Notes under the pieces: model-generated | Seen by the model: only the letters and a program-made list of their open reading frames with translations | The model's database searches: none | Told to the model about the DNA's origin: nothing | Made by a program: the position numbers and the translations under genes | In this document: positions 1-64,000 of the stretch, piece after piece | Numbering within the stretch: the stretch's first letter is position 1 | How the letters are laid out: each line of letters begins with the position of its first letter | From: an uncultured Lachnospiraceae bacterium | GTDB lineage: Bacteria; Bacillota; Clostridia; Lachnospirales; Lachnospiraceae | Length of the DNA: 64,000 nt | Assembly (NCBI GenBank): GCA_902778165.1 | Contig: CACYWQ010000001.1 | Span: 124,001-188,000 of the forward strand | Direction of reading: 5' to 3'

Positions 1-510
1 TTCATTCTCGGAGTGATGATGATTCCTACACAGGTTACAGCTCTTGGATTTGTTAAGTTGGTTGGTAATCTTAACCTTATGAATTCATTTATTCCGCTTA
101 TTGTTCCTTCAATAGCGGCGCCTGCCACATTCTACTACATGAAGCAGTACATGGACAGTACTCTTCCTCATGCAATAGTAGAGGCAGCAAGAATTGACGG
201 CTCATCAGAGTGGAGAACATTTAATACTATCTCACTTCCGATTATGAAGCCGGCCATAGCAGTACAGATGATCTTCACATTTGTGGCTAACTGGAACAAT
301 TACTTCACTCCTGCTCTTATCCTTAAGAAAGATGAGATGAAGACATTGCCTATCCTTATAGCACAGTTAAGATCGGCGGATTTCCTTAAGTTCGATATGG
401 GACAGGTGTATATGGCCATAGCAGTATCCATTGCACCGGTTATCATAGTATATATCATACTGTCGAGAAGCATTGTAGGCGGTGTGGCAGTAGGAAGCGT
501 TAAGGGTTGA
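1..510 (+). CDS. Carbohydrate ABC transporter permease, MalG/AraQ type (5' end outside window)
   Basis: This is the C-terminal 169 residues of an inner-membrane permease that would pair with a second permease, a binding protein and an ATPase to import a sugar. The frame is open from base 1, so the start lies upstream. The EAA loop that docks the ATPase is clear (VEAARIDGSSEWRTF then SLPIMKPA), and hydrophobic segments lie on both sides of it. The ending VGGVAVGSVKG is typical of the family, so the 3' end is intact. A strong hairpin terminator follows, so this is the last gene of the transporter operon. The sugar cannot be told from this fragment. The chemoreceptor just downstream may sense a related nutrient, which is inference. 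Confidence 0.93.
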   Translation, partial: FILGVMMIPTQVTALGFVKLVGNLNLMNSFIPLIVPSIAAPATFYYMKQYMDSTLPHAIVEAARIDGSSEWRTFNTISLPIMKPAIAVQMIFTFVANWNNYFTPALILKKDEMKTLPILIAQLRSADFLKFDMGQVYMAIAVSIAPVIIVYIILSRSIVGGVAVGSVKG

Positions 511-535
511 TTAACCCAACTCAGGTGTAGATAAT
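507..535 (+). promoter_or_regulatory. Candidate sigma-A promoter for the chemoreceptor gene
   Basis: TTGATT at 507-512 and GATAAT at 530-535 are separated by 17 bases. The -35 box overlaps the stop codon of the permease gene. A start around 542 would fall inside the left arm of the following terminator hairpin. Called by eye from consensus only. Confidence 0.4.
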
Positions 536-537
536 TA

Positions 538-577
538 GCCACCCGAATCGACTAAATACCGATTTGGGTGGCTTTTT
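538..577 (+). terminator. Rho-independent terminator of the sugar ABC transporter operon
   Basis: A 13-base-pair stem (538-550 with 560-572, one G-T pair) encloses a 9-base loop and is followed by five T residues (573-577). It is the clearest terminator in the window. It ends only 26 bases before the next start codon. Confidence 0.85.
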
Positions 578-603
578 GCAATAGAATGTATGGGGTATAC
601 ATT

Positions 604-2454
604 ATGAAAGAAGCTAAAAACAAGAAATTCTCATTAAAGCTTAAGAGGGGTAATAAGACAGGGGTAATCGGTAAGACTAAGAAGGAGAGCAAGATTAAGC
701 TCTTACTTAAGAAGATAACCAAGATATTCTCCGGCTTTACATTTAAGCTTATAGCAGTGTGTGCCGTGCCTATGCTCGTAGTGGCATTGGTGATTGTCAC
801 ATTATCTGTTCGTACACTTAAGAATTCCATTGAATCCGAGATTGAGAAGTCTCTTCATATTGTTGCGGCATCTGTTGCAGAGACCTATAACAACCTCTAT
901 GAAGGAGATTATAAGCAGGATAAGGGCGGTAAAGTCAAGAAGGGAGAGAATACCATATCCGGTGATAATGACCTTATAGACGCCCTCAAAGAACAGGCCG
1001 GATTTGAGATATCATTCATATACGGAGATATGCGTCTTCTTACAACCATGAAGAAGGATAACGGTGAGGGAAGGCGAATCAACGGAAGCAAAGTTAATAA
1101 AGAATTGGTCGATCCTATCAAGGCCGGTGAAGAGTTATTCATTAAGGGCGTTACAATTAGTGCTCTTAATGATAAGGAAGGTAACGGAACAGAATGTTAT
1201 CTGTATTATATGCCTTTGTATAATTCAGACGGATCCGTTATCGGTGCAATAGAAGTAGCTACTCCTTCAGATTATGTATCTAAGACAACAGGCAGTCAGA
1301 CGATTACGATTCTTGTTGTTGCAGCCATATTTATAGCAATAGCAATAGCCTTTGCCCTGCTTATTTCCGGACGAATGGGTCGTGCCATGAAGAAGACCAA
1401 GGCATTCCTTGATACAGTCAAGGAGGGTAATCTTGTTGCAGAACCCAGCAAGACTACTCTTAAGCGTAAAGATGAACTTGGAGATATCTACAGAACATCG
1501 GTTGAGTTGCAGCAGTCCCTTACCGGAATTGTGAGCAGTATCGTGGAAGCCGCGGAAGCCTTGGGCGAATCTGCAGGTACGCTCTCTTCAATGGCGGAGA
1601 ATTCCAGCAGCACTGTGAGCGAAGTAGCGGATGCCACAGGACAGATTGTTGAGAGGGCAAGCTCACAGGCCTCGGATGCCAAGTATACAAGTGACGGCGT
1701 TAATGATATGAACGAGGATATCAAACAGATTAAGTCAGATATGGCTGGTCTTGTATCATATGCCGAATCTATGGCAGAGGCAGAGCAGAAGAACAGAGAT
1801 ATCGTCGAAGAATTGCATGAGCAGTCAGATAAGACAAGAATCTCTCTTGATAAGGTTCAGGAACAGATTGACAGAATGAATAAGTCTGTTCAGAGTATTG
1901 AGAAAGCAACAACATTAATTACGGATATTGCCGATGAGACAGAATTACTGTCGCTTAATGCATCAATTGAAGCCGCCAGAGCCGGTGAGGCCGGAAGAGG
2001 ATTTGCGGTTGTTGCAGAGCAGATCGGTAAGCTTGCGGATCAGTCCAATAACTCGACAGGCGAGATCACGATGATCATCAAGGAAGTAATGGATGTTGCC
2101 AAGGACACTGCAGCCATAATGCAGGAAGTATATGATGCGATGGATGTGCAGCAGCATAAGCTTGATGAGACAAGAAAACAGTCAGAGCATGTATCAGACA
2201 GCGTAGATAAATCTATTGAGAATATATCTGAGATAAGCGGTAAGGTAGACAGACTTCGTGAATCCAGTCACGACATCAAGAAATCAGTTATTACGCTTGC
2301 AGAAGTATCCGAGCGTACTGCAACCACTGCTGAGAATACTATCACCACTGTTGAGAGCATGCAGGATACAATGACTGAGCTTAAGACCGCGGCAGAACGA
2401 CTTACGGTTCTGTCAGACCGTCTTAACGATTCGCTTGGAGCATTTAGGATCTAA
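604..2454 (+). CDS. Methyl-accepting chemotaxis protein with single Cache-like sensor
   Basis: This is a transmembrane chemoreceptor that passes a ligand signal to CheA/CheW. The unusually basic cytoplasmic N-terminus (about 46 residues, many Lys) leads into TM1 (about 47-69). An extracellular Cache-like domain follows (about 75-230, with [12 protein letters not shown] as in sCache_3-type sensors), then TM2 (about 233-255), HAMP, and a long coiled-coil signalling domain. The signalling hairpin tip near residues 443-480 is canonical ([22 protein letters not shown]). ATG 604 gives 616 residues and is preceded by a GGGG stretch. The frame stays open to a GTG at 568, but that codon lies inside the terminator hairpin, so I rejected it. 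The ligand is unknown. The position behind a sugar transporter suggests a sugar, which is inference. Confidence 0.93.
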
Positions 2455-2481
2455 AAATCTGCGCCGGCGTGGAGATACTTA

Positions 2482-3117
2482 ATGGATCAGAAATCTAGGA
2501 TTAGAGAAGTACTTAAAAGACTGGATAATAAATACGGTACGGATTATATATGTTATCTGGAGCATGAGAATGCGTGGCAGTTACTAATCGCTACGATACT
2601 AAGTGCGCAGTGTACCGATGCCAGAGTCAATATTGTGACCAAAGATCTGTTTAATAAGTATAAGAGTGTGGATGATTTTGCAGAGGCCGACCTTAAGGAA
2701 CTTGAGCAGGACATTCACTCTACGGGCTTCTATCATAATAAGGCGAAGAATATAATCGCCTGCTGTAAGGATTTAAGAGATAAATATGCCGCTGAGGTAC
2801 CTTCTGACATTGAGGCCCTCACGGCTCTGCCCGGAGTCGGTCGTAAGACTGCCAATGTCATAAGAGGCAATATATATCACATCCCGAGCATCGTTGTAGA
2901 TACTCATGTCAAACGCATATCTAACAAACTGGGAATAACTAAAGAATCAGCCCCTGAGAAAATCGAATTCGACCTAATGAAGAAACTTCCGAAGGATCAT
3001 TGGATATTGTGGAATATACATATAATTACTCTGGGTCGTAGTATATGTAAGGCTCCCAATCCTGATTGTAAGAATTGTTTCTTAAACGATATCTGTCCTA
3101 GTACGCAGACACGTTAG
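2482..3117 (+). CDS. nth: Endonuclease III (DNA glycosylase/AP lyase)
   Basis: This enzyme removes oxidised pyrimidines from DNA and nicks the abasic site by beta-elimination, as part of base excision repair. At 211 residues it has the family's normal length. The helix-hairpin-helix motif LPGVGRKTANVI carries the catalytic lysine K122. The catalytic aspartate is D140 in VVDTHVKR. The C-terminal [4Fe-4S] ligands are C189, C196, C199 and C205 with the usual 6-2-5 spacing. The reverse-strand gene that follows overlaps its 3' end by 20 bases, so the two transcripts converge with no room for a separate terminator. The identification is firm. Confidence 0.97.
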   Translation: MDQKSRIREVLKRLDNKYGTDYICYLEHENAWQLLIATILSAQCTDARVNIVTKDLFNKYKSVDDFAEADLKELEQDIHSTGFYHNKAKNIIACCKDLRDKYAAEVPSDIEALTALPGVGRKTANVIRGNIYHIPSIVVDTHVKRISNKLGITKESAPEKIEFDLMKKLPKDHWILWNIHIITLGRSICKAPNPDCKNCFLNDICPSTQTR

Positions 3118-3751
3118 GGTACATCTCGTTAAGCTTACGAAGAATTGATGAGACCATAATGGAGTTAAGGGTCTCTGCATTTCTTTTTAACCAGGCAATC
3201 TTCTTATTATCGCCCTGCGCATCATATAATTTGGCAGCAAGAAAATATGTGGAACTGACATCGCTTCGAATCTTTACCGCATATTCAAGGACGGTAAGAG
3301 CCTCGCTGTCATGATTAAGTTCATGAAGTCTCTCTGCAAGATTATTAAGGGTGCGGACAAGCAGTGTGTAGTTGGTATCCGCTCTTGATAATGTAGTAAT
3401 ATTGGGCGCACCGTATTCAAGTTTAAGGTCTGTGTTGGTAATACCGGTGAAGTTGGCTATGGGTTCATCCTTAAGCGAATTAAGCTGATTGACACATTCC
3501 TTGATCACATCATCATCATTCTCAATATTAAGTGGAAGATCATCATAAGGGATAACAAGGAAATCCACATTATCCAAAGGCTTTCTTCTGACACTGTTGG
3601 CTCGTATTTCCTTGGCCCAATAATCCTCACGGTTTTTCTTAATACGTCTGTTGGAACGGCGTATATTAAGCATGAAAATTACGGACAATATTACGAAAGT
3701 AAAGAATATCGGAAATTTGGTAAATCCGCTTGCTAATGCAGGTATATTCAT
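3098..3751 (-). CDS. Membrane-anchored TPR-like protein of unknown function
   Basis: This 217-residue protein is the only convincing reverse-strand gene here. An N-terminal hydrophobic segment (about residues 9-30) is followed by a basic stretch (RRSNRRIKK). A helical C-terminal half reads like two to three tetratricopeptide repeats (for example LNNLAERLHELNHDSEALTV and YFLAAKLYDAQGD). It is probably anchored in the membrane with the helical part in the cytoplasm, following the positive-inside rule. A ribosome binding site AAAGAGG lies about 7 bases before the start. It is divergent from the small membrane peptide at 3847, and a perfect inverted repeat lies between them. TPR-type folds usually bind protein partners. 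No specific role can be given. Confidence 0.75.
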   Translation of the reverse strand: MNIPALASGFTKFPIFFTFVILSVIFMLNIRRSNRRIKKNREDYWAKEIRANSVRRKPLDNVDFLVIPYDDLPLNIENDDDVIKECVNQLNSLKDEPIANFTGITNTDLKLEYGAPNITTLSRADTNYTLLVRTLNNLAERLHELNHDSEALTVLEYAVKIRSDVSSTYFLAAKLYDAQGDNKKIAWLKRNAETLNSIMVSSILRKLNEMYPNVSAY

Positions 3752-3786
3752 ATATAATCCTCTTTGTAAGTTACAGAATTTATCGT

Positions 3787-3811
3787 GTTTCTACATATAA
3801 AATGTAGAAAC
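3787..3811. repeat. Perfect 10-bp inverted repeat in a divergent intergenic region
   Basis: GTTTCTACAT (3787-3796) and ATGTAGAAAC (3802-3811) are exact reverse complements around a 5-base AT loop. No T-run follows, so it does not look like a terminator. Its place between two divergent genes fits an operator. A TATAAA-like element spans the left arm and the loop. Confidence 0.5.
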
Positions 3812-3846
3812 CATGCATGCACTAAATGCTATCAAAGGAAAGTCAT

Positions 3847-3942
3847 ATGAGTAAGAAAACTCGCAAAATTATGTCAACCATAATCATACTTGCACTGGTT
3901 GTAGTTATGGTAGGCGGTGTAATCGCAGCCGCTATATTATAA
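3847..3942 (+). CDS. 31-residue single-pass membrane peptide
   Basis: This short reading frame starts with a basic head (MSKKTRKIM) followed by one hydrophobic helix (STIIILALVVVMVGGVIAAAIL) and a stop. An AAAGGAA ribosome binding site sits 6 bases before the ATG. The basic head and single helix are typical of small bacterial membrane peptides such as those grouped as DUF4044, though I cannot confirm that family from sequence alone. It stops 11 bases before the VanW gene. That gene has no visible ribosome binding site of its own, so the two are probably translated in a coupled way. Confidence 0.6.
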   Translation: MSKKTRKIMSTIIILALVVVMVGGVIAAAIL

Positions 3943-3953
3943 TTTATCACAAT

Positions 3954-5450
3954 ATGAGAAGAATATCACTATTATTAATCACAATATCGGCTGTTGCGGC
4001 CGTGTCATATATGCCAGTTATTGATTCAATGGCAGCGGGATCATCATTAACACCCACTATGACCATATCCGACGGTATAACCATAGGTGATTTGGACATG
4101 TCGGGCAAGACTTACGATGAAGCCAAGTCTGCAATTGAGAGCAAAATAAGCAAGGCATGTGAAGCGGACATTACGGTATACTGTGTCGATAACGAGAGTG
4201 CCGTATTGCATATGGGTGACATATCGCTTACATGGAATAATCCCGACGTGGTGGATGAAGCGGTTGCCTACGGCAATAAGGGTAATGTTGTTAAGAGATA
4301 TAAAGATAAGAAGGATATAGCAAGAGAGGGAGTTAAGCTTCCTATATCATACGGATATTCAGAGGCGGCAATCAGGCAGTTCGTGCAGGAACAGTGTATT
4401 ATATATAATCACGAGGCTGTGGATGCCACATTAGAGAGAGTAGACGGCGGATTTAACATAGTTTCCGGTATGGAGGGAGCTATTGTTGATGAAGATGAAG
4501 CGGTAAGCTTTATTGAGAACTTCATCACGGGTACCTGGAGCGGCAATCCCTGTGAGATTGAGCTTCCGGTTAAGACTGATGTTCCCAAGGGAACAGAAGA
4601 AGATCTGTCACAGGTAACCGATGTATTAGGGACTTTCTCTACCAGTTATAAGACATCCGGAGCAGATCGTTCAGCCAATGTGGCCAACGGATGCAGACTT
4701 GTTAACGGAACTACGGTATATCCCGGTGAAGAGTTCTCGGTATATGATCATATTAAGCCTTTCTCAGAGGCTAACGGATATCATATGGCAGGATCGTATG
4801 TTAACGGTCTTGTAGTAGACAGCTTAGGCGGCGGAATATGCCAGGTTTCCACAACATTATATAATGCGGTAATTCGAGCGGAACTTGAGATAGTGGAGCG
4901 TAACAACCACTCGATGGTAGTCTCTTATGTACCGGTATCACAGGATGCCGCAATATCGGAATCTTCAGGTAAGGATTTCAGATTTATCAATAATACGGAC
5001 TATCCCATATACATCGAAGGTTATACTACGGATGAGAAGAAGATAGTGTTCAATGTCTACGGCAAGGAGACAAGACCTTCTGACAGAACGGTTGAGTTTG
5101 AGACCAAGATATTGGAGACAATAGTTCCCGACGGTGAGAAGATTATAACTCAGTCGGATAAGCCTGTTGGTTATTCATCCGTGCAATCGGCGCATACGGG
5201 ATATAAGGCGCAACTTATTAAGATTGTTAAGGAAGGCGGCACGGAAGTAAGTCGCGAAGTGTTCAATACAAGTACCTACAATGCGGTGCCGCGAACTGCG
5301 GTTATCGGTACTGCTTCGGCAGATCCTGTGGCGATAGCACAGATTCAGGAAGCGGTGGGCACAGGCAGCATAGATTACGCAAGATCTGTGGCCGGAGCAT
5401 ATGCGGCGCAGGCAGCAGCGGCAGCCGCTCAGGCAATAGGAGAGCAATGA
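3954..5450 (+). CDS. VanW family exported protein
   Basis: This 498-residue cell-envelope protein has an N-terminal signal peptide or anchor (MRRISLLLITISAVAAVSYM). A peptidoglycan-binding-like region follows (about 35-210), with DLSGK-like text (GDLDMSGKTYDEAKSAIESK). The VanW domain (about 225-360) is unmistakable from YPGEEFSVYDHIKPFSEANG, GGGICQVSTTLYNAV and ERNNHSMVVSYVP. The C-terminus ends in an Ala-rich tail. VanW proteins occur next to vancomycin-resistance and wall genes, but their biochemical role is not settled, so resistance should not be inferred. There is no ribosome binding site before ATG 3954, and no other in-frame start is available upstream. Coupling to the 31-residue gene is the likely explanation. 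It shares an ATGA overlap with the next gene. Confidence 0.9.
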   Translation: MRRISLLLITISAVAAVSYMPVIDSMAAGSSLTPTMTISDGITIGDLDMSGKTYDEAKSAIESKISKACEADITVYCVDNESAVLHMGDISLTWNNPDVVDEAVAYGNKGNVVKRYKDKKDIAREGVKLPISYGYSEAAIRQFVQEQCIIYNHEAVDATLERVDGGFNIVSGMEGAIVDEDEAVSFIENFITGTWSGNPCEIELPVKTDVPKGTEEDLSQVTDVLGTFSTSYKTSGADRSANVANGCRLVNGTTVYPGEEFSVYDHIKPFSEANGYHMAGSYVNGLVVDSLGGGICQVSTTLYNAVIRAELEIVERNNHSMVVSYVPVSQDAAISESSGKDFRFINNTDYPIYIEGYTTDEKKIVFNVYGKETRPSDRTVEFETKILETIVPDGEKIITQSDKPVGYSSVQSAHTGYKAQLIKIVKEGGTEVSREVFNTSTYNAVPRTAVIGTASADPVAIAQIQEAVGTGSIDYARSVAGAYAAQAAAAAAQAIGEQ

Positions 5451-6109
5451 AGACAGGTAAGGAATCAGAGAGCATAAGCAGTAGACGGCCTGTACTTAAG
5501 AATACGGATAATAAGGGCGCAGCTTTTAACTTAAGCTGCGCTTATTTATCACAGAAAGACTGCCTGATTGGAGCGCTTCCCGGGGATTCCATAGTAGTGA
5601 CCAAGTGGATTGGATTATACGGTTCGGTACTTCTTGCAGAGAACAGATATGATGAGTTAAGGTCAAGGTATCCTGCTTTTATCATGGATGATGCCATTGG
5701 ATTTAGACAGTTTCTGAGTATTGATGCAGAGGTCAAGATAGCATTGGAGCATGGCGACAGATGTATGTATGCATGTGGCGAGGGTGGACTGTATGCCGGT
5801 TTATGGAATGTGACGCGAGCGTCAGGGGTTGGTATGACAGGATATTATAAGGATATACCCATAAAGCAGGAGACAGTGGAATTATGTGAATTCTACGACA
5901 TCAACCCTTACAAATTAAGGAGCGAAGGATCGCTTATTGTGGTAACATCAGCACCTGATGAACTTAAGATGATGTATGCCGATGCGGGAATTCCTTCGTC
6001 GGTAATCGGATATATTACGGAACACAAAGAGAGAATACTAATTTATGCTGATGAGAAGAAGCATATCCAGAAGCCCGCAAGGGATGAATTATCTAAGGTT
6101 TTGTGTTAA
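5447..6109 (+). CDS. Stand-alone AIR synthase-like C-terminal domain protein
   Basis: This 220-residue protein resembles only the C-terminal half of the PurM/HypE/ThiL superfamily. GDSIVVTKWIGLYGSVLLA corresponds to the linker opening that domain. GEGGLYAGLWNVTRASGVG and IPIKQETVELCEFYDINPY match its core, and SEGSLIVVTSAP its end. The N-terminal domain that supplies the dimer barrel and ATP-binding Asp/Gly motifs is absent; about 30 unrelated residues stand in its place. Its ATG overlaps the VanW stop codon (ATGA), so the two are co-translated. It is unlikely to be a complete PurM or HypE. A ligand-binding or regulatory role is possible but speculative. Confidence 0.72.
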   Translation: MKTGKESESISSRRPVLKNTDNKGAAFNLSCAYLSQKDCLIGALPGDSIVVTKWIGLYGSVLLAENRYDELRSRYPAFIMDDAIGFRQFLSIDAEVKIALEHGDRCMYACGEGGLYAGLWNVTRASGVGMTGYYKDIPIKQETVELCEFYDINPYKLRSEGSLIVVTSAPDELKMMYADAGIPSSVIGYITEHKERILIYADEKKHIQKPARDELSKVLC

Positions 6110-6156
6110 AATAGGCGCGTAGGCTTATTATATTTGGGCACAGAGAGGTGGAGGCC

Positions 6157-6639
6157 ATGAGAGAAGAGATACTCAGAATACTTGAGAAAAACAGCAGAAT
6201 CGGAATAGATGAATTGGCGGTCAGAATAGGGGCCGATGAGATAGTGGTAGCGAATGAGATCAAAGCCATGGAGGCGGAAGGTGTGATATGCGGATATCAT
6301 ACCCTTATAGATTGGGAGAAGACATCCATCGAGACAGTATCGGCGCTTATTGAGGTGACGGTTACTCCTCAGAGAGGACAGGGCTTTGATGTGATTGCCG
6401 AACGTATATACAATTATCCCGAGGTACAGGCGGTATATCTGATGTCGAGCGGCTATGATCTGCTTGTTAACATGGAAGGCAAGACTCTTAAGGAAGTAGC
6501 AAGTTTTGTGTCGGATAAGTTATCTACACTTGATTCGGTGGTAGGAACGGCGACACACTTCGTACTTAAGAAGTACAAGGATCATGGCACGATATTAGCT
6601 AAGAAGAAGACAGATGAGAGGGAGAAATTCGTATTATGA
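6157..6639 (+). CDS. Lrp/AsnC family transcriptional regulator
   Basis: This 160-residue regulator pairs an N-terminal winged helix-turn-helix (about 1-60, ILEKNSRIGIDELAVRIG) with a C-terminal RAM/AsnC ligand-binding domain (about 70-145, ending in the family-typical GTATHFVLKKYKDHG). Such proteins form octamers that sense amino acids and control their metabolism. ATG 6157 is chosen because AGAGAGG (6142-6148) lies 8 bases before it. A GTG at 6148 is also in frame but sits inside that ribosome binding site. Its last 4 bases overlap the aminotransferase start, so it probably controls or serves that gene. Confidence 0.93.
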   Translation: MREEILRILEKNSRIGIDELAVRIGADEIVVANEIKAMEAEGVICGYHTLIDWEKTSIETVSALIEVTVTPQRGQGFDVIAERIYNYPEVQAVYLMSSGYDLLVNMEGKTLKEVASFVSDKLSTLDSVVGTATHFVLKKYKDHGTILAKKKTDEREKFVL

Positions 6640-7802
6640 GAGACCCGTTGTCAGCTACAGCAGTAGCACTTAAACCATCAGGCATCAGAAAATTCTTTGA
6701 TGTGGTTAACGAGATGCCTGATGCAATATCATTAGGCGTCGGTGAGCCTGATTTCGACACACCGTGGCATGTAAGAGAGGAAGGTATATTCTCACTTGAG
6801 AAGGGCCGTACTTTCTATACGTCCAATTCAGGACTTATAGAGCTTCGTAAGGAGATATATTCTTACTTAAGCAGGAGATTCAATGTATCTTATGATCCCA
6901 AGAGTGAGATGCTTATAACAGTCGGCGGATCAGAAGGAATTGATATGGCTTTCAGAGCAATGATCAATCCCGGACAGGGTGAGGAAGTTATTATTCCCCA
7001 GCCAAGTTACGTATCATATGAACCCTGCGCAATCCTTGCGGGAGCTAAGCCTGTGATAATTGACCTTAAGGCCGAGAATGATTTCAGGTTAACTGCCGAG
7101 GAACTTAAGGCAGCAATTACGGATAAGACCAAGATACTTGTGCTTCCCTTCCCCAACAACCCGACGGGTGCGGTTATGGAGCGTAAGGATCTTGAAGCCA
7201 TAATTCCGATTATTATTGAGAACGATATATACGTATTATCCGATGAGATATATGCGGAACTTACTTATACCGGGGACGGTCATGTATCAATAGCTTCGCT
7301 TCCGGGCATGAAGGAGAGAACTATTCTTATCAATGGTTTCTCCAAGGCTTATGCCATGACGGGATGGAGATTGGGATATGCATGCGGACCGGCTAATATT
7401 ATCTCGCAGATGACCAAGATACATCAGTATGCGATCATGTGTGCGCCCACAACAAGCCAGTATGCAGCAGTCGAAGCGCTTAGAAATGGAGATTCCGATG
7501 TGGAAGAGATGAGAGATGCCTATAACCAGAGAAGAAGGTATCTTATCAATACGTTTAAAAATATGGAATTGCCGTGTTTTGAGCCTTTCGGAGCATTCTA
7601 TATATTCCCCTGTATTAAGAAGTATGGGCTTACCAGTGAAGAATTTGCCACCAAGTTACTTATGCAGGAGAAGGTTGCCGTTGTTCCCGGCACAGCATTC
7701 GGTGACAGCGGAGAAGGATTCCTTCGCATATCTTATGCATATTCGATGGAAGCCCTTAAGGAAGCCCTTGGTAGAATACAGCATTTCGTAGAAGGATTGT
7801 AA
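6636..7802 (+). CDS. PLP-dependent class I/II aminotransferase
   Basis: This 388-residue fold-type I aminotransferase transfers an amino group between an amino acid and a 2-oxo acid. The pyridoxal-phosphate lysine is K237 in NGFSKAYAMTGWRLGY. Other hallmarks are LGVGEPDFDTPWHV near the N-terminus, PFPNNPTGAVM, LSDEIYAELTY, and the carboxylate-binding arginine in FLRISYA. The sequence best fits the aspartate/alanine/aromatic aminotransferase subgroup found next to Lrp-type regulators in many Firmicutes. The substrate cannot be fixed from sequence. It starts inside the Lrp stop codon (ATGA overlap), so the two are one translational unit. Confidence 0.93.
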   Translation: MRDPLSATAVALKPSGIRKFFDVVNEMPDAISLGVGEPDFDTPWHVREEGIFSLEKGRTFYTSNSGLIELRKEIYSYLSRRFNVSYDPKSEMLITVGGSEGIDMAFRAMINPGQGEEVIIPQPSYVSYEPCAILAGAKPVIIDLKAENDFRLTAEELKAAITDKTKILVLPFPNNPTGAVMERKDLEAIIPIIIENDIYVLSDEIYAELTYTGDGHVSIASLPGMKERTILINGFSKAYAMTGWRLGYACGPANIISQMTKIHQYAIMCAPTTSQYAAVEALRNGDSDVEEMRDAYNQRRRYLINTFKNMELPCFEPFGAFYIFPCIKKYGLTSEEFATKLLMQEKVAVVPGTAFGDSGEGFLRISYAYSMEALKEALGRIQHFVEGL

Positions 7803-7808
7803 TATACA

Positions 7809-9101
7809 TTGAGCGAAGATAAGAATATATCATCTGCCGAATTTAATAATATTCAGGAGAGGGTTAAGCAAAGACCGCTTAACCGTAAGAAGTTACTTCG
7901 ACGTACCGTTATCACCGCATCCATGGCGGTGATATTTGGTGTGTTGGCATGTATTACTTTCCTTGTCTTAGAACCCGTATTTACCAACATTCTTCATCCT
8001 GAGGAAGAGCCTGAGGTGGTTGAGATTCCGATGGATACCGATGAGATTCTTCCGGAGGATATGATTCTTGAAGAAGAGACGCCCGAGCCTCCGATTCAGA
8101 TTATTGAGAGAACTAATGACGTGGATCCGATGACCGTATACAGAGATCAGTATACGGATCTGTATTCTGTTGCGTCAACCGTTCAGAAATCCATGGTTAA
8201 GGTTATGGGAGTCAGCAGTGATGTCGACTGGTTTGATAATTCTTATGAGAATAAGAATACAACGGCCGGACTCTATATCACCGATAACGGCAAAGAATTG
8301 TTGATATTATGCAGAAGTGATGTGGTTAGGAATGCCGAGAAGATTACGGTTACGTTAAATGATTCAACCGTTGTTGAGGGAAATATCAAGGCATCTGATG
8401 TTAATACGGGGCTGTCTGTTATTGGCGTACCGATGGAAGGATTATCGGATGAGACCAAGGGCAGTATGGTTCCTGCAACCTTAGGTAATTCAAGAGTAGC
8501 TTCAATATTGGCCACTCCCGTTATTGCTATAGGTCGCCCGTATGGGGCAAGTGATTCCATAGGTTACGGCATGATAACATCCAAAGGTAACGTGGTTAAT
8601 CTAACCGATCAGAATTATGAGATGTTTACCACGGATATATACGGAAGCAGCGATGCCACGGGAATAATCATAAGCTTACGCGGCGAGGTCCTTGGAATAA
8701 TCGATCAGAGCCATAACAGTAACGATATGAGGAATCTTATTTCCGCCATAGGAATATCGGATATTAAGAAGACTATAGAGAGAATGTCAAACGGAAGACC
8801 AAGAGTATATCTTGGAATCAACGGAATTGACGTAACAGAGGATGCAAGCAATATAAGCGGTGTTCCCAAGGGCGCATATGTTACGGGAATAGTAATGGAT
8901 TCACCTGCAATGAATGCCGGAATCCAGAGCGGTGATGTTATAGTAAGAATGGGAAATACGGACATTGACTCATTCTCAGATTTCACCGAGATTATTGAAA
9001 GAAGCGAACCGTCGGTTACAACGCAGATATCAATCATGCGTCAGTCCGGCAATGAATACAGAGAGATTGGTTTGGATGTGACACTGGAGGAGATGCCATG
9101 A
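7809..9101 (+). CDS. HtrA/DegP-like membrane protein lacking the catalytic triad (pseudoprotease with PDZ)
   Basis: This 430-residue protein has the HtrA layout: a cytoplasmic head, TM (about 35-58), an acidic Pro-rich linker (about 63-100), a trypsin-like domain (about 115-325) and one PDZ domain (about 335-415, AGIQSGDVIVRMGNTDI). Aligned to HtrA by motif, all three catalytic residues are gone. The His of TNxHVV is D171 (CRSDVV), the Asp of DxxTDLAV is G201 (DVNTGLSV), and the Ser of GNSGGP falls on A283 (SSDATGI), while the following LRGEVLGI is kept. It should therefore bind unfolded or misdelivered envelope proteins rather than cut them. It starts at a TTG, and the nearest purine-rich stretch is at the end of the previous gene. 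It overlaps the next gene by ATGA. Confidence 0.85.
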   Translation: MSEDKNISSAEFNNIQERVKQRPLNRKKLLRRTVITASMAVIFGVLACITFLVLEPVFTNILHPEEEPEVVEIPMDTDEILPEDMILEEETPEPPIQIIERTNDVDPMTVYRDQYTDLYSVASTVQKSMVKVMGVSSDVDWFDNSYENKNTTAGLYITDNGKELLILCRSDVVRNAEKITVTLNDSTVVEGNIKASDVNTGLSVIGVPMEGLSDETKGSMVPATLGNSRVASILATPVIAIGRPYGASDSIGYGMITSKGNVVNLTDQNYEMFTTDIYGSSDATGIIISLRGEVLGIIDQSHNSNDMRNLISAIGISDIKKTIERMSNGRPRVYLGINGIDVTEDASNISGVPKGAYVTGIVMDSPAMNAGIQSGDVIVRMGNTDIDSFSDFTEIIERSEPSVTTQISIMRQSGNEYREIGLDVTLEEMP

Positions 9102-10045
9102 GATACCTCAAAGACCTGACAGAAGGCAGCAGGGTAAGTGATATATATTTAATCAAGCAGCGTACGGCGGCTGTAACTAAGAACGGCAAGAATTATCTTA
9201 ATGTCATAATTCAGGATAAGACGGGAACCATCGATGCCAAGGTATGGGAGCCCAACAGTGCCGGAATTGAAGATTTTGATGAGAAGGACTATGTGGAGAT
9301 AGTCGGCGATGTCAGCTCTTTTAACGGAGCGTTACAGGTTAGCATTAAGAGAGCCAGAATAGCTCATGACGGAGAATACGATCCTTCAGATTATCTTCCT
9401 GTCAGTGATAAGGATATAGAAGCTATGTATAAGGAACTTACAGATATCATAGCTGACATACAGAATCCATATCTTAATAAACTGCTTCAGGCATTCTTTA
9501 TGGAAGATGAGTCATTTATCGCCAAGTTCAAATTCTCTTCGGCTGCCAAGATGGTTCATCATGCGTTCGTCGGAGGCTTGCTTGAACATACGTTAAGCGT
9601 TACCAAGAATTGCCTGTTTTTTGCATCACAATATCCTGCACTTAATAAGGACCTTTTAGTTACGTCCGCAATATTTCATGATATAGGTAAGACCAAGGAG
9701 CTCTCTCCTTATCCAGATAATGATTATACAGATGAGGGAGGACTGCTCGGTCATATTGTGATGGGCACTGAAATGATAGGCGAGAAGATCCGTACAATAG
9801 ACGGATTTCCGACAGTACTTGCCAATGAGCTTAAGCATTGTATCCTGGCTCACCACGGTGAATACGAATTCGGGTCTCCCAAGAAGCCTGCGATTATCGA
9901 GGCGGTTGCGCTTAATTTCGCAGATGATCTTGATGCGAAGATGGAGACATTTACGGAGTTGCTTAATAAGAGTCACAATCCCAAGGAATGGCAGGGATTT
10001 AACAGACTTCTTGACAGTAATGTAAGAGGAACGAGACTGGAATAG
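9098..10045 (+). CDS. YhaM-like 3'-5' exoribonuclease (OB fold plus HD domain)
   Basis: This 315-residue protein combines an N-terminal OB nucleic-acid-binding fold (about 10-90, KNYLNVIIQDKTGTIDAKVW) with a metal-dependent HD phosphohydrolase domain. Metal ligands are visible as HH at 154-155 and H164 (GGLLEHTLSV), HD at 194-195 (AIFHDIGK), H219 and HH at 252-253 (LAHHGEYEFGS). That arrangement and length match Bacillus YhaM/CbfI, which shortens single-stranded RNA and DNA from the 3' end. Its start overlaps the stop of the triad-less HtrA gene. Such linkage may be only translational economy. Confidence 0.92.
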   Translation: MRYLKDLTEGSRVSDIYLIKQRTAAVTKNGKNYLNVIIQDKTGTIDAKVWEPNSAGIEDFDEKDYVEIVGDVSSFNGALQVSIKRARIAHDGEYDPSDYLPVSDKDIEAMYKELTDIIADIQNPYLNKLLQAFFMEDESFIAKFKFSSAAKMVHHAFVGGLLEHTLSVTKNCLFFASQYPALNKDLLVTSAIFHDIGKTKELSPYPDNDYTDEGGLLGHIVMGTEMIGEKIRTIDGFPTVLANELKHCILAHHGEYEFGSPKKPAIIEAVALNFADDLDAKMETFTELLNKSHNPKEWQGFNRLLDSNVRGTRLE

Positions 10046-10064
10046 AGATATAACGGAGAATAGC

Positions 10065-11528
10065 ATGCCGTATAATAAGGGAGATATTCTGACAATAGAT
10101 ATTACCGATATGGGCATAGGCGGTGAGGGTATAGGCAAGATGGACGGCTATACCCTTTTTGTAAAAGATGCCGTGATTGGGGATAAGGTTAAGGTAAGTA
10201 TAATGAAAGCCAAGAAAGGCTATGCATATGCTCATCTTGATGAAGTGTTAACTCCTTCACCTGACAGAGTAACGCCGCCATGTCCCAAGGCCAAATCCTG
10301 TGGCGGTTGTTCGCTACAGGCGCTTGCTTATCCTGCGCAGCTTAAGCATAAACAGGATAAGGTAAGAAACGATCTAATAAGGATAGGCGGATTTGATGCG
10401 GAATATATCGACGGGATCCTTAAGGATATCGTTGGTATGGATAAGCCCGTAAGATATCGAGGCAAGGCTCAATTCCCGGTAGGAAGAGACCGAGATGGTA
10501 ATATTATCACGGGATTCTATGCCAGTCACAGCCACAATATCATTCCGATAGATGACTGCATTATAGGTGCGGAAGAATACGCTGATATAATGCGGATAAT
10601 CAAAGATCACATGAAACACTATGATATCCCGCCTTATAATGAGACATCAGGAACGGGAATTGTTCGTCATGTGCTTATCCGCAAGGGCTATGCGACCGGA
10701 CAGATCATGGTCTGCTTAATCCTTAACAGAGGCAAGGCATCCCATAAAGTCGGAATTAAGCCCATGTATCTTACAGGGCAGAACGAATTGATAGATAAGC
10801 TGCAGAGGATTACAGGAATGACATCCGTGTCAGTTAATCTTAATACCGACAGAACCAATGTGATCATGGGCGATGAGACTGTAACGATTTGGGGTGAAGA
10901 TAAGATAAGCGACATTATTACTCCTAATGACAGTGACGGGATTACCTATGCCATTTCGCCCAAATCTTTCTATCAGGTTAATCCCATTCAGACGGACAGA
11001 CTCTACTCTCTTGCCCTTAAATATGCGAAGTTGACAGGCTCTGAGATTGTCTGGGATCTGTACTGCGGCATAGGCACGATTTCCCTGTTTCTCTCAGGCA
11101 AGGCAGGTCATGTGTACGGCGTTGAGATTATCCCCGAAGCCGTGGAAGATGCTAAGATCAATGCGAAGAATAACGGTATAGATAATGCCACATTCTATAC
11201 AGGTAAAGCGGAGGATATTAAGTTATCGGAAGAACCAAATGTAAGTATTGACCAGGGCGAACCATCCAAGGATGATACGATAGTTCTTCCCAGACCTGAT
11301 GTGATTGTAATTGATCCGCCCCGTAAGGGATGTGATGAGGTACTTATAGATACGATACTTAAGGCTAAGCCTTTAAGAATAGTGTATGTAAGTTGTGATC
11401 CTGCGACGCTTTCAAGAGATCTTAAGTTATTAACAGCAGGAGGTTACCGGCTTGATGAGGTTACTCCTGTTGATATGTTTCCTCACAGTATTCACTGCGA
11501 ATGTGCCGTGGCTCTTCACAGGGTTTAG
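10065..11528 (+). CDS. rlmD: 23S rRNA (uracil-C5)-methyltransferase, RlmD/TrmA family
   Basis: This 487-residue SAM-dependent RNA methyltransferase makes 5-methyluridine. It has an N-terminal TRAM domain (about 1-60) and then the [4Fe-4S] ligands C73, C79 and C82 (CPKAKSCGGC), with a fourth likely in PIDDCI near residue 166. The SAM-binding motif is IVWDLYCGIGTISLFL. The catalytic cysteine and base motif is VYVSCDPATLSRDL near the C-terminus. A short insertion (about 390-410, SIDQGEPSKDD) interrupts the Rossmann domain before VIVIDPPRKGCDE. Firmicutes often carry several paralogs of this family, so the exact target base is uncertain. Confidence 0.9.
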   Translation: MPYNKGDILTIDITDMGIGGEGIGKMDGYTLFVKDAVIGDKVKVSIMKAKKGYAYAHLDEVLTPSPDRVTPPCPKAKSCGGCSLQALAYPAQLKHKQDKVRNDLIRIGGFDAEYIDGILKDIVGMDKPVRYRGKAQFPVGRDRDGNIITGFYASHSHNIIPIDDCIIGAEEYADIMRIIKDHMKHYDIPPYNETSGTGIVRHVLIRKGYATGQIMVCLILNRGKASHKVGIKPMYLTGQNELIDKLQRITGMTSVSVNLNTDRTNVIMGDETVTIWGEDKISDIITPNDSDGITYAISPKSFYQVNPIQTDRLYSLALKYAKLTGSEIVWDLYCGIGTISLFLSGKAGHVYGVEIIPEAVEDAKINAKNNGIDNATFYTGKAEDIKLSEEPNVSIDQGEPSKDDTIVLPRPDVIVIDPPRKGCDEVLIDTILKAKPLRIVYVSCDPATLSRDLKLLTAGGYRLDEVTPVDMFPHSIHCECAVALHRV

Positions 11529-11554
11529 ATTTGTGGATTAATCGGAGGTTATAA

Positions 11555-13459
11555 TTGATTAATAATATAGTATTAATGATTTATCCGGTATTGTTGTTAA
11601 TCTTTGCTTTCTATAAAGCCAAGATTAATAAGAGTGACTCAATTGCAACTGATTATATCAGTATAGAGCAATCCAAGATGATTCAGGCCATAGCCTGTAT
11701 CAGCATCATATATCACCATATCACCCAGAAGGTTACTTCATACGGTGCTGTATACAGAGGACCGATAACTCTGTTTAATTTCATCGGATTTCTGTTTACT
11801 GCAATCTTCTTTTTTTTCTCGGGATACGGGCTTATAACAAGTGTTTATTCCAAGCAGGATTATCTAAATACATTTATCACTAAGCGTCTTCCCAAAGTGT
11901 TGCTTCCGTTCTGGTGCATCAATCTGCTCGGTGTATTGCTTAATCATTTCGCATACAAGATAAGATACGGTTTGACTGATGTATTAAGTGACGTTACGGG
12001 TATAACCTTAGTTAACAGCAACGGATGGTTCATTATTGAGATTGCGATAATCTATCTGTTATTCTATGCCCTGTTCTCACTCATTAAGAATAAAGATGTG
12101 GCGTTAATCTTATTAAGTATAGCCATAATCCTTATAATCATTTACAGTTTCTCTCTCGGTCATGATCCCGAGGGTGATAAGTCACATTGGTTTAGAGGTG
12201 AGTGGTGGTATAATTCCTCGGTCACTTTTATTTTCGGAATGCTATATGCCAGATTTAAGAAAGCATTGGACGGATTCCTGTTTAAACATTATAAGTTTAA
12301 GACAGCGATATTTGCGATTCTTTCCATAGCAGTAATTAATGCATCCGTGTTTGTCCTTGTCCGCTACGGTTATTATAATGAGGGACTTGAAGGAAGAAAT
12401 GACGCAATTGTCACTTTGGTGGTTCAGAGTATTGCGTGTATAATCTGTACGACATTTGTGCTGCTTCTAAATATGCGCATAACCATTGGCAATGTCTGCC
12501 TTAAATATATTAGTCGCATGAGCGTCGAACTATTCCTAATACACGGGTATTTCGTTAACAGGATATTTGTCGATGTCAGTATGCCGGATCCCGTAAGATA
12601 TGCAGTGATATTGATATGCAGTATATTATGTACGGCACTTGTATCACCGGTTGTAAATATAATAGTTGATAAGACGGTGGCTTTTCTTAATCCGAAGAGG
12701 ATATTTAACGATACGCTTGAGGCAGAGATTGCAGCCAAGAAGAGACAGAAGCAGATTAAGATTATTACAACGGTTGTAGCATCGGCAATTGTCATTACAC
12801 TGATAACAATTCTTACCATGACATTCGGAAGATATATGTTTGCTAAGAGTGAATATGAATCGGAGTGTAAGACACTTACTACGGCAGAAGTCGGAGATAA
12901 GGTACTATGGGGGCATTTTGATACCGATCCTTCAAGGCCGGGACATGAGAGGGTAAGTTGGATCGTAATTAACAGGGAAGGTAATACGTTGACACTGTTA
13001 TCTGATAAGGGTATTACCGGCAGCTATTATCACCAGAAACATGAGATGATCACGTGGAAAGATTCGGATTTAAGAGCTCTTATCAATTCACCGCTATTTA
13101 TGAACATGTTCAGTAAGTACGAGATTAACAATGTAGATAAATCCGGTGAAGATTATTTCTCTTTGCTTACCATGGATGAAGTTTTGGCGGTATTTCCCGA
13201 TGATGATCTAAGAAAGCTTGAAATAACGCCATATGCCGAGATTGAAGGAACAAATACAAACAGAGTTAAGAAGATGCATCAATGGGATATGAGCGGTTAT
13301 GATTCTTCCTGGTGGTGGCTTAGGGGAGAGAATACCGAAGGAGAGATATTTGCTCCGATAGTTGAGATAGACGGTTCTATAGCCGAGAATACCAAATATG
13401 TCAATAAACCGGGGGGAGCCGTAAGACCTGTAATCAGGGTAACTATACCCCTAGAATAG
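11555..13459 (+). CDS. Acyltransferase-3 membrane protein fused to a DUF6273-like domain
   Basis: This 634-residue protein carries about ten membrane helices in an acyltransferase-3 domain (about 35-370; it opens with KMIQAIACISIIYHH, whose HH matches the family's catalytic histidine region). A further helix lies near 407-428. A soluble C-terminal domain (about 440-634) has the pattern of DUF6273: WIVINREGNTLTLLSDKG, TWKDSDLRALINSPLF and SSWWWLRG. The membrane part would acylate an envelope glycan, and the tail would probably lie outside the cell. The start is TTG 11555, six bases after a clean GGAGGT. The fusion is unusual. Substrate unknown. Confidence 0.82.
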   Translation: MINNIVLMIYPVLLLIFAFYKAKINKSDSIATDYISIEQSKMIQAIACISIIYHHITQKVTSYGAVYRGPITLFNFIGFLFTAIFFFFSGYGLITSVYSKQDYLNTFITKRLPKVLLPFWCINLLGVLLNHFAYKIRYGLTDVLSDVTGITLVNSNGWFIIEIAIIYLLFYALFSLIKNKDVALILLSIAIILIIIYSFSLGHDPEGDKSHWFRGEWWYNSSVTFIFGMLYARFKKALDGFLFKHYKFKTAIFAILSIAVINASVFVLVRYGYYNEGLEGRNDAIVTLVVQSIACIICTTFVLLLNMRITIGNVCLKYISRMSVELFLIHGYFVNRIFVDVSMPDPVRYAVILICSILCTALVSPVVNIIVDKTVAFLNPKRIFNDTLEAEIAAKKRQKQIKIITTVVASAIVITLITILTMTFGRYMFAKSEYESECKTLTTAEVGDKVLWGHFDTDPSRPGHERVSWIVINREGNTLTLLSDKGITGSYYHQKHEMITWKDSDLRALINSPLFMNMFSKYEINNVDKSGEDYFSLLTMDEVLAVFPDDDLRKLEITPYAEIEGTNTNRVKKMHQWDMSGYDSSWWWLRGENTEGEIFAPIVEIDGSIAENTKYVNKPGGAVRPVIRVTIPLE

Positions 13460-13516
13460 GCTTTAATTCTTAGATAAAATGCATTACAATCAGTACTAGA
13501 GTACTTGGAGGTATTG

Positions 13517-15211
13517 ATGACACTATATTACCTGACATTTTTGATAATATCGCTTATGTGTTCGGCGGTTTACCTCATACAGTGGAAGAAGAATTACAGT
13601 ATATACTATACTCTGGTATTTCTGTTGATCCCGATGTCCAATATCGGTCCTCTTATGTCATCGGTATCCAAGACTATCGGAGAACTGATAATATCGACTA
13701 AGATTACTTATTTGGGCGGCTGTTTCCTTCTTATGATAATCATGTTCTATGTATTTGAACTGTGTCATATCAGGATAAACAAGTATATTAAGGCCGTATT
13801 TGTAATATGTAATAGCATAGTCTACGGGACGATCCTGGCAATAGGATTCTACCCGTGGTTTTATAAGAGAGTATCGGCATACACAGAGAACGGTATGTTG
13901 ATGTTAAGCAGAGAATACACCATAGTACATTCCCTCTTTCATGTACTTGTATTTATTGAGTATTTCTTAAGCATTCTGGCGCTTATATATGCTTTCGCCA
14001 ATAAGAAGGACGTATCACGTAAGAGTGTATATCTGCTGCTTTTTACGCAATCAATCTCAATTGTTGCATTCTTCTTGGGAAGAAGAGTATTGCCCAATAT
14101 AGAGATTCTGCCTGTTGTATATGTAATGGATCAGGCAGTGTACCTTATAATAGCCAGTCGAACGACCTTGTATGATATTGATGCAACGGTTGATGAATCT
14201 GTTGAGAAACAGGGCCTTATAGGATTTGCCTCCTTTGATTTTCAGTATACATATCTTGGAAGCAATGAGGCAGCCAAGAGATTTCTTCCTGAATTAAGCA
14301 GTTTGTACGTGGATGCCAGCATAACGATTAACAAGGACATGGCTAAGATAATGTCCTGGATCAGAGAATTTGAGAATGATCATACCTATACTGTTCATAC
14401 GGCAGAGGACGGAGATAAATACTACAAGTATGAGGTAGGATATCTCTATGACGGACAGAAGAGCGTCGGATATCAGATCATGATGACCGATGTGACTCAG
14501 GAGCAGAAATATTTATCGCTTATCAATGATTATAACAGCAATCTTAAGGCTGAGGTTGAGCAGAAGACGGAACATATTATGATGCTTCAGGATTCCATGG
14601 TCATGGGTATGGCGACCATGGTCGAGAGCAGAGACAATTCAACCGGCGGACATATAAGACGTACATCGGATGTGGTTAAGATACTGATCAAAGAGATAAT
14701 GAAGGATACCTCATGGGGTATTGATGAGGAATTCAAGAGAAGAATGATCAAGGCCGCACCCATGCACGATCTTGGTAAGATAGCGGTTGATGATGACATA
14801 CTTCGTAAGCCCGGAAGGTTTACTCCGGAAGAATACGAGAAGATGAAGATCCATGCGGCTGAGGGAGCCAAGGTGGTTCGCAAGGTATTGGCTGATATTG
14901 ATGATACGGAGTTTAAGATATTGGCGGAGAACGTTGCTCATTTCCATCATGAGAGATGGGACGGAAGCGGATATCCCAACGGACTTAAGGGTGAGGGTAT
15001 TCCTTTGGAAGCAAGGATCATGGCAGTTGCGGATGTATATGATGCGTTAGTCAGCAAAAGATGCTACAAGGACAGTATGTCATTTGAAGAAGCCAAGAGC
15101 ATTATCTTAGACGGAATGGGCAAGCATTTCGATGCAAGACTTAAAGAGCCTTTTATGGCGTGTGTAGCGAAGTTAGAAGAATACTATCAAATGGAAGAGA
15201 ACAGGGCATAG
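13517..15211 (+). CDS. Membrane HD-GYP protein (predicted c-di-GMP phosphodiesterase)
   Basis: This is a 564-residue signalling protein. The first 215 residues hold seven or so membrane helices of the type seen in histidine-kinase N-terminal 7TM sensors. A PAS-like segment follows (about 225-335, ending in the linker MTDVTQEQKYL). The HD-GYP domain (about 350-540) has HD at 417-418 (MHDLGKIAV), paired histidines in AHFHHERWDGSGYPNGLKG with an intact GYP, and VADVYDAL. It should hydrolyse cyclic di-GMP or a related dinucleotide in response to a membrane signal. The open frame begins at TTG 13505, but that codon is part of the GGAGG ribosome binding site (13507-13511), so ATG 13517 is used. Confidence 0.9.
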   Translation: MTLYYLTFLIISLMCSAVYLIQWKKNYSIYYTLVFLLIPMSNIGPLMSSVSKTIGELIISTKITYLGGCFLLMIIMFYVFELCHIRINKYIKAVFVICNSIVYGTILAIGFYPWFYKRVSAYTENGMLMLSREYTIVHSLFHVLVFIEYFLSILALIYAFANKKDVSRKSVYLLLFTQSISIVAFFLGRRVLPNIEILPVVYVMDQAVYLIIASRTTLYDIDATVDESVEKQGLIGFASFDFQYTYLGSNEAAKRFLPELSSLYVDASITINKDMAKIMSWIREFENDHTYTVHTAEDGDKYYKYEVGYLYDGQKSVGYQIMMTDVTQEQKYLSLINDYNSNLKAEVEQKTEHIMMLQDSMVMGMATMVESRDNSTGGHIRRTSDVVKILIKEIMKDTSWGIDEEFKRRMIKAAPMHDLGKIAVDDDILRKPGRFTPEEYEKMKIHAAEGAKVVRKVLADIDDTEFKILAENVAHFHHERWDGSGYPNGLKGEGIPLEARIMAVADVYDALVSKRCYKDSMSFEEAKSIILDGMGKHFDARLKEPFMACVAKLEEYYQMEENRA

Positions 15212-15235
15212 AGATATCTGTGTCGGAGTGGATAT

Positions 15236-17626
15236 ATGAATCAGAAAGTACTTACCGTATTGGAGTACAACAAAATAATAGATAAGCTTGCGGAATATGC
15301 GACATCAGCTCCCGGAAGAAACATGATATATAAGTTGCAGCCCTCCTCTGATATAACTGTTGTTAAGAAGACTCAGAAGGAGACGGCGGATGCTTTATCA
15401 AGACTTATCAAAGGCGATAGTCCGTCTTTCGGAGCCAACAGGGACTTAGCGCCCTGGCTTAAATCTCTTGAAATAGGAGCAACACTTCAGGCTCCGGAAT
15501 TGCTTAAGATTGCGGACTTTATAGATAATGTCGGAAGAATAATATCATACGGTCGCAGAGCAAACGATGATGATAAGGGCGATTCTTTAACGGAGATGTT
15601 TGAAGCATTGATCTGTCCGGATAAGACGGCGGCTCTTATTCATAAATGTATTATTTCTGAAGAAGAGATAGCTGACGATGCATCCCCTGCACTTAAGTCA
15701 ATAAGAAGAGAGATAGTATTATGCGGAGAGAAGATACATAAGCAGCTTAGTTCCGTATTAAACGGCAACTTAAGGACGTATCTTCAGGATGCGGTCATTA
15801 CTCAAAGGGACGGAAGATACTGTATACCGGTTAAGTCCGAATACAGAAGTCAGATCCCCGGAATGATTCATGATCAGTCAAGTACCGGCTCTACGGTATT
15901 CATTGAGCCTCAGGCAGTGGTCGAACTTAACAATAAGATAAGGTCATTACGTGGAGATGAAGCAAGAGAGATAGAGAAGATACTGGCGCAGTTAAGCGAG
16001 ACTCTGGCTCCGGATATAGGTATTCTTGCATCCGATCAGAAGCTTATGACCAAGCTGGATTTCATATTTGCCAAGGGGGCATTGGCGCTTGAATATAACG
16101 CCACGGAACCCAAGTTTAATGACAGACATGTCATTAATATCAGAGGAGGAAGGCATCCCCTGCTTGATAAGAACAAGGTGGTTCCCGTTGATATAAGACT
16201 CGGAGATGATTTCGATCTTCTGGTCATTACCGGACCTAACACCGGAGGTAAGACGGTATCGCTTAAGACAATAGGTCTGCTTACACTGATGGGTCAGGCG
16301 GGGCTGCACATTCCGGCTAAGGACAGGTCAGAACTGTCGATTTTTACCAAAGTGTATGCAGATATAGGAGATGAGCAGAGTATTGAACAGAGTCTGTCAA
16401 CATTCTCATCTCATATGAAGAATATAGTTGCCATTCTTAAGAACGCGGATGAAGACAGCTTGTGTCTTTTTGATGAGCTTGGTGCGGGTACGGATCCTAC
16501 GGAAGGAGCGGCCCTTGCAACAGCAATACTTGACCATCTTCACAGAAGAGGTATAAGAAGTGTTGCAACCACTCATTACAGTGAACTTAAGGTATATGCT
16601 CTTACAACAGAGGGAGTTGAGAATGGTTGTCAGGAATTTGACGTATCTACTCTTTCACCCACATATAGGCTCCTTATCGGAGTCCCGGGTAAGAGTAATG
16701 CATTCGCCATAGCCGGTAAGCTCGGACTCAGAGAAGATATCATCAATGAGGCCAAGACCTATATAACCGAAGATAGGGAGAATTTCGAGGATCTTATATC
16801 AGATCTTGAAGACAGCAGAAGAAGCATTGAGAAAGAACGTGAGCAGATAGCCGATTATAAGGCTAAGATCAAGATTCATCAGGATGCCTTGGAGCGTAAG
16901 AGAGATAAGATTGATGACAGCAGAGAAGCAATTCTTCGTGCAGCAAGAGAAGAGGCCGCCGAGATATTAAGGGAAGCCAAGGATGTGGCTGATGAGACCA
17001 TCAAGACATTCAGGGAAGCCGGTTCTTCTGCTACGATTAAGGAACTTGAGAAGGCAAGAGATAAGGTAAGGAATAAGCAGAAAGATAATGCTTCTAAGTT
17101 AGCAATCAAGACGGATGATGCCGCAGGTAAGCCTGCGGACCGTAAATCCATTAAGCTTGGAACGGATGTTAAGATAAGATCACTTGGCCTTAAAGGAACC
17201 GTAAGTTCCCTTCCTGATGATAAGGGAGATCTGTTCATTCAGTGCGGAATAATGCGCACCAAGAGTAATTTAAGCGATATAACGATACTTAAGGAAGAAC
17301 CGATTAACTTAAGTAAGAAGAACGGTCCGAATAAGAATTCAAGCAATATGGGCAAGATTAAGACCGGCAAATCAATGTCAGTTACCTCGGAGCTTAATCT
17401 CTTAGGTAAGACGGTTGATGAGGCGATCTATGAGCTTGATAAATATCTTGATGATGCCTATCTTGCGCACATGCCCAGTGTAAGAATCGTACACGGTAAG
17501 GGTACTGGAGCATTAAGACAGGCAGTACACAGCAAGCTTAAGAAGACCAAATATATAGACAGTTACAGACTCGGGGAATTCGGTGAGGGTGATGCGGGTG
17601 TCACCATAGCCACATTTAAGGGATAA
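15236..17626 (+). CDS. mutS2: MutS2 family ATPase/endonuclease
   Basis: This 796-residue MutS-family protein has no mismatch-recognition domain I. The Walker A motif GPNTGGKT lies near residues 330-340, Walker B in LCLFDELGAGTDPTEGAA, and the signature region in STFSSHMKNIVAIL. A long coiled coil (about 520-620, Arg/Glu-rich) precedes the C-terminal Smr nuclease domain (about 720-796; LNLLGKTVDEAI, VHGKGTGALR). The family suppresses homologous recombination, and in Bacillus it also splits collided ribosomes for quality control. The length and domain set are normal. Confidence 0.97.
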   Translation: MNQKVLTVLEYNKIIDKLAEYATSAPGRNMIYKLQPSSDITVVKKTQKETADALSRLIKGDSPSFGANRDLAPWLKSLEIGATLQAPELLKIADFIDNVGRIISYGRRANDDDKGDSLTEMFEALICPDKTAALIHKCIISEEEIADDASPALKSIRREIVLCGEKIHKQLSSVLNGNLRTYLQDAVITQRDGRYCIPVKSEYRSQIPGMIHDQSSTGSTVFIEPQAVVELNNKIRSLRGDEAREIEKILAQLSETLAPDIGILASDQKLMTKLDFIFAKGALALEYNATEPKFNDRHVINIRGGRHPLLDKNKVVPVDIRLGDDFDLLVITGPNTGGKTVSLKTIGLLTLMGQAGLHIPAKDRSELSIFTKVYADIGDEQSIEQSLSTFSSHMKNIVAILKNADEDSLCLFDELGAGTDPTEGAALATAILDHLHRRGIRSVATTHYSELKVYALTTEGVENGCQEFDVSTLSPTYRLLIGVPGKSNAFAIAGKLGLREDIINEAKTYITEDRENFEDLISDLEDSRRSIEKEREQIADYKAKIKIHQDALERKRDKIDDSREAILRAAREEAAEILREAKDVADETIKTFREAGSSATIKELEKARDKVRNKQKDNASKLAIKTDDAAGKPADRKSIKLGTDVKIRSLGLKGTVSSLPDDKGDLFIQCGIMRTKSNLSDITILKEEPINLSKKNGPNKNSSNMGKIKTGKSMSVTSELNLLGKTVDEAIYELDKYLDDAYLAHMPSVRIVHGKGTGALRQAVHSKLKKTKYIDSYRLGEFGEGDAGVTIATFKG

Positions 17627-17669
17627 TCGTCCGATATATGATTATTCCGGCCGGTAGAGGAGGAGAGAA

Positions 17670-18371
17670 ATGGCAGTAAAACAGAAGATAATGATTGTGG
17701 ACGACGATTCCAATATCGCAGAACTTATAAGTCTCTATCTTACCAAGGAGTGTTTCGACACACAGATATTCGGTGACGGTGAATCCGCGCTCGCGGGCTT
17801 TGATACCTTCGCACCTAATCTTGTGTTACTTGATCTTATGCTTCCGGGTATAGACGGCTATCAGGTGTGCAGAGAGATAAGAGCCAAGAGTACGACTCCC
17901 ATAATTATGTTATCAGCCAAGGGGGAAGTATTTGATAAGGTCCTTGGTCTTGAGCTTGGTGCGGATGATTATATGGAGAAACCTTTTGACACCAAGGAAT
18001 TGGTTGCAAGAGTCAAGGCCGTATTAAGACGTTATAAACCCGCAACCGAAATCGCCGAAGAGCCTGGAATCAAGTGCGTGGAGTATCCGGATTTATCCAT
18101 CAATCAGACCAATTATTCGGTTATATATATGGGTAAGAGCGTGGATATGCCGCCTAAGGAACTTGAACTTTTATTCTTCCTTGCTTCATCCCCCAATCAC
18201 GTATTTACAAGAGAACAGTTGCTTGATCAGATTTGGGGTTATGAATATATAGGTGATACCAGAACCGTTGACGTTCATATCAAGAGATTAAGAGAGAAGT
18301 TGGGCGATCACGAACACTGGCGTATTGCGACCATTTGGGGAATAGGTTATAAGTTCGAGACTATCGGTTAG
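17670..18371 (+). CDS. OmpR/PhoB family response regulator
   Basis: This 233-residue DNA-binding response regulator has a receiver domain with the acidic pocket in MIVDDDSN, phosphoacceptor D55 in LLDLMLPGIDGY and the conserved Lys in DDYMEKPFD. A winged-helix output domain (about 130-230) includes FTREQLLDQIWGYEYIGDTR and VDVHIKRLREKLGD. A GAGGAGAG ribosome binding site precedes it. The sensor kinase starts 4 bases after its stop, so the two form one two-component system. Without target sites or a characterised neighbour, the stimulus is unknown. Confidence 0.96.
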   Translation: MAVKQKIMIVDDDSNIAELISLYLTKECFDTQIFGDGESALAGFDTFAPNLVLLDLMLPGIDGYQVCREIRAKSTTPIIMLSAKGEVFDKVLGLELGADDYMEKPFDTKELVARVKAVLRRYKPATEIAEEPGIKCVEYPDLSINQTNYSVIYMGKSVDMPPKELELLFFLASSPNHVFTREQLLDQIWGYEYIGDTRTVDVHIKRLREKLGDHEHWRIATIWGIGYKFETIG

Positions 18372-18375
18372 GTTT

Positions 18376-19800
18376 ATGCGTAAGACTCTGTATCTTAAAT
18401 TCATACTGGCGTACGTTATTTTTGGTGTGTTCAGTTTCATAATGGTGGCAACATTTGCCTCAAGCATGACAATGGAGCAGCTTAAGCGTGAGAAGGCGGA
18501 GACTCTGTATAAAGAAGCTACGCTTATAGCCGACACCTATGCGGCAGACCTCTACACCAATAATGTAGGCTTAGATACTGTTAAACATGAACTTGACGCG
18601 ATAGATGTCTATCTTAATTCGGTCATATGGATAATCAATCCCTCCGGCCGACTGATCATGGACTCATCCAAGCCCCTTAATCTTGATGATGAGATCGTGG
18701 TTGAAGGCTTTGATCCCACCATTATTTCCGGGGGATATTACACTACCGGTGATTTCTTCGGAAGTTTTGAAGAAGAGCAGTTATCGGTACTGGCTCCCAT
18801 AACAACGGAATATAAGGTCAGAGGATATGTGGTGATCCACACCTCTATGGATGAGCTTACCAAGTCTAAGGAGAGCCTTCTTTCGATTTCTTATATTCTG
18901 ATGGTTTTGATCGTGTTATTATCAATGATCATCCTCATATTCTTCACGGAGTTTGTCTATATTCCGATAAGAAGGATTACCGATGCCACAGAGCAATATG
19001 CTGCTGGTAACATGCACTATGAATTCACGATTGATTCGGATGATGAGATAGGTTATCTCGGATCTGCGCTTCAGTACATGGCAAGCGAGATATCCAAGGC
19101 TGAGGATAATCAGAAGAAATTCGTTGCCAACGTATCTCACGATTTCCGCTCTCCTCTTACATCGATCAAGGGTTACTTAGAAGCCATGATAGACGGCACC
19201 ATTCCGCCCGAGATGCATGAGAAATACTTAGGAATTGTGCTTAACGAGACCGAGCGATTAACCAAACTTACCAACTCGCTTCTTACCCTTAATAATCTGG
19301 GTGTTAAAGGAGTTGTGCTTGAGAAGACGGTATTTGACATTAACCGCGTTATAAGGGATACGGCCGCATCCGCAGAGGTGCAGCTTATGAATAAGAATAT
19401 TTCGATGGAGCTTGTGCTTACGGGAGACGAACTCCCGGTGCTTGCCGATATGGGTAAGATCCAGCAGGTACTTTATAATCTGCTTGATAATGCGATCAAG
19501 TTCTCGCATCATGACGGCCAGATCAAGATTGAGACCACTGAGAAGCACGGCAAGGTATTTATCTCCGTTAAGGATAACGGAATCGGAATTCCCAAGGACA
19601 GTCTTAAGCTTATATGGGATCGATTCTACAAGACGGATTTATCACGAGGTAAGGATAAAAAAGGAACCGGACTGGGTCTTTCTATCACCAAAGAGATTAT
19701 CACCGCCCATGACGAACACATAAATGTGATATCAACCGAGGGGGTCGGAACGGAGTTTATCTTCTCTCTTCCCATAGTGGATGAAGAGGACGATTATTAG
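18376..19800 (+). CDS. Sensor histidine kinase with HAMP domain
   Basis: This 474-residue kinase is the partner of the regulator immediately before it. TM1 (about 8-32) and TM2 (about 175-200) enclose an extracellular sensor of about 140 residues. HAMP (about 200-252) leads to the dimerisation box with the phosphorylated H255 in NVSHDFRSPLTSIKGY. The catalytic domain shows N-box LLDNAIKFSHH, G1 DNGIGIPKDSL and G2 KGTGLGLSITKEI. The last residues are acidic (DEEDDY). Kinases of this PhoR/ResE class often act on envelope or phosphate signals, but nothing here shows which. Confidence 0.96.
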   Translation: MRKTLYLKFILAYVIFGVFSFIMVATFASSMTMEQLKREKAETLYKEATLIADTYAADLYTNNVGLDTVKHELDAIDVYLNSVIWIINPSGRLIMDSSKPLNLDDEIVVEGFDPTIISGGYYTTGDFFGSFEEEQLSVLAPITTEYKVRGYVVIHTSMDELTKSKESLLSISYILMVLIVLLSMIILIFFTEFVYIPIRRITDATEQYAAGNMHYEFTIDSDDEIGYLGSALQYMASEISKAEDNQKKFVANVSHDFRSPLTSIKGYLEAMIDGTIPPEMHEKYLGIVLNETERLTKLTNSLLTLNNLGVKGVVLEKTVFDINRVIRDTAASAEVQLMNKNISMELVLTGDELPVLADMGKIQQVLYNLLDNAIKFSHHDGQIKIETTEKHGKVFISVKDNGIGIPKDSLKLIWDRFYKTDLSRGKDKKGTGLGLSITKEIITAHDEHINVISTEGVGTEFIFSLPIVDEEDDY

Positions 19801-19832
19801 TCTTTATTAACAATATTTTAATAAAAAGTTTC

Positions 19833-19861
19833 TTGCCCCGTTGCGTGTAATGTAGTAATAT
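19833..19861 (+). promoter_or_regulatory. Candidate promoter for the small XRE regulator
   Basis: TTGCCC (19833-19838) and TAATAT (19856-19861) are spaced by 17 bases, 36 bases before the start of the XRE gene. The match to consensus is partial. A weak AT-rich inverted repeat without a useful GC stem lies just upstream. Confidence 0.35.
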
Positions 19862-19897
19862 AGGACAAGATGATTAGACTCATACGGAGGAAGTGTT

Positions 19898-20104
19898 ATG
19901 GATTCAAGAGAGATTTTACTTAAACTTAGAGAAGATACGGGCATGAACAGAAGACAATTCTCAGAGTATTTCGGAATCCCTTACAGGACAATACAGGACT
20001 GGGAACTGGGCAATCGAAGAATGCCTGAGTATCTCCTCAGACTTATGGTATACAAGGCTAATATGGAGAAGTTGGTCAAGTCAGACAGCAAGAACGGTAG
20101 ATAA
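19898..20104 (+). CDS. Small XRE-type helix-turn-helix protein
   Basis: This 68-residue protein is almost only a DNA-binding domain. MNRRQFSEYFGIPYRTIQDW spans helices 2 and 3 of a Cro/CI-type fold, followed by ELGNRRMPEYLLRLM. A strong GGAGG ribosome binding site lies 8 bases before ATG 19898. It stops 10 bases before the phosphoesterase gene. Stand-alone regulators with this FGIPYRTIQDWE text are common in Lachnospiraceae. The target is unknown. It is intact and not linked to a visible toxin gene. Confidence 0.9.
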   Translation: MDSREILLKLREDTGMNRRQFSEYFGIPYRTIQDWELGNRRMPEYLLRLMVYKANMEKLVKSDSKNGR

Positions 20105-20114
20105 CGGTATAACC

Positions 20115-21050
20115 ATGAAGAGATTATCAATGAGGATATGCACCCTTGTATGCATATCCTTATCTTTATTATGTATGGGTTGCGGAATTACTGCTCATGA
20201 TCATATTAAGGTTCATGAGAAGACGCTTAAGCTTGGTCTTGATAAGCCCATGGATATTGTATTTATTGCCGATTCTCACATATCTATGTGTGATGAGAGA
20301 GATAAGGATGTCATTGATAAAGCAGGTTCAAGGTATGATGCATTTGTTTCACCGGACGGTCTTAAGGCGGATGAGATGTTCGCAGAGCAGATGGCATATG
20401 TTAAGGAGATATCGCCCGATTTGCTTATCTTAGGCGGTGATATAACAGATTCTGCCATGTATGCTTCGATAGAGTATGTCAAATCAGAACTTGATAAGAC
20501 AGGTACTGAGTATATATATGGAATGGGTAATCACGATTTCGAATACGGATCCGAGTACTTCTCAGACAGAGCATATTCAGAATATCTTCCGAGATTTGCC
20601 GATATAAGAGAGGCGTCAGACGGATATCAGGTCCGTGAATATGACGGATGTGTCATACTGGTTGTGGATGATGCGAATAATCAGGTGACACAGGGAGCGC
20701 TTGATAAACTTAAGGAGTTAAATGACTCCGATAAGCCTATCATTCTATGCACCCACGTCCCGATAGAGCCTGACGAAGGGTATTCGGCAGAACTTATGGA
20801 TAAGTCAATTGAAGCCTGGGGAGCATATGATGACGGAAGAAGCAGAGTCCTGCTTGGAGATCATGCTTGCATACCCAACGATATAACAAGGGAATTCATT
20901 GATATTGTCAAATCACCTGACAGCAATGTTAAGATTGTAATGTCGGGTCACATTCATTTCTATAATGAGAGCAATTTAACTGAGAATCTAACGCAGACAG
21001 TTACCGGTGCCGGATTTGAAGGAGATATTATACATTTACATTTAGAGTAA
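20115..21050 (+). CDS. Exported metallophosphoesterase (probable lipoprotein)
   Basis: This 311-residue calcineurin-like hydrolase has an N-terminal signal segment (MRICTLVCISLSLLCMGCG). The cysteine after MG resembles a lipobox, although the -3 residue is Cys rather than Leu. Metal-binding motifs appear in order: DSHI, GGDITDSA, GMGNHDFEYG, CTHVPIEP and GHIHFYNE. It would hydrolyse a phosphoester at the outer membrane face. The substrate could be a nucleotide, lipid or teichoic-acid-like polymer, and sequence does not decide. The ribosome binding site is weak, so it may depend on the XRE gene in front. Confidence 0.9.
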   Translation: MKRLSMRICTLVCISLSLLCMGCGITAHDHIKVHEKTLKLGLDKPMDIVFIADSHISMCDERDKDVIDKAGSRYDAFVSPDGLKADEMFAEQMAYVKEISPDLLILGGDITDSAMYASIEYVKSELDKTGTEYIYGMGNHDFEYGSEYFSDRAYSEYLPRFADIREASDGYQVREYDGCVILVVDDANNQVTQGALDKLKELNDSDKPIILCTHVPIEPDEGYSAELMDKSIEAWGAYDDGRSRVLLGDHACIPNDITREFIDIVKSPDSNVKIVMSGHIHFYNESNLTENLTQTVTGAGFEGDIIHLHLE

Positions 21051-21118
21051 GGGCATTCGATTACATCGCTTTGAATAAACTACTTAAGCAACCGTATCGG
21101 ATGGAGGGAGAGATAATT

Positions 21119-22606
21119 ATGAAGATTGGTTTTGATAACGAGAAATATCTTAAGATGCAGTCGGAACATATCAAAGAGAGAATCGATGAATTCAAGGGTA
21201 AGTTATATCTTGAGTTCGGCGGTAAGTTATTTGATGACTTCCACGCATCAAGAGTTCTTCCGGGATTTGAACCTGACAGTAAGCTTAAGATGTTATTACA
21301 GCTTAAGGATCAGGCTGAGATAGTAATAGTCGTAAGCGCTGAAGATATTGAAGACGGCAAGGTAAGAGGCGATTACGGCATTACTTACGATATGGATGCA
21401 TTAAGACTCATGGATGCATTCCAGGAGATCGGATTATATGTAGGAAGCATCTGTGTTACCAAGTATGCCGCTCAGGCAGCAGCCGACCAGTTTATTGATA
21501 AACTTGCCGAACTTGGGATCAAATCATACAAGCACTATAAGATTGCGGGTTATCCTTCGGATGTAGCCAAGATAGTAAGTGATGAAGGTTACGGAAGGAA
21601 TGAATATATTGAGACAACAAGACCTCTTGTAGTCATTACTGCTCCCGGACCCGGTTCGGGCAAGATGGCTACATGCTTATCACAGGTATATCATGAGCAC
21701 AAGAGAGGCGTGGATGCAGGTTATGCGAAGTTTGAGACATTCCCCATATGGAACCTGCCTCTTAAGCATCCTGTCAATATGGCATACGAGGCTGCAACGG
21801 CAGATCTTAATGATGTCAACATGATCGATCCTTTCCATCTTGAGGCATATGGAGAGACAACGGTTAATTACAACAGAGATGTTGAGATATTCCCCGTTCT
21901 TAATTCGATGTTTACTCAGATCCTGGGTGAGAGTCCTTATAAGTCACCTACGGATATGGGTGTAAATATGGCGGGCAACTGCATTATCGATGACGATGTA
22001 TGTCGTCAGGCATCCGAGCAGGAGATCATCCGCAGATATTATCAGTGCTTATGCGACCTTAAGAGAGGTAAGGACTGTAAGTCTGATCTGTATAAGCTTG
22101 AACTTATCATGAAGCAGGCATATCTTACACCGGAAGACAGGTTGGTTGTAGGTGCCGCGCTTGCAAGAGAAGAGAAGACCGGTCATCCTGCGGCAGCAAT
22201 AGAACTTCCGGACGGAACGGTAATGACGGGCAAGACAACGGATTTACTTGGAGCATCTGCAGCGGTATTGCTTAATTCGCTTAAGGAACTTGCCGGAATA
22301 GATCATGAGATACATCTTATCTCAAGAGAAGCAATAGAACCCATACAGAGACTTAAGACGGGATATTTGGGAAGTCATAACCCGAGACTTCATACGGATG
22401 AGATACTTATAGCGCTGTCTATATCCGCAGCTACTGATAAGAATGCTTTACTTGCACTTAATCAGATACCCAAGTTACGCGGATTGGAAGCTCATTCATC
22501 AGTACTGTTATCAAGAGTTGATGAACAGACATTCAAAAGATTGGGACTCAGACTTACATGTGAGCCCAAGTACGAGGAGAAGAATAAGAAATATCATAAG
22601 CATTAA
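21119..22606 (+). CDS. DUF1846 domain protein
   Basis: This 495-residue cytosolic protein matches the DUF1846 family over its full length. Recognisable stretches are KIGFDNEKYLKMQSEHIKER at the start, YLEFGGKLFDDFHASRVLPG, TAPGPGSGKMATCLSQVYHE (a P-loop-like glycine-rich turn) and WNLPLKHPVNMAYEAATADL. The family is widespread in anaerobic Firmicutes, and structures are known, but no activity has been established. The frame is open to a TTG at 21071. The GGAGGGAG at 21103-21110, eight bases before ATG 21119, fixes the start. Confidence 0.93.
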   Translation: MKIGFDNEKYLKMQSEHIKERIDEFKGKLYLEFGGKLFDDFHASRVLPGFEPDSKLKMLLQLKDQAEIVIVVSAEDIEDGKVRGDYGITYDMDALRLMDAFQEIGLYVGSICVTKYAAQAAADQFIDKLAELGIKSYKHYKIAGYPSDVAKIVSDEGYGRNEYIETTRPLVVITAPGPGSGKMATCLSQVYHEHKRGVDAGYAKFETFPIWNLPLKHPVNMAYEAATADLNDVNMIDPFHLEAYGETTVNYNRDVEIFPVLNSMFTQILGESPYKSPTDMGVNMAGNCIIDDDVCRQASEQEIIRRYYQCLCDLKRGKDCKSDLYKLELIMKQAYLTPEDRLVVGAALAREEKTGHPAAAIELPDGTVMTGKTTDLLGASAAVLLNSLKELAGIDHEIHLISREAIEPIQRLKTGYLGSHNPRLHTDEILIALSISAATDKNALLALNQIPKLRGLEAHSSVLLSRVDEQTFKRLGLRLTCEPKYEEKNKKYHKH

Positions 22607-22633
22607 GGGTAAATGCTTACAATGGAGGATACC

Positions 22634-24667
22634 ATGAATAGTTACATTAACTATTACGAGGGGTCAGATAACAACTATCAGAATAACGGTTCAGGCGGCC
22701 AGAGGCCCGGTCAGGGCGGAAGAGGCGGCAACGGTAATAACGGAAGCAACAATGCACCCAGGAAACAGAGCCTTCTGTTCCTGTTGATCGCATGCCTTGT
22801 TACGCTTTTATTTATGAGTTATTTCATGAAGGCGGTCAACGGTGCTACCACTCAGGAGATATCATATGATAAATTCGTGGAGATGGTGGATGAAGGCAAG
22901 GTTGAGAGCGTATTTGTCAATTCGGATAAGATAGAGATTACGCCTAAGACAGAGGCAAATACGGATGCCAAACCATCGTCGACAGATCCCATGAGTCTGT
23001 TTAGGACAACAACTCCGGCAATTACCTATTATACAGGTATAAGTGAGAGCAATGATGCACTTACTGAGAGATTACTTAAGGCAGGGGTTGAGATCAATAA
23101 TGAGATCCCGGATAATTCCGGATGGTTATTATCTATCCTGCTTACATACGTCCTTCCCATACTCTTATTATGGGGAGTGATGAGTCTGGCTTACAGACGT
23201 ATGTCTAAGAGTGGCGGCGGAATAATGGGTGTAGGAAGATCCAATGCCAAGGTATATGTTCAGAAAGAGACAGGCGTGACATTTGCCGATGTTGCAGGTG
23301 AAGATGAGGCCAAGGAATCACTTGTGGAAGTCGTTGATTTCTTACATGATCCCGGCAAATACACTCATATAGGAGCCAAGCTTCCCAAGGGAGCTCTGCT
23401 CGTGGGACCTCCCGGAACGGGTAAGACACTTCTTGCCAAGGCTGTTGCGGGTGAAGCTCATGTACCTTTCTTCTCACTTACGGGTTCGGATTTCATTGAA
23501 TTATACGTAGGTGTCGGTGCAAGCCGTGTAAGAGATTTGTTTAAGGAAGCCACGAAGATGGCTCCCTGTATCATATTCATAGATGAGATAGATGCCATCG
23601 GTCGAAGCCGTGACAGCAGATACGGCGGCGGTAATGAAGAGCGTGAGCAGACTCTTAACCAGCTTCTGTCTGAGATGGACGGATTTGATACCACCAAGGG
23701 TATACTTGTACTCGGTGCTACCAACAGACCCGAGATACTTGATAAGGCCCTTCTAAGACCGGGACGTTTCGACAGACGTATTGTTGTAGAGAAACCCGAT
23801 CTTAAGGGAAGAGTCAACATCCTTAAGGTTCATGCCAAGGATGTTAAGATGGATGAAACAGTAGATTTCGAAGAGATAGCTCTGGCCACATCCGGTGCGG
23901 TTGGATCAGATCTTGCCAATATGATCAATGAAGCGGCCATTAATGCAGTCAAAGAAGGCAGGCAGTTAGTCAGCCAGAAGGATATGTTCGTTGCGGTTGA
24001 ACAGGTATTAGTCGGCAAGGAGAAAAAGGACCGCATTATGTCTAAGGAAGAGCGCAGGATCGTCTCTTATCATGAGGTGGGTCATGCACTTATATCAGCT
24101 CTTCAGAAGAACTCAGAACCCGTACAGAAGATTACGATCGTTCCTCGTACAATGGGCGCTTTGGGATATGTTATGCAGGTGCCCGAAGAGGAGAAATACC
24201 TTAATACCGAGGCGGAATTAAGGGCTATGCTTGTAAGTACACTCGGCGGAAGAGCGGCTGAAGAACTGGTATTTGATACCGTTACAACAGGAGCATCCAA
24301 TGATATAGAGAAAGCAACGGGAATAGCAAGGTCCATGGTTACTCAGTACGGTATGAGTAAGAAGTTCGGTCTTATAGGACTTGCAACTGTTGAGAGTAAG
24401 TATTTATCGGGTGAAGCCACACTTAACTGTGCCGAGTCAACGGCAGCACAGGTTGATGAAGAGGTAATGAAGATCTTGTCCGAGAGTTATGAGCAGGCCA
24501 AGAAGCTTCTTAGCGAGAACAGAGAAGTACTTGATAAGATTGCCGAGTACTTAATTGAGAAGGAGACTATTACAGGTAAGGAATTCATGAAGATATTCAG
24601 GGATCTTAAGGGATTACCTGAGCCTGACCCTGAGGAAGAGAAGGCAGCCCGTATCAATATGAAATAA
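22634..24667 (+). CDS. ftsH: ATP-dependent zinc metalloprotease FtsH
   Basis: This 677-residue membrane AAA+ protease degrades misassembled membrane proteins and regulators. An unusual Gly/Asn-rich N-terminal extension of about 40 residues precedes TM1 (about 45-65). An extracytoplasmic loop and TM2 (about 165-188) follow. The AAA domain has Walker A GPPGTGKT near 257, Walker B IIFIDEIDAIG and the second region of homology ATNRPEILDKALLRPGRFDR. The zinc motif is HEVGHA near 479, where most FtsH have HEAGHA; the metal ligands are intact. ATG 22634 is chosen because GGAGG (22624-22628) precedes it. Two earlier in-frame ATGs lie before or within that site. Confidence 0.97.
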   Translation: MNSYINYYEGSDNNYQNNGSGGQRPGQGGRGGNGNNGSNNAPRKQSLLFLLIACLVTLLFMSYFMKAVNGATTQEISYDKFVEMVDEGKVESVFVNSDKIEITPKTEANTDAKPSSTDPMSLFRTTTPAITYYTGISESNDALTERLLKAGVEINNEIPDNSGWLLSILLTYVLPILLLWGVMSLAYRRMSKSGGGIMGVGRSNAKVYVQKETGVTFADVAGEDEAKESLVEVVDFLHDPGKYTHIGAKLPKGALLVGPPGTGKTLLAKAVAGEAHVPFFSLTGSDFIELYVGVGASRVRDLFKEATKMAPCIIFIDEIDAIGRSRDSRYGGGNEEREQTLNQLLSEMDGFDTTKGILVLGATNRPEILDKALLRPGRFDRRIVVEKPDLKGRVNILKVHAKDVKMDETVDFEEIALATSGAVGSDLANMINEAAINAVKEGRQLVSQKDMFVAVEQVLVGKEKKDRIMSKEERRIVSYHEVGHALISALQKNSEPVQKITIVPRTMGALGYVMQVPEEEKYLNTEAELRAMLVSTLGGRAAEELVFDTVTTGASNDIEKATGIARSMVTQYGMSKKFGLIGLATVESKYLSGEATLNCAESTAAQVDEEVMKILSESYEQAKKLLSENREVLDKIAEYLIEKETITGKEFMKIFRDLKGLPEPDPEEEKAARINMK

Positions 24668-24690
24668 AGGGTATACCTTACAATCTTAAT

Positions 24691-24719
24691 AAGACAAACA
24701 AGGTCATCTGTGGTATCAT
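24691..24719 (+). promoter_or_regulatory. Candidate extended -10 promoter for the xpaC-telA pair
   Basis: AAGACA (24691-24696), a 17-base spacer and TATCAT (24714-24719) are preceded by an exact TGn extension (TGG at 24711-24713). It lies in the short gap after ftsH, 21 bases before the start codon. Confidence 0.4.
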
Positions 24720-24739
24720 ACATAAGGGATGATAATACT

Positions 24740-26017
24740 ATGTCGAATCAGAATAACAACCAGAAATACAACGAATTAGGGGATCAGATTAAGAATTCGG
24801 TGTTGGAAGCGCTTAGTACCGGTGATTTTACCGGATTAAGCGACAGCATCACCAAATCTGTTAATGTAGTCATAGGTGACGTGGGAGATCATATCTCACG
24901 TGCGGCTTATACTGCGGCCAACAGTGCCCAGACAGGTGCAAGGAATGCCGCAGCTGCGGCTACAGCCAAGAGATTCCATGATGAGCAGGCTGCAAGGATT
25001 CAGCGCAACAAGGAATTACGCGCAGCTGCTGTTAAGAGAAATCTTCAGAGAGTCAGATACAATGATGCCGGAGCTTTCTCAAGTATATTAAGAATTGTTT
25101 TCGGTTCATCGATTGCTTTCTTCTTTGGAATAGTTTTCCTTGGAGCAATGGTCAGCTTTACAATGGCAGAACTCGGCCCTGCCGTATTTGTGGCACTTAT
25201 GACTCTCCTCGGCGGATGGATGATATACAGCGGCATATCGACACGTAAGATGCTTGGATTCGCCAGAAGGCTTAAGGAACTGGTTAAGGATAAGTTCTAC
25301 GTATCCCTTAAGGATGTTGAATCTGCCACGGGACTTGATCATAAGACTACTGTAAGAAATGTTAAGAAGGTTCTTAGGAAGGGATATTTCCCCGAAGGAT
25401 ATATAGATGAGGAAGAGACCACGTTCATGGCATCCAAGGCTATATATGACCAGTATCTTAAGACCAAGAAGACGATGGTTGAGACAGCCAAGGAAGAGCT
25501 TAACAAGCAGGGTGTAGCCACAGAAGAAGGCGGACTTACATCTGAGCAGCTTACAGAGCTTAACAGCATGATAAGCGAAGGAACCAAGACCATCGTAAGA
25601 TTGCATGAGCTTAACGATGAGATTCCCGGAGAAGTCATTACAGCCAAGCTTGACAGAACCGAAGCCCTTCTTCAGGATATATTCGGAAGGGTGAAGGATC
25701 ACCCCGAGCAGATGAAGAACTGCCATAAACTTATGGACTATTATCTTCCGACGATGCTTAAGCTCGTAGAAGCATATGCGGAGTATGATAAGGTTGCAGA
25801 GCCGGGCCCTGATATAATCAAGGCTAAGGATGAGATAGAGAAGACCATCGATACTATCAACGGAGCATTCTCGGAACTGCTTAATAAGTTATTCAGAGAT
25901 TCCGTATGGGATGTAACGGCAGATGCAAGGGTATTACAATCAATGCTTGGACAGGACGGTCTGGCTAAGGACGATATAGATGATCTGTCCGTATCGATAG
26001 CGGATACAGAGATTTAG
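24740..26017 (+). CDS. xpaC: XpaC-like membrane protein, partner of TelA
   Basis: This 425-residue protein starts with an Asn/Gln-rich head and an Ala-rich helical region. Two adjacent membrane helices follow (about 120-170, IVFGSSIAFFFGIVFLGAMV and ALMTLLGGWMIYSG). The cytoplasmic domain then shows the XpaC pattern LVKDKFYVSLKDVESATGLD and LRKGYFPEGYIDEEETTFM. XpaC was named for hydrolysis of 5-bromo-4-chloroindolyl phosphate, but its real function is unknown. Its constant neighbour, a TelA-type protein, follows after 45 bases. ATG 24740 is preferred; a GTG at 24710 overlaps the predicted promoter. Confidence 0.85.
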   Translation: MSNQNNNQKYNELGDQIKNSVLEALSTGDFTGLSDSITKSVNVVIGDVGDHISRAAYTAANSAQTGARNAAAAATAKRFHDEQAARIQRNKELRAAAVKRNLQRVRYNDAGAFSSILRIVFGSSIAFFFGIVFLGAMVSFTMAELGPAVFVALMTLLGGWMIYSGISTRKMLGFARRLKELVKDKFYVSLKDVESATGLDHKTTVRNVKKVLRKGYFPEGYIDEEETTFMASKAIYDQYLKTKKTMVETAKEELNKQGVATEEGGLTSEQLTELNSMISEGTKTIVRLHELNDEIPGEVITAKLDRTEALLQDIFGRVKDHPEQMKNCHKLMDYYLPTMLKLVEAYAEYDKVAEPGPDIIKAKDEIEKTIDTINGAFSELLNKLFRDSVWDVTADARVLQSMLGQDGLAKDDIDDLSVSIADTEI

Positions 26018-26062
26018 ATGGCGGAGTAAGTATTTTTTAACTTATATAGGAGGGAATATAAT

Positions 26063-27217
26063 ATGGCAGAAGAAGCAGTATTAACAGCAGAAGAGACAGT
26101 GGCAGCACCTGCGGCACCTACGGTAGCTGAGGCTACGGCAACAGCAGCATCCGCTACATCAGCAACCGCGTCGGCAGCAGATGACCTTGACCTTACGGCA
26201 GAAGATAAGGAGAAGATTAAGGCATATGCCGAGAAGATAGATATAATGGACAGCCAGATGGTATTACAGTACGGTTCGGGCGTTCAGAAGCAGATTGCGG
26301 ATTTCTCAGAGACGGCACTTTCAAGTGTTAAGACCAAGGATCTCGGTGAGATCGGCGATATGCTTACAGGCGTTGTAACGGAACTTAAGGGCTTTGATGC
26401 CAATGAGCAGGCTAAGGGGCTTAAGGGATTATTTAGGAAGAGTACTGCCAAGGTTACGGCTCTTAAGGCCAAGTATGACAAGGCAGAGAATAATATTAAC
26501 GGTATTGTCAAGGCAATGGAAGGTCATCAGGTTACTCTTATGAAGGATGTGGCTATGCTTGATCAGATGTATGAGACTAACCAGCAGTACTATAAGGATC
26601 TCACACTTTATATCCTTGCAGGTAAGGAGAAACTTAAGGTTGCAAGAGAAGAAGAACTTCCCAAGCTTCTTAATAAGGCTGAGCAGACAGGTCTTCCTGA
26701 AGATGCACAGGCAGCCAAGGATTATTCTTCTATGATCGATCGTTTCGAGAAGAAGATATATGACCTTGAACTTACACGTAACATCTCTATGCAGATGGCT
26801 CCTCAGATCAGACTTATTCAGTCCAATGACACAGTTATGTCTGAGAAGATTCAGTCAACCATTCTTAATACCATTCCTTTATGGAAGTCACAGATGGTTA
26901 TCGCTATCGGACTTGAGCATTCACAGGATGCAGCCAAGGCTCAGAGAGAAGTTACGGATGCCACCAATGAACTTCTTAAGAAGAATGCAGAGGCTCTTAA
27001 GATGGCTTCTATCGATACGGCTAAGGAGAGTGAGAGAGGTATCGTGGATATCGAGACACTTACTCAGACCAACCAGACACTTATCGATACCCTTGACGAA
27101 GTTATGAAGATTCAGCAGGAAGGCAGAGTTAAGCGTGCAGAGGCCGAGAAGGAACTCGCCCGTATCGAGACCGAGATGAAGAATAAGGTTTTGGAAGTCA
27201 GCAAAGCCTCAAGATAA
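26063..27217 (+). CDS. telA: TelA family toxic anion resistance protein
   Basis: This is a 384-residue, largely alpha-helical cytosolic protein. An Ala/Thr-rich low-complexity head (about 1-45) precedes the conserved TelA domain: GSGVQKQIADFSETALSSVK, LKGLFRKSTAKVTALKAKY and QLIRLIQSN-like text (MAPQIRLIQSNDTVMSEKIQ). The C-terminus is coiled coil. The family was linked to tellurite and cell-envelope antibiotic resistance, although the mechanism is unresolved. A strong GGAGGG ribosome binding site is present. Pairing with XpaC is conserved across Firmicutes and suggests one envelope-stress function. Confidence 0.93.
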   Translation: MAEEAVLTAEETVAAPAAPTVAEATATAASATSATASAADDLDLTAEDKEKIKAYAEKIDIMDSQMVLQYGSGVQKQIADFSETALSSVKTKDLGEIGDMLTGVVTELKGFDANEQAKGLKGLFRKSTAKVTALKAKYDKAENNINGIVKAMEGHQVTLMKDVAMLDQMYETNQQYYKDLTLYILAGKEKLKVAREEELPKLLNKAEQTGLPEDAQAAKDYSSMIDRFEKKIYDLELTRNISMQMAPQIRLIQSNDTVMSEKIQSTILNTIPLWKSQMVIAIGLEHSQDAAKAQREVTDATNELLKKNAEALKMASIDTAKESERGIVDIETLTQTNQTLIDTLDEVMKIQQEGRVKRAEAEKELARIETEMKNKVLEVSKASR

Positions 27218-27232
27218 CAGAGACAATCATAA

Positions 27233-28771
27233 ATGGTTTTTTCCGATTTAGCATTTATATTTCACTTTTTTCCAATATTTCTGATCGTATACTATATTGC
27301 GAGAGGTAAGGCTCGCAATATAGTATTACTTTTGGGCAGCTTAATCTTCTATGCATTAGGCAGCCCTATTTATGTATTGCTTCTTATCGCATCGGTTCTG
27401 ATTAATTACCTGATAGCCAACAGAATACAGGCTGTATATGCACTTAAGCGTATTGAAGCGAAGTTGGATTCGGATACCGCTGAGAATAAACAAGAGGAGA
27501 CTGAGTCTTCAATCGAAATAATCGATTTTGATAAAGAGGACGAAACGTCTGAAGATGAAGGTAAGACAGAAGAACATGTTAAACCGGGTGTAGCTGCAAC
27601 GATATGGCTTATAACCGGCCTTATCTATAATCTCGGTGTTCTGTGTGTGTTCAAATACCTTGATTTTATCTTAGATGTTACGGACAGTGCATTCGGAACA
27701 GGAATTAAAGGACCGGGACTTGCACTTCCCTTGGGTATAAGCTTCTATACCTTCCAGATGATATCATTTATCGTGGATGTATACAGACAGAATACGGAGA
27801 ACAGAGTAAGTTTCATTCATTTTGCGGTATATTCTACGATGTTCCCGCAGATTGCATCAGGTCCCATCACAAGATACGGTGAAGTCATAGAGACTCTTAA
27901 GCGTAAGAAAGGTGTTAAGACCGCATACCTTGAGAAAGGTATGATTGCTTTTATATTGGGACTGGGATATAAGGTATTGCTTGCCGATAAGATAGCGGCA
28001 CTTTGGAATGATGTATGGAGAGTAGGTGCTTACGGAATAGATGTGGCCACTGCATGGCTTGGTTCCTGGGCATATTCCATGCAGATATATTTTGATTTCT
28101 GGGGTTATTCATTAATGGCGATGGGTGTAGCCGGAATGCTTGGCTTTAATCTCCCTATCAACTTTACGGAACCCTACAGTTCCAAGACAATGACGGGATT
28201 CTGGCGTAACTGGCATGTCACACTGGGAAGATGGTTTAAGGATTATCTCTATATTCCTCTTGGAGGCAACAGATGCTCTAAGATAAGAATGTTATTTAAT
28301 ATGCTTGTGGTATGGCTGCTTACGGGCATATGGCACGGAGCGGGATATAACTTCATTATTTGGGGCCTATTCTTATTTGCCATCTTAACGATAGAGAAAC
28401 TTACATACGGTAAATGGATGGAGAATACCAAGGTGATCGGTCATATATATATGATCATCTTAATCCCCATATCATGGACCATATTTAATATTACTGATAT
28501 AAGCGAACTTGGCGCATATCTTATGCGTATGGTGAATATTCCCCTTGAAGGAATGGTTGTATACGGATTCAATCAGTTTACTGAGCTTATTGGAACATAC
28601 TGGTGGATCATGGGCTTATGTATATTGTTTGCAACTCCTTTCCCCATGCGATTTATAAGAAAATACAAGAACAATATGTTTACCAAGCTTATTTTGCTTG
28701 CTATATTCTGGTACAGCGTATACCAGGTTGCGATTACGGGTGACAATCCGTTTATTTATTTCCAATTCTAG
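27233..28771 (+). CDS. MBOAT family O-acyltransferase (AlgI/DltB/PatA type)
   Basis: This 512-residue multi-pass enzyme is expected to move acetyl groups across the membrane to an envelope polymer. Family motifs are intact: LPLGISFYTFQMISFIVDVY, FPQIASGPITRY, YFDFWGYSLMAMGVAGMLGF, RNWHVTLGRWFKDYLYIPLG and the catalytic histidine region WHGAGYNFIIWG. An acidic cytoplasmic loop (about 75-115) is inserted early. Two bases after its stop comes an SGNH protein, the usual extracellular partner that completes the transfer. No good ribosome binding site precedes ATG 27233. A 15-bp perfect inverted repeat lies within codons 19-32. The acceptor polymer could be peptidoglycan or the polysaccharide encoded downstream. 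Confidence 0.93.
   Translation: MVFSDLAFIFHFFPIFLIVYYIARGKARNIVLLLGSLIFYALGSPIYVLLLIASVLINYLIANRIQAVYALKRIEAKLDSDTAENKQEETESSIEIIDFDKEDETSEDEGKTEEHVKPGVAATIWLITGLIYNLGVLCVFKYLDFILDVTDSAFGTGIKGPGLALPLGISFYTFQMISFIVDVYRQNTENRVSFIHFAVYSTMFPQIASGPITRYGEVIETLKRKKGVKTAYLEKGMIAFILGLGYKVLLADKIAALWNDVWRVGAYGIDVATAWLGSWAYSMQIYFDFWGYSLMAMGVAGMLGFNLPINFTEPYSSKTMTGFWRNWHVTLGRWFKDYLYIPLGGNRCSKIRMLFNMLVVWLLTGIWHGAGYNFIIWGLFLFAILTIEKLTYGKWMENTKVIGHIYMIILIPISWTIFNITDISELGAYLMRMVNIPLEGMVVYGFNQFTELIGTYWWIMGLCILFATPFPMRFIRKYKNNMFTKLILLAIFWYSVYQVAITGDNPFIYFQF
27289..27326. repeat. Perfect 15-bp inverted repeat inside the start of the MBOAT gene
   Basis: ATACTATATTGCGAG (27289-27303) and CTCGCAATATAGTAT (27312-27326) are exact reverse complements around the 8-base loop AGGTAAGG. 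No T-run follows. It would form a strong hairpin in the mRNA close to the start codon. Confidence 0.7.
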
Positions 28772-28772
28772 T

Positions 28773-29957
28773 ATGGCAGAGAAGATTAGAAAAAAGAAAA
28801 ACAAAATAACGAAATGCCCGCTTTTTATACTTGTATGTCTTACAAGTGTGGGAATGATGATATACGGAGCACTGATGGCATTTAAAGGGGAATACGTATG
28901 GGAACTTACATGGGACCATCCGGTATTTGCCGCCGTTTTGCTTGATGAACGCCCTGTTAAGGAAGCAGAAATAAAAGAACCTGTTGCAGTAGCAGAGGGC
29001 GAATCGCCTATAGAACTTATGGCTGAAGAATCATCGGAAGAGCCTGTAAGTGAAGAAGAATCATCAGAAGAAGAGCCTGAGAGCGAGGAACCGTTAATAA
29101 GTGATGAAGAATACATGGAGATGTACGGACAGATTCCTTTTTTTGTTGACGGAGGCGGAGCTGTTAAATACATTAATTGGGATGCCGGAGAACCAAGATC
29201 AAGATACTATGACAATCCCGGTATAAGGCCCATTACCTCAGAGTATCCATATGTACATGTGACGGATCCCTTAAGTTATTATGACAGATGCTTATTTGTC
29301 GGTGATTCAAGAATCGGCGGATTGGGCACATATGCCGGCTGGGATACGGCATTCTTTGCATATAAGAACGGACTTACCGTATACGGAATGATGGAACAGA
29401 ACCTAAGCGTTATTAACGGTATGAATGCAACTTTCCCGGAATTGCTTCAGGTAGGTCCGTATAAGCGTATATATATAATGCTTGGAATTAATGAGATAGG
29501 CACAAGTACCGAGAGCTACAGCGAGGAATTCGGTAATATATTGGCTACTATCCGTCAGTATCAGCCGGATACGCCGATAATCATACTTGCCAATACTTTT
29601 GTTACCAAGTCCAAGGATTTATCGAGCAATTCGACCAACAACGGTAATATCAATTCCAAGAATGTATCCATTGCCCGTTACGCTAACGGTGAAGATATAT
29701 TCTATTTCGACGTCAATCCCGTTCTTGTTGATGATGAGGGATATTTAAGAGAAGAGATATCCAGAGACGGAGTTCACCTTCTGGCGCAGCATTATTACCT
29801 CTGGGTTGATTGGATGAATGAACACGGATTCAGGGAAGAGGGCGTGGAATATGCCGAAGATCATCCCGAATGGGCAGAAGAATCAGAGGATTCTTCGGAT
29901 TCAGAGTCCGATGAGGATTCAGAAGACACTGACTCGGATACAGATAATACGGATTAA
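28773..29957 (+). CDS. SGNH/GDSL-type hydrolase, probable O-acetylation partner
   Basis: This 394-residue protein has one N-terminal membrane helix (about 15-37) and an acidic Ser/Glu-rich linker (about 75-115). The extracellular SGNH domain (about 165-350) shows the Ser motif VGDSRIGGL, the Gly/Asn motif MLGINEIG and the Asp-His motif DGVHLL. A highly acidic Ser/Asp/Glu C-terminal tail closes it. It fits the periplasmic partner of an MBOAT acyltransferase, as PatB or AlgX/J do. The start is ATG 28773, right after the MBOAT stop at 28771, with no ribosome binding site, so translation is coupled. An upstream in-frame start at 28698 lies deep inside the MBOAT gene and was rejected. Confidence 0.87.
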   Translation: MAEKIRKKKNKITKCPLFILVCLTSVGMMIYGALMAFKGEYVWELTWDHPVFAAVLLDERPVKEAEIKEPVAVAEGESPIELMAEESSEEPVSEEESSEEEPESEEPLISDEEYMEMYGQIPFFVDGGGAVKYINWDAGEPRSRYYDNPGIRPITSEYPYVHVTDPLSYYDRCLFVGDSRIGGLGTYAGWDTAFFAYKNGLTVYGMMEQNLSVINGMNATFPELLQVGPYKRIYIMLGINEIGTSTESYSEEFGNILATIRQYQPDTPIIILANTFVTKSKDLSSNSTNNGNINSKNVSIARYANGEDIFYFDVNPVLVDDEGYLREEISRDGVHLLAQHYYLWVDWMNEHGFREEGVEYAEDHPEWAEESEDSSDSESDEDSEDTDSDTDNTD

Positions 29958-29982
29958 CAGTTCGAAGATGCGATAGGATATA

Positions 29983-31413
29983 ATGATGAGCAAATCATTT
30001 GATGATCTTAGGCAACTGCATAAGGAATTCATATACAAAGGCTATTTGATCAGTAGAATACCCGACCCTAAGTCAGAAGGTACAGGTGAGGTATACCATG
30101 TCTGTTTTGATATGGAGATTACCGGCTTGTCGGAATTTAAGGCCGTATGGGATTTCCCTGTAAGCGCTGTGAAAGGTGCGACAACACCTGTTAAAGACAT
30201 CGATCTGTCGGATGACCCCATATTTAAGGAGCTTATATTTGCCTTGGGACTTACTGAGTGTATCAGTTATTATAAGATAGCCTGTCCCAAGGAATTCAGA
30301 ATAGATTGCGCCAACTTAAGTAATGAAGAGATTCTGTGGTGGCGTAAGCTTATATATAACGGACTCGGAGAATTCATGTACCGTAACGGAATGTATGTTA
30401 CGGAAGAAGAATTGGTTAACATAACTTGCGTGGGCAGTTCGGTTTCAACACGCAGATCTTTGCATGATAGTCGCAGTTATAGCGGATATCTGGTGCCTGT
30501 AGGCGGAGGTAAAGATTCCGTTGTCAGCTTAGAGATTCTTAAGAATGAAGATATAGTCACATATACAGTTAACGGCAATGATACGACCCGTGCCGTTATA
30601 GATGTGTGCGAATACAAATCAGGGGATTATGTGGCAAGAAGAGTCCTTGATAAGAGGATGCTTGATCTTAACAGTGAAGGATATCTTAACGGTCACACAC
30701 CTTTCTCTGCGATAGTTGCTTTCTCATCTGTTATTACAGCCTATATCCTTGGTAAGAAATATATTACCTTATCTAATGAGAACAGCGCAAACGAATCCAC
30801 GGTTCGTGGAAGTTTCGTCAATCACCAATATTCCAAGAGTTATGAATTTGAGAAGGATTTTATGACGCTTCTTAGAAGCATCACCGATTCCGATATACAT
30901 TATTTCAGTATGTTAAGACCCCTTACGGAGCTTCAGATAGCGGCATTATTCTCTGATGCAATACCCTATCATAAGGTGTTCAGAAGCTGTAATGTCGGAA
31001 GCAAGAAGGGCATATGGTGTGGAGATTGTCCGAAGTGTCTGTTCGTATATATTATCCTCTCACCCTTCATATCAGAGGATAAGCTAACAGAGATATTCGG
31101 TTCCAAATTGCTTGATAAGGAGAGCCTTGATAAGGATTTCAGGGAACTTATCGGAATAGAGGAGAATAAACCTTTTGAGTGTGTCGGTACAAGGGCGGAA
31201 GTAAGTGCCTGTATGAAGCACTACAGACTAAGGGGAGGCATAAGTCTGCTTACGGATCGATATGCGGATTATATTGATGCAATGCCTTATGATGGAACTT
31301 CACCGATTATTTCAATGTTATCTGATTGGAATAACGAACATAATGTTCCGGATAGAATAAGTGATATGGTCCGTAAGGCCATTGAAGAATATGCAATATC
31401 TTATAAGGGTTAA
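29983..31413 (+). CDS. murL: UDP-MurNAc-L-Ala-L-Glu epimerase MurL
   Basis: MurL inverts the terminal L-Glu of UDP-MurNAc-L-Ala-L-Glu to D-Glu, replacing the need for free D-Glu from MurI. The 476-residue protein keeps the family's motifs, as I recall them from Xanthomonas MurL: LGEFMYRNGMYV (128-139), a PP-loop-like GGGKDSVVSLE (174-184), YLNGHTPFSAI, LSNENSAN, VNHQYSKSYEFEKDF, HYFSMLRPLTELQIA, the CGDCPKC cysteine cluster (about 346-352) and NKPFECVG. The next gene is a short MurD relative, the expected L-Glu-adding partner. The pathway was described in Xanthomonas, so finding it in a Firmicute is notable. The family match is strong; activity is inferred. Confidence 0.88.
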   Translation: MMSKSFDDLRQLHKEFIYKGYLISRIPDPKSEGTGEVYHVCFDMEITGLSEFKAVWDFPVSAVKGATTPVKDIDLSDDPIFKELIFALGLTECISYYKIACPKEFRIDCANLSNEEILWWRKLIYNGLGEFMYRNGMYVTEEELVNITCVGSSVSTRRSLHDSRSYSGYLVPVGGGKDSVVSLEILKNEDIVTYTVNGNDTTRAVIDVCEYKSGDYVARRVLDKRMLDLNSEGYLNGHTPFSAIVAFSSVITAYILGKKYITLSNENSANESTVRGSFVNHQYSKSYEFEKDFMTLLRSITDSDIHYFSMLRPLTELQIAALFSDAIPYHKVFRSCNVGSKKGIWCGDCPKCLFVYIILSPFISEDKLTEIFGSKLLDKESLDKDFRELIGIEENKPFECVGTRAEVSACMKHYRLRGGISLLTDRYADYIDAMPYDGTSPIISMLSDWNNEHNVPDRISDMVRKAIEEYAISYKG

Positions 31414-31452
31414 TAATGTAAAATACGGGCAACTTACCCTGTTGGAGCAATA

Positions 31453-32643
31453 ATGATAGATTTAGACGGCAAGAAGATCTTAATATGGGGTTATGGAAGA
31501 GAAGGCAAGTCTACGGAAGCCTTCTTGTCTGCCCATCTGTCTGCAGATTCCCCAAAGCCTACAATATATGAAGGTGACAGAGAGGGAATTGATGAAGAAG
31601 CTTATGATGTAATAATCAAGAGTCCCGGCATCAGAATGGATGAGGATAACCCTAAGTATACTTCACAGACAGAACTGTTCTTAAAGGCATTTAGGGATAA
31701 GGTCATCGGCATTACGGGTACAAAAGGTAAGAGCACCACAAGTAAACTTATGCAGGAAGTGTTGGCGGCATGTACCGGAAGAGACGTTATTCTGCTTGGC
31801 AATATAGGCAAACCCTGCCTTGATTATTATGATGAGATAACAGAAGATACGATAGTTGTCTATGAGATGAGTTGTCATCAGCTTGCTCATTCTCATATTT
31901 CTCCTCATATAGCGGTATTTCTTAATCTCTATGAAGAGCATCTGGATTACTATGATACTTTGGATAGATATTTCACGGCTAAGTCGCACATAGCTACTTA
32001 TCAGACGGATAGTGACAGATTCTATGTGGGAGAGAATGTCCCCCATATAGATACGGCAGCAACAACTACGATCATTAAGCCCTCAGATGTCAGAGAATAT
32101 GATCTTAAGCTTAAGGGTGAGCATAACAGATACAATGCGGAATTCGTATACAGAGTAGCAACAGAATGTTACGGTTGTGATCCGAATGCTGTAATTTCCG
32201 CTCTCTCAGAGGTAACAGGCCTTCCTCACCGTCTTGAATATGTCGGTGCAAGAGGTGAAGTGACTTACTATGATGATTCGATATCCACAATCCCTGAGGC
32301 CACGATCAGCGCGCTTAAGAGTATCCCCAATGCCTGCAGCATATTGATCGGTGGAATGGATAGAGGAATAGATTACACCAAACTTACGGATTATATTATT
32401 AAACATCCCGAATATAATTATATATGCATGTATGCTTCGGGAAGAAGGGTTTATGACACAGGTGTCATAAGCGATCTTCCCAATACATATTATGAGCAAG
32501 ACCTTGAAGCAGCGGTTAAGACAGCAGAGAGGATCACGGACAGGGGAGCAATAATCTTATCTCCCGCGGCGGCTTCCTATGACCATTTCAAGAATTTTGA
32601 AGAGCGCGGAGATTGTTTTAAGAAACTGATTATGTTACGATAA
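31453..32643 (+). CDS. murD2: MurD2-type UDP-MurNAc-L-Ala--L-Glu ligase
   Basis: This 396-residue Mur ligase is clearly shorter than ordinary MurD (about 450). The N-terminal Rossmann segment is ILIWGYGREGKSTEAFL. The ATP P-loop is GITGTKGKSTTSKL (about 86-99). Further Mur ligase motifs are LGNIGKP, EMSCHQL, LNLYEEHLDYY, GEHNRYNAEFVYRVA and LPHRLEYVG, followed by YYDDSISTIPEATISAL. Standing directly behind MurL it should add L-Glu, not D-Glu, to UDP-MurNAc-L-Ala. If it is instead the genome's only MurD, the paired MurL would be hard to explain. D/L specificity cannot be read from sequence by eye. Confidence 0.85.
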   Translation: MIDLDGKKILIWGYGREGKSTEAFLSAHLSADSPKPTIYEGDREGIDEEAYDVIIKSPGIRMDEDNPKYTSQTELFLKAFRDKVIGITGTKGKSTTSKLMQEVLAACTGRDVILLGNIGKPCLDYYDEITEDTIVVYEMSCHQLAHSHISPHIAVFLNLYEEHLDYYDTLDRYFTAKSHIATYQTDSDRFYVGENVPHIDTAATTTIIKPSDVREYDLKLKGEHNRYNAEFVYRVATECYGCDPNAVISALSEVTGLPHRLEYVGARGEVTYYDDSISTIPEATISALKSIPNACSILIGGMDRGIDYTKLTDYIIKHPEYNYICMYASGRRVYDTGVISDLPNTYYEQDLEAAVKTAERITDRGAIILSPAAASYDHFKNFEERGDCFKKLIMLR

Positions 32644-32662
32644 TAGGAGCTTATGAGTAGAT

Positions 32663-32684
32663 GATTCATACAGAATTATGAATC
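32663..32684. repeat. 8-bp inverted repeat before rmlD
   Basis: GATTCATA (32663-32670) and TATGAATC (32677-32684) flank a 6-base loop in the 63-base gap between murD2 and rmlD. No T-run follows, so it is not a typical terminator. It may mark the border between the peptidoglycan genes and the polysaccharide cluster. Confidence 0.35.
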
Positions 32685-32706
32685 TGTTGATTAGGGAGAG
32701 AAGGCA

Positions 32707-33561
32707 ATGAAGAAGATTATCATCACAGGATGCAACGGTCAGCTTGGAAGAGAACTCAATAAGTATTATGCGGATAAGAGAGGTTTGGAGTTCATCAATA
32801 CGGATGTAGCCGAACTTGATATAACGGATATAGACGCAGTAATGGAACTTGCAAGGGGTGAGAAGCCATATGCCATAATCAACTGCGCGGCATATACTGC
32901 GGTTGATGCATGTGAGACCAATAAAGATCTGGCATTTAAGGTTAATACTTTGGGTGCGAGGAATCTTGCCATTGCGGCTCAGAGCGTGGATGCAAGACTT
33001 ATACATATATCTACGGATTACATATTCGACGGAACCAAATCTACTCCTTATATGGAATACGATATTCCCAATCCTCAGACTGTATACGGAATCACCAAGA
33101 GCAGAGCGGAGGATTTCGTCAGACAGTTCTGTCATAAGTATTTCATCTTACGTACTGCATGGTTATACGGTGAAGGTAAGAACTTCGTAGGAACTATGCT
33201 TAAGCTTGCGGAAGATCATAAGGAAGTTAAAGTGGTAAGCGACCAGTTCGGTACCCCCACCTCAACAGCAGAACTTGTTAAGGCTATAGACAGTATAATC
33301 TTTACACATAACTTCGGAACATATCATGCCACCTGTGCAGGAAGATGCTCATGGGCAGATTTCGCGGAAGAGATATTCAGATTAGCAGGCAAGGATGTTA
33401 AGGTTATCCGTGTAAGCACGGATGAATACGGTGCGGCAGCACCCAGACCCCTTAGTTCGGTGCTTGAGAATTACATGTTACGTATGGTCGGCGGTTATGA
33501 ATTCGTTGACTGGCATGATGCTTTGGTTGATTACTTAAAGGGCCTTGGATATCAGTGTTAA
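32707..33561 (+). CDS. rmlD: dTDP-4-dehydrorhamnose reductase
   Basis: This 284-residue short-chain dehydrogenase catalyses the last step of dTDP-L-rhamnose synthesis. The nucleotide-binding turn is GCNGQLGREL. Other markers are NCAAYTAVDACE, HISTDYIFDG and the catalytic YGITKSRAE (YxxxK), followed by LRTAWLYGEGKNFV and DQFGTPTSTAELV. AGGGAGAGAAGG precedes the start. It opens the polysaccharide cluster. RmlA, RmlB and RmlC are not in this window, so they must be elsewhere if rhamnose is made. Confidence 0.95.
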   Translation: MKKIIITGCNGQLGRELNKYYADKRGLEFINTDVAELDITDIDAVMELARGEKPYAIINCAAYTAVDACETNKDLAFKVNTLGARNLAIAAQSVDARLIHISTDYIFDGTKSTPYMEYDIPNPQTVYGITKSRAEDFVRQFCHKYFILRTAWLYGEGKNFVGTMLKLAEDHKEVKVVSDQFGTPTSTAELVKAIDSIIFTHNFGTYHATCAGRCSWADFAEEIFRLAGKDVKVIRVSTDEYGAAAPRPLSSVLENYMLRMVGGYEFVDWHDALVDYLKGLGYQC

Positions 33562-33591
33562 TACTGTGATTAACGCCTTACAGGTATACGG

Positions 33592-35304
33592 ATGAATAAG
33601 ACACAGAATAAGTCTGTATCAGCTAAATATATGTGTGCCGTAATCCTTACGGTTATTATAATGCTGCAATTAATTGCAGCATTATATTTCTCTGTAAGAA
33701 AAACAGGCTGCCACTATGATGAGTACTACTCCTATTATTCATCCAATGTCTCAGCCGGACTGTCGGTTCCGGATAACGGATGGATGGATGTGTCGGATAT
33801 TCGAAGTGAATTCATGGTTCTTCCGAATGAAGGCTATAACTACGGCACAGTCAAACTCATGCAGACCTATGATGTACATCCGCCGATGTATTATTATGTT
33901 CTTTATACCGTATGTTCCCTTACACCGGGAGTATTCTCCAAGTGGCAGGGACTTAGTATCAATATATTTTTCCATATTCTTACAATTATATTACTGTTCT
34001 TTATATGCAGAAGACTATACAGACAACCGGATGATGATAACGTATTATCATATATTCCGATGATCATAACAGTCGCTTTATATGGTTTTTCTCCTGCCAT
34101 TCTAAGCGGAGTGATGTTTATCAGAATGTATTCAATGCTTACATTCTTATGTTTTCTTACCATATATGTTCATCTGAATATGATTGCCGGAATCGAAGAA
34201 TACAGAGAGGCTGATGAGACAGAGAACAGCCATAATAGTAAGATTATTAAGAAACAGATTGAATATGCTATAGGCATATTGATTCTGTCGTTTATCGGAA
34301 TAATGACACATTATTATTATATTGTGTTCTTATTCTTTACGGCGGCTTATACCGCAATTAAGCTGTTTGTCATGCCTATTTATAAGGGGAATAAGAAGCC
34401 TGATATTAAGAATGCATGTGGTTACAGTGTGACTGTAATCCTTGCTCTTGTACTATCGGTGATATATTATCCTGCGATGTTAAGTCATATATTCAGGGGA
34501 TACAGAGGAACAGAGGCGACACAGGCCTTCTTTGATATCGGAAATCTTAGAGAGAGAGCAGGATTGTTCGTCGGATTGCTTGATGAATACTTATTAAGCA
34601 GAAGTTTCTATATTCTTATCCTTATAATGCTGCTTATATATGTGTACAGAAGATACAAATCAGGAAGTAACGGCAATTATGAGAGTAATTGTATGTATAA
34701 TGGCGGACTGATCTATGCTGTGACCATAGGTTATTTCTTAGTTGTGCTTAAGACAGCGCTTCTTAATGCGGAAGAGGCAGTCAGATATGAGATGCCGGTA
34801 TACGGCCTTATCATAATGATAATCGTATTCGGCCTATGGAACCTACTGTATGCGAATAATAGACAAGGAGAAGATGGTCCTAATAATAAGATTGGCTTAT
34901 ATGTATTCGAGGTAATCATGTCCGTAGTCATGATTCTGCAGATATTTAATCTTATGACAGGCAAGGTGTTATTTACTTATGAAGGTGATAGAGAAGGGAT
35001 TACCTGGGCTGCGGAGCATAGGGATGATACGATAGTATATGTATACAATCCGACTAATCCATGGATGATCTGGGATGATTCGATGGAGCTTATGCAATAT
35101 GATAAGATATATTTTATAAGCGGAGATAACGAATACGGCATTACTGACACGGATGTCATTAATTCGAATCATATATATGCATATTCAACCAGAAGCGATT
35201 CGGCAGAAGGTATACTTGATAAACTGACAGAGAATGACAATAATGTTGATTCCATGACTAAGATAAGGGAATTGCAATATGCAGACATCTACGAGATCAA
35301 ATGA
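33592..35304 (+). CDS. Multi-pass GT-C type glycosyltransferase-like membrane protein
   Basis: This 570-residue protein has about ten to twelve membrane helices. After TM1 (about 10-32), the first extracellular loop has acidic residues (TGCHYDEYYSYY) and later DVHPPMYYYVLYT, the pattern of GT-C/PMT-like transferases that use polyprenyl-phosphate sugars outside the membrane. The C-terminal 100 residues form a soluble extracellular domain ending near YADIYEIK. It is probably a lipid-linked sugar transferase for the polysaccharide. The sugar is unknown. Its end overlaps the next gene by 26 bases. Confidence 0.75.
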   Translation: MNKTQNKSVSAKYMCAVILTVIIMLQLIAALYFSVRKTGCHYDEYYSYYSSNVSAGLSVPDNGWMDVSDIRSEFMVLPNEGYNYGTVKLMQTYDVHPPMYYYVLYTVCSLTPGVFSKWQGLSINIFFHILTIILLFFICRRLYRQPDDDNVLSYIPMIITVALYGFSPAILSGVMFIRMYSMLTFLCFLTIYVHLNMIAGIEEYREADETENSHNSKIIKKQIEYAIGILILSFIGIMTHYYYIVFLFFTAAYTAIKLFVMPIYKGNKKPDIKNACGYSVTVILALVLSVIYYPAMLSHIFRGYRGTEATQAFFDIGNLRERAGLFVGLLDEYLLSRSFYILILIMLLIYVYRRYKSGSNGNYESNCMYNGGLIYAVTIGYFLVVLKTALLNAEEAVRYEMPVYGLIIMIIVFGLWNLLYANNRQGEDGPNNKIGLYVFEVIMSVVMILQIFNLMTGKVLFTYEGDREGITWAAEHRDDTIVYVYNPTNPWMIWDDSMELMQYDKIYFISGDNEYGITDTDVINSNHIYAYSTRSDSAEGILDKLTENDNNVDSMTKIRELQYADIYEIK

Positions 35305-36469
35305 GAAAATAAATATCGCGATGTTCGGTCATAAACACATTCCGTCAAGAGAAGGCGGAGTTGAGATCGTGGTGGAACAACTCTCTGTACGTATGGTACG
35401 CCTCGGTCATAAAGTAACCTGCTATAACAGAGGCGGAAGTTATATTATGCAGGATGAGGCAGAGTATGATGAAGACCGAAACAGATACCGTGGAGTTAAG
35501 ATCAAGAAGGCTTGGACTGTCAATTGCAAGGGACTGGCGGCTGCATCCTCGTCATTCTTCGCATCATTGGCAGCAGGACTTGGCAAGTATGACGTGGTTC
35601 ATATACATGCCGAAGGGCCATGCCTTCTGTGCGGATTCCTTAAGGCCTGCGGCAAGAGGGTCATAGTTACAATTCATGGTCTTGATCATAAGAGAGCCAA
35701 ATGGGGAAGATTCGCTTCGTGGTATATCATGAAGGGTGAGCAGGCAGCGGTTAAATATGCTGATGAGATAATCGTCTTAAGTAAACCCGTGCAGGATTAT
35801 TTCATGGAATTGTACGGAAGAAGAACCGTTCTTATCCCCAACGGAGTTGAGGAAGCAAAGCAGTCTGAACCAGATATTATTAAGACCAAATGGGGACTTA
35901 ATAAGGATGATTACATACTCTATCTCGGAAGAATCGTTCCTGAGAAGGGAGTTCATTATCTGATAGAAGCTTATAAGAAACTTAATACGGATAAGAAACT
36001 TGTTATAGCAGGAGGTTCATCGGATACGGATGAATACTATAACAGCCTTAAGGAAGCGGTGTTCGCCACGGAGGGTGGAGAAACTTCGAATAAGAAGGAG
36101 TTAAAGGCGGTCATTTTTACAGGATTTGTACAGGGACCGACGCTTGAAGAACTCTACAGTAATGCATATGTTTATTGCCTTCCCAGTGACCTTGAGGGAA
36201 TGCCACTTAGTCTGCTTGAGGCCATGAGTTACGGCAATGCCTGTCTGACTTCGGATATTGCGGAGTGTGCGGATGTTATGGAAGATAAGGGTATGACATT
36301 TGCACACGGTGATGTAGAGGATCTAACAGAGAAGTTAACGCTTATGTGTGGGGATAAGGCGCTTGTAGATTCATATAAGGCACAGGCGGCAACATATATT
36401 ACGGATAAATACAATTGGGATGATGTTGTGGCGCGTACGCTTAAGTTATATTATGCGGGTGAGGAATAA
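35279..36469 (+). CDS. GT4 family glycosyltransferase, DUF1972/rhamnosyltransferase-like
   Basis: This 396-residue GT-B enzyme opens with FGHKHIPSREGGVEIVVEQL, the glycine-rich donor-site loop typical of DUF1972-type rhamnosyltransferases. VPEKGVHYLIEAY and the EX7E region ALPSDLEGMPLSLLEAMSYG-like text (CLPSDLEGMPLSLLEAM) mark the nucleotide-sugar site. It is cytosolic or peripheral and adds a sugar to the lipid-linked repeat unit. AAGGGA lies 8 bases before ATG 35279, which supports a start inside the end of the preceding gene. With rmlD two genes upstream, a rhamnosyl donor is plausible but not shown. Confidence 0.88.
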   Translation: MQTSTRSNEKINIAMFGHKHIPSREGGVEIVVEQLSVRMVRLGHKVTCYNRGGSYIMQDEAEYDEDRNRYRGVKIKKAWTVNCKGLAAASSSFFASLAAGLGKYDVVHIHAEGPCLLCGFLKACGKRVIVTIHGLDHKRAKWGRFASWYIMKGEQAAVKYADEIIVLSKPVQDYFMELYGRRTVLIPNGVEEAKQSEPDIIKTKWGLNKDDYILYLGRIVPEKGVHYLIEAYKKLNTDKKLVIAGGSSDTDEYYNSLKEAVFATEGGETSNKKELKAVIFTGFVQGPTLEELYSNAYVYCLPSDLEGMPLSLLEAMSYGNACLTSDIAECADVMEDKGMTFAHGDVEDLTEKLTLMCGDKALVDSYKAQAATYITDKYNWDDVVARTLKLYYAGEE

Positions 36470-36479
36470 CCTGCGATTG

Positions 36480-36508
36480 TTGATTAACAGGTGCTTATAT
36501 TGTATACT
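36480..36508 (+). promoter_or_regulatory. Candidate sigma-A promoter upstream of gmd
   Basis: TTGATT (36480-36485) and TATACT (36503-36508) are separated by exactly 17 bases and lie 35 bases before the gmd start. This is one of the best promoter matches in the window. Confidence 0.55.
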
Positions 36509-36543
36509 TATGTAGTTCATTGAATAAAGATTAGGAGCGTATT

Positions 36544-37611
36544 ATGGCAAACATAGCACTTATTACGGGAATAACGGGACAGGACGGATCGTATCTGGCA
36601 GAATTCCTTCTTGAGAAGGGATATGAGGTACACGGTCTTGTAAGAAGACACAGTACACAGAACACCGACAGGATTGACCAAATATTGGCAGGTCCGTATA
36701 ACGGAACCAAGTTCTTCTTACACTATGCGGATATGACGGATTCAAGTTGCCTTATAAGATTGGTATCTGAGATTAAGCCTACGGAAGTTTATAACCTTGC
36801 GGCACAGTCTCATGTGGGAATATCATTTGAAGTTCCCGAATATACTGCGGAAGCTACGGGTGTATCTACGATTAAGTTATTGGAGGCACTCAGATTATAC
36901 GGCGGATCGTGCAGGTATTATCAGGCATCCACATCTGAACTGTTCGGAGGAATCCCGGAGACGGCACCTCAGAGCGAGAAGACTCCCTTCTATCCCAAGA
37001 GTCCTTATGGAGCAGCTAAGCTGTATTCATACTGGATCACGGTTAATTACAGAGAGTCATATAAGATGTTTGCCTGCAACGGAATCTTATTTAACCATGA
37101 ATCACCCAGAAGAGGTGAGAATTTCGTAACACGTAAGATTACACTTGCCATAGCCAATATCCTGGCGGGCAAGCAGGAGAAGTTATCCCTTGGTAATATG
37201 AATGCTAAGCGTGACTGGGGATTTGCAGGTGATTACGTAGAGGGAATGTGGCTTATATTACAGCAGGAGAAGCCGGATGACTTCGTGCTTGCAACCAATG
37301 AGACCCATACCGTAAGAGAGTTTGTTGAGGCTGCATTTGCAGAGTGTGGAATCAAGATTCGTTGGGAAGGCGAAGGAATAGATGAGAAGGGTATTGATGA
37401 TGCTACAGGCAGAGTGCTTGTGGATGTCAATCCTCAGTTCTACAGACCTGCGGAAGTTGAATTCTTATGGGGTGATTGCACCAAGGCAGAGACGACACTT
37501 GGATGGAAGAGAAAGGTTGACTTCAAAGGCCTTGTAGCCATGATGATGGATTCGGATCTTCGCGCAATTGCCGGAGTAAGTACTGAAGAATATAAGGCTG
37601 GCAAGAGATAA
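36544..37611 (+). CDS. gmd: GDP-mannose 4,6-dehydratase
   Basis: This 355-residue extended short-chain dehydrogenase converts GDP-mannose to GDP-4-keto-6-deoxymannose, the first step towards GDP-L-fucose. The NADP-binding start is [20 protein letters not shown]. Further markers are [26 protein letters not shown], the active-site region [20 protein letters not shown] (YxxxK) and [23 protein letters not shown] precedes the start. The next pathway enzyme, Fcl, is two genes on, so GDP-fucose is expected in the polymer. Confidence 0.97.
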
Positions 37612-37618
37612 TTGATGC

Positions 37619-37689
37619 GGCGGTATTACCGCCTGACTAAGATATTTAAGCATATAACAGACGACAGAAGTAGGTACTCCTGTCGTCTG
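37619..37689. repeat. Two hairpins in the gap after gmd
   Basis: A 6-bp stem (37619-37624 with 37628-37633) is followed by a perfect 10-bp stem, CAGACGACAG (37658-37667) with CTGTCGTCTG (37680-37689), around a 12-base loop. Neither is followed by a T-run. They may attenuate or stabilise the transcript between gmd and the next gene. I would not call them terminators. Confidence 0.45.
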
Positions 37690-37717
37690 ATTGAGTATAT
37701 GGGACTAAAGGGAAGCC

Positions 37718-39490
37718 ATGATTGAAGTATTAGTAAGCTGGATATTCATAGCCATAACTTCATATGTGATCGGGTTTGAGGTGCTTGAATTGTTACTGCA
37801 TCTTATTATACACGGTAATCGCGGGGAGGCTTCGCATCCTCACGTCCTGCGTTGCCTGGTGGGCTTGGCTTGCATCAATGCTTATGCACAGATAATCAGT
37901 CTGTTTGCAGGAGTAGGTATGTGGGCGGATTATATACTTCTGTTTGCCTGCCTGTTAATAGTATTTGTTGATAAGGACCGCTTGGGCAGAGTTATGAATC
38001 TCGGATCTGCCGCAAGCGCCCACCCATACAGAAGTGTGGTATACCTGGTATTGATCCTCCTTATGGCATACGGCACATCAAGAGGATATATGCATTTTGA
38101 TACTAATCTGTATCATGCGCAGGCTATACACTGGATAGAGGATTACGGTGTAGTTCCGGGACTTGCCAATATACAGAGCAGATTCGGATATAACAGTGCG
38201 GAATTTGCACTTAATGCATTGTATGGATTTAAGTGGCTTACAGGAAGATCGCTGCATACAAGTGCGGGATTCTTCGCATTGTTATCTTCCTTTACTGTTG
38301 TAGGAATAGTGGGGGCCTTTATAAGAGATGATGCCGGTAAGATATGTATAATTCCGAGGGTATCGGATTATGTAAGAATCGGGCTAATCTATTATCTTGG
38401 ACTGATTTATTCTGAGATGATATCACCCGCATCGGATTATTACGCTCAGCTGCTTTTGTTTAATATAGTTATAATGTGGCTTGATGCTTCGATTGATATG
38501 TACGGGATACTCACTGTATTAATCGTATATGCCGTCACCATTAAGTTAAGTCTTGCACCACTTGTGCTTCTGGCATTGATACCGGGACTGTATTGGATCA
38601 AGAATAAGAATTATAAGAGTATTATTACCTGTCTGATATTAAGTCTGATAATCGCGATTCCGTATTTCATCCGGGGATACTTTATATCGGGTTGGATTCT
38701 CTATCCATCTACATCTGTAAATTTCGGAGCTCCTGATTGGCAGATGCCTGTGGGAATGGCGAAGTACGATGCGAAAGAGATAGGTATGTGGGGACGCGGT
38801 ATCATGCGTGCCGAAGAATGGGACAGCGTTACTGCATTTAACTGGATCCCCGGATATATTAGTTCTTTATCTGTCATGGAGAAACTGTGGCTTATTGGCG
38901 CTGTAGCATCTCTTATATGCGTGATTATCCTTACGATCAGGACGGCAGCATCATACAAGTCATCGATTCCGGGTGAGTCTTCAATTCCAACTAAGTCTGC
39001 GAATGCAGGCGAGTCATGTGACAAGGCCGGGCGCCTGCAGATAATCCTTCTGATGCTTATCTTATGCTTAGGAATGATTACTTGGTTTATCAAAGCACCC
39101 CTTATAAGATACGGTTATTCATATATCATCATCATTCCGCTGTTAGCTTTAGGATATTCGGTAAGGCATGCCGATAATCTGAGTATTGGGAAGCGTTCAG
39201 TGAATCTGCAACTTATATCGTTTGTATTTATATGTGTGATGATCGGTCTTCTTAAAGCCAAAGGTCTGCTATCCGATATTGTTCGGACTGCAGGTATGGA
39301 ATATTATGTCAACCAGCAGGACTATATTGACGGTGATGCCTTTACCTATACAGTTGATGGAATCACCTTCTATGTAGCTGAAGATGCCGGCCAGATCGGA
39401 TATTATAAGATTCCGTCTACCGTCGAAGAACGACATGATTTCGCTCTTAGGGGCCCTGAACTCAAAGACGGTTTCAGATATTCAGAATAG
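37718..39490 (+). CDS. Large multi-pass membrane protein, LIC_10190-like
   Basis: This 590-residue protein has about eleven membrane helices. HFDTNLYHAQAIHWIEDYG and VPGLANIQSRFGYNSAEFAL resemble the LIC_10190 family of polysaccharide-locus membrane proteins and recall GT-C donors and acceptors. A Ser/Pro/Gly-rich cytoplasmic or periplasmic loop (about 410-440) interrupts the helices. The last 70 residues are soluble. It lies between gmd and fcl, so it may act on a fucose-containing lipid intermediate, but this is only context. AAGGGA precedes ATG 37718. Confidence 0.68.
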   Translation: MIEVLVSWIFIAITSYVIGFEVLELLLHLIIHGNRGEASHPHVLRCLVGLACINAYAQIISLFAGVGMWADYILLFACLLIVFVDKDRLGRVMNLGSAASAHPYRSVVYLVLILLMAYGTSRGYMHFDTNLYHAQAIHWIEDYGVVPGLANIQSRFGYNSAEFALNALYGFKWLTGRSLHTSAGFFALLSSFTVVGIVGAFIRDDAGKICIIPRVSDYVRIGLIYYLGLIYSEMISPASDYYAQLLLFNIVIMWLDASIDMYGILTVLIVYAVTIKLSLAPLVLLALIPGLYWIKNKNYKSIITCLILSLIIAIPYFIRGYFISGWILYPSTSVNFGAPDWQMPVGMAKYDAKEIGMWGRGIMRAEEWDSVTAFNWIPGYISSLSVMEKLWLIGAVASLICVIILTIRTAASYKSSIPGESSIPTKSANAGESCDKAGRLQIILLMLILCLGMITWFIKAPLIRYGYSYIIIIPLLALGYSVRHADNLSIGKRSVNLQLISFVFICVMIGLLKAKGLLSDIVRTAGMEYYVNQQDYIDGDAFTYTVDGITFYVAEDAGQIGYYKIPSTVEERHDFALRGPELKDGFRYSE

Positions 39491-39507
39491 TTGTGATTTA
39501 TGGTATA

Positions 39508-39532
39508 ATAAACCGTCCGATGGACGGTTTAT
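39508..39532 (+). terminator. Hairpin after the LIC_10190-like gene, possible weak terminator
   Basis: An 11-bp perfect stem (39508-39518 with 39522-39532) has a 3-base loop. It ends in TTTAT rather than a long T-run, so termination would be weak. A TGGTATAAT extended -10 match (39501-39509) overlaps its left edge but lacks a good -35. Confidence 0.45.
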
Positions 39533-39560
39533 CCCGCCGGCAGAATTAGGATTCTTAATG

Positions 39561-39590
39561 GTCAAAACGCATAGATAAATGTGATATAAT
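39561..39590 (+). promoter_or_regulatory. Candidate extended -10 promoter upstream of fcl
   Basis: TATAAT at 39585-39590 is preceded by an exact TGA (TGn) extension at 39582-39584. The -35 region is poor (GTCAAA at 39561-39566, spacer 18). A TSS near 39597 would leave a leader of about 28 bases containing the GGAGGA ribosome binding site. Confidence 0.5.
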
Positions 39591-39624
39591 ATATAAGATA
39601 TTTTTTGATATTTCGGAGGATTAA

Positions 39625-40575
39625 ATGGCTAATTTAGTACATGGCGATAAGATATACGTAGCGGGCCACAGAGGGCTTGTCGGAAGTGCGATAGTGCGCT
39701 CTCTTAAGAGAAGCGGATATGACAATATAATAGGAAGGACACATGCGGAACTTGATCTTACGAATCAGGCTGCAGTACAGGCTTTCTTTGAAGAAGAGAG
39801 ACCGGATGTTGTGGTACTGGCAGCAGCCAAGGTAGGCGGCATAGGTGCCAACAGCAGTGAGCCTGCGGAATTTGCATATCAGAACATGCAGATTCAGTGT
39901 AATGTGATTAAGTGTTGTCATGACTATAAAGTTAAGAAGTTACTGTTCTTAGGAAGTTCGTGCATATATCCCAGAATGGCTCCGCAGCCTATCCCTGAGG
40001 ATGCTTTGCTTACTGGACCTCTTGAGATTACCAATGAGGCATATGCGATTGCCAAGATATCGGGACTTAAGATGTGCAGTTTCTATAAGCAGCAGTATGG
40101 CGATGATTTCATAAGCTGTATGCCTACCAATCTCTACGGACCATATGACAATTACGATCTTGCCGGATCTCATGTTATGCCTGCCATGATCAGGAAGTTC
40201 CATGAGGCCAAGGTAAGCGGCGCTAAGAGCGTTGAATTATGGGGAACAGGTTCACCCCTTAGAGAATTCTTATATTCAGATGATATGGCTGATGCATGTG
40301 TATTCTTACTTGAGAATTATCAGGGTATTACGCATGTCAATATTGGTACGGGTAAGGAGATTACAATTAAGGATCTTGCTTATCTTGTTAAGGATACCGT
40401 AGGATTTGAGGGAGAGATAATTTGGAACTCTGAGATGCCTGACGGAACTCCCAGGAAATTGTGTGATGTGACTAAGTTGCATGAACTTGGATGGACACAT
40501 AAGGTTGAGTTGGAAGAAGGGGTTAAGCTTGCTTACGAATGGTTTAAGGATAACGTGGATTCGGCCAGGGTATAA
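39625..40575 (+). CDS. fcl: GDP-L-fucose synthase
   Basis: This 316-residue epimerase/reductase turns the Gmd product into GDP-L-fucose. The NADP motif is [13 protein letters not shown]. Family markers are [45 protein letters not shown] (catalytic YxxxK), [13 protein letters not shown] and [27 protein letters not shown] lies just before the start. Its own promoter-like sequence and the hairpin upstream suggest a separate transcription unit from gmd. Confidence 0.97.
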
Positions 40576-40589
40576 GCGGAGTATAGGAT

Positions 40590-41624
40590 ATGCATTCTTT
40601 TGATATAATGGACGTTTTGGGGATTGTGGCGGTTTTCGCCATGCCCTATATGTCCGGATATATAATCAGGAATATTGCAGGTAAGAAGGAGATCGGTCAG
40701 ATTGAGACATATCTGTCGGGTTTCCTTTTTCTTTTTTTGATGCAGGGACTGCTTATAAGCACCTCATATATCGTACTTAACAGAAGCTTTGATGAGATTT
40801 CGGCATATGTAAGAAACGCATATATCGTGATAGCCGTGGTATTTGTAATAGTCTTTATTCTTACGCACACGCTGTTTATCACTAAGGATGCTCCTGACAG
40901 ATACAGTCATAAGCTTAAGAAAGAAGAACTTATTATGATTGGAATTACATTTGCAATTTTCGTTCTTCTCTGCGTCAGAATTATCAGAATCATGGATTAT
41001 GTGAGAGAAGATCATATGCTTCCGATGGTTCGAATCATCCTTAACACCCGAACAATAGATGTATATAACCCAATCACTTCGACTCCCTACGTGTACGGTG
41101 TGTTAAGTTCGCGTAAGATCATTACACTTCCCATATATTATGCATGTATCTGCGATATATTCGGTCTTAATGAGATTGCCCTTCTATACGTGGTATGTAC
41201 GATACAGACGATTATCTGCACTTATATGTCATGTGTATTATTCATTATTCCTATGATCAAAATAAGAGAGAGAGTATTCTTATACGGGATATTCGTGGGA
41301 GTACTCATGCTAAGCGGAGATTATTTTAATAAATCGATAGGTGCAAGACTGTTATGGAACGGTTATGCGGGAGATACCATAGTATCCGTTGTTATGATTC
41401 CGTATGTATTGTATGTGATCCTTTGTGCATACAGAGATAAGAAGGTTAAGTTATCTTATGTTCTTAAATTCCTTCTTGTGCTTATATCATCGGTATTTAT
41501 GATAAGCCTGGCTAAGGGTGCGCTGTTAATAGCGATCACGGCAGGAATTGCATGTATAAGTTGTATTATCGTAGGCAAGAAGGGTCAGATATATGATGAC
41601 AGTACCCTTATAGTGGAGGAATAG
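40590..41624 (+). CDS. Multi-pass membrane protein, N-terminal part of a DUF6077-like protein
   Basis: This 344-residue protein has about nine membrane helices and almost no soluble domain. The loop RIIRIMDYVREDHMLPMVR followed by TSTPYVYGVLSSRKIITLPI resembles the DUF6077 family found in Firmicute surface-glycan loci, which normally run to about 600 residues. Here the stop codon at 41622 is followed one base later by a second membrane gene in another frame, and the two together have the expected length and topology. I cannot tell from sequence alone whether this is a natural split or a frameshift. Function unknown. Confidence 0.65.
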   Translation: MHSFDIMDVLGIVAVFAMPYMSGYIIRNIAGKKEIGQIETYLSGFLFLFLMQGLLISTSYIVLNRSFDEISAYVRNAYIVIAVVFVIVFILTHTLFITKDAPDRYSHKLKKEELIMIGITFAIFVLLCVRIIRIMDYVREDHMLPMVRIILNTRTIDVYNPITSTPYVYGVLSSRKIITLPIYYACICDIFGLNEIALLYVVCTIQTIICTYMSCVLFIIPMIKIRERVFLYGIFVGVLMLSGDYFNKSIGARLLWNGYAGDTIVSVVMIPYVLYVILCAYRDKKVKLSYVLKFLLVLISSVFMISLAKGALLIAITAGIACISCIIVGKKGQIYDDSTLIVEE

Positions 41625-41625
41625 A

Positions 41626-42399
41626 GTGAGCAGAATAGCAGAGACAATGTATGTATTCTTCCAGAACAGCAAGACCGAAGGAGCTTATATCCTCTTATTT
41701 GCCCTAAGTATCGTGATTCTGTATTCCGTAGGCAAAGACAGATTCAAGTTTAACTTAGTCTATCCCTTATTGCTTATGTTGGGTGTTGCATGTAATCCGG
41801 TGACGATATGGACCTTATCGCTTATATTCCCCGTGATTAAACATTACAGCATGATACCGATGCTTATTCCGATATTTGTATACATTCCTTATGCGATAAC
41901 CGAACTGTTATATAAGACCAAGACCGTAAGAACCAGAAGAATCGTAGCTGTATTATTGTTCATATACGTATCCATCTGCGGCAATTTCTTGGGGGCCTTC
42001 CCGGGCAATACCCGTACCGATATCAATCATTATGATGAGGGTAAGAAGCAGATTGTTGAATATCTTGATGTCAATAAGCCTAATCTTGTGCTTGCGGATG
42101 ATGATATACTGCCCTTTATCTCTTCATACGGAGATATGATTCCGCTTCTGTACGGACATAATATCATGCAGCCTGACAGTGATCTGGGAGTTAAGGACAG
42201 CTATGATGAAGGAATATTCTATATACACGATTTAATGTGGAAATCCGACGTATATATGGATGAGATTACGAGTGTCGCCGCATCTATGGGATGTGATATA
42301 ATAATCATTAAGAATTACGAGGGAGCAGAGGATAGAGAAGGAACCTTTAAGAGGGTCCTTACAACCGATGATTATATAGTATACAGGAGTGTAATCTGA
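41626..42399 (+). CDS. Multi-pass membrane protein, C-terminal part of a DUF6077-like protein
   Basis: This 257-residue protein starts at GTG 41626 with GGAGGA (41615-41620) in front, so it is probably translated as its own protein. It has four or five helices (about 15-125), then a soluble extracellular-looking domain (about 140-257, with LADDDILPFISSYG and YGHNIMQPDSDLGV) that ends in FKRVLTTDDYIVYR. It seems to complete the preceding protein. It overlaps the next gene at 42399. No catalytic motif is recognised. Confidence 0.62.
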   Translation: MSRIAETMYVFFQNSKTEGAYILLFALSIVILYSVGKDRFKFNLVYPLLLMLGVACNPVTIWTLSLIFPVIKHYSMIPMLIPIFVYIPYAITELLYKTKTVRTRRIVAVLLFIYVSICGNFLGAFPGNTRTDINHYDEGKKQIVEYLDVNKPNLVLADDDILPFISSYGDMIPLLYGHNIMQPDSDLGVKDSYDEGIFYIHDLMWKSDVYMDEITSVAASMGCDIIIIKNYEGAEDREGTFKRVLTTDDYIVYRSVI

Positions 42400-43325
42400 T
42401 GTTACTTAGCGTGATAGTGCCTTGTTATAACGAAGAAGAGAATATAAGGTATTTCTATGATGAACTTAATAAGAATGCGAACTTCTTTAAGGAGAAAGCA
42501 TTGGACATTGAGATAATCTATGTCGATGACGGTTCTAAGGACGGTACGGTTCGTGAGATTAAGGCATTAAATGAGACTGATAACAGAGTTAAACTTGTAT
42601 CTTTTTCACGTAACTTCGGCAAGGAAGCTGCGATATATGCAGGATTTGAGAAGTCCAAGGGAGACTATGCGGTTGTAATGGATGCCGACTTACAGGACCC
42701 TCCTGCACTGCTTCCTGAGATGTTTGAATATATTGAACAGGGTTATGATTCCGTTGCAACAAGAAGGGTTAATCGTAAGGGTGAGCCGCCCATAAGAAGC
42801 TTTCTTGCAAGGAAGTTCTATAAGATCATGAATAAGATCAGCAAGACCGATATCGTGGACGGAGCCAGAGATTACAGGCTTATGACAAGACAAGTCGTTA
42901 ATGCGATTCTGTCTATGGGTGAGTATAACCGATTCAGCAAGGGCATATACGGCTGGGTAGGCTATAAGACCAAATGGCTTGAATTTGAGAATGTTGAAAG
43001 AGCCAAGGGAGAGACCAAGTGGAGCTTCTGGGGATTATTCTTATACTCGATTGAGGGAATAATAGCATTCTCAACCGCGCCTCTTGCAATAGCCTCTTTC
43101 TTAGGAGTGTTGTTCTGTGTATTGGCATTTGTGCTTATTATATTCATACTGATCCGTTCCATATTCTGGGAAGATCCCACAAGCGGATGGCAGTCACTTG
43201 TGTGTATTATCTCGCTTATAAGCGGAGTGCAGTTGCTGTGTCTTGGGATACTCGGACAATACTTAAGTAAGACTTATCTTGAGGTTAAGAACAGACCTAA
43301 GTATCTTGTGAAGGAAGAATTGTAA
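42399..43325 (+). CDS. GT2 glycosyltransferase with C-terminal membrane helices (GtrB/DPM-like)
   Basis: This 308-residue enzyme has the GT-A start SVIVPCYNEEENIRYFYDEL, donor motif YVDDGSKDGT, DXD region VMDADLQDPP and RRVNRKGEPPIRS. Two membrane helices (about 228-255 and 262-285) close the protein. This layout is that of polyprenyl-phosphate glucosyl- or mannosyltransferases, which load a sugar on undecaprenyl phosphate for GT-C enzymes outside the membrane. Several GT-C-like proteins in this cluster could use its product. Confidence 0.92.
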   Translation: MLLSVIVPCYNEEENIRYFYDELNKNANFFKEKALDIEIIYVDDGSKDGTVREIKALNETDNRVKLVSFSRNFGKEAAIYAGFEKSKGDYAVVMDADLQDPPALLPEMFEYIEQGYDSVATRRVNRKGEPPIRSFLARKFYKIMNKISKTDIVDGARDYRLMTRQVVNAILSMGEYNRFSKGIYGWVGYKTKWLEFENVERAKGETKWSFWGLFLYSIEGIIAFSTAPLAIASFLGVLFCVLAFVLIIFILIRSIFWEDPTSGWQSLVCIISLISGVQLLCLGILGQYLSKTYLEVKNRPKYLVKEEL

Positions 43326-44080
43326 TGATATCTATTGTTACGCCCGTATATAATGCAGCCGGATTCATAGAGGATACTCTTAAGATGGTACCGTGCCAGG
43401 ATTACAAAGACTGGGAGTGGATACTCATAGAGGATGGCTCGACCGATAATACAAGACAGATTCTTAAGGACTATGAGGCATCACCTGACAGGGATGTCAG
43501 GATTAAGATTCTGTTCCTTGATGATAATGGTCACGGAGCGGCAGGAGCCCGTAACAGAGGACTTGATGCGGCTAAGGGAAGATATATTGCATTCCTTGAT
43601 GCGGATGATGTTTGGAAAGATGATAAGTTATCAAGACAGCTTGCATTTATGGATAGGACCGGTGCAGCATTTTCATTTACGGCATATGAGTTTGGAGATG
43701 AGAAAGCTGTAGGTACAGGCAAGATCGTTAAGGTGCCGGACAGCTTAAATTATAAACAGGCATTATCAAGGACCGTGATATTTACATCTACTACGATGTT
43801 TGATACCGATAAGATTGATAAGGATAAGATATATATGCCTTATATTGCAAGCGAAGACACTGCGGCATGGTGGAGTATACTGCGAGGCGGTGTGACCGCA
43901 AGAGGACTTAATGAGGTGCTTACAATATACAGACGTCCTGCAAAGTCCTTATCAAGCAATAAGCTTACGGCAATTAAGAGAATCTGGGCTTTATACAGAC
44001 AATACGAAGGATTGAGCATATGTGCCAGTGCCTGTTATTTCATAGGGTGGGCGGTAAGAGCTACCTTAAGAAGGTTATAG
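43325..44080 (+). CDS. GT2 family glycosyltransferase
   Basis: This 251-residue cytosolic GT-A enzyme starts with ISIVTPVYNAAGFIEDTLKM, followed by WILIEDGSTDNT, GAAGARNRGLDAAKG and the metal-binding FLDADDVWK. Its start overlaps the preceding stop codon by one base. It resembles TuaG/WcaA-type transferases that extend a lipid-linked oligosaccharide. The sugar cannot be assigned. Confidence 0.93.
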   Translation: MISIVTPVYNAAGFIEDTLKMVPCQDYKDWEWILIEDGSTDNTRQILKDYEASPDRDVRIKILFLDDNGHGAAGARNRGLDAAKGRYIAFLDADDVWKDDKLSRQLAFMDRTGAAFSFTAYEFGDEKAVGTGKIVKVPDSLNYKQALSRTVIFTSTTMFDTDKIDKDKIYMPYIASEDTAAWWSILRGGVTARGLNEVLTIYRRPAKSLSSNKLTAIKRIWALYRQYEGLSICASACYFIGWAVRATLRRL

Positions 44081-44089
44081 ATTAAATAG

Positions 44090-45463
44090 ATGAACACCAA
44101 AGAAACGATCAAAAGAACAGTCATATTGTTGTGGAGTATGCTTGGAGTAGCGATCCTTACAGCCATATACGCTTATGTATGGATGGAGATCATACATGGA
44201 CGCTTAGTATGGCATGTTAAGTTATACTTCAAGGGCCATCTGCTTATGATATTCGTATATTTCGTTCTTATCTTTTTCTTCAGCAGTACCTTCGGAGGAC
44301 TCAAGATAGGTTATCTTAAGCCATGGGATGTATTCTTCTCGGACATATTCGCAATAGTAATTGTAGACATCGTGAGTTATCTTCAGATATCTCTTATGGA
44401 GATAAGATTATTTAAGGGCGACGTGATGTTTACCATGGCGTTAATTCAGATTGCATTTGCAGGAATCTGGGTATTCCTAGGTGGAAGATTGTATCGGTTA
44501 TTCTTCCCTCCACGCAAGCTTCTGTTAATCTACGGCGACCATCCGATAGATGATATACAGCATAAATTTGCAACAAGGAAAGATAAGTATCAAATCGTTA
44601 AGCTCATGTATATGGGCGAGGATGAGGAAGTACTTAATGATGAGATGATAAGTAAGGAATATGACGGTGTTGTATTGTGGGACGTTCCGGCTCAGATTCG
44701 CAACAGATTCCTTAAATACATGTATGCAAGAAATATAAGGGTATATATGATGCCCAAGATATCGGATGTCATCATTAAGGGTTCGGATCCGTTGCACTTA
44801 TTTGATACTCCGATATTCCTTACAAGGGAATATAATCTTAAGGTTGAGCAGAGATTTGCCAAGAGGCTTATTGATATAGTCTTCTCGCTTATCCTTGCGG
44901 TAATAACTTCGCCGATTATGATAATAACCGCAATCGCGATTAAGTGCTATGACAGAGGACCGGTATTATATAAGCAGATAAGATGTACGGAAGGCGGAAG
45001 AGAGTTCCGTATTATGAAGTTCAGATCCATGATAGTCGATGCGGAGAAAGACGGCGTGGCCAGACTTGCGGGCAAGCACGATACAAGAATCACCCCGATA
45101 GGGCGATTCATAAGGGCCGTAAGAATAGATGAGTTGCCGCAGTTATTTAACATACTTAAGGGAGACATGTCATTTATAGGTCCAAGACCTGAGAGGCCTG
45201 AGATAATCAGCCAGTATATGGAGACAATGCCTGAATTTGCATTCAGAATGAGGGTTAAGGCGGGGCTAGCGGGATACGCACAGGTGTACGGCAAATACAA
45301 CACAACCCCGTATGATAAGCTTAAGTTGGACTTAAGTTATATAGAGAATTACAGTGTATGGATGGATATTAAGCTTATGATGTTAACGCTTAAGATTCTG
45401 TTCTCGCCGGAAGCTACGGAAGGTGTGGATGAGAATCAGATAACCGCGGATAAGCAACACTAA
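44090..45463 (+). CDS. Polyprenyl-phosphate sugar-1-phosphate transferase (initiating enzyme)
   Basis: This 457-residue protein belongs to the WbaP/WcaJ type and starts repeat-unit synthesis by moving a sugar-1-phosphate from a nucleotide sugar to undecaprenyl phosphate. Four N-terminal helices (about 10-145) and a CoA-binding-like middle domain precede a membrane re-entrant helix (about 265-290, KRLIDIVFSLILAVITSPIM). The catalytic core has GPVLYKQIRCTEGGREFRIM, KFRSMIVDAE, RIDELPQLFNILKGDMSFIG and PRPERPE. All key residues are intact. It marks this locus as a lipid-linked, probably Wzy-type polymer. Confidence 0.95.
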   Translation: MNTKETIKRTVILLWSMLGVAILTAIYAYVWMEIIHGRLVWHVKLYFKGHLLMIFVYFVLIFFFSSTFGGLKIGYLKPWDVFFSDIFAIVIVDIVSYLQISLMEIRLFKGDVMFTMALIQIAFAGIWVFLGGRLYRLFFPPRKLLLIYGDHPIDDIQHKFATRKDKYQIVKLMYMGEDEEVLNDEMISKEYDGVVLWDVPAQIRNRFLKYMYARNIRVYMMPKISDVIIKGSDPLHLFDTPIFLTREYNLKVEQRFAKRLIDIVFSLILAVITSPIMIITAIAIKCYDRGPVLYKQIRCTEGGREFRIMKFRSMIVDAEKDGVARLAGKHDTRITPIGRFIRAVRIDELPQLFNILKGDMSFIGPRPERPEIISQYMETMPEFAFRMRVKAGLAGYAQVYGKYNTTPYDKLKLDLSYIENYSVWMDIKLMMLTLKILFSPEATEGVDENQITADKQH

Positions 45464-45485
45464 TCATCCGATGAAAGGATAAGTC

Positions 45486-46391
45486 ATGGCAACTTACAAT
45501 CCGGGAGCACAGGGTGTCGATATCGTCAGAATATGGAGACAATTCATAAGAAAGATTTGGTTGGTAATAGCAGCGATTATGATCGGTGCTATTATTGGTA
45601 TTCTGACATATAAGTTATACAGTGAATATAAGAGTGGCAATACCGTATACAGGATAAGCAACGACTATTATATTACTCTTGATTATGAAGGGTATCCCAA
45701 TGGTCCTGATTATTACAATGCTTATACTTGGGATTCGATACTTAGGGATAATCCGATTACGGAATATGCGCTTACTCTGCTTCCCGGTGTCACCAAACAG
45801 CAGATACTTGATTCTGTTACGGGTGAGATCTTAGGTGATTACAGGATTCTGACCGTACAGGTGACAGGCACCGATCCTGATTTGGTTAAGAGTATCTCGG
45901 ATGCTTATAAGCAGGCCTTGCCGCATTTTGCCACGGAAATAGATATGATCTTACATATCGACCTGTGGACCGATTCCGAAATGGTCGAATATGACGCTTA
46001 TACAAGAGATTATAATGCGGCATTGCTTGGAGGCCTCATAGGATTAATCATAAGTGTATTCGGAATACTGTTATATTATGTCATAGATGACGGAATCTAT
46101 TCTGAGAGAGATTGGGTTGGCAGATACCCGGATATCCCGTACTTAGGATTTAAGGACAGTGAAGAAGCTAAGATCAACACCTCGCATATATTAGGCGATA
46201 CGACAAGTATGGAGTATTTGGAAGCAGGGGATTTTGAATTCTCCGTAAATGCGTTTAATAAGTTGCGTGCCTCATCGGGAGTAATACTTGCTATAAGACA
46301 GGGTAAGGATAAGGGCGAGATAATAGATAAGGTTGTCTATACACTTAAGAAGCAGAATGTCCCTATTAAGGGAGTTGTAGTAACGAAATAA
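45486..46391 (+). CDS. Polysaccharide co-polymerase (Wzz/YveK-like) with degenerate kinase-like tail
   Basis: This 301-residue chain-length regulator has TM1 (about 25-45), an external domain (about 55-175) and TM2 (about 180-200). After TM2, the text DDGIYSERDWVGRYPDIPYLG matches the usual transition to a bacterial tyrosine kinase. Some 90 more residues follow, but they lack Walker motifs. The end (GVILAIRQGKDKGEIIDKVV, then VPIKGVVVTK) resembles the last strand-helix-strand of BY-kinases. It is therefore either a truncated fusion or a docking remnant. No separate kinase gene is seen in the window. Confidence 0.78.
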   Translation: MATYNPGAQGVDIVRIWRQFIRKIWLVIAAIMIGAIIGILTYKLYSEYKSGNTVYRISNDYYITLDYEGYPNGPDYYNAYTWDSILRDNPITEYALTLLPGVTKQQILDSVTGEILGDYRILTVQVTGTDPDLVKSISDAYKQALPHFATEIDMILHIDLWTDSEMVEYDAYTRDYNAALLGGLIGLIISVFGILLYYVIDDGIYSERDWVGRYPDIPYLGFKDSEEAKINTSHILGDTTSMEYLEAGDFEFSVNAFNKLRASSGVILAIRQGKDKGEIIDKVVYTLKKQNVPIKGVVVTK

Positions 46392-46395
46392 ACAT

Positions 46396-47169
46396 ATGAC
46401 CATTCAGACACTTGTATCGGGAGTACAACTTAATACAGCAGAAGTCGCACAGAAGATGAATCTTCAGACCGATTCGATCATCATCAATCAGTGTGATGAG
46501 AATTCATATGCCGAATACAGTCATAACGGCCATAAGATTTGTTGTTATTCATTTGCAGAGCGAGGAGTGGGACTTAGTCGTAATAACGCGTTTATGAGAT
46601 CAAGCGCCGATATAATCTTATTCTCGGATGAGGATATCGTCTATGAAGACGGTTATGCGGATATGATACTTAGCGCATATGAAGCAAACTCTGACTGCGA
46701 CATGATCTTATTTAATATGGAGGTAAGTCCTGACAGGGCGACCTATCATATTGACAGACCCACAAGAGTTCACAGATATAACTGCGGAAGATATCCCACA
46801 TACAGTTTCTCTTGTAAGAGAGAGAGCATAATGAGGTCCAATATCAGTTTCAGTCTGCTATTCGGCGGCGGTGCTAAGTATTGTAACGGAGAAGATTCGC
46901 TGTTTATTGATGAAGCGATTAAGAAGGGACTTAAGGTATATGCACTTCCGATAACCATAGGACGGGAAGTTCCAAGACCAAGTACGTGGTTTGAGGGATA
47001 TAATGATAAGTTCTTCTATGACAGGGGTGTATTGTATAAGCATTTGTACGGATTGCTTGCACCTGTGATGGCAATAAGATTTGTATATAAGCACAGAGCG
47101 GTACTAGACGGAGATATGAACACTAATAAAGCGCTTAAGCTTATGAAGAAGGGAATAGGAGAGGCGTAG
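46396..47169 (+). CDS. GT2-like glycosyltransferase
   Basis: This 257-residue protein is a GT-A enzyme that begins directly in the fold (TIQTLVSGVQ). It shows ERGVGLSRNNAFMRS, the metal-site-like FSDEDIVYEDGY and NGEDSLFIDEA near the C-terminal part. It lacks the usual VDDGS motif, having IIINQCDENS there, so it is a divergent subgroup that is common next to EpsG-type polymerases. It sits 4 bases after the chain-length gene and 3 bases before the polymerase gene. Confidence 0.8.
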   Translation: MTIQTLVSGVQLNTAEVAQKMNLQTDSIIINQCDENSYAEYSHNGHKICCYSFAERGVGLSRNNAFMRSSADIILFSDEDIVYEDGYADMILSAYEANSDCDMILFNMEVSPDRATYHIDRPTRVHRYNCGRYPTYSFSCKRESIMRSNISFSLLFGGGAKYCNGEDSLFIDEAIKKGLKVYALPITIGREVPRPSTWFEGYNDKFFYDRGVLYKHLYGLLAPVMAIRFVYKHRAVLDGDMNTNKALKLMKKGIGEA

Positions 47170-47172
47170 GCT

Positions 47173-48321
47173 ATGCTGTTGTATTGTGCGGTAAGTGTGA
47201 TCACGATAGCGTTGGCTTATCTTGTTAAGGAGATACCCTGTACGGAGGCCGGCCTTCGCGATATATATTCTCTTAGGGTAGACAGACAGCGTGCGATCAA
47301 TGCGGTCGCAACAGCTGCCATATTTACGATACTCTTTATGCTGGCTGCCTTAAGGCTGGAAGTAGGCAATGATTACGGTACCTACGTGGTGACTTGTCAT
47401 GAGATATTCCAGAGAGGCTATGTAGTAACAGAGCCCGGATTTAATCTTGTAGTCAGAATCCTGTACACGTTATCGGGCAAAGAAGACTATCTTCTTATGT
47501 TTGCCGTATTCGGGGCATTAATAGCACTGGTATTTCTTAAAGTATTTAAAGATCAGAGTGACAGTTTCTTTCTAAGCTTCTATATGTTCATGACTATGGG
47601 CATATATTTCAGAACCTTTAATACGGTAAGGTATTATTTCGCTTTGGCGCTTGCAACATATGCATTAAGATATGTAGTTAACATAACAAAGACAAATCTT
47701 ATTAAGTTCTTCATAATCATCGCATTTGCCGCTACATTCCACAAAAGTGTTCTTGTGGTGATTCCTCTGTATCTGATAGCCAGATTACCCTGGAAGAGAT
47801 GGATGTATATCGCAGTAATTGTTTTCACAGTTACAATGCCTATGGCCAAGAATTACGTGATGAGTATAGCGCTTAAGCTCTATCCGTCATATAAGAATAC
47901 GGTATATGAGAGTATGCAGCATTCCGTCAGCGAGAATCTGTATGCTATAGCAGGATGCATAACGGTGATAGCTCTGTGTCTGTTCTTCTATAAACCTGCA
48001 ATACAGCATCGTGCAGATAATAAGATGTATTTCCACATGTGTATTATGGCAGTGGCTCTGTATGCAGGTTGCTATTATGTTCCGCTTATCACAAGATTCG
48101 GATATTACCTTATAACATCACAGATTCTTCTGGTTCCGGGGATTGTATCATCGCTTAAAGGCAATGAGAAGCGACGTGTGATGATTCTGGTATGTATGGT
48201 CTGTGCGCTGTATTTCATATTCTTCTTATATACAGCCGACAGAGTGGGAGTAAGGGTCTTACCGTATAAGAGCTTCTTATTCCATGACAGATATTGGCTT
48301 AACCAGACTGATACGTTCTGA
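47173..48321 (+). CDS. EpsG-like polysaccharide polymerase
   Basis: This 382-residue membrane protein has about ten helices. RLEVGNDYGTYVVTCHEIFQ and TEPGFNLVVRILY near residues 55-95 are typical of the EpsG/Wzy group, as is the later FFLSFYMFMTMGIYFRTFNTVRYYFALAL. The family joins repeat units into a long chain on the outer face of the membrane. The position directly after the chain-length protein and a glycosyltransferase supports this. No flippase gene accompanies it here. Confidence 0.85.
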   Translation: MLLYCAVSVITIALAYLVKEIPCTEAGLRDIYSLRVDRQRAINAVATAAIFTILFMLAALRLEVGNDYGTYVVTCHEIFQRGYVVTEPGFNLVVRILYTLSGKEDYLLMFAVFGALIALVFLKVFKDQSDSFFLSFYMFMTMGIYFRTFNTVRYYFALALATYALRYVVNITKTNLIKFFIIIAFAATFHKSVLVVIPLYLIARLPWKRWMYIAVIVFTVTMPMAKNYVMSIALKLYPSYKNTVYESMQHSVSENLYAIAGCITVIALCLFFYKPAIQHRADNKMYFHMCIMAVALYAGCYYVPLITRFGYYLITSQILLVPGIVSSLKGNEKRRVMILVCMVCALYFIFFLYTADRVGVRVLPYKSFLFHDRYWLNQTDTF

Positions 48322-48346
48322 TCTGTAAGAGGCAGAGGATGGGAAT

Positions 48347-49225
48347 ATGAAGATACATTTTCACATAATTACGGTCAGTTTCAATTCCGGTGACCGCATT
48401 AGACAGACCCTTGAGAGTATCTATAAGCAGGATTACTGGGATTATGATGTCATAATAGAGGACAGTGAATCGACCGACGGAAGCATAGATGCCCTTACAG
48501 ATATTGTAAGAGATAATACCCATATATTTGTTAAGAAAGATAAGGGTATATATGACGGGATGAATCTTGCGCTGTCACAAATTGAAGAGTTAAACGGTAA
48601 TACGGGCAAATTAGGGGCGACTGAGGATAAGGTAAGCGAAGATTATTATGAATATGTGCTGTTTCTTAACTGCGGGGATATATTGCATGATAAGCAGGTA
48701 CTTGGTTCAGTAGCGGATGCAATAGAAGCTGATATTACGAAGTCAGTGGGTGATGGTGACAGACCGCATATATATTATGGAGATCAGTATAATCTTAAGA
48801 CAGGTTCTAAGGTATCATCAGTAAGGAAGATCAATGAGTTTGCCCTGTATCGTAATGTTCCATGTCATCAGGTGTGTTTCTATGACAGGTCGCTATTTGC
48901 GGACAGAGCTTATAATACGGAATATAAGGTAAGAGCAGACTATGAGCATTTTCTGTATTGCATATATAAGAAGAATGCAACAACCGAATATATGGACGTT
49001 GTGATATCTGATTATGAAGGCGGTGGATATTCCGAGAATGGAGTAAATAAGAAGATATCCGCGGCAGAACATAAACAGATTACGGATATGTATATGGGAA
49101 GCAGGGCGCGCAAATATAAGTTGATCCTTACGCTGACAGGAGCAGGACTAAGGACTAAACTTGCAGAGAACCCCAAGTCTGCCGGAATCTATAATAAGAT
49201 TAAGACCATGATATACGGAAGATAG
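48347..49225 (+). CDS. GT2 family glycosyltransferase (WcaA/PGL-like)
   Basis: This 292-residue enzyme has ITVSFNSGDRIRQTLESIYK, VIIEDSESTDGSIDAL, DKGIYDGMNLAL (a feature of this subgroup) and FLNCGDIL at the metal site. It adds one sugar of the repeat unit on the cytosolic side. A purine-rich AGAGG-AGAGGATGGG precedes the ATG. An acidic insertion (about 83-100, NGNTGKLGATEDKVSED) lies before the metal site. Confidence 0.92.
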   Translation: MKIHFHIITVSFNSGDRIRQTLESIYKQDYWDYDVIIEDSESTDGSIDALTDIVRDNTHIFVKKDKGIYDGMNLALSQIEELNGNTGKLGATEDKVSEDYYEYVLFLNCGDILHDKQVLGSVADAIEADITKSVGDGDRPHIYYGDQYNLKTGSKVSSVRKINEFALYRNVPCHQVCFYDRSLFADRAYNTEYKVRADYEHFLYCIYKKNATTEYMDVVISDYEGGGYSENGVNKKISAAEHKQITDMYMGSRARKYKLILTLTGAGLRTKLAENPKSAGIYNKIKTMIYGR

Positions 49226-49245
49226 AACTTAGAAGGTAACACAGT

Positions 49246-50553
49246 ATGAAGGTGTTGTGGGTATGCAACTCTTTGCCAAGGACCGTTGCCATGGCAGCAG
49301 GCAGAAGTTACAGCAACAAGGAAGGCTGGCTTGACGGTGCGCTTGGTAAGTTAATACAGTCAAATATAACTGATAATGACAGGGATAGTATTATCCCTGC
49401 CTTGGCTGTACCCGTGCATGTGAAGAATAAGGAGATATCTGAGTACAGGCGCAGTGATATAGATATGGGAAGCGAATGCATAATCTCTTTGTATGAATAC
49501 AGGGAAGATGTTGATCATCCAGAGAATTATAATTCGAATCTTGAGCAGGTATTCGGTAAGATAATAAATGATTGTAAGCCCGACATTGTACATGTATTTG
49601 GAACGGAATTTCCGCATACTCTGGCTGTCTCAAGAGTTGAATATAAGCTTAACGGAAGCGGAGAGAATATACGACTTCTTATAGGTCTACAGGGGATCAT
49701 ATCAGAGTGTGCACTTAAATATACCGACGGATTGCCAAGATCTGTTATATACGGCAAGACATTCAGAGACAGGGTAAGAAAGGATAATGTTGCCGCACAA
49801 CAGATGAAATTTATTAAGCGCGGCGAATATGAGACCGAAGCTATCACATACGCAACGGACATAACAGGCAGAACCGAATTTGACAGAAGTTGGGCATCTT
49901 CTCATAATCCCAAGGCAACATATCATCATATGAATGAGACTATGAGACAGGAATTCTATGAAGGAACCTGGGATGTTACGGAATGTGACAGACACGTCAT
50001 ATTTATGAGTCAGGGAGATTACTCTCTTAAAGGACTCCATAAAGTCTTATCCGTTATGCCGAAGATTATAAGTAAATATCCCGATGCGCGATTAAGAGTC
50101 GCAGGCATAGATATAATCAATAAAGACCCCATAAGGATAACTTATTACGGTAAGTACTTAAGTCAGCTAATCAAGGACAATTCCCTTACAGATCATGTGA
50201 CGATGATTGGTCCGTTATCTGCTGAACAGATGAAGAGAGAGTATCTGAATTGCAATACATTCTTAATTGCAAGTTCTGTCGAGAATTCCCCTAATTCAAT
50301 GGGAGAAGCAATGTTACTTGGGGTGCCGGTCGTAGCTGCAAGAGTAGGCGGAATACCTTCCATGGCAGATGATAATACTGAAGTTAAGATGTATTCTGAT
50401 ATTGATGAACTGCCTGATATACTTGATAAGCTATGGTCCGATGACGGAGAAGCAACGGAACTTGGTGCAGCAGCTATGCTTAAGGCTGGTATAACGCATA
50501 ATGCGGAGAATAATTTAAACAGGTTGTTGGAGATATATGAAGAAATCTGTTAG
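49246..50553 (+). CDS. GT4 family glycosyltransferase
   Basis: This 435-residue GT-B enzyme starts with MKVLWVCNSLPRTVAMAAG. DIVHVFGTEFPHTLAV marks the acceptor-side domain. The donor domain contains MSQGDYSLKGLHKVLSVMPK and the EX7E-type site SSVENSPNSMGEAMLLGVPV. It overlaps the next glycosyltransferase by 17 bases, so the two are translated together. The sugar is not identifiable. Confidence 0.9.
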   Translation: MKVLWVCNSLPRTVAMAAGRSYSNKEGWLDGALGKLIQSNITDNDRDSIIPALAVPVHVKNKEISEYRRSDIDMGSECIISLYEYREDVDHPENYNSNLEQVFGKIINDCKPDIVHVFGTEFPHTLAVSRVEYKLNGSGENIRLLIGLQGIISECALKYTDGLPRSVIYGKTFRDRVRKDNVAAQQMKFIKRGEYETEAITYATDITGRTEFDRSWASSHNPKATYHHMNETMRQEFYEGTWDVTECDRHVIFMSQGDYSLKGLHKVLSVMPKIISKYPDARLRVAGIDIINKDPIRITYYGKYLSQLIKDNSLTDHVTMIGPLSAEQMKREYLNCNTFLIASSVENSPNSMGEAMLLGVPVVAARVGGIPSMADDNTEVKMYSDIDELPDILDKLWSDDGEATELGAAAMLKAGITHNAENNLNRLLEIYEEIC

Positions 50554-51805
50554 GATCACGATGGTATCCAATTACATAAATCATCATCAGATGCCGTTCT
50601 GCGAGGTGTTGCATGAACTGCCCGAATGCGAATTCACATTCGTTCAGACCATGCAGATGGAGCAGAAGCGTATTGATATGGGATGGTATATTAACCCTGC
50701 GTCTGTTCCGTATGTTGTCGAGAGTTATATTGATGCGGATAAGGCCGAAGATAAGATCATGTCAGCGGATATACTCTTAATCGGATGGCTTGAAGATGAG
50801 AACATAGTTCAGGATGCACTGCGCGAATGCAGAAAGAATCATAACAGGTTAATTATTCGTATAAGTGAAAGATTATACAGAGAAGGTCAATGGAAGATGA
50901 TATCTCCCAAGGGACTTATACGTAAGTATAAAGACCATATCAGATATCGCAAGGCGCCCGTATATCTACTGTGTAACGGAGCTTATGTGGCATCCGACTA
51001 TAATCTTATAGGTGCATACAAGGGCAAAATGTATCGTTTCGGATATTTCCCGAGAACCAGATATTATTATAACGAGGCCGACCTGTGGAATAATAAAGCC
51101 AAGCTTGAGCGGGTACATATTAATCACAGAGAGGAATTGCCGGGTACTGTTCCGACAATTACAAGTGAAGAGATTAAGATTGTATGGGCAGGAAGATTTC
51201 TGCCTCTTAAACATCCGGAATATATGATTAGGCTTGCAACGGATCTTGTTAAGGCAGGATATAGATTCCATATAGATATGATAGGCTCTGGCCCCATGGC
51301 AGATGAACTTAAGGCCGAGGCTGTCAATAATATGATAGAAGACTATATTACATTCAGAGGATTCTTACCTCCCGATAAGGTCAGATTTATCATGGAGAGA
51401 AGTCATATACATATATTCACCAGCAATCATTTAGAGGGCTGGGGAGCAGTAATTAACGAGGCCATGAACGGCGGATGCGCCGAAGTGGTAAGCGCAGAAG
51501 CAGGAGCAAGTTTATTCCTAATAGATCATGAGCGTAATGGACTCATATATGAAGATGACAGTTATGATAAGATGTTTACCCAGGTTAAGAGATTATTTGA
51601 GACACCTGAATTAATTACAGAGTTTGGTAAGAGAGCATATCAGAGTGTGGCGAATCTGTGGAATGCAGAGGTTGCCGCATCAAGATTAATGGAGTTTTAT
51701 AGGGGATACAAATCGGGCAATATCATACCGCCTGAGGATGGACCGTTCTCTGTAGCACCTGTGATCAACCCCGGATTCTTTAAATCCGGCAAACTCGGAG
51801 AATAG
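50537..51805 (+). CDS. GT4 family glycosyltransferase
   Basis: This 422-residue GT-B enzyme begins with ITMVSNYINHHQMPFCEVLH. The donor domain shows VWAGRFLPLKHPEYMIRLA, DMIGSGPMADELK and the conserved TSNHLEGWGAVINEAMNGGC. GGAGAT precedes ATG 50537, inside the end of the preceding gene. The sequence is typical of the second of two consecutive GT4 enzymes in exopolysaccharide loci. Confidence 0.9.
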   Translation: MKKSVRITMVSNYINHHQMPFCEVLHELPECEFTFVQTMQMEQKRIDMGWYINPASVPYVVESYIDADKAEDKIMSADILLIGWLEDENIVQDALRECRKNHNRLIIRISERLYREGQWKMISPKGLIRKYKDHIRYRKAPVYLLCNGAYVASDYNLIGAYKGKMYRFGYFPRTRYYYNEADLWNNKAKLERVHINHREELPGTVPTITSEEIKIVWAGRFLPLKHPEYMIRLATDLVKAGYRFHIDMIGSGPMADELKAEAVNNMIEDYITFRGFLPPDKVRFIMERSHIHIFTSNHLEGWGAVINEAMNGGCAEVVSAEAGASLFLIDHERNGLIYEDDSYDKMFTQVKRLFETPELITEFGKRAYQSVANLWNAEVAASRLMEFYRGYKSGNIIPPEDGPFSVAPVINPGFFKSGKLGE

Positions 51806-51807
51806 AT

Positions 51808-52839
51808 ATGAAGAGTGAACTTGTAAGTGATATAACGGTATCAATCATAATACCTGTATATAATATCGACGAGAATTTACTTAAGCGATGTGTGATTTCA
51901 GTGATCAATCAGACGTATTCTAATCTGGAGATTATTATTGTTGATGACGGTTCTACGGATAATAGCGGTGAGGTAGCAGATAAGCTGGCAGCAGCAAATA
52001 ACGGAGTATTGCCGGATGGAAGAATAAGAAGTATAAGTGTAATTCATAAGTCAAACGGCGGATCATCGAGTGCGAGGAATGCAGGACTTAGACAGGCAAC
52101 GGGGCACTATATAGGCTTTGTTGACAGTGATGATTATGTGGATGAAGATTATGTGTCATTAATGATGGATGCCATAGACAGATATGGTATTAAGATGGCA
52201 CAGATATCAAGAGATGAGATAGCAGAGGATGGAAGTAAGCTTCCGGATGTATGTATTCCGCCTACGTCAGAGCGGGTGATTACAGGGCAAGAGCAATTAA
52301 GGGAATTGTTATTGCATACAGGTGACTGCAGCTTCTGTACAAGATTAACGAACAGAGAGTTGTTTGAAGGAAGAGAATTTCCGGAAGGTAAGCTTAACGA
52401 AGATTTCTATCTTCTTATCAGTATGTTACCTGACATAGATAAATATGTGATACTGCCTAAGCAGGCGTATCATGTATATTATAGGCTTGGAAGTAATTCA
52501 AGAAGTGAAGATAAGAACATATTCAGACCGGTATTTAAGGATATAGTGGATAATGCGGATTATGTCGAGAAGTTGATTAAAGATAAGTATCCGGGACTTA
52601 AAAATGAAGCCAAGAGATTTGCACTATTCCAGAGGCTTGACTATCTTCTTCATGTTCCTGTATCAATGATGAATAAGGATAATGACTTCTATGTAAGTGT
52701 CATTAAGTATTTAAGAAGCAATATCGGACATACAATAAGCAATAAATATCTTACCGCCAAGAATAAGATATATCTTATTGCGCTTACAGCAGCTCCGGCA
52801 TTGGTTCGTAAGATTCATAAGAGAATAAGATTGGGATGA
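51808..52839 (+). CDS. GT2 family glycosyltransferase
   Basis: This 343-residue enzyme contains SIIIPVYNIDENLLKRCVIS, IIVDDGSTDNSGEVAD, NGGSSSARNAGLRQATG and the metal site FVDSDDYVDEDY. The C-terminal third (after about residue 220) is helical, as in EpsJ/CpsI-type enzymes. It follows the preceding gene after 2 bases. The donor sugar is unknown. Confidence 0.93.
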   Translation: MKSELVSDITVSIIIPVYNIDENLLKRCVISVINQTYSNLEIIIVDDGSTDNSGEVADKLAAANNGVLPDGRIRSISVIHKSNGGSSSARNAGLRQATGHYIGFVDSDDYVDEDYVSLMMDAIDRYGIKMAQISRDEIAEDGSKLPDVCIPPTSERVITGQEQLRELLLHTGDCSFCTRLTNRELFEGREFPEGKLNEDFYLLISMLPDIDKYVILPKQAYHVYYRLGSNSRSEDKNIFRPVFKDIVDNADYVEKLIKDKYPGLKNEAKRFALFQRLDYLLHVPVSMMNKDNDFYVSVIKYLRSNIGHTISNKYLTAKNKIYLIALTAAPALVRKIHKRIRLG

Positions 52840-52848
52840 CGGATACAG

Positions 52849-53592
52849 ATGGATTCACTATTTATAATTATTCCCGCATATAATGAAGCAGACAATATAG
52901 AATCGGTTATTAATGAATGGTACCCGGTTATTAAACGCCATAACGGCGGTGGCAAGTCAAGACTTGTGATCTTGGATGACGGAAGTAAGGATAATACTCT
53001 GGAACTTGTTAAGATACAGGTAGCAGCCAAGGAATATCTTGAAGTAATAACAAGAGAGAATTCAGGACATGGTGCGACCATATACTTCGGTTATCAGTAT
53101 GCCATAGAGAGTGGAATTGATTTCATATTTCAGACAGATTCCGACGGCCAGACTATGGCGAGCGAATTTGAGAACTTCTGGAATCACAGATATGACAGTG
53201 ATGTCATAATAGGAGACAGACATAACAGACAGGACGGAATGTCACGGAAGCTGGTGTCAAAGTGCTTAAGATGTATAGTCGGCATGATATTTAAGGTTAA
53301 GCCTGAGGATGTCAATACACCGTACAGGCTTATGAACAGACAGGCACTTGAGTCCGCAATTAAGTATCTGCCGTCAGAATACAATCTTACGAATGTTGCA
53401 CTAACTGCGGTATTTGCATCCATGGCCGTGGGTCGTCCTTCGGAAGAATACAGGATTAAGCTTATGTTTATTCCTATTACATTTAATAGCAGACGGGCGG
53501 GAACCAATTCGATCAACATAGTTAAGATATTTAAGATCGGAATAAGGGCTGTTGCGGATCTTAAGGGTATATCAGATAAATTAAGAGCATGA
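52849..53592 (+). CDS. GT2 glycosyltransferase, polyprenol-phosphate sugar synthase-like
   Basis: This 247-residue enzyme resembles the DPM1 type without membrane helices: FIIIPAYNEADNIESVINEW, VILDDGSKDNT, SGHGATIYFGYQYAIESG and the DXD-like QTDSDGQT. It probably makes an undecaprenyl-phosphate sugar for a membrane transferase. The next gene, a giant YfhO-type GT-C-like protein, starts in an ATGA overlap, so it is the likely consumer. Confidence 0.9.
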   Translation: MDSLFIIIPAYNEADNIESVINEWYPVIKRHNGGGKSRLVILDDGSKDNTLELVKIQVAAKEYLEVITRENSGHGATIYFGYQYAIESGIDFIFQTDSDGQTMASEFENFWNHRYDSDVIIGDRHNRQDGMSRKLVSKCLRCIVGMIFKVKPEDVNTPYRLMNRQALESAIKYLPSEYNLTNVALTAVFASMAVGRPSEEYRIKLMFIPITFNSRRAGTNSINIVKIFKIGIRAVADLKGISDKLRA

Positions 53593-56225
53593 ATAATGAT
53601 AATAAGAGTATTCAATTTAATATATCTCATGCCATAGTATCGTTTGTCATTACAGCGGTGTTATATACGATATTGCTTGCAGTATGCGGTATTGTTCCCT
53701 TTGGCGACAATACCTGGATATCGTTTGACATGAAGCGCCAATATGTGGATTTCTACGCATATTATAAGAGTATATTATTTGGTGATTCCAATATATTCTA
53801 TTCATTTGACACAGCACTCGGTTCGGGACTTATAGGACTTTGCGTATATTATCTTACAAGTCCGTTTTTGCTATTGATTGCTTTATTCCCGATAGATAAG
53901 CTTCCGCTTGCAATATCTCTTGTAATCGGACTTAAGCTTGCTCTTTCATCATTTACATTTGATTTATTCTTACAGAAGATGTGTGATAAGGGAGCTTATA
54001 TATGCTCTGTATCTTTTGCTTTGTGTGCATATATGATGTCCAATGCCACCAATATAATGTGGCTTGACGTATTCATTATGCTTCCGATAGTTATAATCAT
54101 GACAGAGAAGTTGTTATTTGAAGGTAAGCTGTTGGGTTATACATTATCTGTCGCAATAATCCTGTATCTGAACTACTACATCTCTTATATAATACTTGTT
54201 TTTGTTCTTATGTGGTCTGTCGTAAGACTCTGTGCGCTTAAGGAGAAGAATCCTCAGGAAGCGATATTAAGGCTTGGAATTGCTACGGGTGCGGGTATAG
54301 GGATCGATGCGACTATCCTGCTTCCTACATTTATTGAACTTCGTAACAGCCCCAAGGATATACTGCTGTACGGTCTTCAGACTAAGGGACGTAACTTATA
54401 TCCCAAGGAGATACTTACCAAGTTATTCTCTCTTAGCTATGATTCACTTGAAGTCTATTGGGGATATCCTCTTATATTCTGCGGTGTGATCATATTACTT
54501 CTAGCAATCATGTATTTCTTTAATAAGAAGATCGGGATAAGAGAGAGGATATCAATTGCGGTATTATATATTATCCTGACTGTGTCATTTATTTATGATG
54601 ATATTAATCTGTTATGGCATGCGGGGATGGAGCCTTCAGGTTATCCATACAGAGAAGCCATATTATTTGTATTCTTAATGTTACTCTGTGCATGCAGGTC
54701 ATTGCAGGAATACAGGGAAGGCTTAAGTATCTTACGTATTATCATAGCCGGTGCGTTGGTTCTTCTGATTGCATGGTATGTATTTAAGTATCCCATAAGA
54801 TTATTGGAGCCATGGAAGATATGGACTAATCAAGGTCTTATCGCAGTTGCAATTCTGTTATTGCTCCTTCTGTATAGGGTACGACGTAAGATAGTTATTG
54901 TGTCTGTGATGATGATGTTAATGCTGTTGCAGGCAGCCGATCTGGGCCTTAACGGTGTATATATATACAATATGGAATCCATGATGGGTGAGACAGCATC
55001 GGAATTTGCAGATAAGGTCAATACAACAGCACAGACGGTTAATTATGTTAAGAGTATTGATGAGTCTTTCTACAGAATGGAATCCTGGACTCCGAGGCAG
55101 CAGAACGATGCGATGATGTATGATTATAAGGGAATAACTCATTACAGTTCTGCAGGACTAACATATGTCAGATATTTCCTTCAAAAGCTAGGATATAATG
55201 ATGACGGTCTGTATACCGATTACGGTCATGATAATACACAGACTGCAGATTCGATTCTCGGAGTCAAGTATCTGATGACGGACAGAGCGCACGGATATCG
55301 GATGCATAAAGAATATGAGTTGGTTAAAGACGGCGACATTCAGGTATATAAGAATCCTTATGCTCTGCCGGCAGCCTTAGGTGTATACAGAGAGATGAGC
55401 GGTGAGAGCTCCAATCCTTTCCAGTTACAGGAAGAGATATACGGACGATTATCGGGAGAGCCTGTAGATATATTTACCCCTGCCAATGTAGAATACGGTG
55501 GTGATGAGAACGGAGGACCCTTAAGAGAATACAGAGTAATAGCAGAGGCCGATGGAGAGATGTATTTCTATATGTCGGACCTTGTAGGAACATACAGTAA
55601 TCTGGAAGTTTACTACAATAATGAGTTCCTTACATACTACGGTAATGATTCATGTCTTAAGGTGCTTAACTTGGGTTATTATGAGAAAGGCGACTATTTC
55701 ATAGTACATATCAAGGCTGATGATTCGGGTGATTTCGGAGAAGCGTTATTTGTCACGGAAGATACGGATGCTCTTAAGCAGGCATATGACAAGACCGTGA
55801 GCAGACATGCGGATATTACATCGATCTCGGCATCAAGACTTGCAATGACCCTTGACAGTGAATATACTGTAGGAGACGACATCAGCGGAGAAGTCGGAGT
55901 ATTTACCACCATTCCTTATCAGAAGGGATGGAAGGTTAAGGTAAGCGGCGTCAGGGTGGAACCTGTGGAAGTATATGATTCACTTATGTACATTCCTCTT
56001 ACCGATGCGCTTCAGCAGGCGGAATTAGGGCCGAATGAGAATATCAGAATAGAATTATACTTTATCCCGGAGGGCTTCTATATAGGGGCTGCAGTAAGTA
56101 TATTGGCAATTGGTGTCATTGCACTTATGGGTTCTATCAGAAGAGGGGAAGCAGACTTTTTTGACGAAATTGAAGAGGATGCCGAAGAATCCGATGGACC
56201 GATATTCCCTTCAGAAGCTCAATAG
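53589..56225 (+). CDS. YfhO family membrane protein (copy 1)
   Basis: This 878-residue protein has about thirteen membrane helices and a large extracellular segment before the last helix (about 835-855). The N-terminal loop PFGDNTWISFDMKRQYVDFY and the later HAGMEPSGYPYREAILFVFL are YfhO hallmarks. The extracellular part holds FYRMESWTPRQQNDAMMYDY and YTDYGHDNTQTADSILGVKY. YfhO proteins glycosylate lipoteichoic acid or other wall polymers from a lipid-linked sugar. A close paralog lies at 58270. It is translationally coupled to the GT2 gene upstream. Confidence 0.93.
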   Translation: MNNDNKSIQFNISHAIVSFVITAVLYTILLAVCGIVPFGDNTWISFDMKRQYVDFYAYYKSILFGDSNIFYSFDTALGSGLIGLCVYYLTSPFLLLIALFPIDKLPLAISLVIGLKLALSSFTFDLFLQKMCDKGAYICSVSFALCAYMMSNATNIMWLDVFIMLPIVIIMTEKLLFEGKLLGYTLSVAIILYLNYYISYIILVFVLMWSVVRLCALKEKNPQEAILRLGIATGAGIGIDATILLPTFIELRNSPKDILLYGLQTKGRNLYPKEILTKLFSLSYDSLEVYWGYPLIFCGVIILLLAIMYFFNKKIGIRERISIAVLYIILTVSFIYDDINLLWHAGMEPSGYPYREAILFVFLMLLCACRSLQEYREGLSILRIIIAGALVLLIAWYVFKYPIRLLEPWKIWTNQGLIAVAILLLLLLYRVRRKIVIVSVMMMLMLLQAADLGLNGVYIYNMESMMGETASEFADKVNTTAQTVNYVKSIDESFYRMESWTPRQQNDAMMYDYKGITHYSSAGLTYVRYFLQKLGYNDDGLYTDYGHDNTQTADSILGVKYLMTDRAHGYRMHKEYELVKDGDIQVYKNPYALPAALGVYREMSGESSNPFQLQEEIYGRLSGEPVDIFTPANVEYGGDENGGPLREYRVIAEADGEMYFYMSDLVGTYSNLEVYYNNEFLTYYGNDSCLKVLNLGYYEKGDYFIVHIKADDSGDFGEALFVTEDTDALKQAYDKTVSRHADITSISASRLAMTLDSEYTVGDDISGEVGVFTTIPYQKGWKVKVSGVRVEPVEVYDSLMYIPLTDALQQAELGPNENIRIELYFIPEGFYIGAAVSILAIGVIALMGSIRRGEADFFDEIEEDAEESDGPIFPSEAQ

Positions 56226-56254
56226 ACCACATCCGTTACACAGAAAGGTAACAA

Positions 56255-57259
56255 ATGATTAAGAATAATCTGCACGGTTCTGTTATAATCACATACAGAT
56301 GTAACGCACACTGTAATATGTGTGATTGTTTCAAAGATCCCACAAGACCTGAAGAAGAGATAGATCTTGCAACTCTTGAGAAACTGCCTGATATGGCATT
56401 TACGAATATTACAGGCGGAGAGCCCTTCATTCGCAAGGACATTCAGGATATAGTGGAACTTCTGTATAAGAAGACACCGAGAATCGTTATATCTACCAAC
56501 GGATATTTCACTGACAGAATAATTGAATTATGTGAGAGATTTCCGGAGATAGGAATACGTATATCCATTGAGGGATTGGAAGAGACCAATAATGCAATAA
56601 GAGGCTTGCCTGACGGATTTAACAGAGGCTATGGCACGTTACAGAAGTTAGTGGAGATGGGTCATAAGGATGTGGGATTTGGTATGACGGTTCAGGATAT
56701 GAACTGTAAAGATTTAGTCCCTCTGTATCATATGGCTTGTGACCTTGATATGGAATTTGCTACAGCGACACTTCATAACAGTTTCTATTTCCGCAAGACG
56801 GATAATAAGATAGATGATAAGTATAAGGTGTCTAAGGCTTTCGAAGAACTGATCAATGAATTATTAAGTAGCAAGAGCCCTAAGAAATGGGGAAGGGCAT
56901 ATTTTAACCACGGTCTGATCAACTATATATATGGTCAGCCAAGATTATTACCATGTGAAATGGGAACTAACGGGTTCTTCTTGGATCCGTACGGTAATGT
57001 ATTACCATGTAACGGTTCAACAGAGAAGATGTCTATGGGCAATCTTCACGACAATACATGGGAAGAGATATGGAATGGGCAGCAGGCTGCCAAGGTAAGA
57101 GAGCAGGTTAAGCATTGTGAGAAGAACTGTTGGATGATCGGTTCTGTCTCTCCTGCAATGAAGCAGAGAATATGGATACCCGGATGGTGGGTAATCAAGC
57201 ATAAGATATTCAAGGGCGGACATTACAGCCTTGATGAGAATAAATTTATTGAGAAATAA
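56255..57259 (+). CDS. Radical SAM/SPASM enzyme of unknown substrate
   Basis: This 334-residue enzyme has the radical SAM cluster CNAHCNMC at residues 16-23, the SAM-binding TGGEPFIRKDI and STNGYFTDRIIELC. The C-terminal SPASM-like region has LPCEMGTNGFFLDPYGNVLP, CNGSTEKMSMGNLHDNTW and HCEKNC. SPASM enzymes modify peptides, but several act on sugars in glycan and antibiotic pathways. It sits between YfhO copy 1 and a UDP-sugar dehydratase, and no precursor peptide is visible nearby. A sugar is therefore the best guess, as inference. Confidence 0.9.
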   Translation: MIKNNLHGSVIITYRCNAHCNMCDCFKDPTRPEEEIDLATLEKLPDMAFTNITGGEPFIRKDIQDIVELLYKKTPRIVISTNGYFTDRIIELCERFPEIGIRISIEGLEETNNAIRGLPDGFNRGYGTLQKLVEMGHKDVGFGMTVQDMNCKDLVPLYHMACDLDMEFATATLHNSFYFRKTDNKIDDKYKVSKAFEELINELLSSKSPKKWGRAYFNHGLINYIYGQPRLLPCEMGTNGFFLDPYGNVLPCNGSTEKMSMGNLHDNTWEEIWNGQQAAKVREQVKHCEKNCWMIGSVSPAMKQRIWIPGWWVIKHKIFKGGHYSLDENKFIEK

Positions 57260-57274
57260 AGGAGAATTAGGATA

Positions 57275-58273
57275 ATGCTAAATGACAAGACAATACTTGT
57301 GACCGGAGGAACAGGTTCGTTCGGTAAGTGTTTTACCAAATATGTATTAACACATTATAAGCCCAAGAAGATAATCATATATTCAAGGGATGAATATAAG
57401 CAGTTCGTGATGCAGAATGATATGAAGGAATATGCAGATAAGCTTAGGTTCTTCATTGGTGATGTAAGAGATAAAGAGAGATTATCGAGAGCCTTAACAG
57501 GTGTTGATTATGTGATACATGCTGCAGCACTTAAGCAGGTTCCCGCATGTGAATACAATCCCAACGAGGCTATTAAGACCAATATTCACGGTGCGATGAA
57601 TGTCATTGACGCATCACTTGATTCAGGTACGGTTAAGAAGGTTGTGGCATTGTCTACGGATAAGGCGGTTAATCCTGTCAATCTCTATGGCGGAACCAAA
57701 CTTGTATCTGATAAGTTATTCATAGCAGCCAATGCATACAGCGGTGTTAAAGATATCAACTTCTCAATAGTTCGATATGGTAACGTGGCAGGCAGCAGAG
57801 GAAGTGTAATTCCATTCTTTAATAACATAATTAAGAATGGTGGTAAGCAACTTCCGATTACCGATTATCGCATGACAAGATTCTGGATCAGTCTTACACA
57901 GGGCGTTGAGCTTGTTATCAAGGCGCTTGAAGAAGCAAGAGGCGGTGAGACATTCATAAGTAAGATTCCTTCATTTAAGATTACAGATCTTGCACAGGCT
58001 ATGCTCCCCGGTTGTGAGATGCCTGAAGTAGGTATTAGAGAAGGTGAGAAACTTCATGAGATAATGGTTACCGTAGAAGACTCTCTTACAACTTATGAAT
58101 ATGATAAGCACTTCATTGTCTATCCGCAGATGACATGGAATGACAAGCAGCGTCCCATTCCAGGCGGTAAGCCCGTAGAACAGGGATTCTCTTACAGCTC
58201 CGGCAATAATACCGAGTGGCTTACGGTGGAACAGATTCAGGAATTGCTTAAGGATGTAGACTTGGAGAAATGA
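57275..58273 (+). CDS. pseB: UDP-GlcNAc 4,6-dehydratase (PseB/CapE-like)
   Basis: This 332-residue short-chain dehydrogenase has the NADP motif VTGGTGSFGKCFTKYVL and SRDEYKQFVMQNDM. AALKQVPACEYNPNEAIKTN marks the sugar site, STDKAVNPVNLYGGTKLVSD the catalytic region (YxxxK) and MTRFWISLTQGVELVI the active lid. The C-terminus ending in GFSYSSGNNTEWLTVEQI matches the inverting PseB type best. It makes a UDP-4-keto-6-deoxy-hexosamine. None of the later Pse enzymes is present in the window, so the final sugar is open. It overlaps YfhO copy 2 by ATGA. Confidence 0.9.
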   Translation: MLNDKTILVTGGTGSFGKCFTKYVLTHYKPKKIIIYSRDEYKQFVMQNDMKEYADKLRFFIGDVRDKERLSRALTGVDYVIHAAALKQVPACEYNPNEAIKTNIHGAMNVIDASLDSGTVKKVVALSTDKAVNPVNLYGGTKLVSDKLFIAANAYSGVKDINFSIVRYGNVAGSRGSVIPFFNNIIKNGGKQLPITDYRMTRFWISLTQGVELVIKALEEARGGETFISKIPSFKITDLAQAMLPGCEMPEVGIREGEKLHEIMVTVEDSLTTYEYDKHFIVYPQMTWNDKQRPIPGGKPVEQGFSYSSGNNTEWLTVEQIQELLKDVDLEK

Positions 58274-60897
58274 GAAAGACACTATTAAACGCCTGCCTAG
58301 CAGGCGTTATTGTTATCTTAATGTATATCGCGCTTCTTATTGTCTGTAACATTGCTCCCTTTGGGGACAATACATGGATAATGTATGATCTTAAGCGTCA
58401 ATATATTGATTTCTATTCTTATTATAAGAGAATATGTGCCCATGAGGCAGGCATTCTCTATTCTTTCGAGACTGCACTCGGATCGGGAATGATAGGATTC
58501 ATAATATATTATCTTAACAATCCCTTGTTTATACTGTTTAATCTGTTTGATATCGACAGGTTACCTCAGGCCATATCACTAATTATCGGAATTACTCTGT
58601 GCTTGGCTGCGGTAATAATGTCTCTGTATCTTACATGGTATCTATCAGACAGAGTCAGGTCTCAATCTGAAAACGTAAATAATGACAACAGATTGTTTGG
58701 AGTTGTTGATCTTCCGGTAATTATAGGTGCTGTTGCATGGGCATTCTCCGGATTTATGATAGCCCACAGCATGAATATGATGTGGACGGACGTAGTTATT
58801 CTTCTACCGGTTATAATGTACTGTACGGACAGATTGATAAAGGCTGAGAGTTGTTTAGTTAAAACAATTCTGCCTTATATTCTATTTCTGTCATTGATTC
58901 TGTTATTCAATTACTATATCTCATATCAGATTCTTATATATGTCGGATTATATACCCTTATTAACCTCTGGGTATACAGACTTAAAGACCCGGCTAAGAG
59001 AGTACTTAGAGTAATGCTGTGTACTTTTGCTTCCGTGGGAATAGATGCAGTCGTGTTACTGCCCACGTTATTTGAACTTGCAGACAGCCCCAAGGATATA
59101 ACACAGCTTGGTCTTGAGGCAACGGGCAAGCTGTTAACACCGGTAGATGTATATAGTAAAATCTATGCATTTGCATATGATGAGATTCAACCAAGATTCG
59201 GACTTCCGCAGATATATTGCGGAATTGCTGTTCTGATTCTTCTGATTCTTTATTTTCTTAATAAGAGTAATGATAATGTTAACAGAAGAGTCAAAGTCGG
59301 CAACCTTATTCTGCTTGTAATAGTGTTTGCATCTTTCTGCATAGATGAATTTAATTTATTCTGGCATGCTCTTATGGAGCCTTCGGGTCATCCCTACAGA
59401 CAGGCTCCGTTATTTGTATTTACCGTGATCGTATGTGCAATATCTTACCTGGCAGCGACGGAGTCAGAGAGCCGGAAGACAGGGCAATCTGAGGCTTATG
59501 ATAAGAGGACCTTTATTATAAGATATGCGATTGAATTAATAATTCTTGCAGCAGTTTTGCTTGCGGTTAAGGCTAAGGGTTATAAATATACAAGTAATAA
59601 GATGATCTTTATAAACGTATTAATTCTGGTATTGTATACCACACTGCTTATACTCTATGAGAAATCGATTAAGCCATTATTATCAAAAATGATAATGGTT
59701 ATTCTGACAGGATTATTATGCTTGGAGTTGTTGCTAAATGCAGCATTTACTTATCCTTATATTGCACTAAACAGTGAGAAGATAAGTTCATACAGCAATA
59801 AGGTTATGGCAACAGAGAAGGTAACGTCCGCAATCAAGGCTATGGATAGTGGTTTCTATCGAATGGAGAATCTTACCCCGAGACAACAGAATGACGGAAT
59901 GATGTACGGATATAACGGTGTGACACATTACAGTTCTGCCGGTATGACATATGTCAGATATCTGCTTCAGAAATGCGGATATAATGATGATGCGCTGTAT
60001 ACTCACTATGGACATGACAACACTGTCACAATGGATATGCTGCTTGGAATCAAATATGTGGTAACGGAAGATAAGAGTCTTGTACATAAGGCATATGAAG
60101 AAGTGGATACAGGTACGGATAACATAGTAAGTGCTTATAAGAATCCATATGCATTATCAGTGGCAATTGCAACCAAGGGATATAATCTAAGCAAAGCAGA
60201 CAATATAGAAGATCCGAGAAATATTGACAGAGATCCTTTCTCATTACAAGAAGATATGGTAAGCAGGTTGCTTGGTAGAGATGTTAAGATTTTCGTTCCT
60301 GCAGATATTAAGTTAAATGAGTCTTCAGACAGGATTGATATTGATATATCTGCAGCGGCAGATGGCGAGATGTATATGTATTTGGACGGTCTTATGGGTA
60401 AGTCGCAGGGACTGGCAGTATATGTGGATGATGAGCTTCTGACAGGGTACGGTAATCTCGGATGCTATAAGATTCTTAATCTCGGATACAGAGAAGCAGG
60501 AGAGGATATTAAGATAAGTGTTGTCGCAGATTCAGATGAAGCTGATTTCGGTAGACCGATATTTGTAACGGAAGATATGGATAAGCTTAAGCAGGCATAT
60601 GAATCAATATCAGATAACTGTATTGAAATAACCCAATTATCTCCTTCATCGATAGAATTAAATGTTCCGGAATGTGACGGTATTTTCACATCTGTTCCGT
60701 ATGAGAAGGGGTGGAATGTGCCTATGATAAGGACATATGGGGCATTAATGTATATACCTGTATCAGGAAACAGAACACTTATCATGAAGTTTATTCCCAT
60801 TGGTATGATACCGGGAGCGGTCATATCGATAATAACGATTACGGCACTGATAATCTATTGTATTATTAACAGGCGAAGTAAGGAATCCAATGCATAG
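58270..60897 (+). CDS. YfhO family membrane protein (copy 2)
   Basis: This 875-residue paralog of the gene at 53589 has the same plan: PFGDNTWIMYDLKRQYIDFY, HALMEPSGHPYRQAPLFVFT, FYRMENLTPRQQNDGMMYGY and YTHYGHDNTVTMDMLLGIKY. The copies agree at most motifs but differ widely elsewhere, so the duplication is not recent. It may add a different sugar, perhaps one made by the dehydratase directly upstream, to which it is translationally coupled. The C-terminus overlaps the CotH gene by 8 bases. Confidence 0.93.
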   Translation: MRKTLLNACLAGVIVILMYIALLIVCNIAPFGDNTWIMYDLKRQYIDFYSYYKRICAHEAGILYSFETALGSGMIGFIIYYLNNPLFILFNLFDIDRLPQAISLIIGITLCLAAVIMSLYLTWYLSDRVRSQSENVNNDNRLFGVVDLPVIIGAVAWAFSGFMIAHSMNMMWTDVVILLPVIMYCTDRLIKAESCLVKTILPYILFLSLILLFNYYISYQILIYVGLYTLINLWVYRLKDPAKRVLRVMLCTFASVGIDAVVLLPTLFELADSPKDITQLGLEATGKLLTPVDVYSKIYAFAYDEIQPRFGLPQIYCGIAVLILLILYFLNKSNDNVNRRVKVGNLILLVIVFASFCIDEFNLFWHALMEPSGHPYRQAPLFVFTVIVCAISYLAATESESRKTGQSEAYDKRTFIIRYAIELIILAAVLLAVKAKGYKYTSNKMIFINVLILVLYTTLLILYEKSIKPLLSKMIMVILTGLLCLELLLNAAFTYPYIALNSEKISSYSNKVMATEKVTSAIKAMDSGFYRMENLTPRQQNDGMMYGYNGVTHYSSAGMTYVRYLLQKCGYNDDALYTHYGHDNTVTMDMLLGIKYVVTEDKSLVHKAYEEVDTGTDNIVSAYKNPYALSVAIATKGYNLSKADNIEDPRNIDRDPFSLQEDMVSRLLGRDVKIFVPADIKLNESSDRIDIDISAAADGEMYMYLDGLMGKSQGLAVYVDDELLTGYGNLGCYKILNLGYREAGEDIKISVVADSDEADFGRPIFVTEDMDKLKQAYESISDNCIEITQLSPSSIELNVPECDGIFTSVPYEKGWNVPMIRTYGALMYIPVSGNRTLIMKFIPIGMIPGAVISIITITALIIYCIINRRSKESNA

Positions 60898-62344
60898 TAA
60901 GGAAGGCAACAAGGATAATTATCTGCATATAATCAAACTGTTGATTGTTACTGTATCTGTGGCAATCCTTGCTTTATTATGCGTATCTGACAGCATAAGT
61001 TATTCTGATAAGAGATATATAAGATGCAGAGGGATGGATATAAGTATATATGAGACGGATGAGGAGGCTTACTTATTTCTGCCGTCTTATGCGGATGAAT
61101 CTCGGATTAAGTTAAGTAATGAGATTAAGAAGATGAATCCGATTATGCTTAAATCAAGCAATCTTCCGGCTATATTTATAACAACATCTTCCGGCAACCT
61201 TGATAAGGTCTATGAGGATAAGGAGTATAAAGAACCCGGCAAGATGTACGTGTATGATGAAAACGGGAGATTGTTAATCTCGGAAGGACTTGATTATATT
61301 AAGGGAAGGGGTAATTATTCCTGGAGTACCGAGGAATGGAGTAAGAAGCCTTTCAGTATAAGTACCAAGAGAGATGTATCCATACTTAATCAGCCCGGGG
61401 GAAATAAATTTGCTCTTATAGCCAACGCATCGGATGATACGCTTATAAGAAACGATCTTGCCAGGAGCATACAGGTGACTTTGGATGTAGAATATGCAAG
61501 TCGAGGCGATTTTGCGGACTTATACATTAACGGAGATTATATGGGTATATACTATCTCTGCGCTACGATAGATGTCGGAGAGAATAGGATCAATATAGAT
61601 AGCAGCGGAACGGATGTTACCGGCGGTTATCTTATGGAGAGAGAACTGTCTGACAGATATAAGCTTGAACTGCCGACTATAACCGGTGGAATTGTAACAG
61701 ATAACGAGGAACACTTTGTTTTGTCTTCTCCTTCATATCCTACCGATGATCAACTGGTATATATAACGGACTATATGAATAGGGTGGAATCTGTTATAAT
61801 GTCAGCTGAAGGAATCGCTCCGGATGGAAAAGAGTATGGAGAGTATATCGATTGCGATTCCTTTGTTAAGACATATCTTACAGAAGAGATAATCAAGAAT
61901 TACGATGCCGGAGTATCCAGCGCTTTCTATTATAAGGATGGAGATAAGATTGACTTAAGACTTCATTCTGCACCCGGATGGGATTATGATATGAGCCTTG
62001 GTAGTTACCAGGCGTGGATGGAATACGATGATCCGACGGGGCTGACGATGCTATATCCCCATGAGGATGCATCCCCTTGGTATAAGACGCTTTATAACAG
62101 GAATGAATTCAGAGAAGAAGTAATATCTCGGTACAGAGATAAGAAAGCTGAAATTGCGGATATTCTATACGGCAAGAGAGAAGAAGAATTAAGAGAGTAT
62201 CTTAAGGATGCATATAAGCTTGAATATTTAAGATGGCAGGATATGTATGATGCAAGAGGCTCATATCCGGGAAGTGATGAGGCCTATGACCTGCTTACGG
62301 GATTTGCAAGAAAGAGGATAGAATTCTTAGATTCGGTGTGGTAA
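60890..62344 (+). CDS. CotH-type protein kinase-like, membrane anchored
   Basis: This 484-residue protein has an N-terminal helix (about 12-35) and an extracytoplasmic CotH domain. Motifs are YIKGRGNYSWSTEEWSKKPF, LNQPGGNKFALIANASDDTL and IRNDLARSIQ, DLYINGDYMGIYYLC, YLMERELSDRY and the metal site GWDYDMSLGSYQ. CotH proteins phosphorylate spore coat proteins and are common outside the cell in anaerobes. Here it opens a conserved neighbourhood with VTC and DUF4956 proteins. The substrate is unknown. AAGGA precedes the start inside the YfhO end. Confidence 0.92.
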   Translation: MHSKEGNKDNYLHIIKLLIVTVSVAILALLCVSDSISYSDKRYIRCRGMDISIYETDEEAYLFLPSYADESRIKLSNEIKKMNPIMLKSSNLPAIFITTSSGNLDKVYEDKEYKEPGKMYVYDENGRLLISEGLDYIKGRGNYSWSTEEWSKKPFSISTKRDVSILNQPGGNKFALIANASDDTLIRNDLARSIQVTLDVEYASRGDFADLYINGDYMGIYYLCATIDVGENRINIDSSGTDVTGGYLMERELSDRYKLELPTITGGIVTDNEEHFVLSSPSYPTDDQLVYITDYMNRVESVIMSAEGIAPDGKEYGEYIDCDSFVKTYLTEEIIKNYDAGVSSAFYYKDGDKIDLRLHSAPGWDYDMSLGSYQAWMEYDDPTGLTMLYPHEDASPWYKTLYNRNEFREEVISRYRDKKAEIADILYGKREEELREYLKDAYKLEYLRWQDMYDARGSYPGSDEAYDLLTGFARKRIEFLDSVW

Positions 62345-62350
62345 TGATAT

Positions 62351-63052
62351 ATGGAATACAGAGTAGAAGATAAATACATCATTACCGAAGATAAAGCGGC
62401 ATATATAGAGGCGATGCTTAAGGAAGTGTGTGAACCGGATGCACACGGTGTTGGCGGAAGATATAATATCAGGAGCGTGTACTTCGATGATATGTATGAT
62501 ACCTGCTTAAGGGAGAATGAGGCAGGTACGGATAACAGGGAGAAGTACAGGATAAGATCCTATGATATAAATGCCAGCGTAATTCATTTAGAACTTAAGA
62601 GTAAGCTAAGGGGTTATACACATAAGGATTCGATTGAATTATCTAAGAAGGAAGCAATAAGCCTGCTTAATCGGAATGACAGACTGTGGTCTGACATGGA
62701 AGCAGATTCACTTGGTGTTAACAGGGATACATATCTTATTAAGAAGCTGTGTGCTAAAATGCAGTATCTGCGTATGCAGCCGGTAGTCTTGATAGAATAT
62801 GAGCGCACGGCCTACACTTATAGGGTTGGTAATGTAAGAATAACATTTGACAGGAATATCGGAGTATCCCGGGATTATATGGAATTATGGGATAATACTC
62901 CTTATATGATGCCTGTGATGCCAAGGGGACAATTAATCCTTGAAATTAAGTATGATGAATTGCTGCCTGATTATATCAGGCAGATAGTGGATATAGGAAG
63001 CCTTAATAAGACTGCTTATTCCAAATACTATTACGGGAGAATTAGCATATGA
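62351..63052 (+). CDS. VTC domain protein (polyphosphate polymerase-like)
   Basis: This 233-residue protein matches the VTC4-like tunnel fold: RVEDKYIITEDKAAYIEAML, IRSVYFDDMYDTCLRENEAG, REKYRIRSYD (basic residues that bind phosphate chains), HLELKSKLRGYTHKDSIEL and LILEIKYDELLPDYIRQI. In yeast VTC4 this fold makes polyphosphate from ATP. In bacteria its partners are CotH and DUF4956 proteins, and its activity has not been settled. Start and stop overlap its neighbours closely (6-base gap before, 4-base overlap after). Confidence 0.92.
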   Translation: MEYRVEDKYIITEDKAAYIEAMLKEVCEPDAHGVGGRYNIRSVYFDDMYDTCLRENEAGTDNREKYRIRSYDINASVIHLELKSKLRGYTHKDSIELSKKEAISLLNRNDRLWSDMEADSLGVNRDTYLIKKLCAKMQYLRMQPVVLIEYERTAYTYRVGNVRITFDRNIGVSRDYMELWDNTPYMMPVMPRGQLILEIKYDELLPDYIRQIVDIGSLNKTAYSKYYYGRISI

Positions 63053-63723
63053 GTTTTAAAGATGCAATAAGAAGATCGGTGCTTGAAGGATTTGCCAATG
63101 CCGATATGCCTACCAGTCAGATTCTTACAATCCTTGCAATTACATTTGCCATAGGATTGTATATATACTTCATATACAGACTGGTTAATAAAAGTTCATT
63201 ATATGATAAGAGTTTTCATATCGCCATGGCTGTAATATCCGTAGTTACCGCAGGAATAATCATCGCTATGCAGAGTAGTATAGTCATATCCCTTGGTATG
63301 GTCGGCGCGTTATCTATCGTAAGATTCAGAACAGCTGTTAAAGATGCAATGGATCTGCTGTTCTTATTCTGGAGTATAGGAGAAGGAATCATTTGCGGCG
63401 CGGGATTGTTTGAGATAGCGGTCATTGTGGCTCTTATGGTTACTGTAGGGATATTTATACTTGAGTACATACCCGTAAGGAAGAAGCCTTATCTGCTTAT
63501 TCTTAACGGAGAGAGTGATGATTATGAGTCTGAGTTAACCGAGTGCCTTAATAAGTACGGTAGAGACATTAAGGTTAAGTCAAGGAACCTTAAGAATAGC
63601 GGTCTTGACATAATATGCGAGATAAGGACGGATAAAGAGACTGAGTTAATGGCGGCTCTTAAGAATATATCCGGTATTAAGAATATTTCTTTATTGACTC
63701 ATGAAGGAGAAGTCAGATTCTGA
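63049..63723 (+). CDS. DUF4956 family membrane protein
   Basis: This 224-residue protein has three or four helices in its first 140 residues, with the family signature SSIVISLGMVGALSIVRFRT followed by AVKDAMDLLFLFWSIGEGI. A small alpha/beta soluble domain makes up the C-terminus (about 145-224). It is coupled to the VTC gene by an ATGA overlap. The pairing is known in Firmicutes and suggests a membrane complex. Function unknown. Confidence 0.92.
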   Translation: MSFKDAIRRSVLEGFANADMPTSQILTILAITFAIGLYIYFIYRLVNKSSLYDKSFHIAMAVISVVTAGIIIAMQSSIVISLGMVGALSIVRFRTAVKDAMDLLFLFWSIGEGIICGAGLFEIAVIVALMVTVGIFILEYIPVRKKPYLLILNGESDDYESELTECLNKYGRDIKVKSRNLKNSGLDIICEIRTDKETELMAALKNISGIKNISLLTHEGEVRF

Positions 63724-64000
63724 TGACTGATAATAACAGAGCGGATTATCACGGGGATGATTATGCTCTTTCCATGAATAATTCCATCCGAATGATGCAG
63801 TTGATTGAGGCGGGAAGACTTGACAGTATCAGCATTCTGCCTAATATGTCATCATATGATAAGTGTATGGACTATCTTAAGCAGAGATGGGATTCCTTGA
63901 TGGATAAGCCACTTATTTCAGTTCATCTTAATATTATAGACGGCTATTCTTTAGCAGGAATCACGAATCCTATGTTTACACATAGAGCTTCGTGTGATGG
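63723..64000 (+). CDS. YdjC/ChbG-like carbohydrate deacetylase (3' end outside window)
   Basis: The first 92 residues run off the window edge; the start overlaps the DUF4956 stop by one base (TGATG). The text DDYALSMNNSIRMMQLIEAG with LDSISILPNMSSYDKCM and the later ISVHLNIIDGYSLAG matches the start of YdjC/ChbG hydrolases, where the first Asp pair and the His bind the metal. These remove acetyl groups from N-acetylated sugars. In this cluster it would modify the polysaccharide or its precursor. Confidence 0.78.
   Translation, partial: MTDNNRADYHGDDYALSMNNSIRMMQLIEAGRLDSISILPNMSSYDKCMDYLKQRWDSLMDKPLISVHLNIIDGYSLAGITNPMFTHRASCD

Follow-up and report, generated by a model that had tools for sequence, protein, structure and literature searches.

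Introduction

The closest described relatives of the gene pair reported here are MurL and MurD2 of Xanthomonas. MurL converts ATP to AMP, probably adenylating the α-carboxylate, and is described in the available parts of two reviews as being without known conserved domains (PMC8788868; PMC5808125). In Xanthomonas MurD2, the residues E197 and R358, corresponding to D182 and K348 of Escherichia coli MurD, bear on the use of L-Glu, and the double change E197D/R358K switches the enzyme to D-Glu; conversely, the change K319T allows E. coli MurD to accept L-Glu (PMC8788868, in part). Streptococcus mutans MurD has a natural Arg at the K348 site, yet takes mainly D-Glu (PMC8788868, in part), and hence Arg alone is no proof of L-Glu use. 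According to excerpts of the same 2021 review, MurL is known from some gamma- and alphaproteobacteria and, rarely, from actinobacteria; the route is confined to a fairly small number of genera and has been advanced as a target for narrow-spectrum drugs (PMC8788868). A section of a 2018 review mentions orthologues of low similarity from a fungus, cyanobacteria and an amoeba (PMC5808125). Judging by titles, these two reviews were the only open-access papers matched that seem to deal with the pathway, and the literature matches listed in our search included no report of the MurL-MurD2 pathway in Firmicutes.

Identification of a MurL-MurD2 Gene Pair

The window analyzed is a 64,000-nucleotide stretch of contig CACYWQ010000001.1 from an uncultured Lachnospiraceae bacterium. 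It harbors two ORFs in the same orientation with 39 bases between them (Table 1). The initial annotation had recognized MurL in the first protein by five quoted motifs, all of which are present, and the protein matched the NCBIfam model NF041275 over profile positions 61–445 of 447 with a score of 248 bits. NF041275 is an equivalog model of Xanthomonadales with a curated cut-off of 700 bits, and MurL of Xanthomonas sacchari scores 836.5 against it; the window protein lies below the cut-off and is a homologue that this taxon-restricted model does not cover. No Pfam family matched it at E ≤ 0.001, and no solved relative was found by sequence at E ≤ 1. The second protein exceeded the TIGR01087 (murD) cut-off of 211.95 bits, and its predicted structure (pLDDT 95) found MurD as the best PDB matches. 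As sequence matches, both are far above the chance level. Comparison of the MurL profile with the MurD2 profile found nothing. No hits came from tRNA and Rfam searches of the window, and scanning for promoters and terminators yielded no usable result.

Table 1. Features of the murL-murD2 locus, with positions in the window.
Feature	Position	Strand	Description
MurL homologue ORF	29983..31413	+	476 aa, intact; NF041275 E 1.3e-73, residues 85-465
GGGKDS, residues 174-179	30502..30519	+	Predicted ATP-pyrophosphate loop; invariant in 63 aligned MurL
SNENSANES...VNHQYSK region, residues 264-285	30772..30837	+	Predicted active site, putative role
C336(x)9C346xxC349xxC352	30988..31038	+	Predicted metal-binding cysteines, QueC-like pattern
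MurD2-type ligase ORF	31453..32643	+	396 aa, intact; TIGR01087 259.5 bits, over cut-off
E162 = E. coli D182 / Xanthomonas E197	31936..31938	+	Glutamate-specificity site, by alignment; role from PMC8788868 (in part)
I277 = E. coli K319 position	32281..32283	+	I in 99/99 distinct MurL-linked ligases; K in 27/27 canonical
R304 = E. coli K348 / Xanthomonas R358	32362..32364	+	Glutamate-specificity site; R in 99/99 linked, K in 27/27 canonical

Alignment with the X. sacchari pair showed 35% identity over 326 aligned positions for MurL, whose gene adjoins a ligase gene as it does in Xanthomonas, and 26% for the ligase. The motifs GGGKDS, SNExSA, NHQxSK, WCxxCxKC and KPFECVG are common to the two MurL proteins. 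The window MurL differs from that of Xanthomonas in its score below the equivalog cut-off, in belonging to a different phylum and in being fused to MurD2 in two relatives. It can be called MurL in a wide sense, with homology across most of its length, conserved motifs as in Xanthomonas MurL, an adjoining MurD2 gene and no MurI found in the genome (95% complete). The ligase, called short in the initial annotation, is indeed shorter than X. sacchari MurD2 (396 against 478 aa). It resembles canonical MurD (TIGR01087) in its fold and in the conserved residues at E. coli positions E157, H183 and K198, but differs from it in the specificity residues and in its separate branch of the tree.

Specificity Residues and Phylogeny of the Ligase

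In a MAFFT alignment, the window ligase carried Glu, Arg and Ile at the E. coli positions D182, K348 and K319, as did X. sacchari MurD2, which these three sites part from E. coli MurD; E162 and R304 thus occupy the E197 and R358 sites of Xanthomonas. From 102 rows of MurL-linked ligases, 99 were distinct across their last 300 residues, near-copies remaining among them. I319 and R348 were present in all 99, and position 182 was Glu in 75 and Asp in 24 (Pseudobutyrivibrio and others), a further difference from Xanthomonas MurD2. Every one of the 27 canonical MurDs compared had D/K/K. These came from one set of 44 genomes, 20 of them from genomes with MurI, five from genomes having neither MurI nor MurL and two from genomes with MurL; a 28th, from G042, was cut by a contig end and left out, and was also D/K/K. 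As I319 and R348 occur in all the linked ligases and E182 does not, the former two residues are considered the constant mark of the group.

Phylogenetic analysis of 74 rows placed X. sacchari MurD2 with the MurL-linked ligases, apart from canonical MurD (SH-aLRT 99); the tree used 19 of the 75 ligases from GTDB genomes, and X. sacchari was its one proteobacterial reference, on a long branch. From the residues and the tree we infer that the window ligase is of the L-Glu-adding MurD2 type. The assignment of the pair to MurL and MurD2 in the initial annotation was thus strengthened by the family models, the alignment with the Xanthomonas pair, the specificity residues, the tree, the adjacency of the genes and two natural fusions.

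D-Glutamate Supply in the Genome

The genome assembly comprises 2.35 Mb in 48 contigs and is 95.3% complete. It gave no match to MurI and contained no member of the Asp/Glu racemase family PF01177. A D-amino acid aminotransferase was represented by a 35.5-bit partial match, with none over the cut-off; this model found nothing over its cut-off in any of the 44 genomes searched, the present one included. No MurD other than the window ligase exceeded the cut-off. The three remaining Mur-ligase places code for MurC (C2), MurF (C12) and MurE (C28), and Ddl lies beside MurF. With no MurI, no such racemase, no aminotransferase over the cut-off and no other MurD, but with MurC, MurE, MurF and Ddl, the pair most likely replaces MurI, which would make free D-Glu unnecessary. 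On the whole of the evidence, it is very probable that the two genes account in this way for the D-glutamate step in building the wall. MurC would produce UDP-MurNAc-L-Ala, to which the MurD2-type ligase, judging from its sequence, would add glutamate in the L form, the residue then being flipped in place. We infer the activity and specificity of both window proteins; the Xanthomonas reaction and the proposed adenylate are taken from the literature.

The initial annotation had presented the pair as a second route to D-Glu; as no MurI was found, it is the only route recognized here. That annotation had also offered two readings, replacement of MurI or a separate modified stem peptide. The former gains from the absence of MurI in the genome and from the lack of overlap between MurL and MurI in the samples described below, and the latter is unsupported because the genome showed no second MurD above the cut-off.

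Occurrence of MurL and MurI in Related Genomes

The distribution of MurL and MurI was analyzed in a family sample of 150 genomes and a class sample of 393 genomes (≥90% complete), which overlap in a few genomes, the present one being in both. In the family, the NCBIfam model detected MurL in 12 of the 150 genomes (about 8%), and a profile built from these 12 sequences found the same 12 together with a degenerate piece in G086. In the class, the profile matched in 18 genomes, of which 17 (about 4%), spread across eight families, were counted; by these numbers the pair is no isolated case in Firmicutes. The rejected match, in G228, was short, stopped inside the protein and had an E-value of 2.3e-4; G228 itself has MurI. 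A second weak match, G115:C137 (E 9.8e-4), was likewise not counted, and G115 has a full MurL.

MurI over the cut-off was found in none of the 12 MurL genomes of the family, as against 126 of the 138 others, and in none of the 17 MurL genomes of the class, as against 338 of the 376 others. Six of these 17 were scored as lacking MurI from their absence in the full list of genomes with a match. Weak MurI matches under the cut-off were seen in MurL genomes of both the family (G116 and G135) and the class (G417 and G490). Fisher's test gave p-values of 1.6e-11 (family) and 2.7e-16 (class), which are indicative only, as the test ignores kinship between genomes. Three of the MurL genomes, G170, G338 and G493, consist of a single contig, and in these neither MurI nor PF01177 nor DapF was found. 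PF01177 proteins over the family cut-off were present in four MurL genomes (G029, G116, G135 and G137), indicating other racemases of the Asp/Glu type in some carriers. Two genomes, G111 and G119, had MurL-MurD2 together with a canonical D/K/K MurD, and no MurI over the cut-off. Seven further family genomes, three of them less than 75% complete, were without both MurL and MurI; six of the seven had a canonical MurD, and in G020 no MurD was over the cut-off.

Gene Linkage and Fusions

A scan of genome contigs with two peptide patterns, by which a gene may count twice, gave at least 580 confirmed stretches, from which the 80 best loci were retained. Judged from record titles, these best 80 of at least 580 were mostly from Lachnospiraceae, other Clostridia, Ruminococcus and Oscillospiraceae; Erysipelotrichaceae were also present, and a small number of records bore the labels Bacteroidales, Alistipes, Thermoflexaceae or Mycoplasma. 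Pseudobutyrivibrio xylanivorans DSM 14809 and Butyrivibrio fibrisolvens 16/4 are examples of cultured carriers among the records listed. A MurD2-type ORF was found in the flank at 75 of these best 80 loci, fused to MurL in one case and separate in 74. All the separate ligases were on the same strand as MurL, 71 of them at a distance of −125 to +146 bases and three about 2.7 kb off. Among the five loci without such an ORF, L094 ends just past MurL, and L134, L139, L144 and L148 have flanking sequence. At the class loci, the own genome excepted, the ligase was present at 15 of 16, once as a fusion, the miss (L165) being at a contig end.

The two fusions were found in a sheep-rumen Lachnospiraceae MAG (L076), in which MurL and MurD2 form one ORF of 857 aa, and in the single-contig genome G170 of another family, in which they form one of 1019 aa. 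The two are considered separate events because of their distant positions in the tree and their unlike lengths and linkers.

Alternative Explanations

The alternative that survives best, though very unlikely, is that the second gene encodes an ordinary D-Glu ligase, with D-Glu coming from an unrecognized racemase such as a bifunctional DapF and MurL doing something else. DapF is present in the genome, and the available part of one report describes a Chlamydia DapF with glutamate racemase activity (PMC5885031), so that a moonlighting enzyme of this kind is conceivable for this genome taken alone; the Asp at the E182 site in 24 of the 99 linked ligases also fits an ordinary ligase. On the other hand, R348 and I319 occur in none of the 27 canonical MurDs compared, MurL and MurI over the cut-off never occur together in the two samples, and MurL has been fused to the ligase in two lineages. 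Further, DapF was not found in five MurL genomes, namely G007 and G116 besides the three single-contig ones.

Somewhat less probable still is that the product of the pair is not the main wall precursor but a modified peptide or surface polymer. This would suit its position in a polysaccharide gene region, where the neighboring genes include those for RmlD, a glycosyltransferase, a GDSL protein and an MBOAT acyltransferase, followed further on by GDP-sugar enzymes and more glycosyltransferases. The near relative L076 has the same gene order (MBOAT, GDSL, MurL, MurD2 and RmlD), but at L089 and L090 the pair is set among other genes, and the genome has no MurD over the cut-off besides the window ligase. 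The least credible alternative, that MurI is merely missing from the draft and the pair is a back-up, is conceivable for an assembly of 48 contigs at 95% completeness taken alone, but is opposed by the absence of MurI over the cut-off from every MurL genome of the family sample (12) and the class sample (17), the present one being in both and three of them being single contigs. Replacement of MurI by the pair is hence the preferred reading.

Ligases Without an Intact MurL

A MurD2-type ligase was present in five family genomes (G025, G041, G086, G089 and G128) in which no intact MurL was found and no MurI passed the cut-off. The ligase residues were E/I/R in G025, G041 and G086 and D/I/R in G089 and G128. 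These ligases were dispersed within the MurL-linked clade of the tree, which suggests loss of MurL. In G086, rated 100% complete, a degenerate N-terminal piece of MurL of 246 aa lies beside the ligase, and its GGGKDS loop is absent. G128 (69% complete) had a D-amino acid aminotransferase-like gene at 200 bits, under the cut-off, and G025 had a PF01177 protein at 130 bits; neither kind of gene was found in G041, G086 and G089. As G041 is 92% complete, its MurL may simply be missing from the assembly. That some Lachnospiraceae have gone one step beyond, keeping a MurD2-type ligase after losing a working MurL and with no MurI over the cut-off, is a doubtful though conceivable interpretation.

Conserved Sites and Predicted Fold of MurL

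The GGGKDS loop of the window MurL is also present in X. sacchari MurL and, in the structural model, sits after the strand formed by residues 169–172. In the 63 MurL sequences, S264, N265, E266, S268, A269, E271, N280, H281, Q282, S284 and K285 were invariant, as were C336, C346 and C352, with C349 conserved in at least 90%; in X. sacchari MurL, the first gap of the cysteine pattern is longer than in the window protein. The hallmarks of QueC proteins, as given in the accessible part of one paper, are SGGxDS and a zinc site C(x)8CxxCxxC (PMC13329287), to which GGGKDS and C(x)9CxxCxxC of MurL are near matches.

The AlphaFold2 model of the window MurL, built from 63 rows, had a pLDDT of 92 and a pTM of 0.92. 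Its sole PDB match at E ≤ 0.001 was chain B of the QatB-QatC entry 9y02 (E 1.1e-4), which by its length of 427 residues is QatC, a member of the QueC family; the TM-scores of this match were low (0.36 and 0.40). Comparison of the MurL profile with 12 QueC sequences by hhalign aligned the two at the loop with a probability of 12.6% and an E-value of 0.0023, a very weak match. Pfam QueC touched eight of the 63 MurL members (best E 0.014), and the uncharacterized DUF6395 touched 61 of 63 (best E 1.5e-4), the window protein scoring 18.3 bits against a cut-off of 25. The weak MurL-profile match in G228 coincided in position with a weak QueC-type match.

The predicted fold of MurL points, at low TM-scores and with weak sequence support, to the QueC family as a candidate relative, and is put forward as a lead; it is reasonably probable that MurL shares an ATP-pyrophosphatase scaffold with this family. 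Such a fold would fit the ATP-to-AMP chemistry of MurL. On this scaffold, the GGGKDS loop would hold the phosphates of ATP and the CxxCxxC site a metal. The putative likeness to QueC, QatC and Cap9 lies in the predicted fold, the GG-DS loop and the C(x)nCxxCxxC pattern, and the differences are that the MurL loop starts with GGG instead of SGG and that the MurL reaction would be an epimerization, not an amidation or conjugation. The literature searched held no link between MurL and QueC or the PP-loop, and by search count the word "murl" does not occur in two QueC-family papers. The lead would supply a chemical mechanism open to testing for a protein, MurL, that is reported to contain no known conserved domain.

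Implications

The pathway itself is known; its new range of lineages is well supported. If the MurL-MurD2 route also operates in some of the Clostridia of gut and rumen, inhibitors of MurL or MurD2 would hit these bacteria as well and inhibitors of MurI would spare them. Roseburia intestinalis seems to be without murI, and exogenous D-Glu or an altered wall has been proposed for it in the accessible part of that report (PMC7478625). MurL-MurD2 is a candidate explanation and may account for the murI-less state of this organism.

MurL and MurD2-type genes found apart

The MurL gene was found with no MurD2-type ORF beside it at four of the 80 best GTDB MurL loci (L134, L139, L144, and L148), the flank being included in each locus. 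Among the 150 genomes of the family sample, G086, rated 100% complete, carried a MurD2-type ligase adjoining a degenerate MurL N-terminal piece, and the genome search returned no MurI match. Orphan MurD2-type ligases were present in G025, G041, G089, and G128 (loci L064, L065, L068, and L069), and neither MurL nor MurI was detected above the cut-off in searches of these genomes. G128 harbored a D-amino acid aminotransferase-like gene, and alignment of its orphan ligase showed Asp at the glutamate-specificity position (D182 of E. coli MurD).

A MurL-like gene was also observed on Pseudonocardia plasmids (three records). The annotation of the one from Pseudonocardia alni showed no ligase adjoining it, and the encoded protein could possibly have a different role.

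Features of the window and of loci from other genomes
Feature	Location	Strand	Remark
VanW-domain protein with peptidoglycan-binding domain	window 3954-5450		
XpaC-like (Halogen_Hydrol) gene, then TelA toxic-anion-resistance gene	window 24710-27217		
MBOAT acyltransferase (weakly DltB-like), then GDSL-domain protein	window 27233-29957		directly before murL
Long run of genes	window 36544-62344	all one strand	ten ORFs scanned
Degenerate MurL N-terminal piece	L067:7586-8326	(-)	G086
MurL-like 'hypothetical protein'	L157:3809-5209		P. alni plasmid

Gene neighborhood of murL in the window

The MBOAT and GDSL-domain genes ahead of murL perhaps constitute a surface-polymer acylation pair. The ORFs scanned in the long run included genes for GDP-sugar enzymes, glycosyltransferases, EpsG, and a bacterial sugar transferase, along with two YfhO-like proteins and one CotH protein, and this stretch is probably a surface polysaccharide region.
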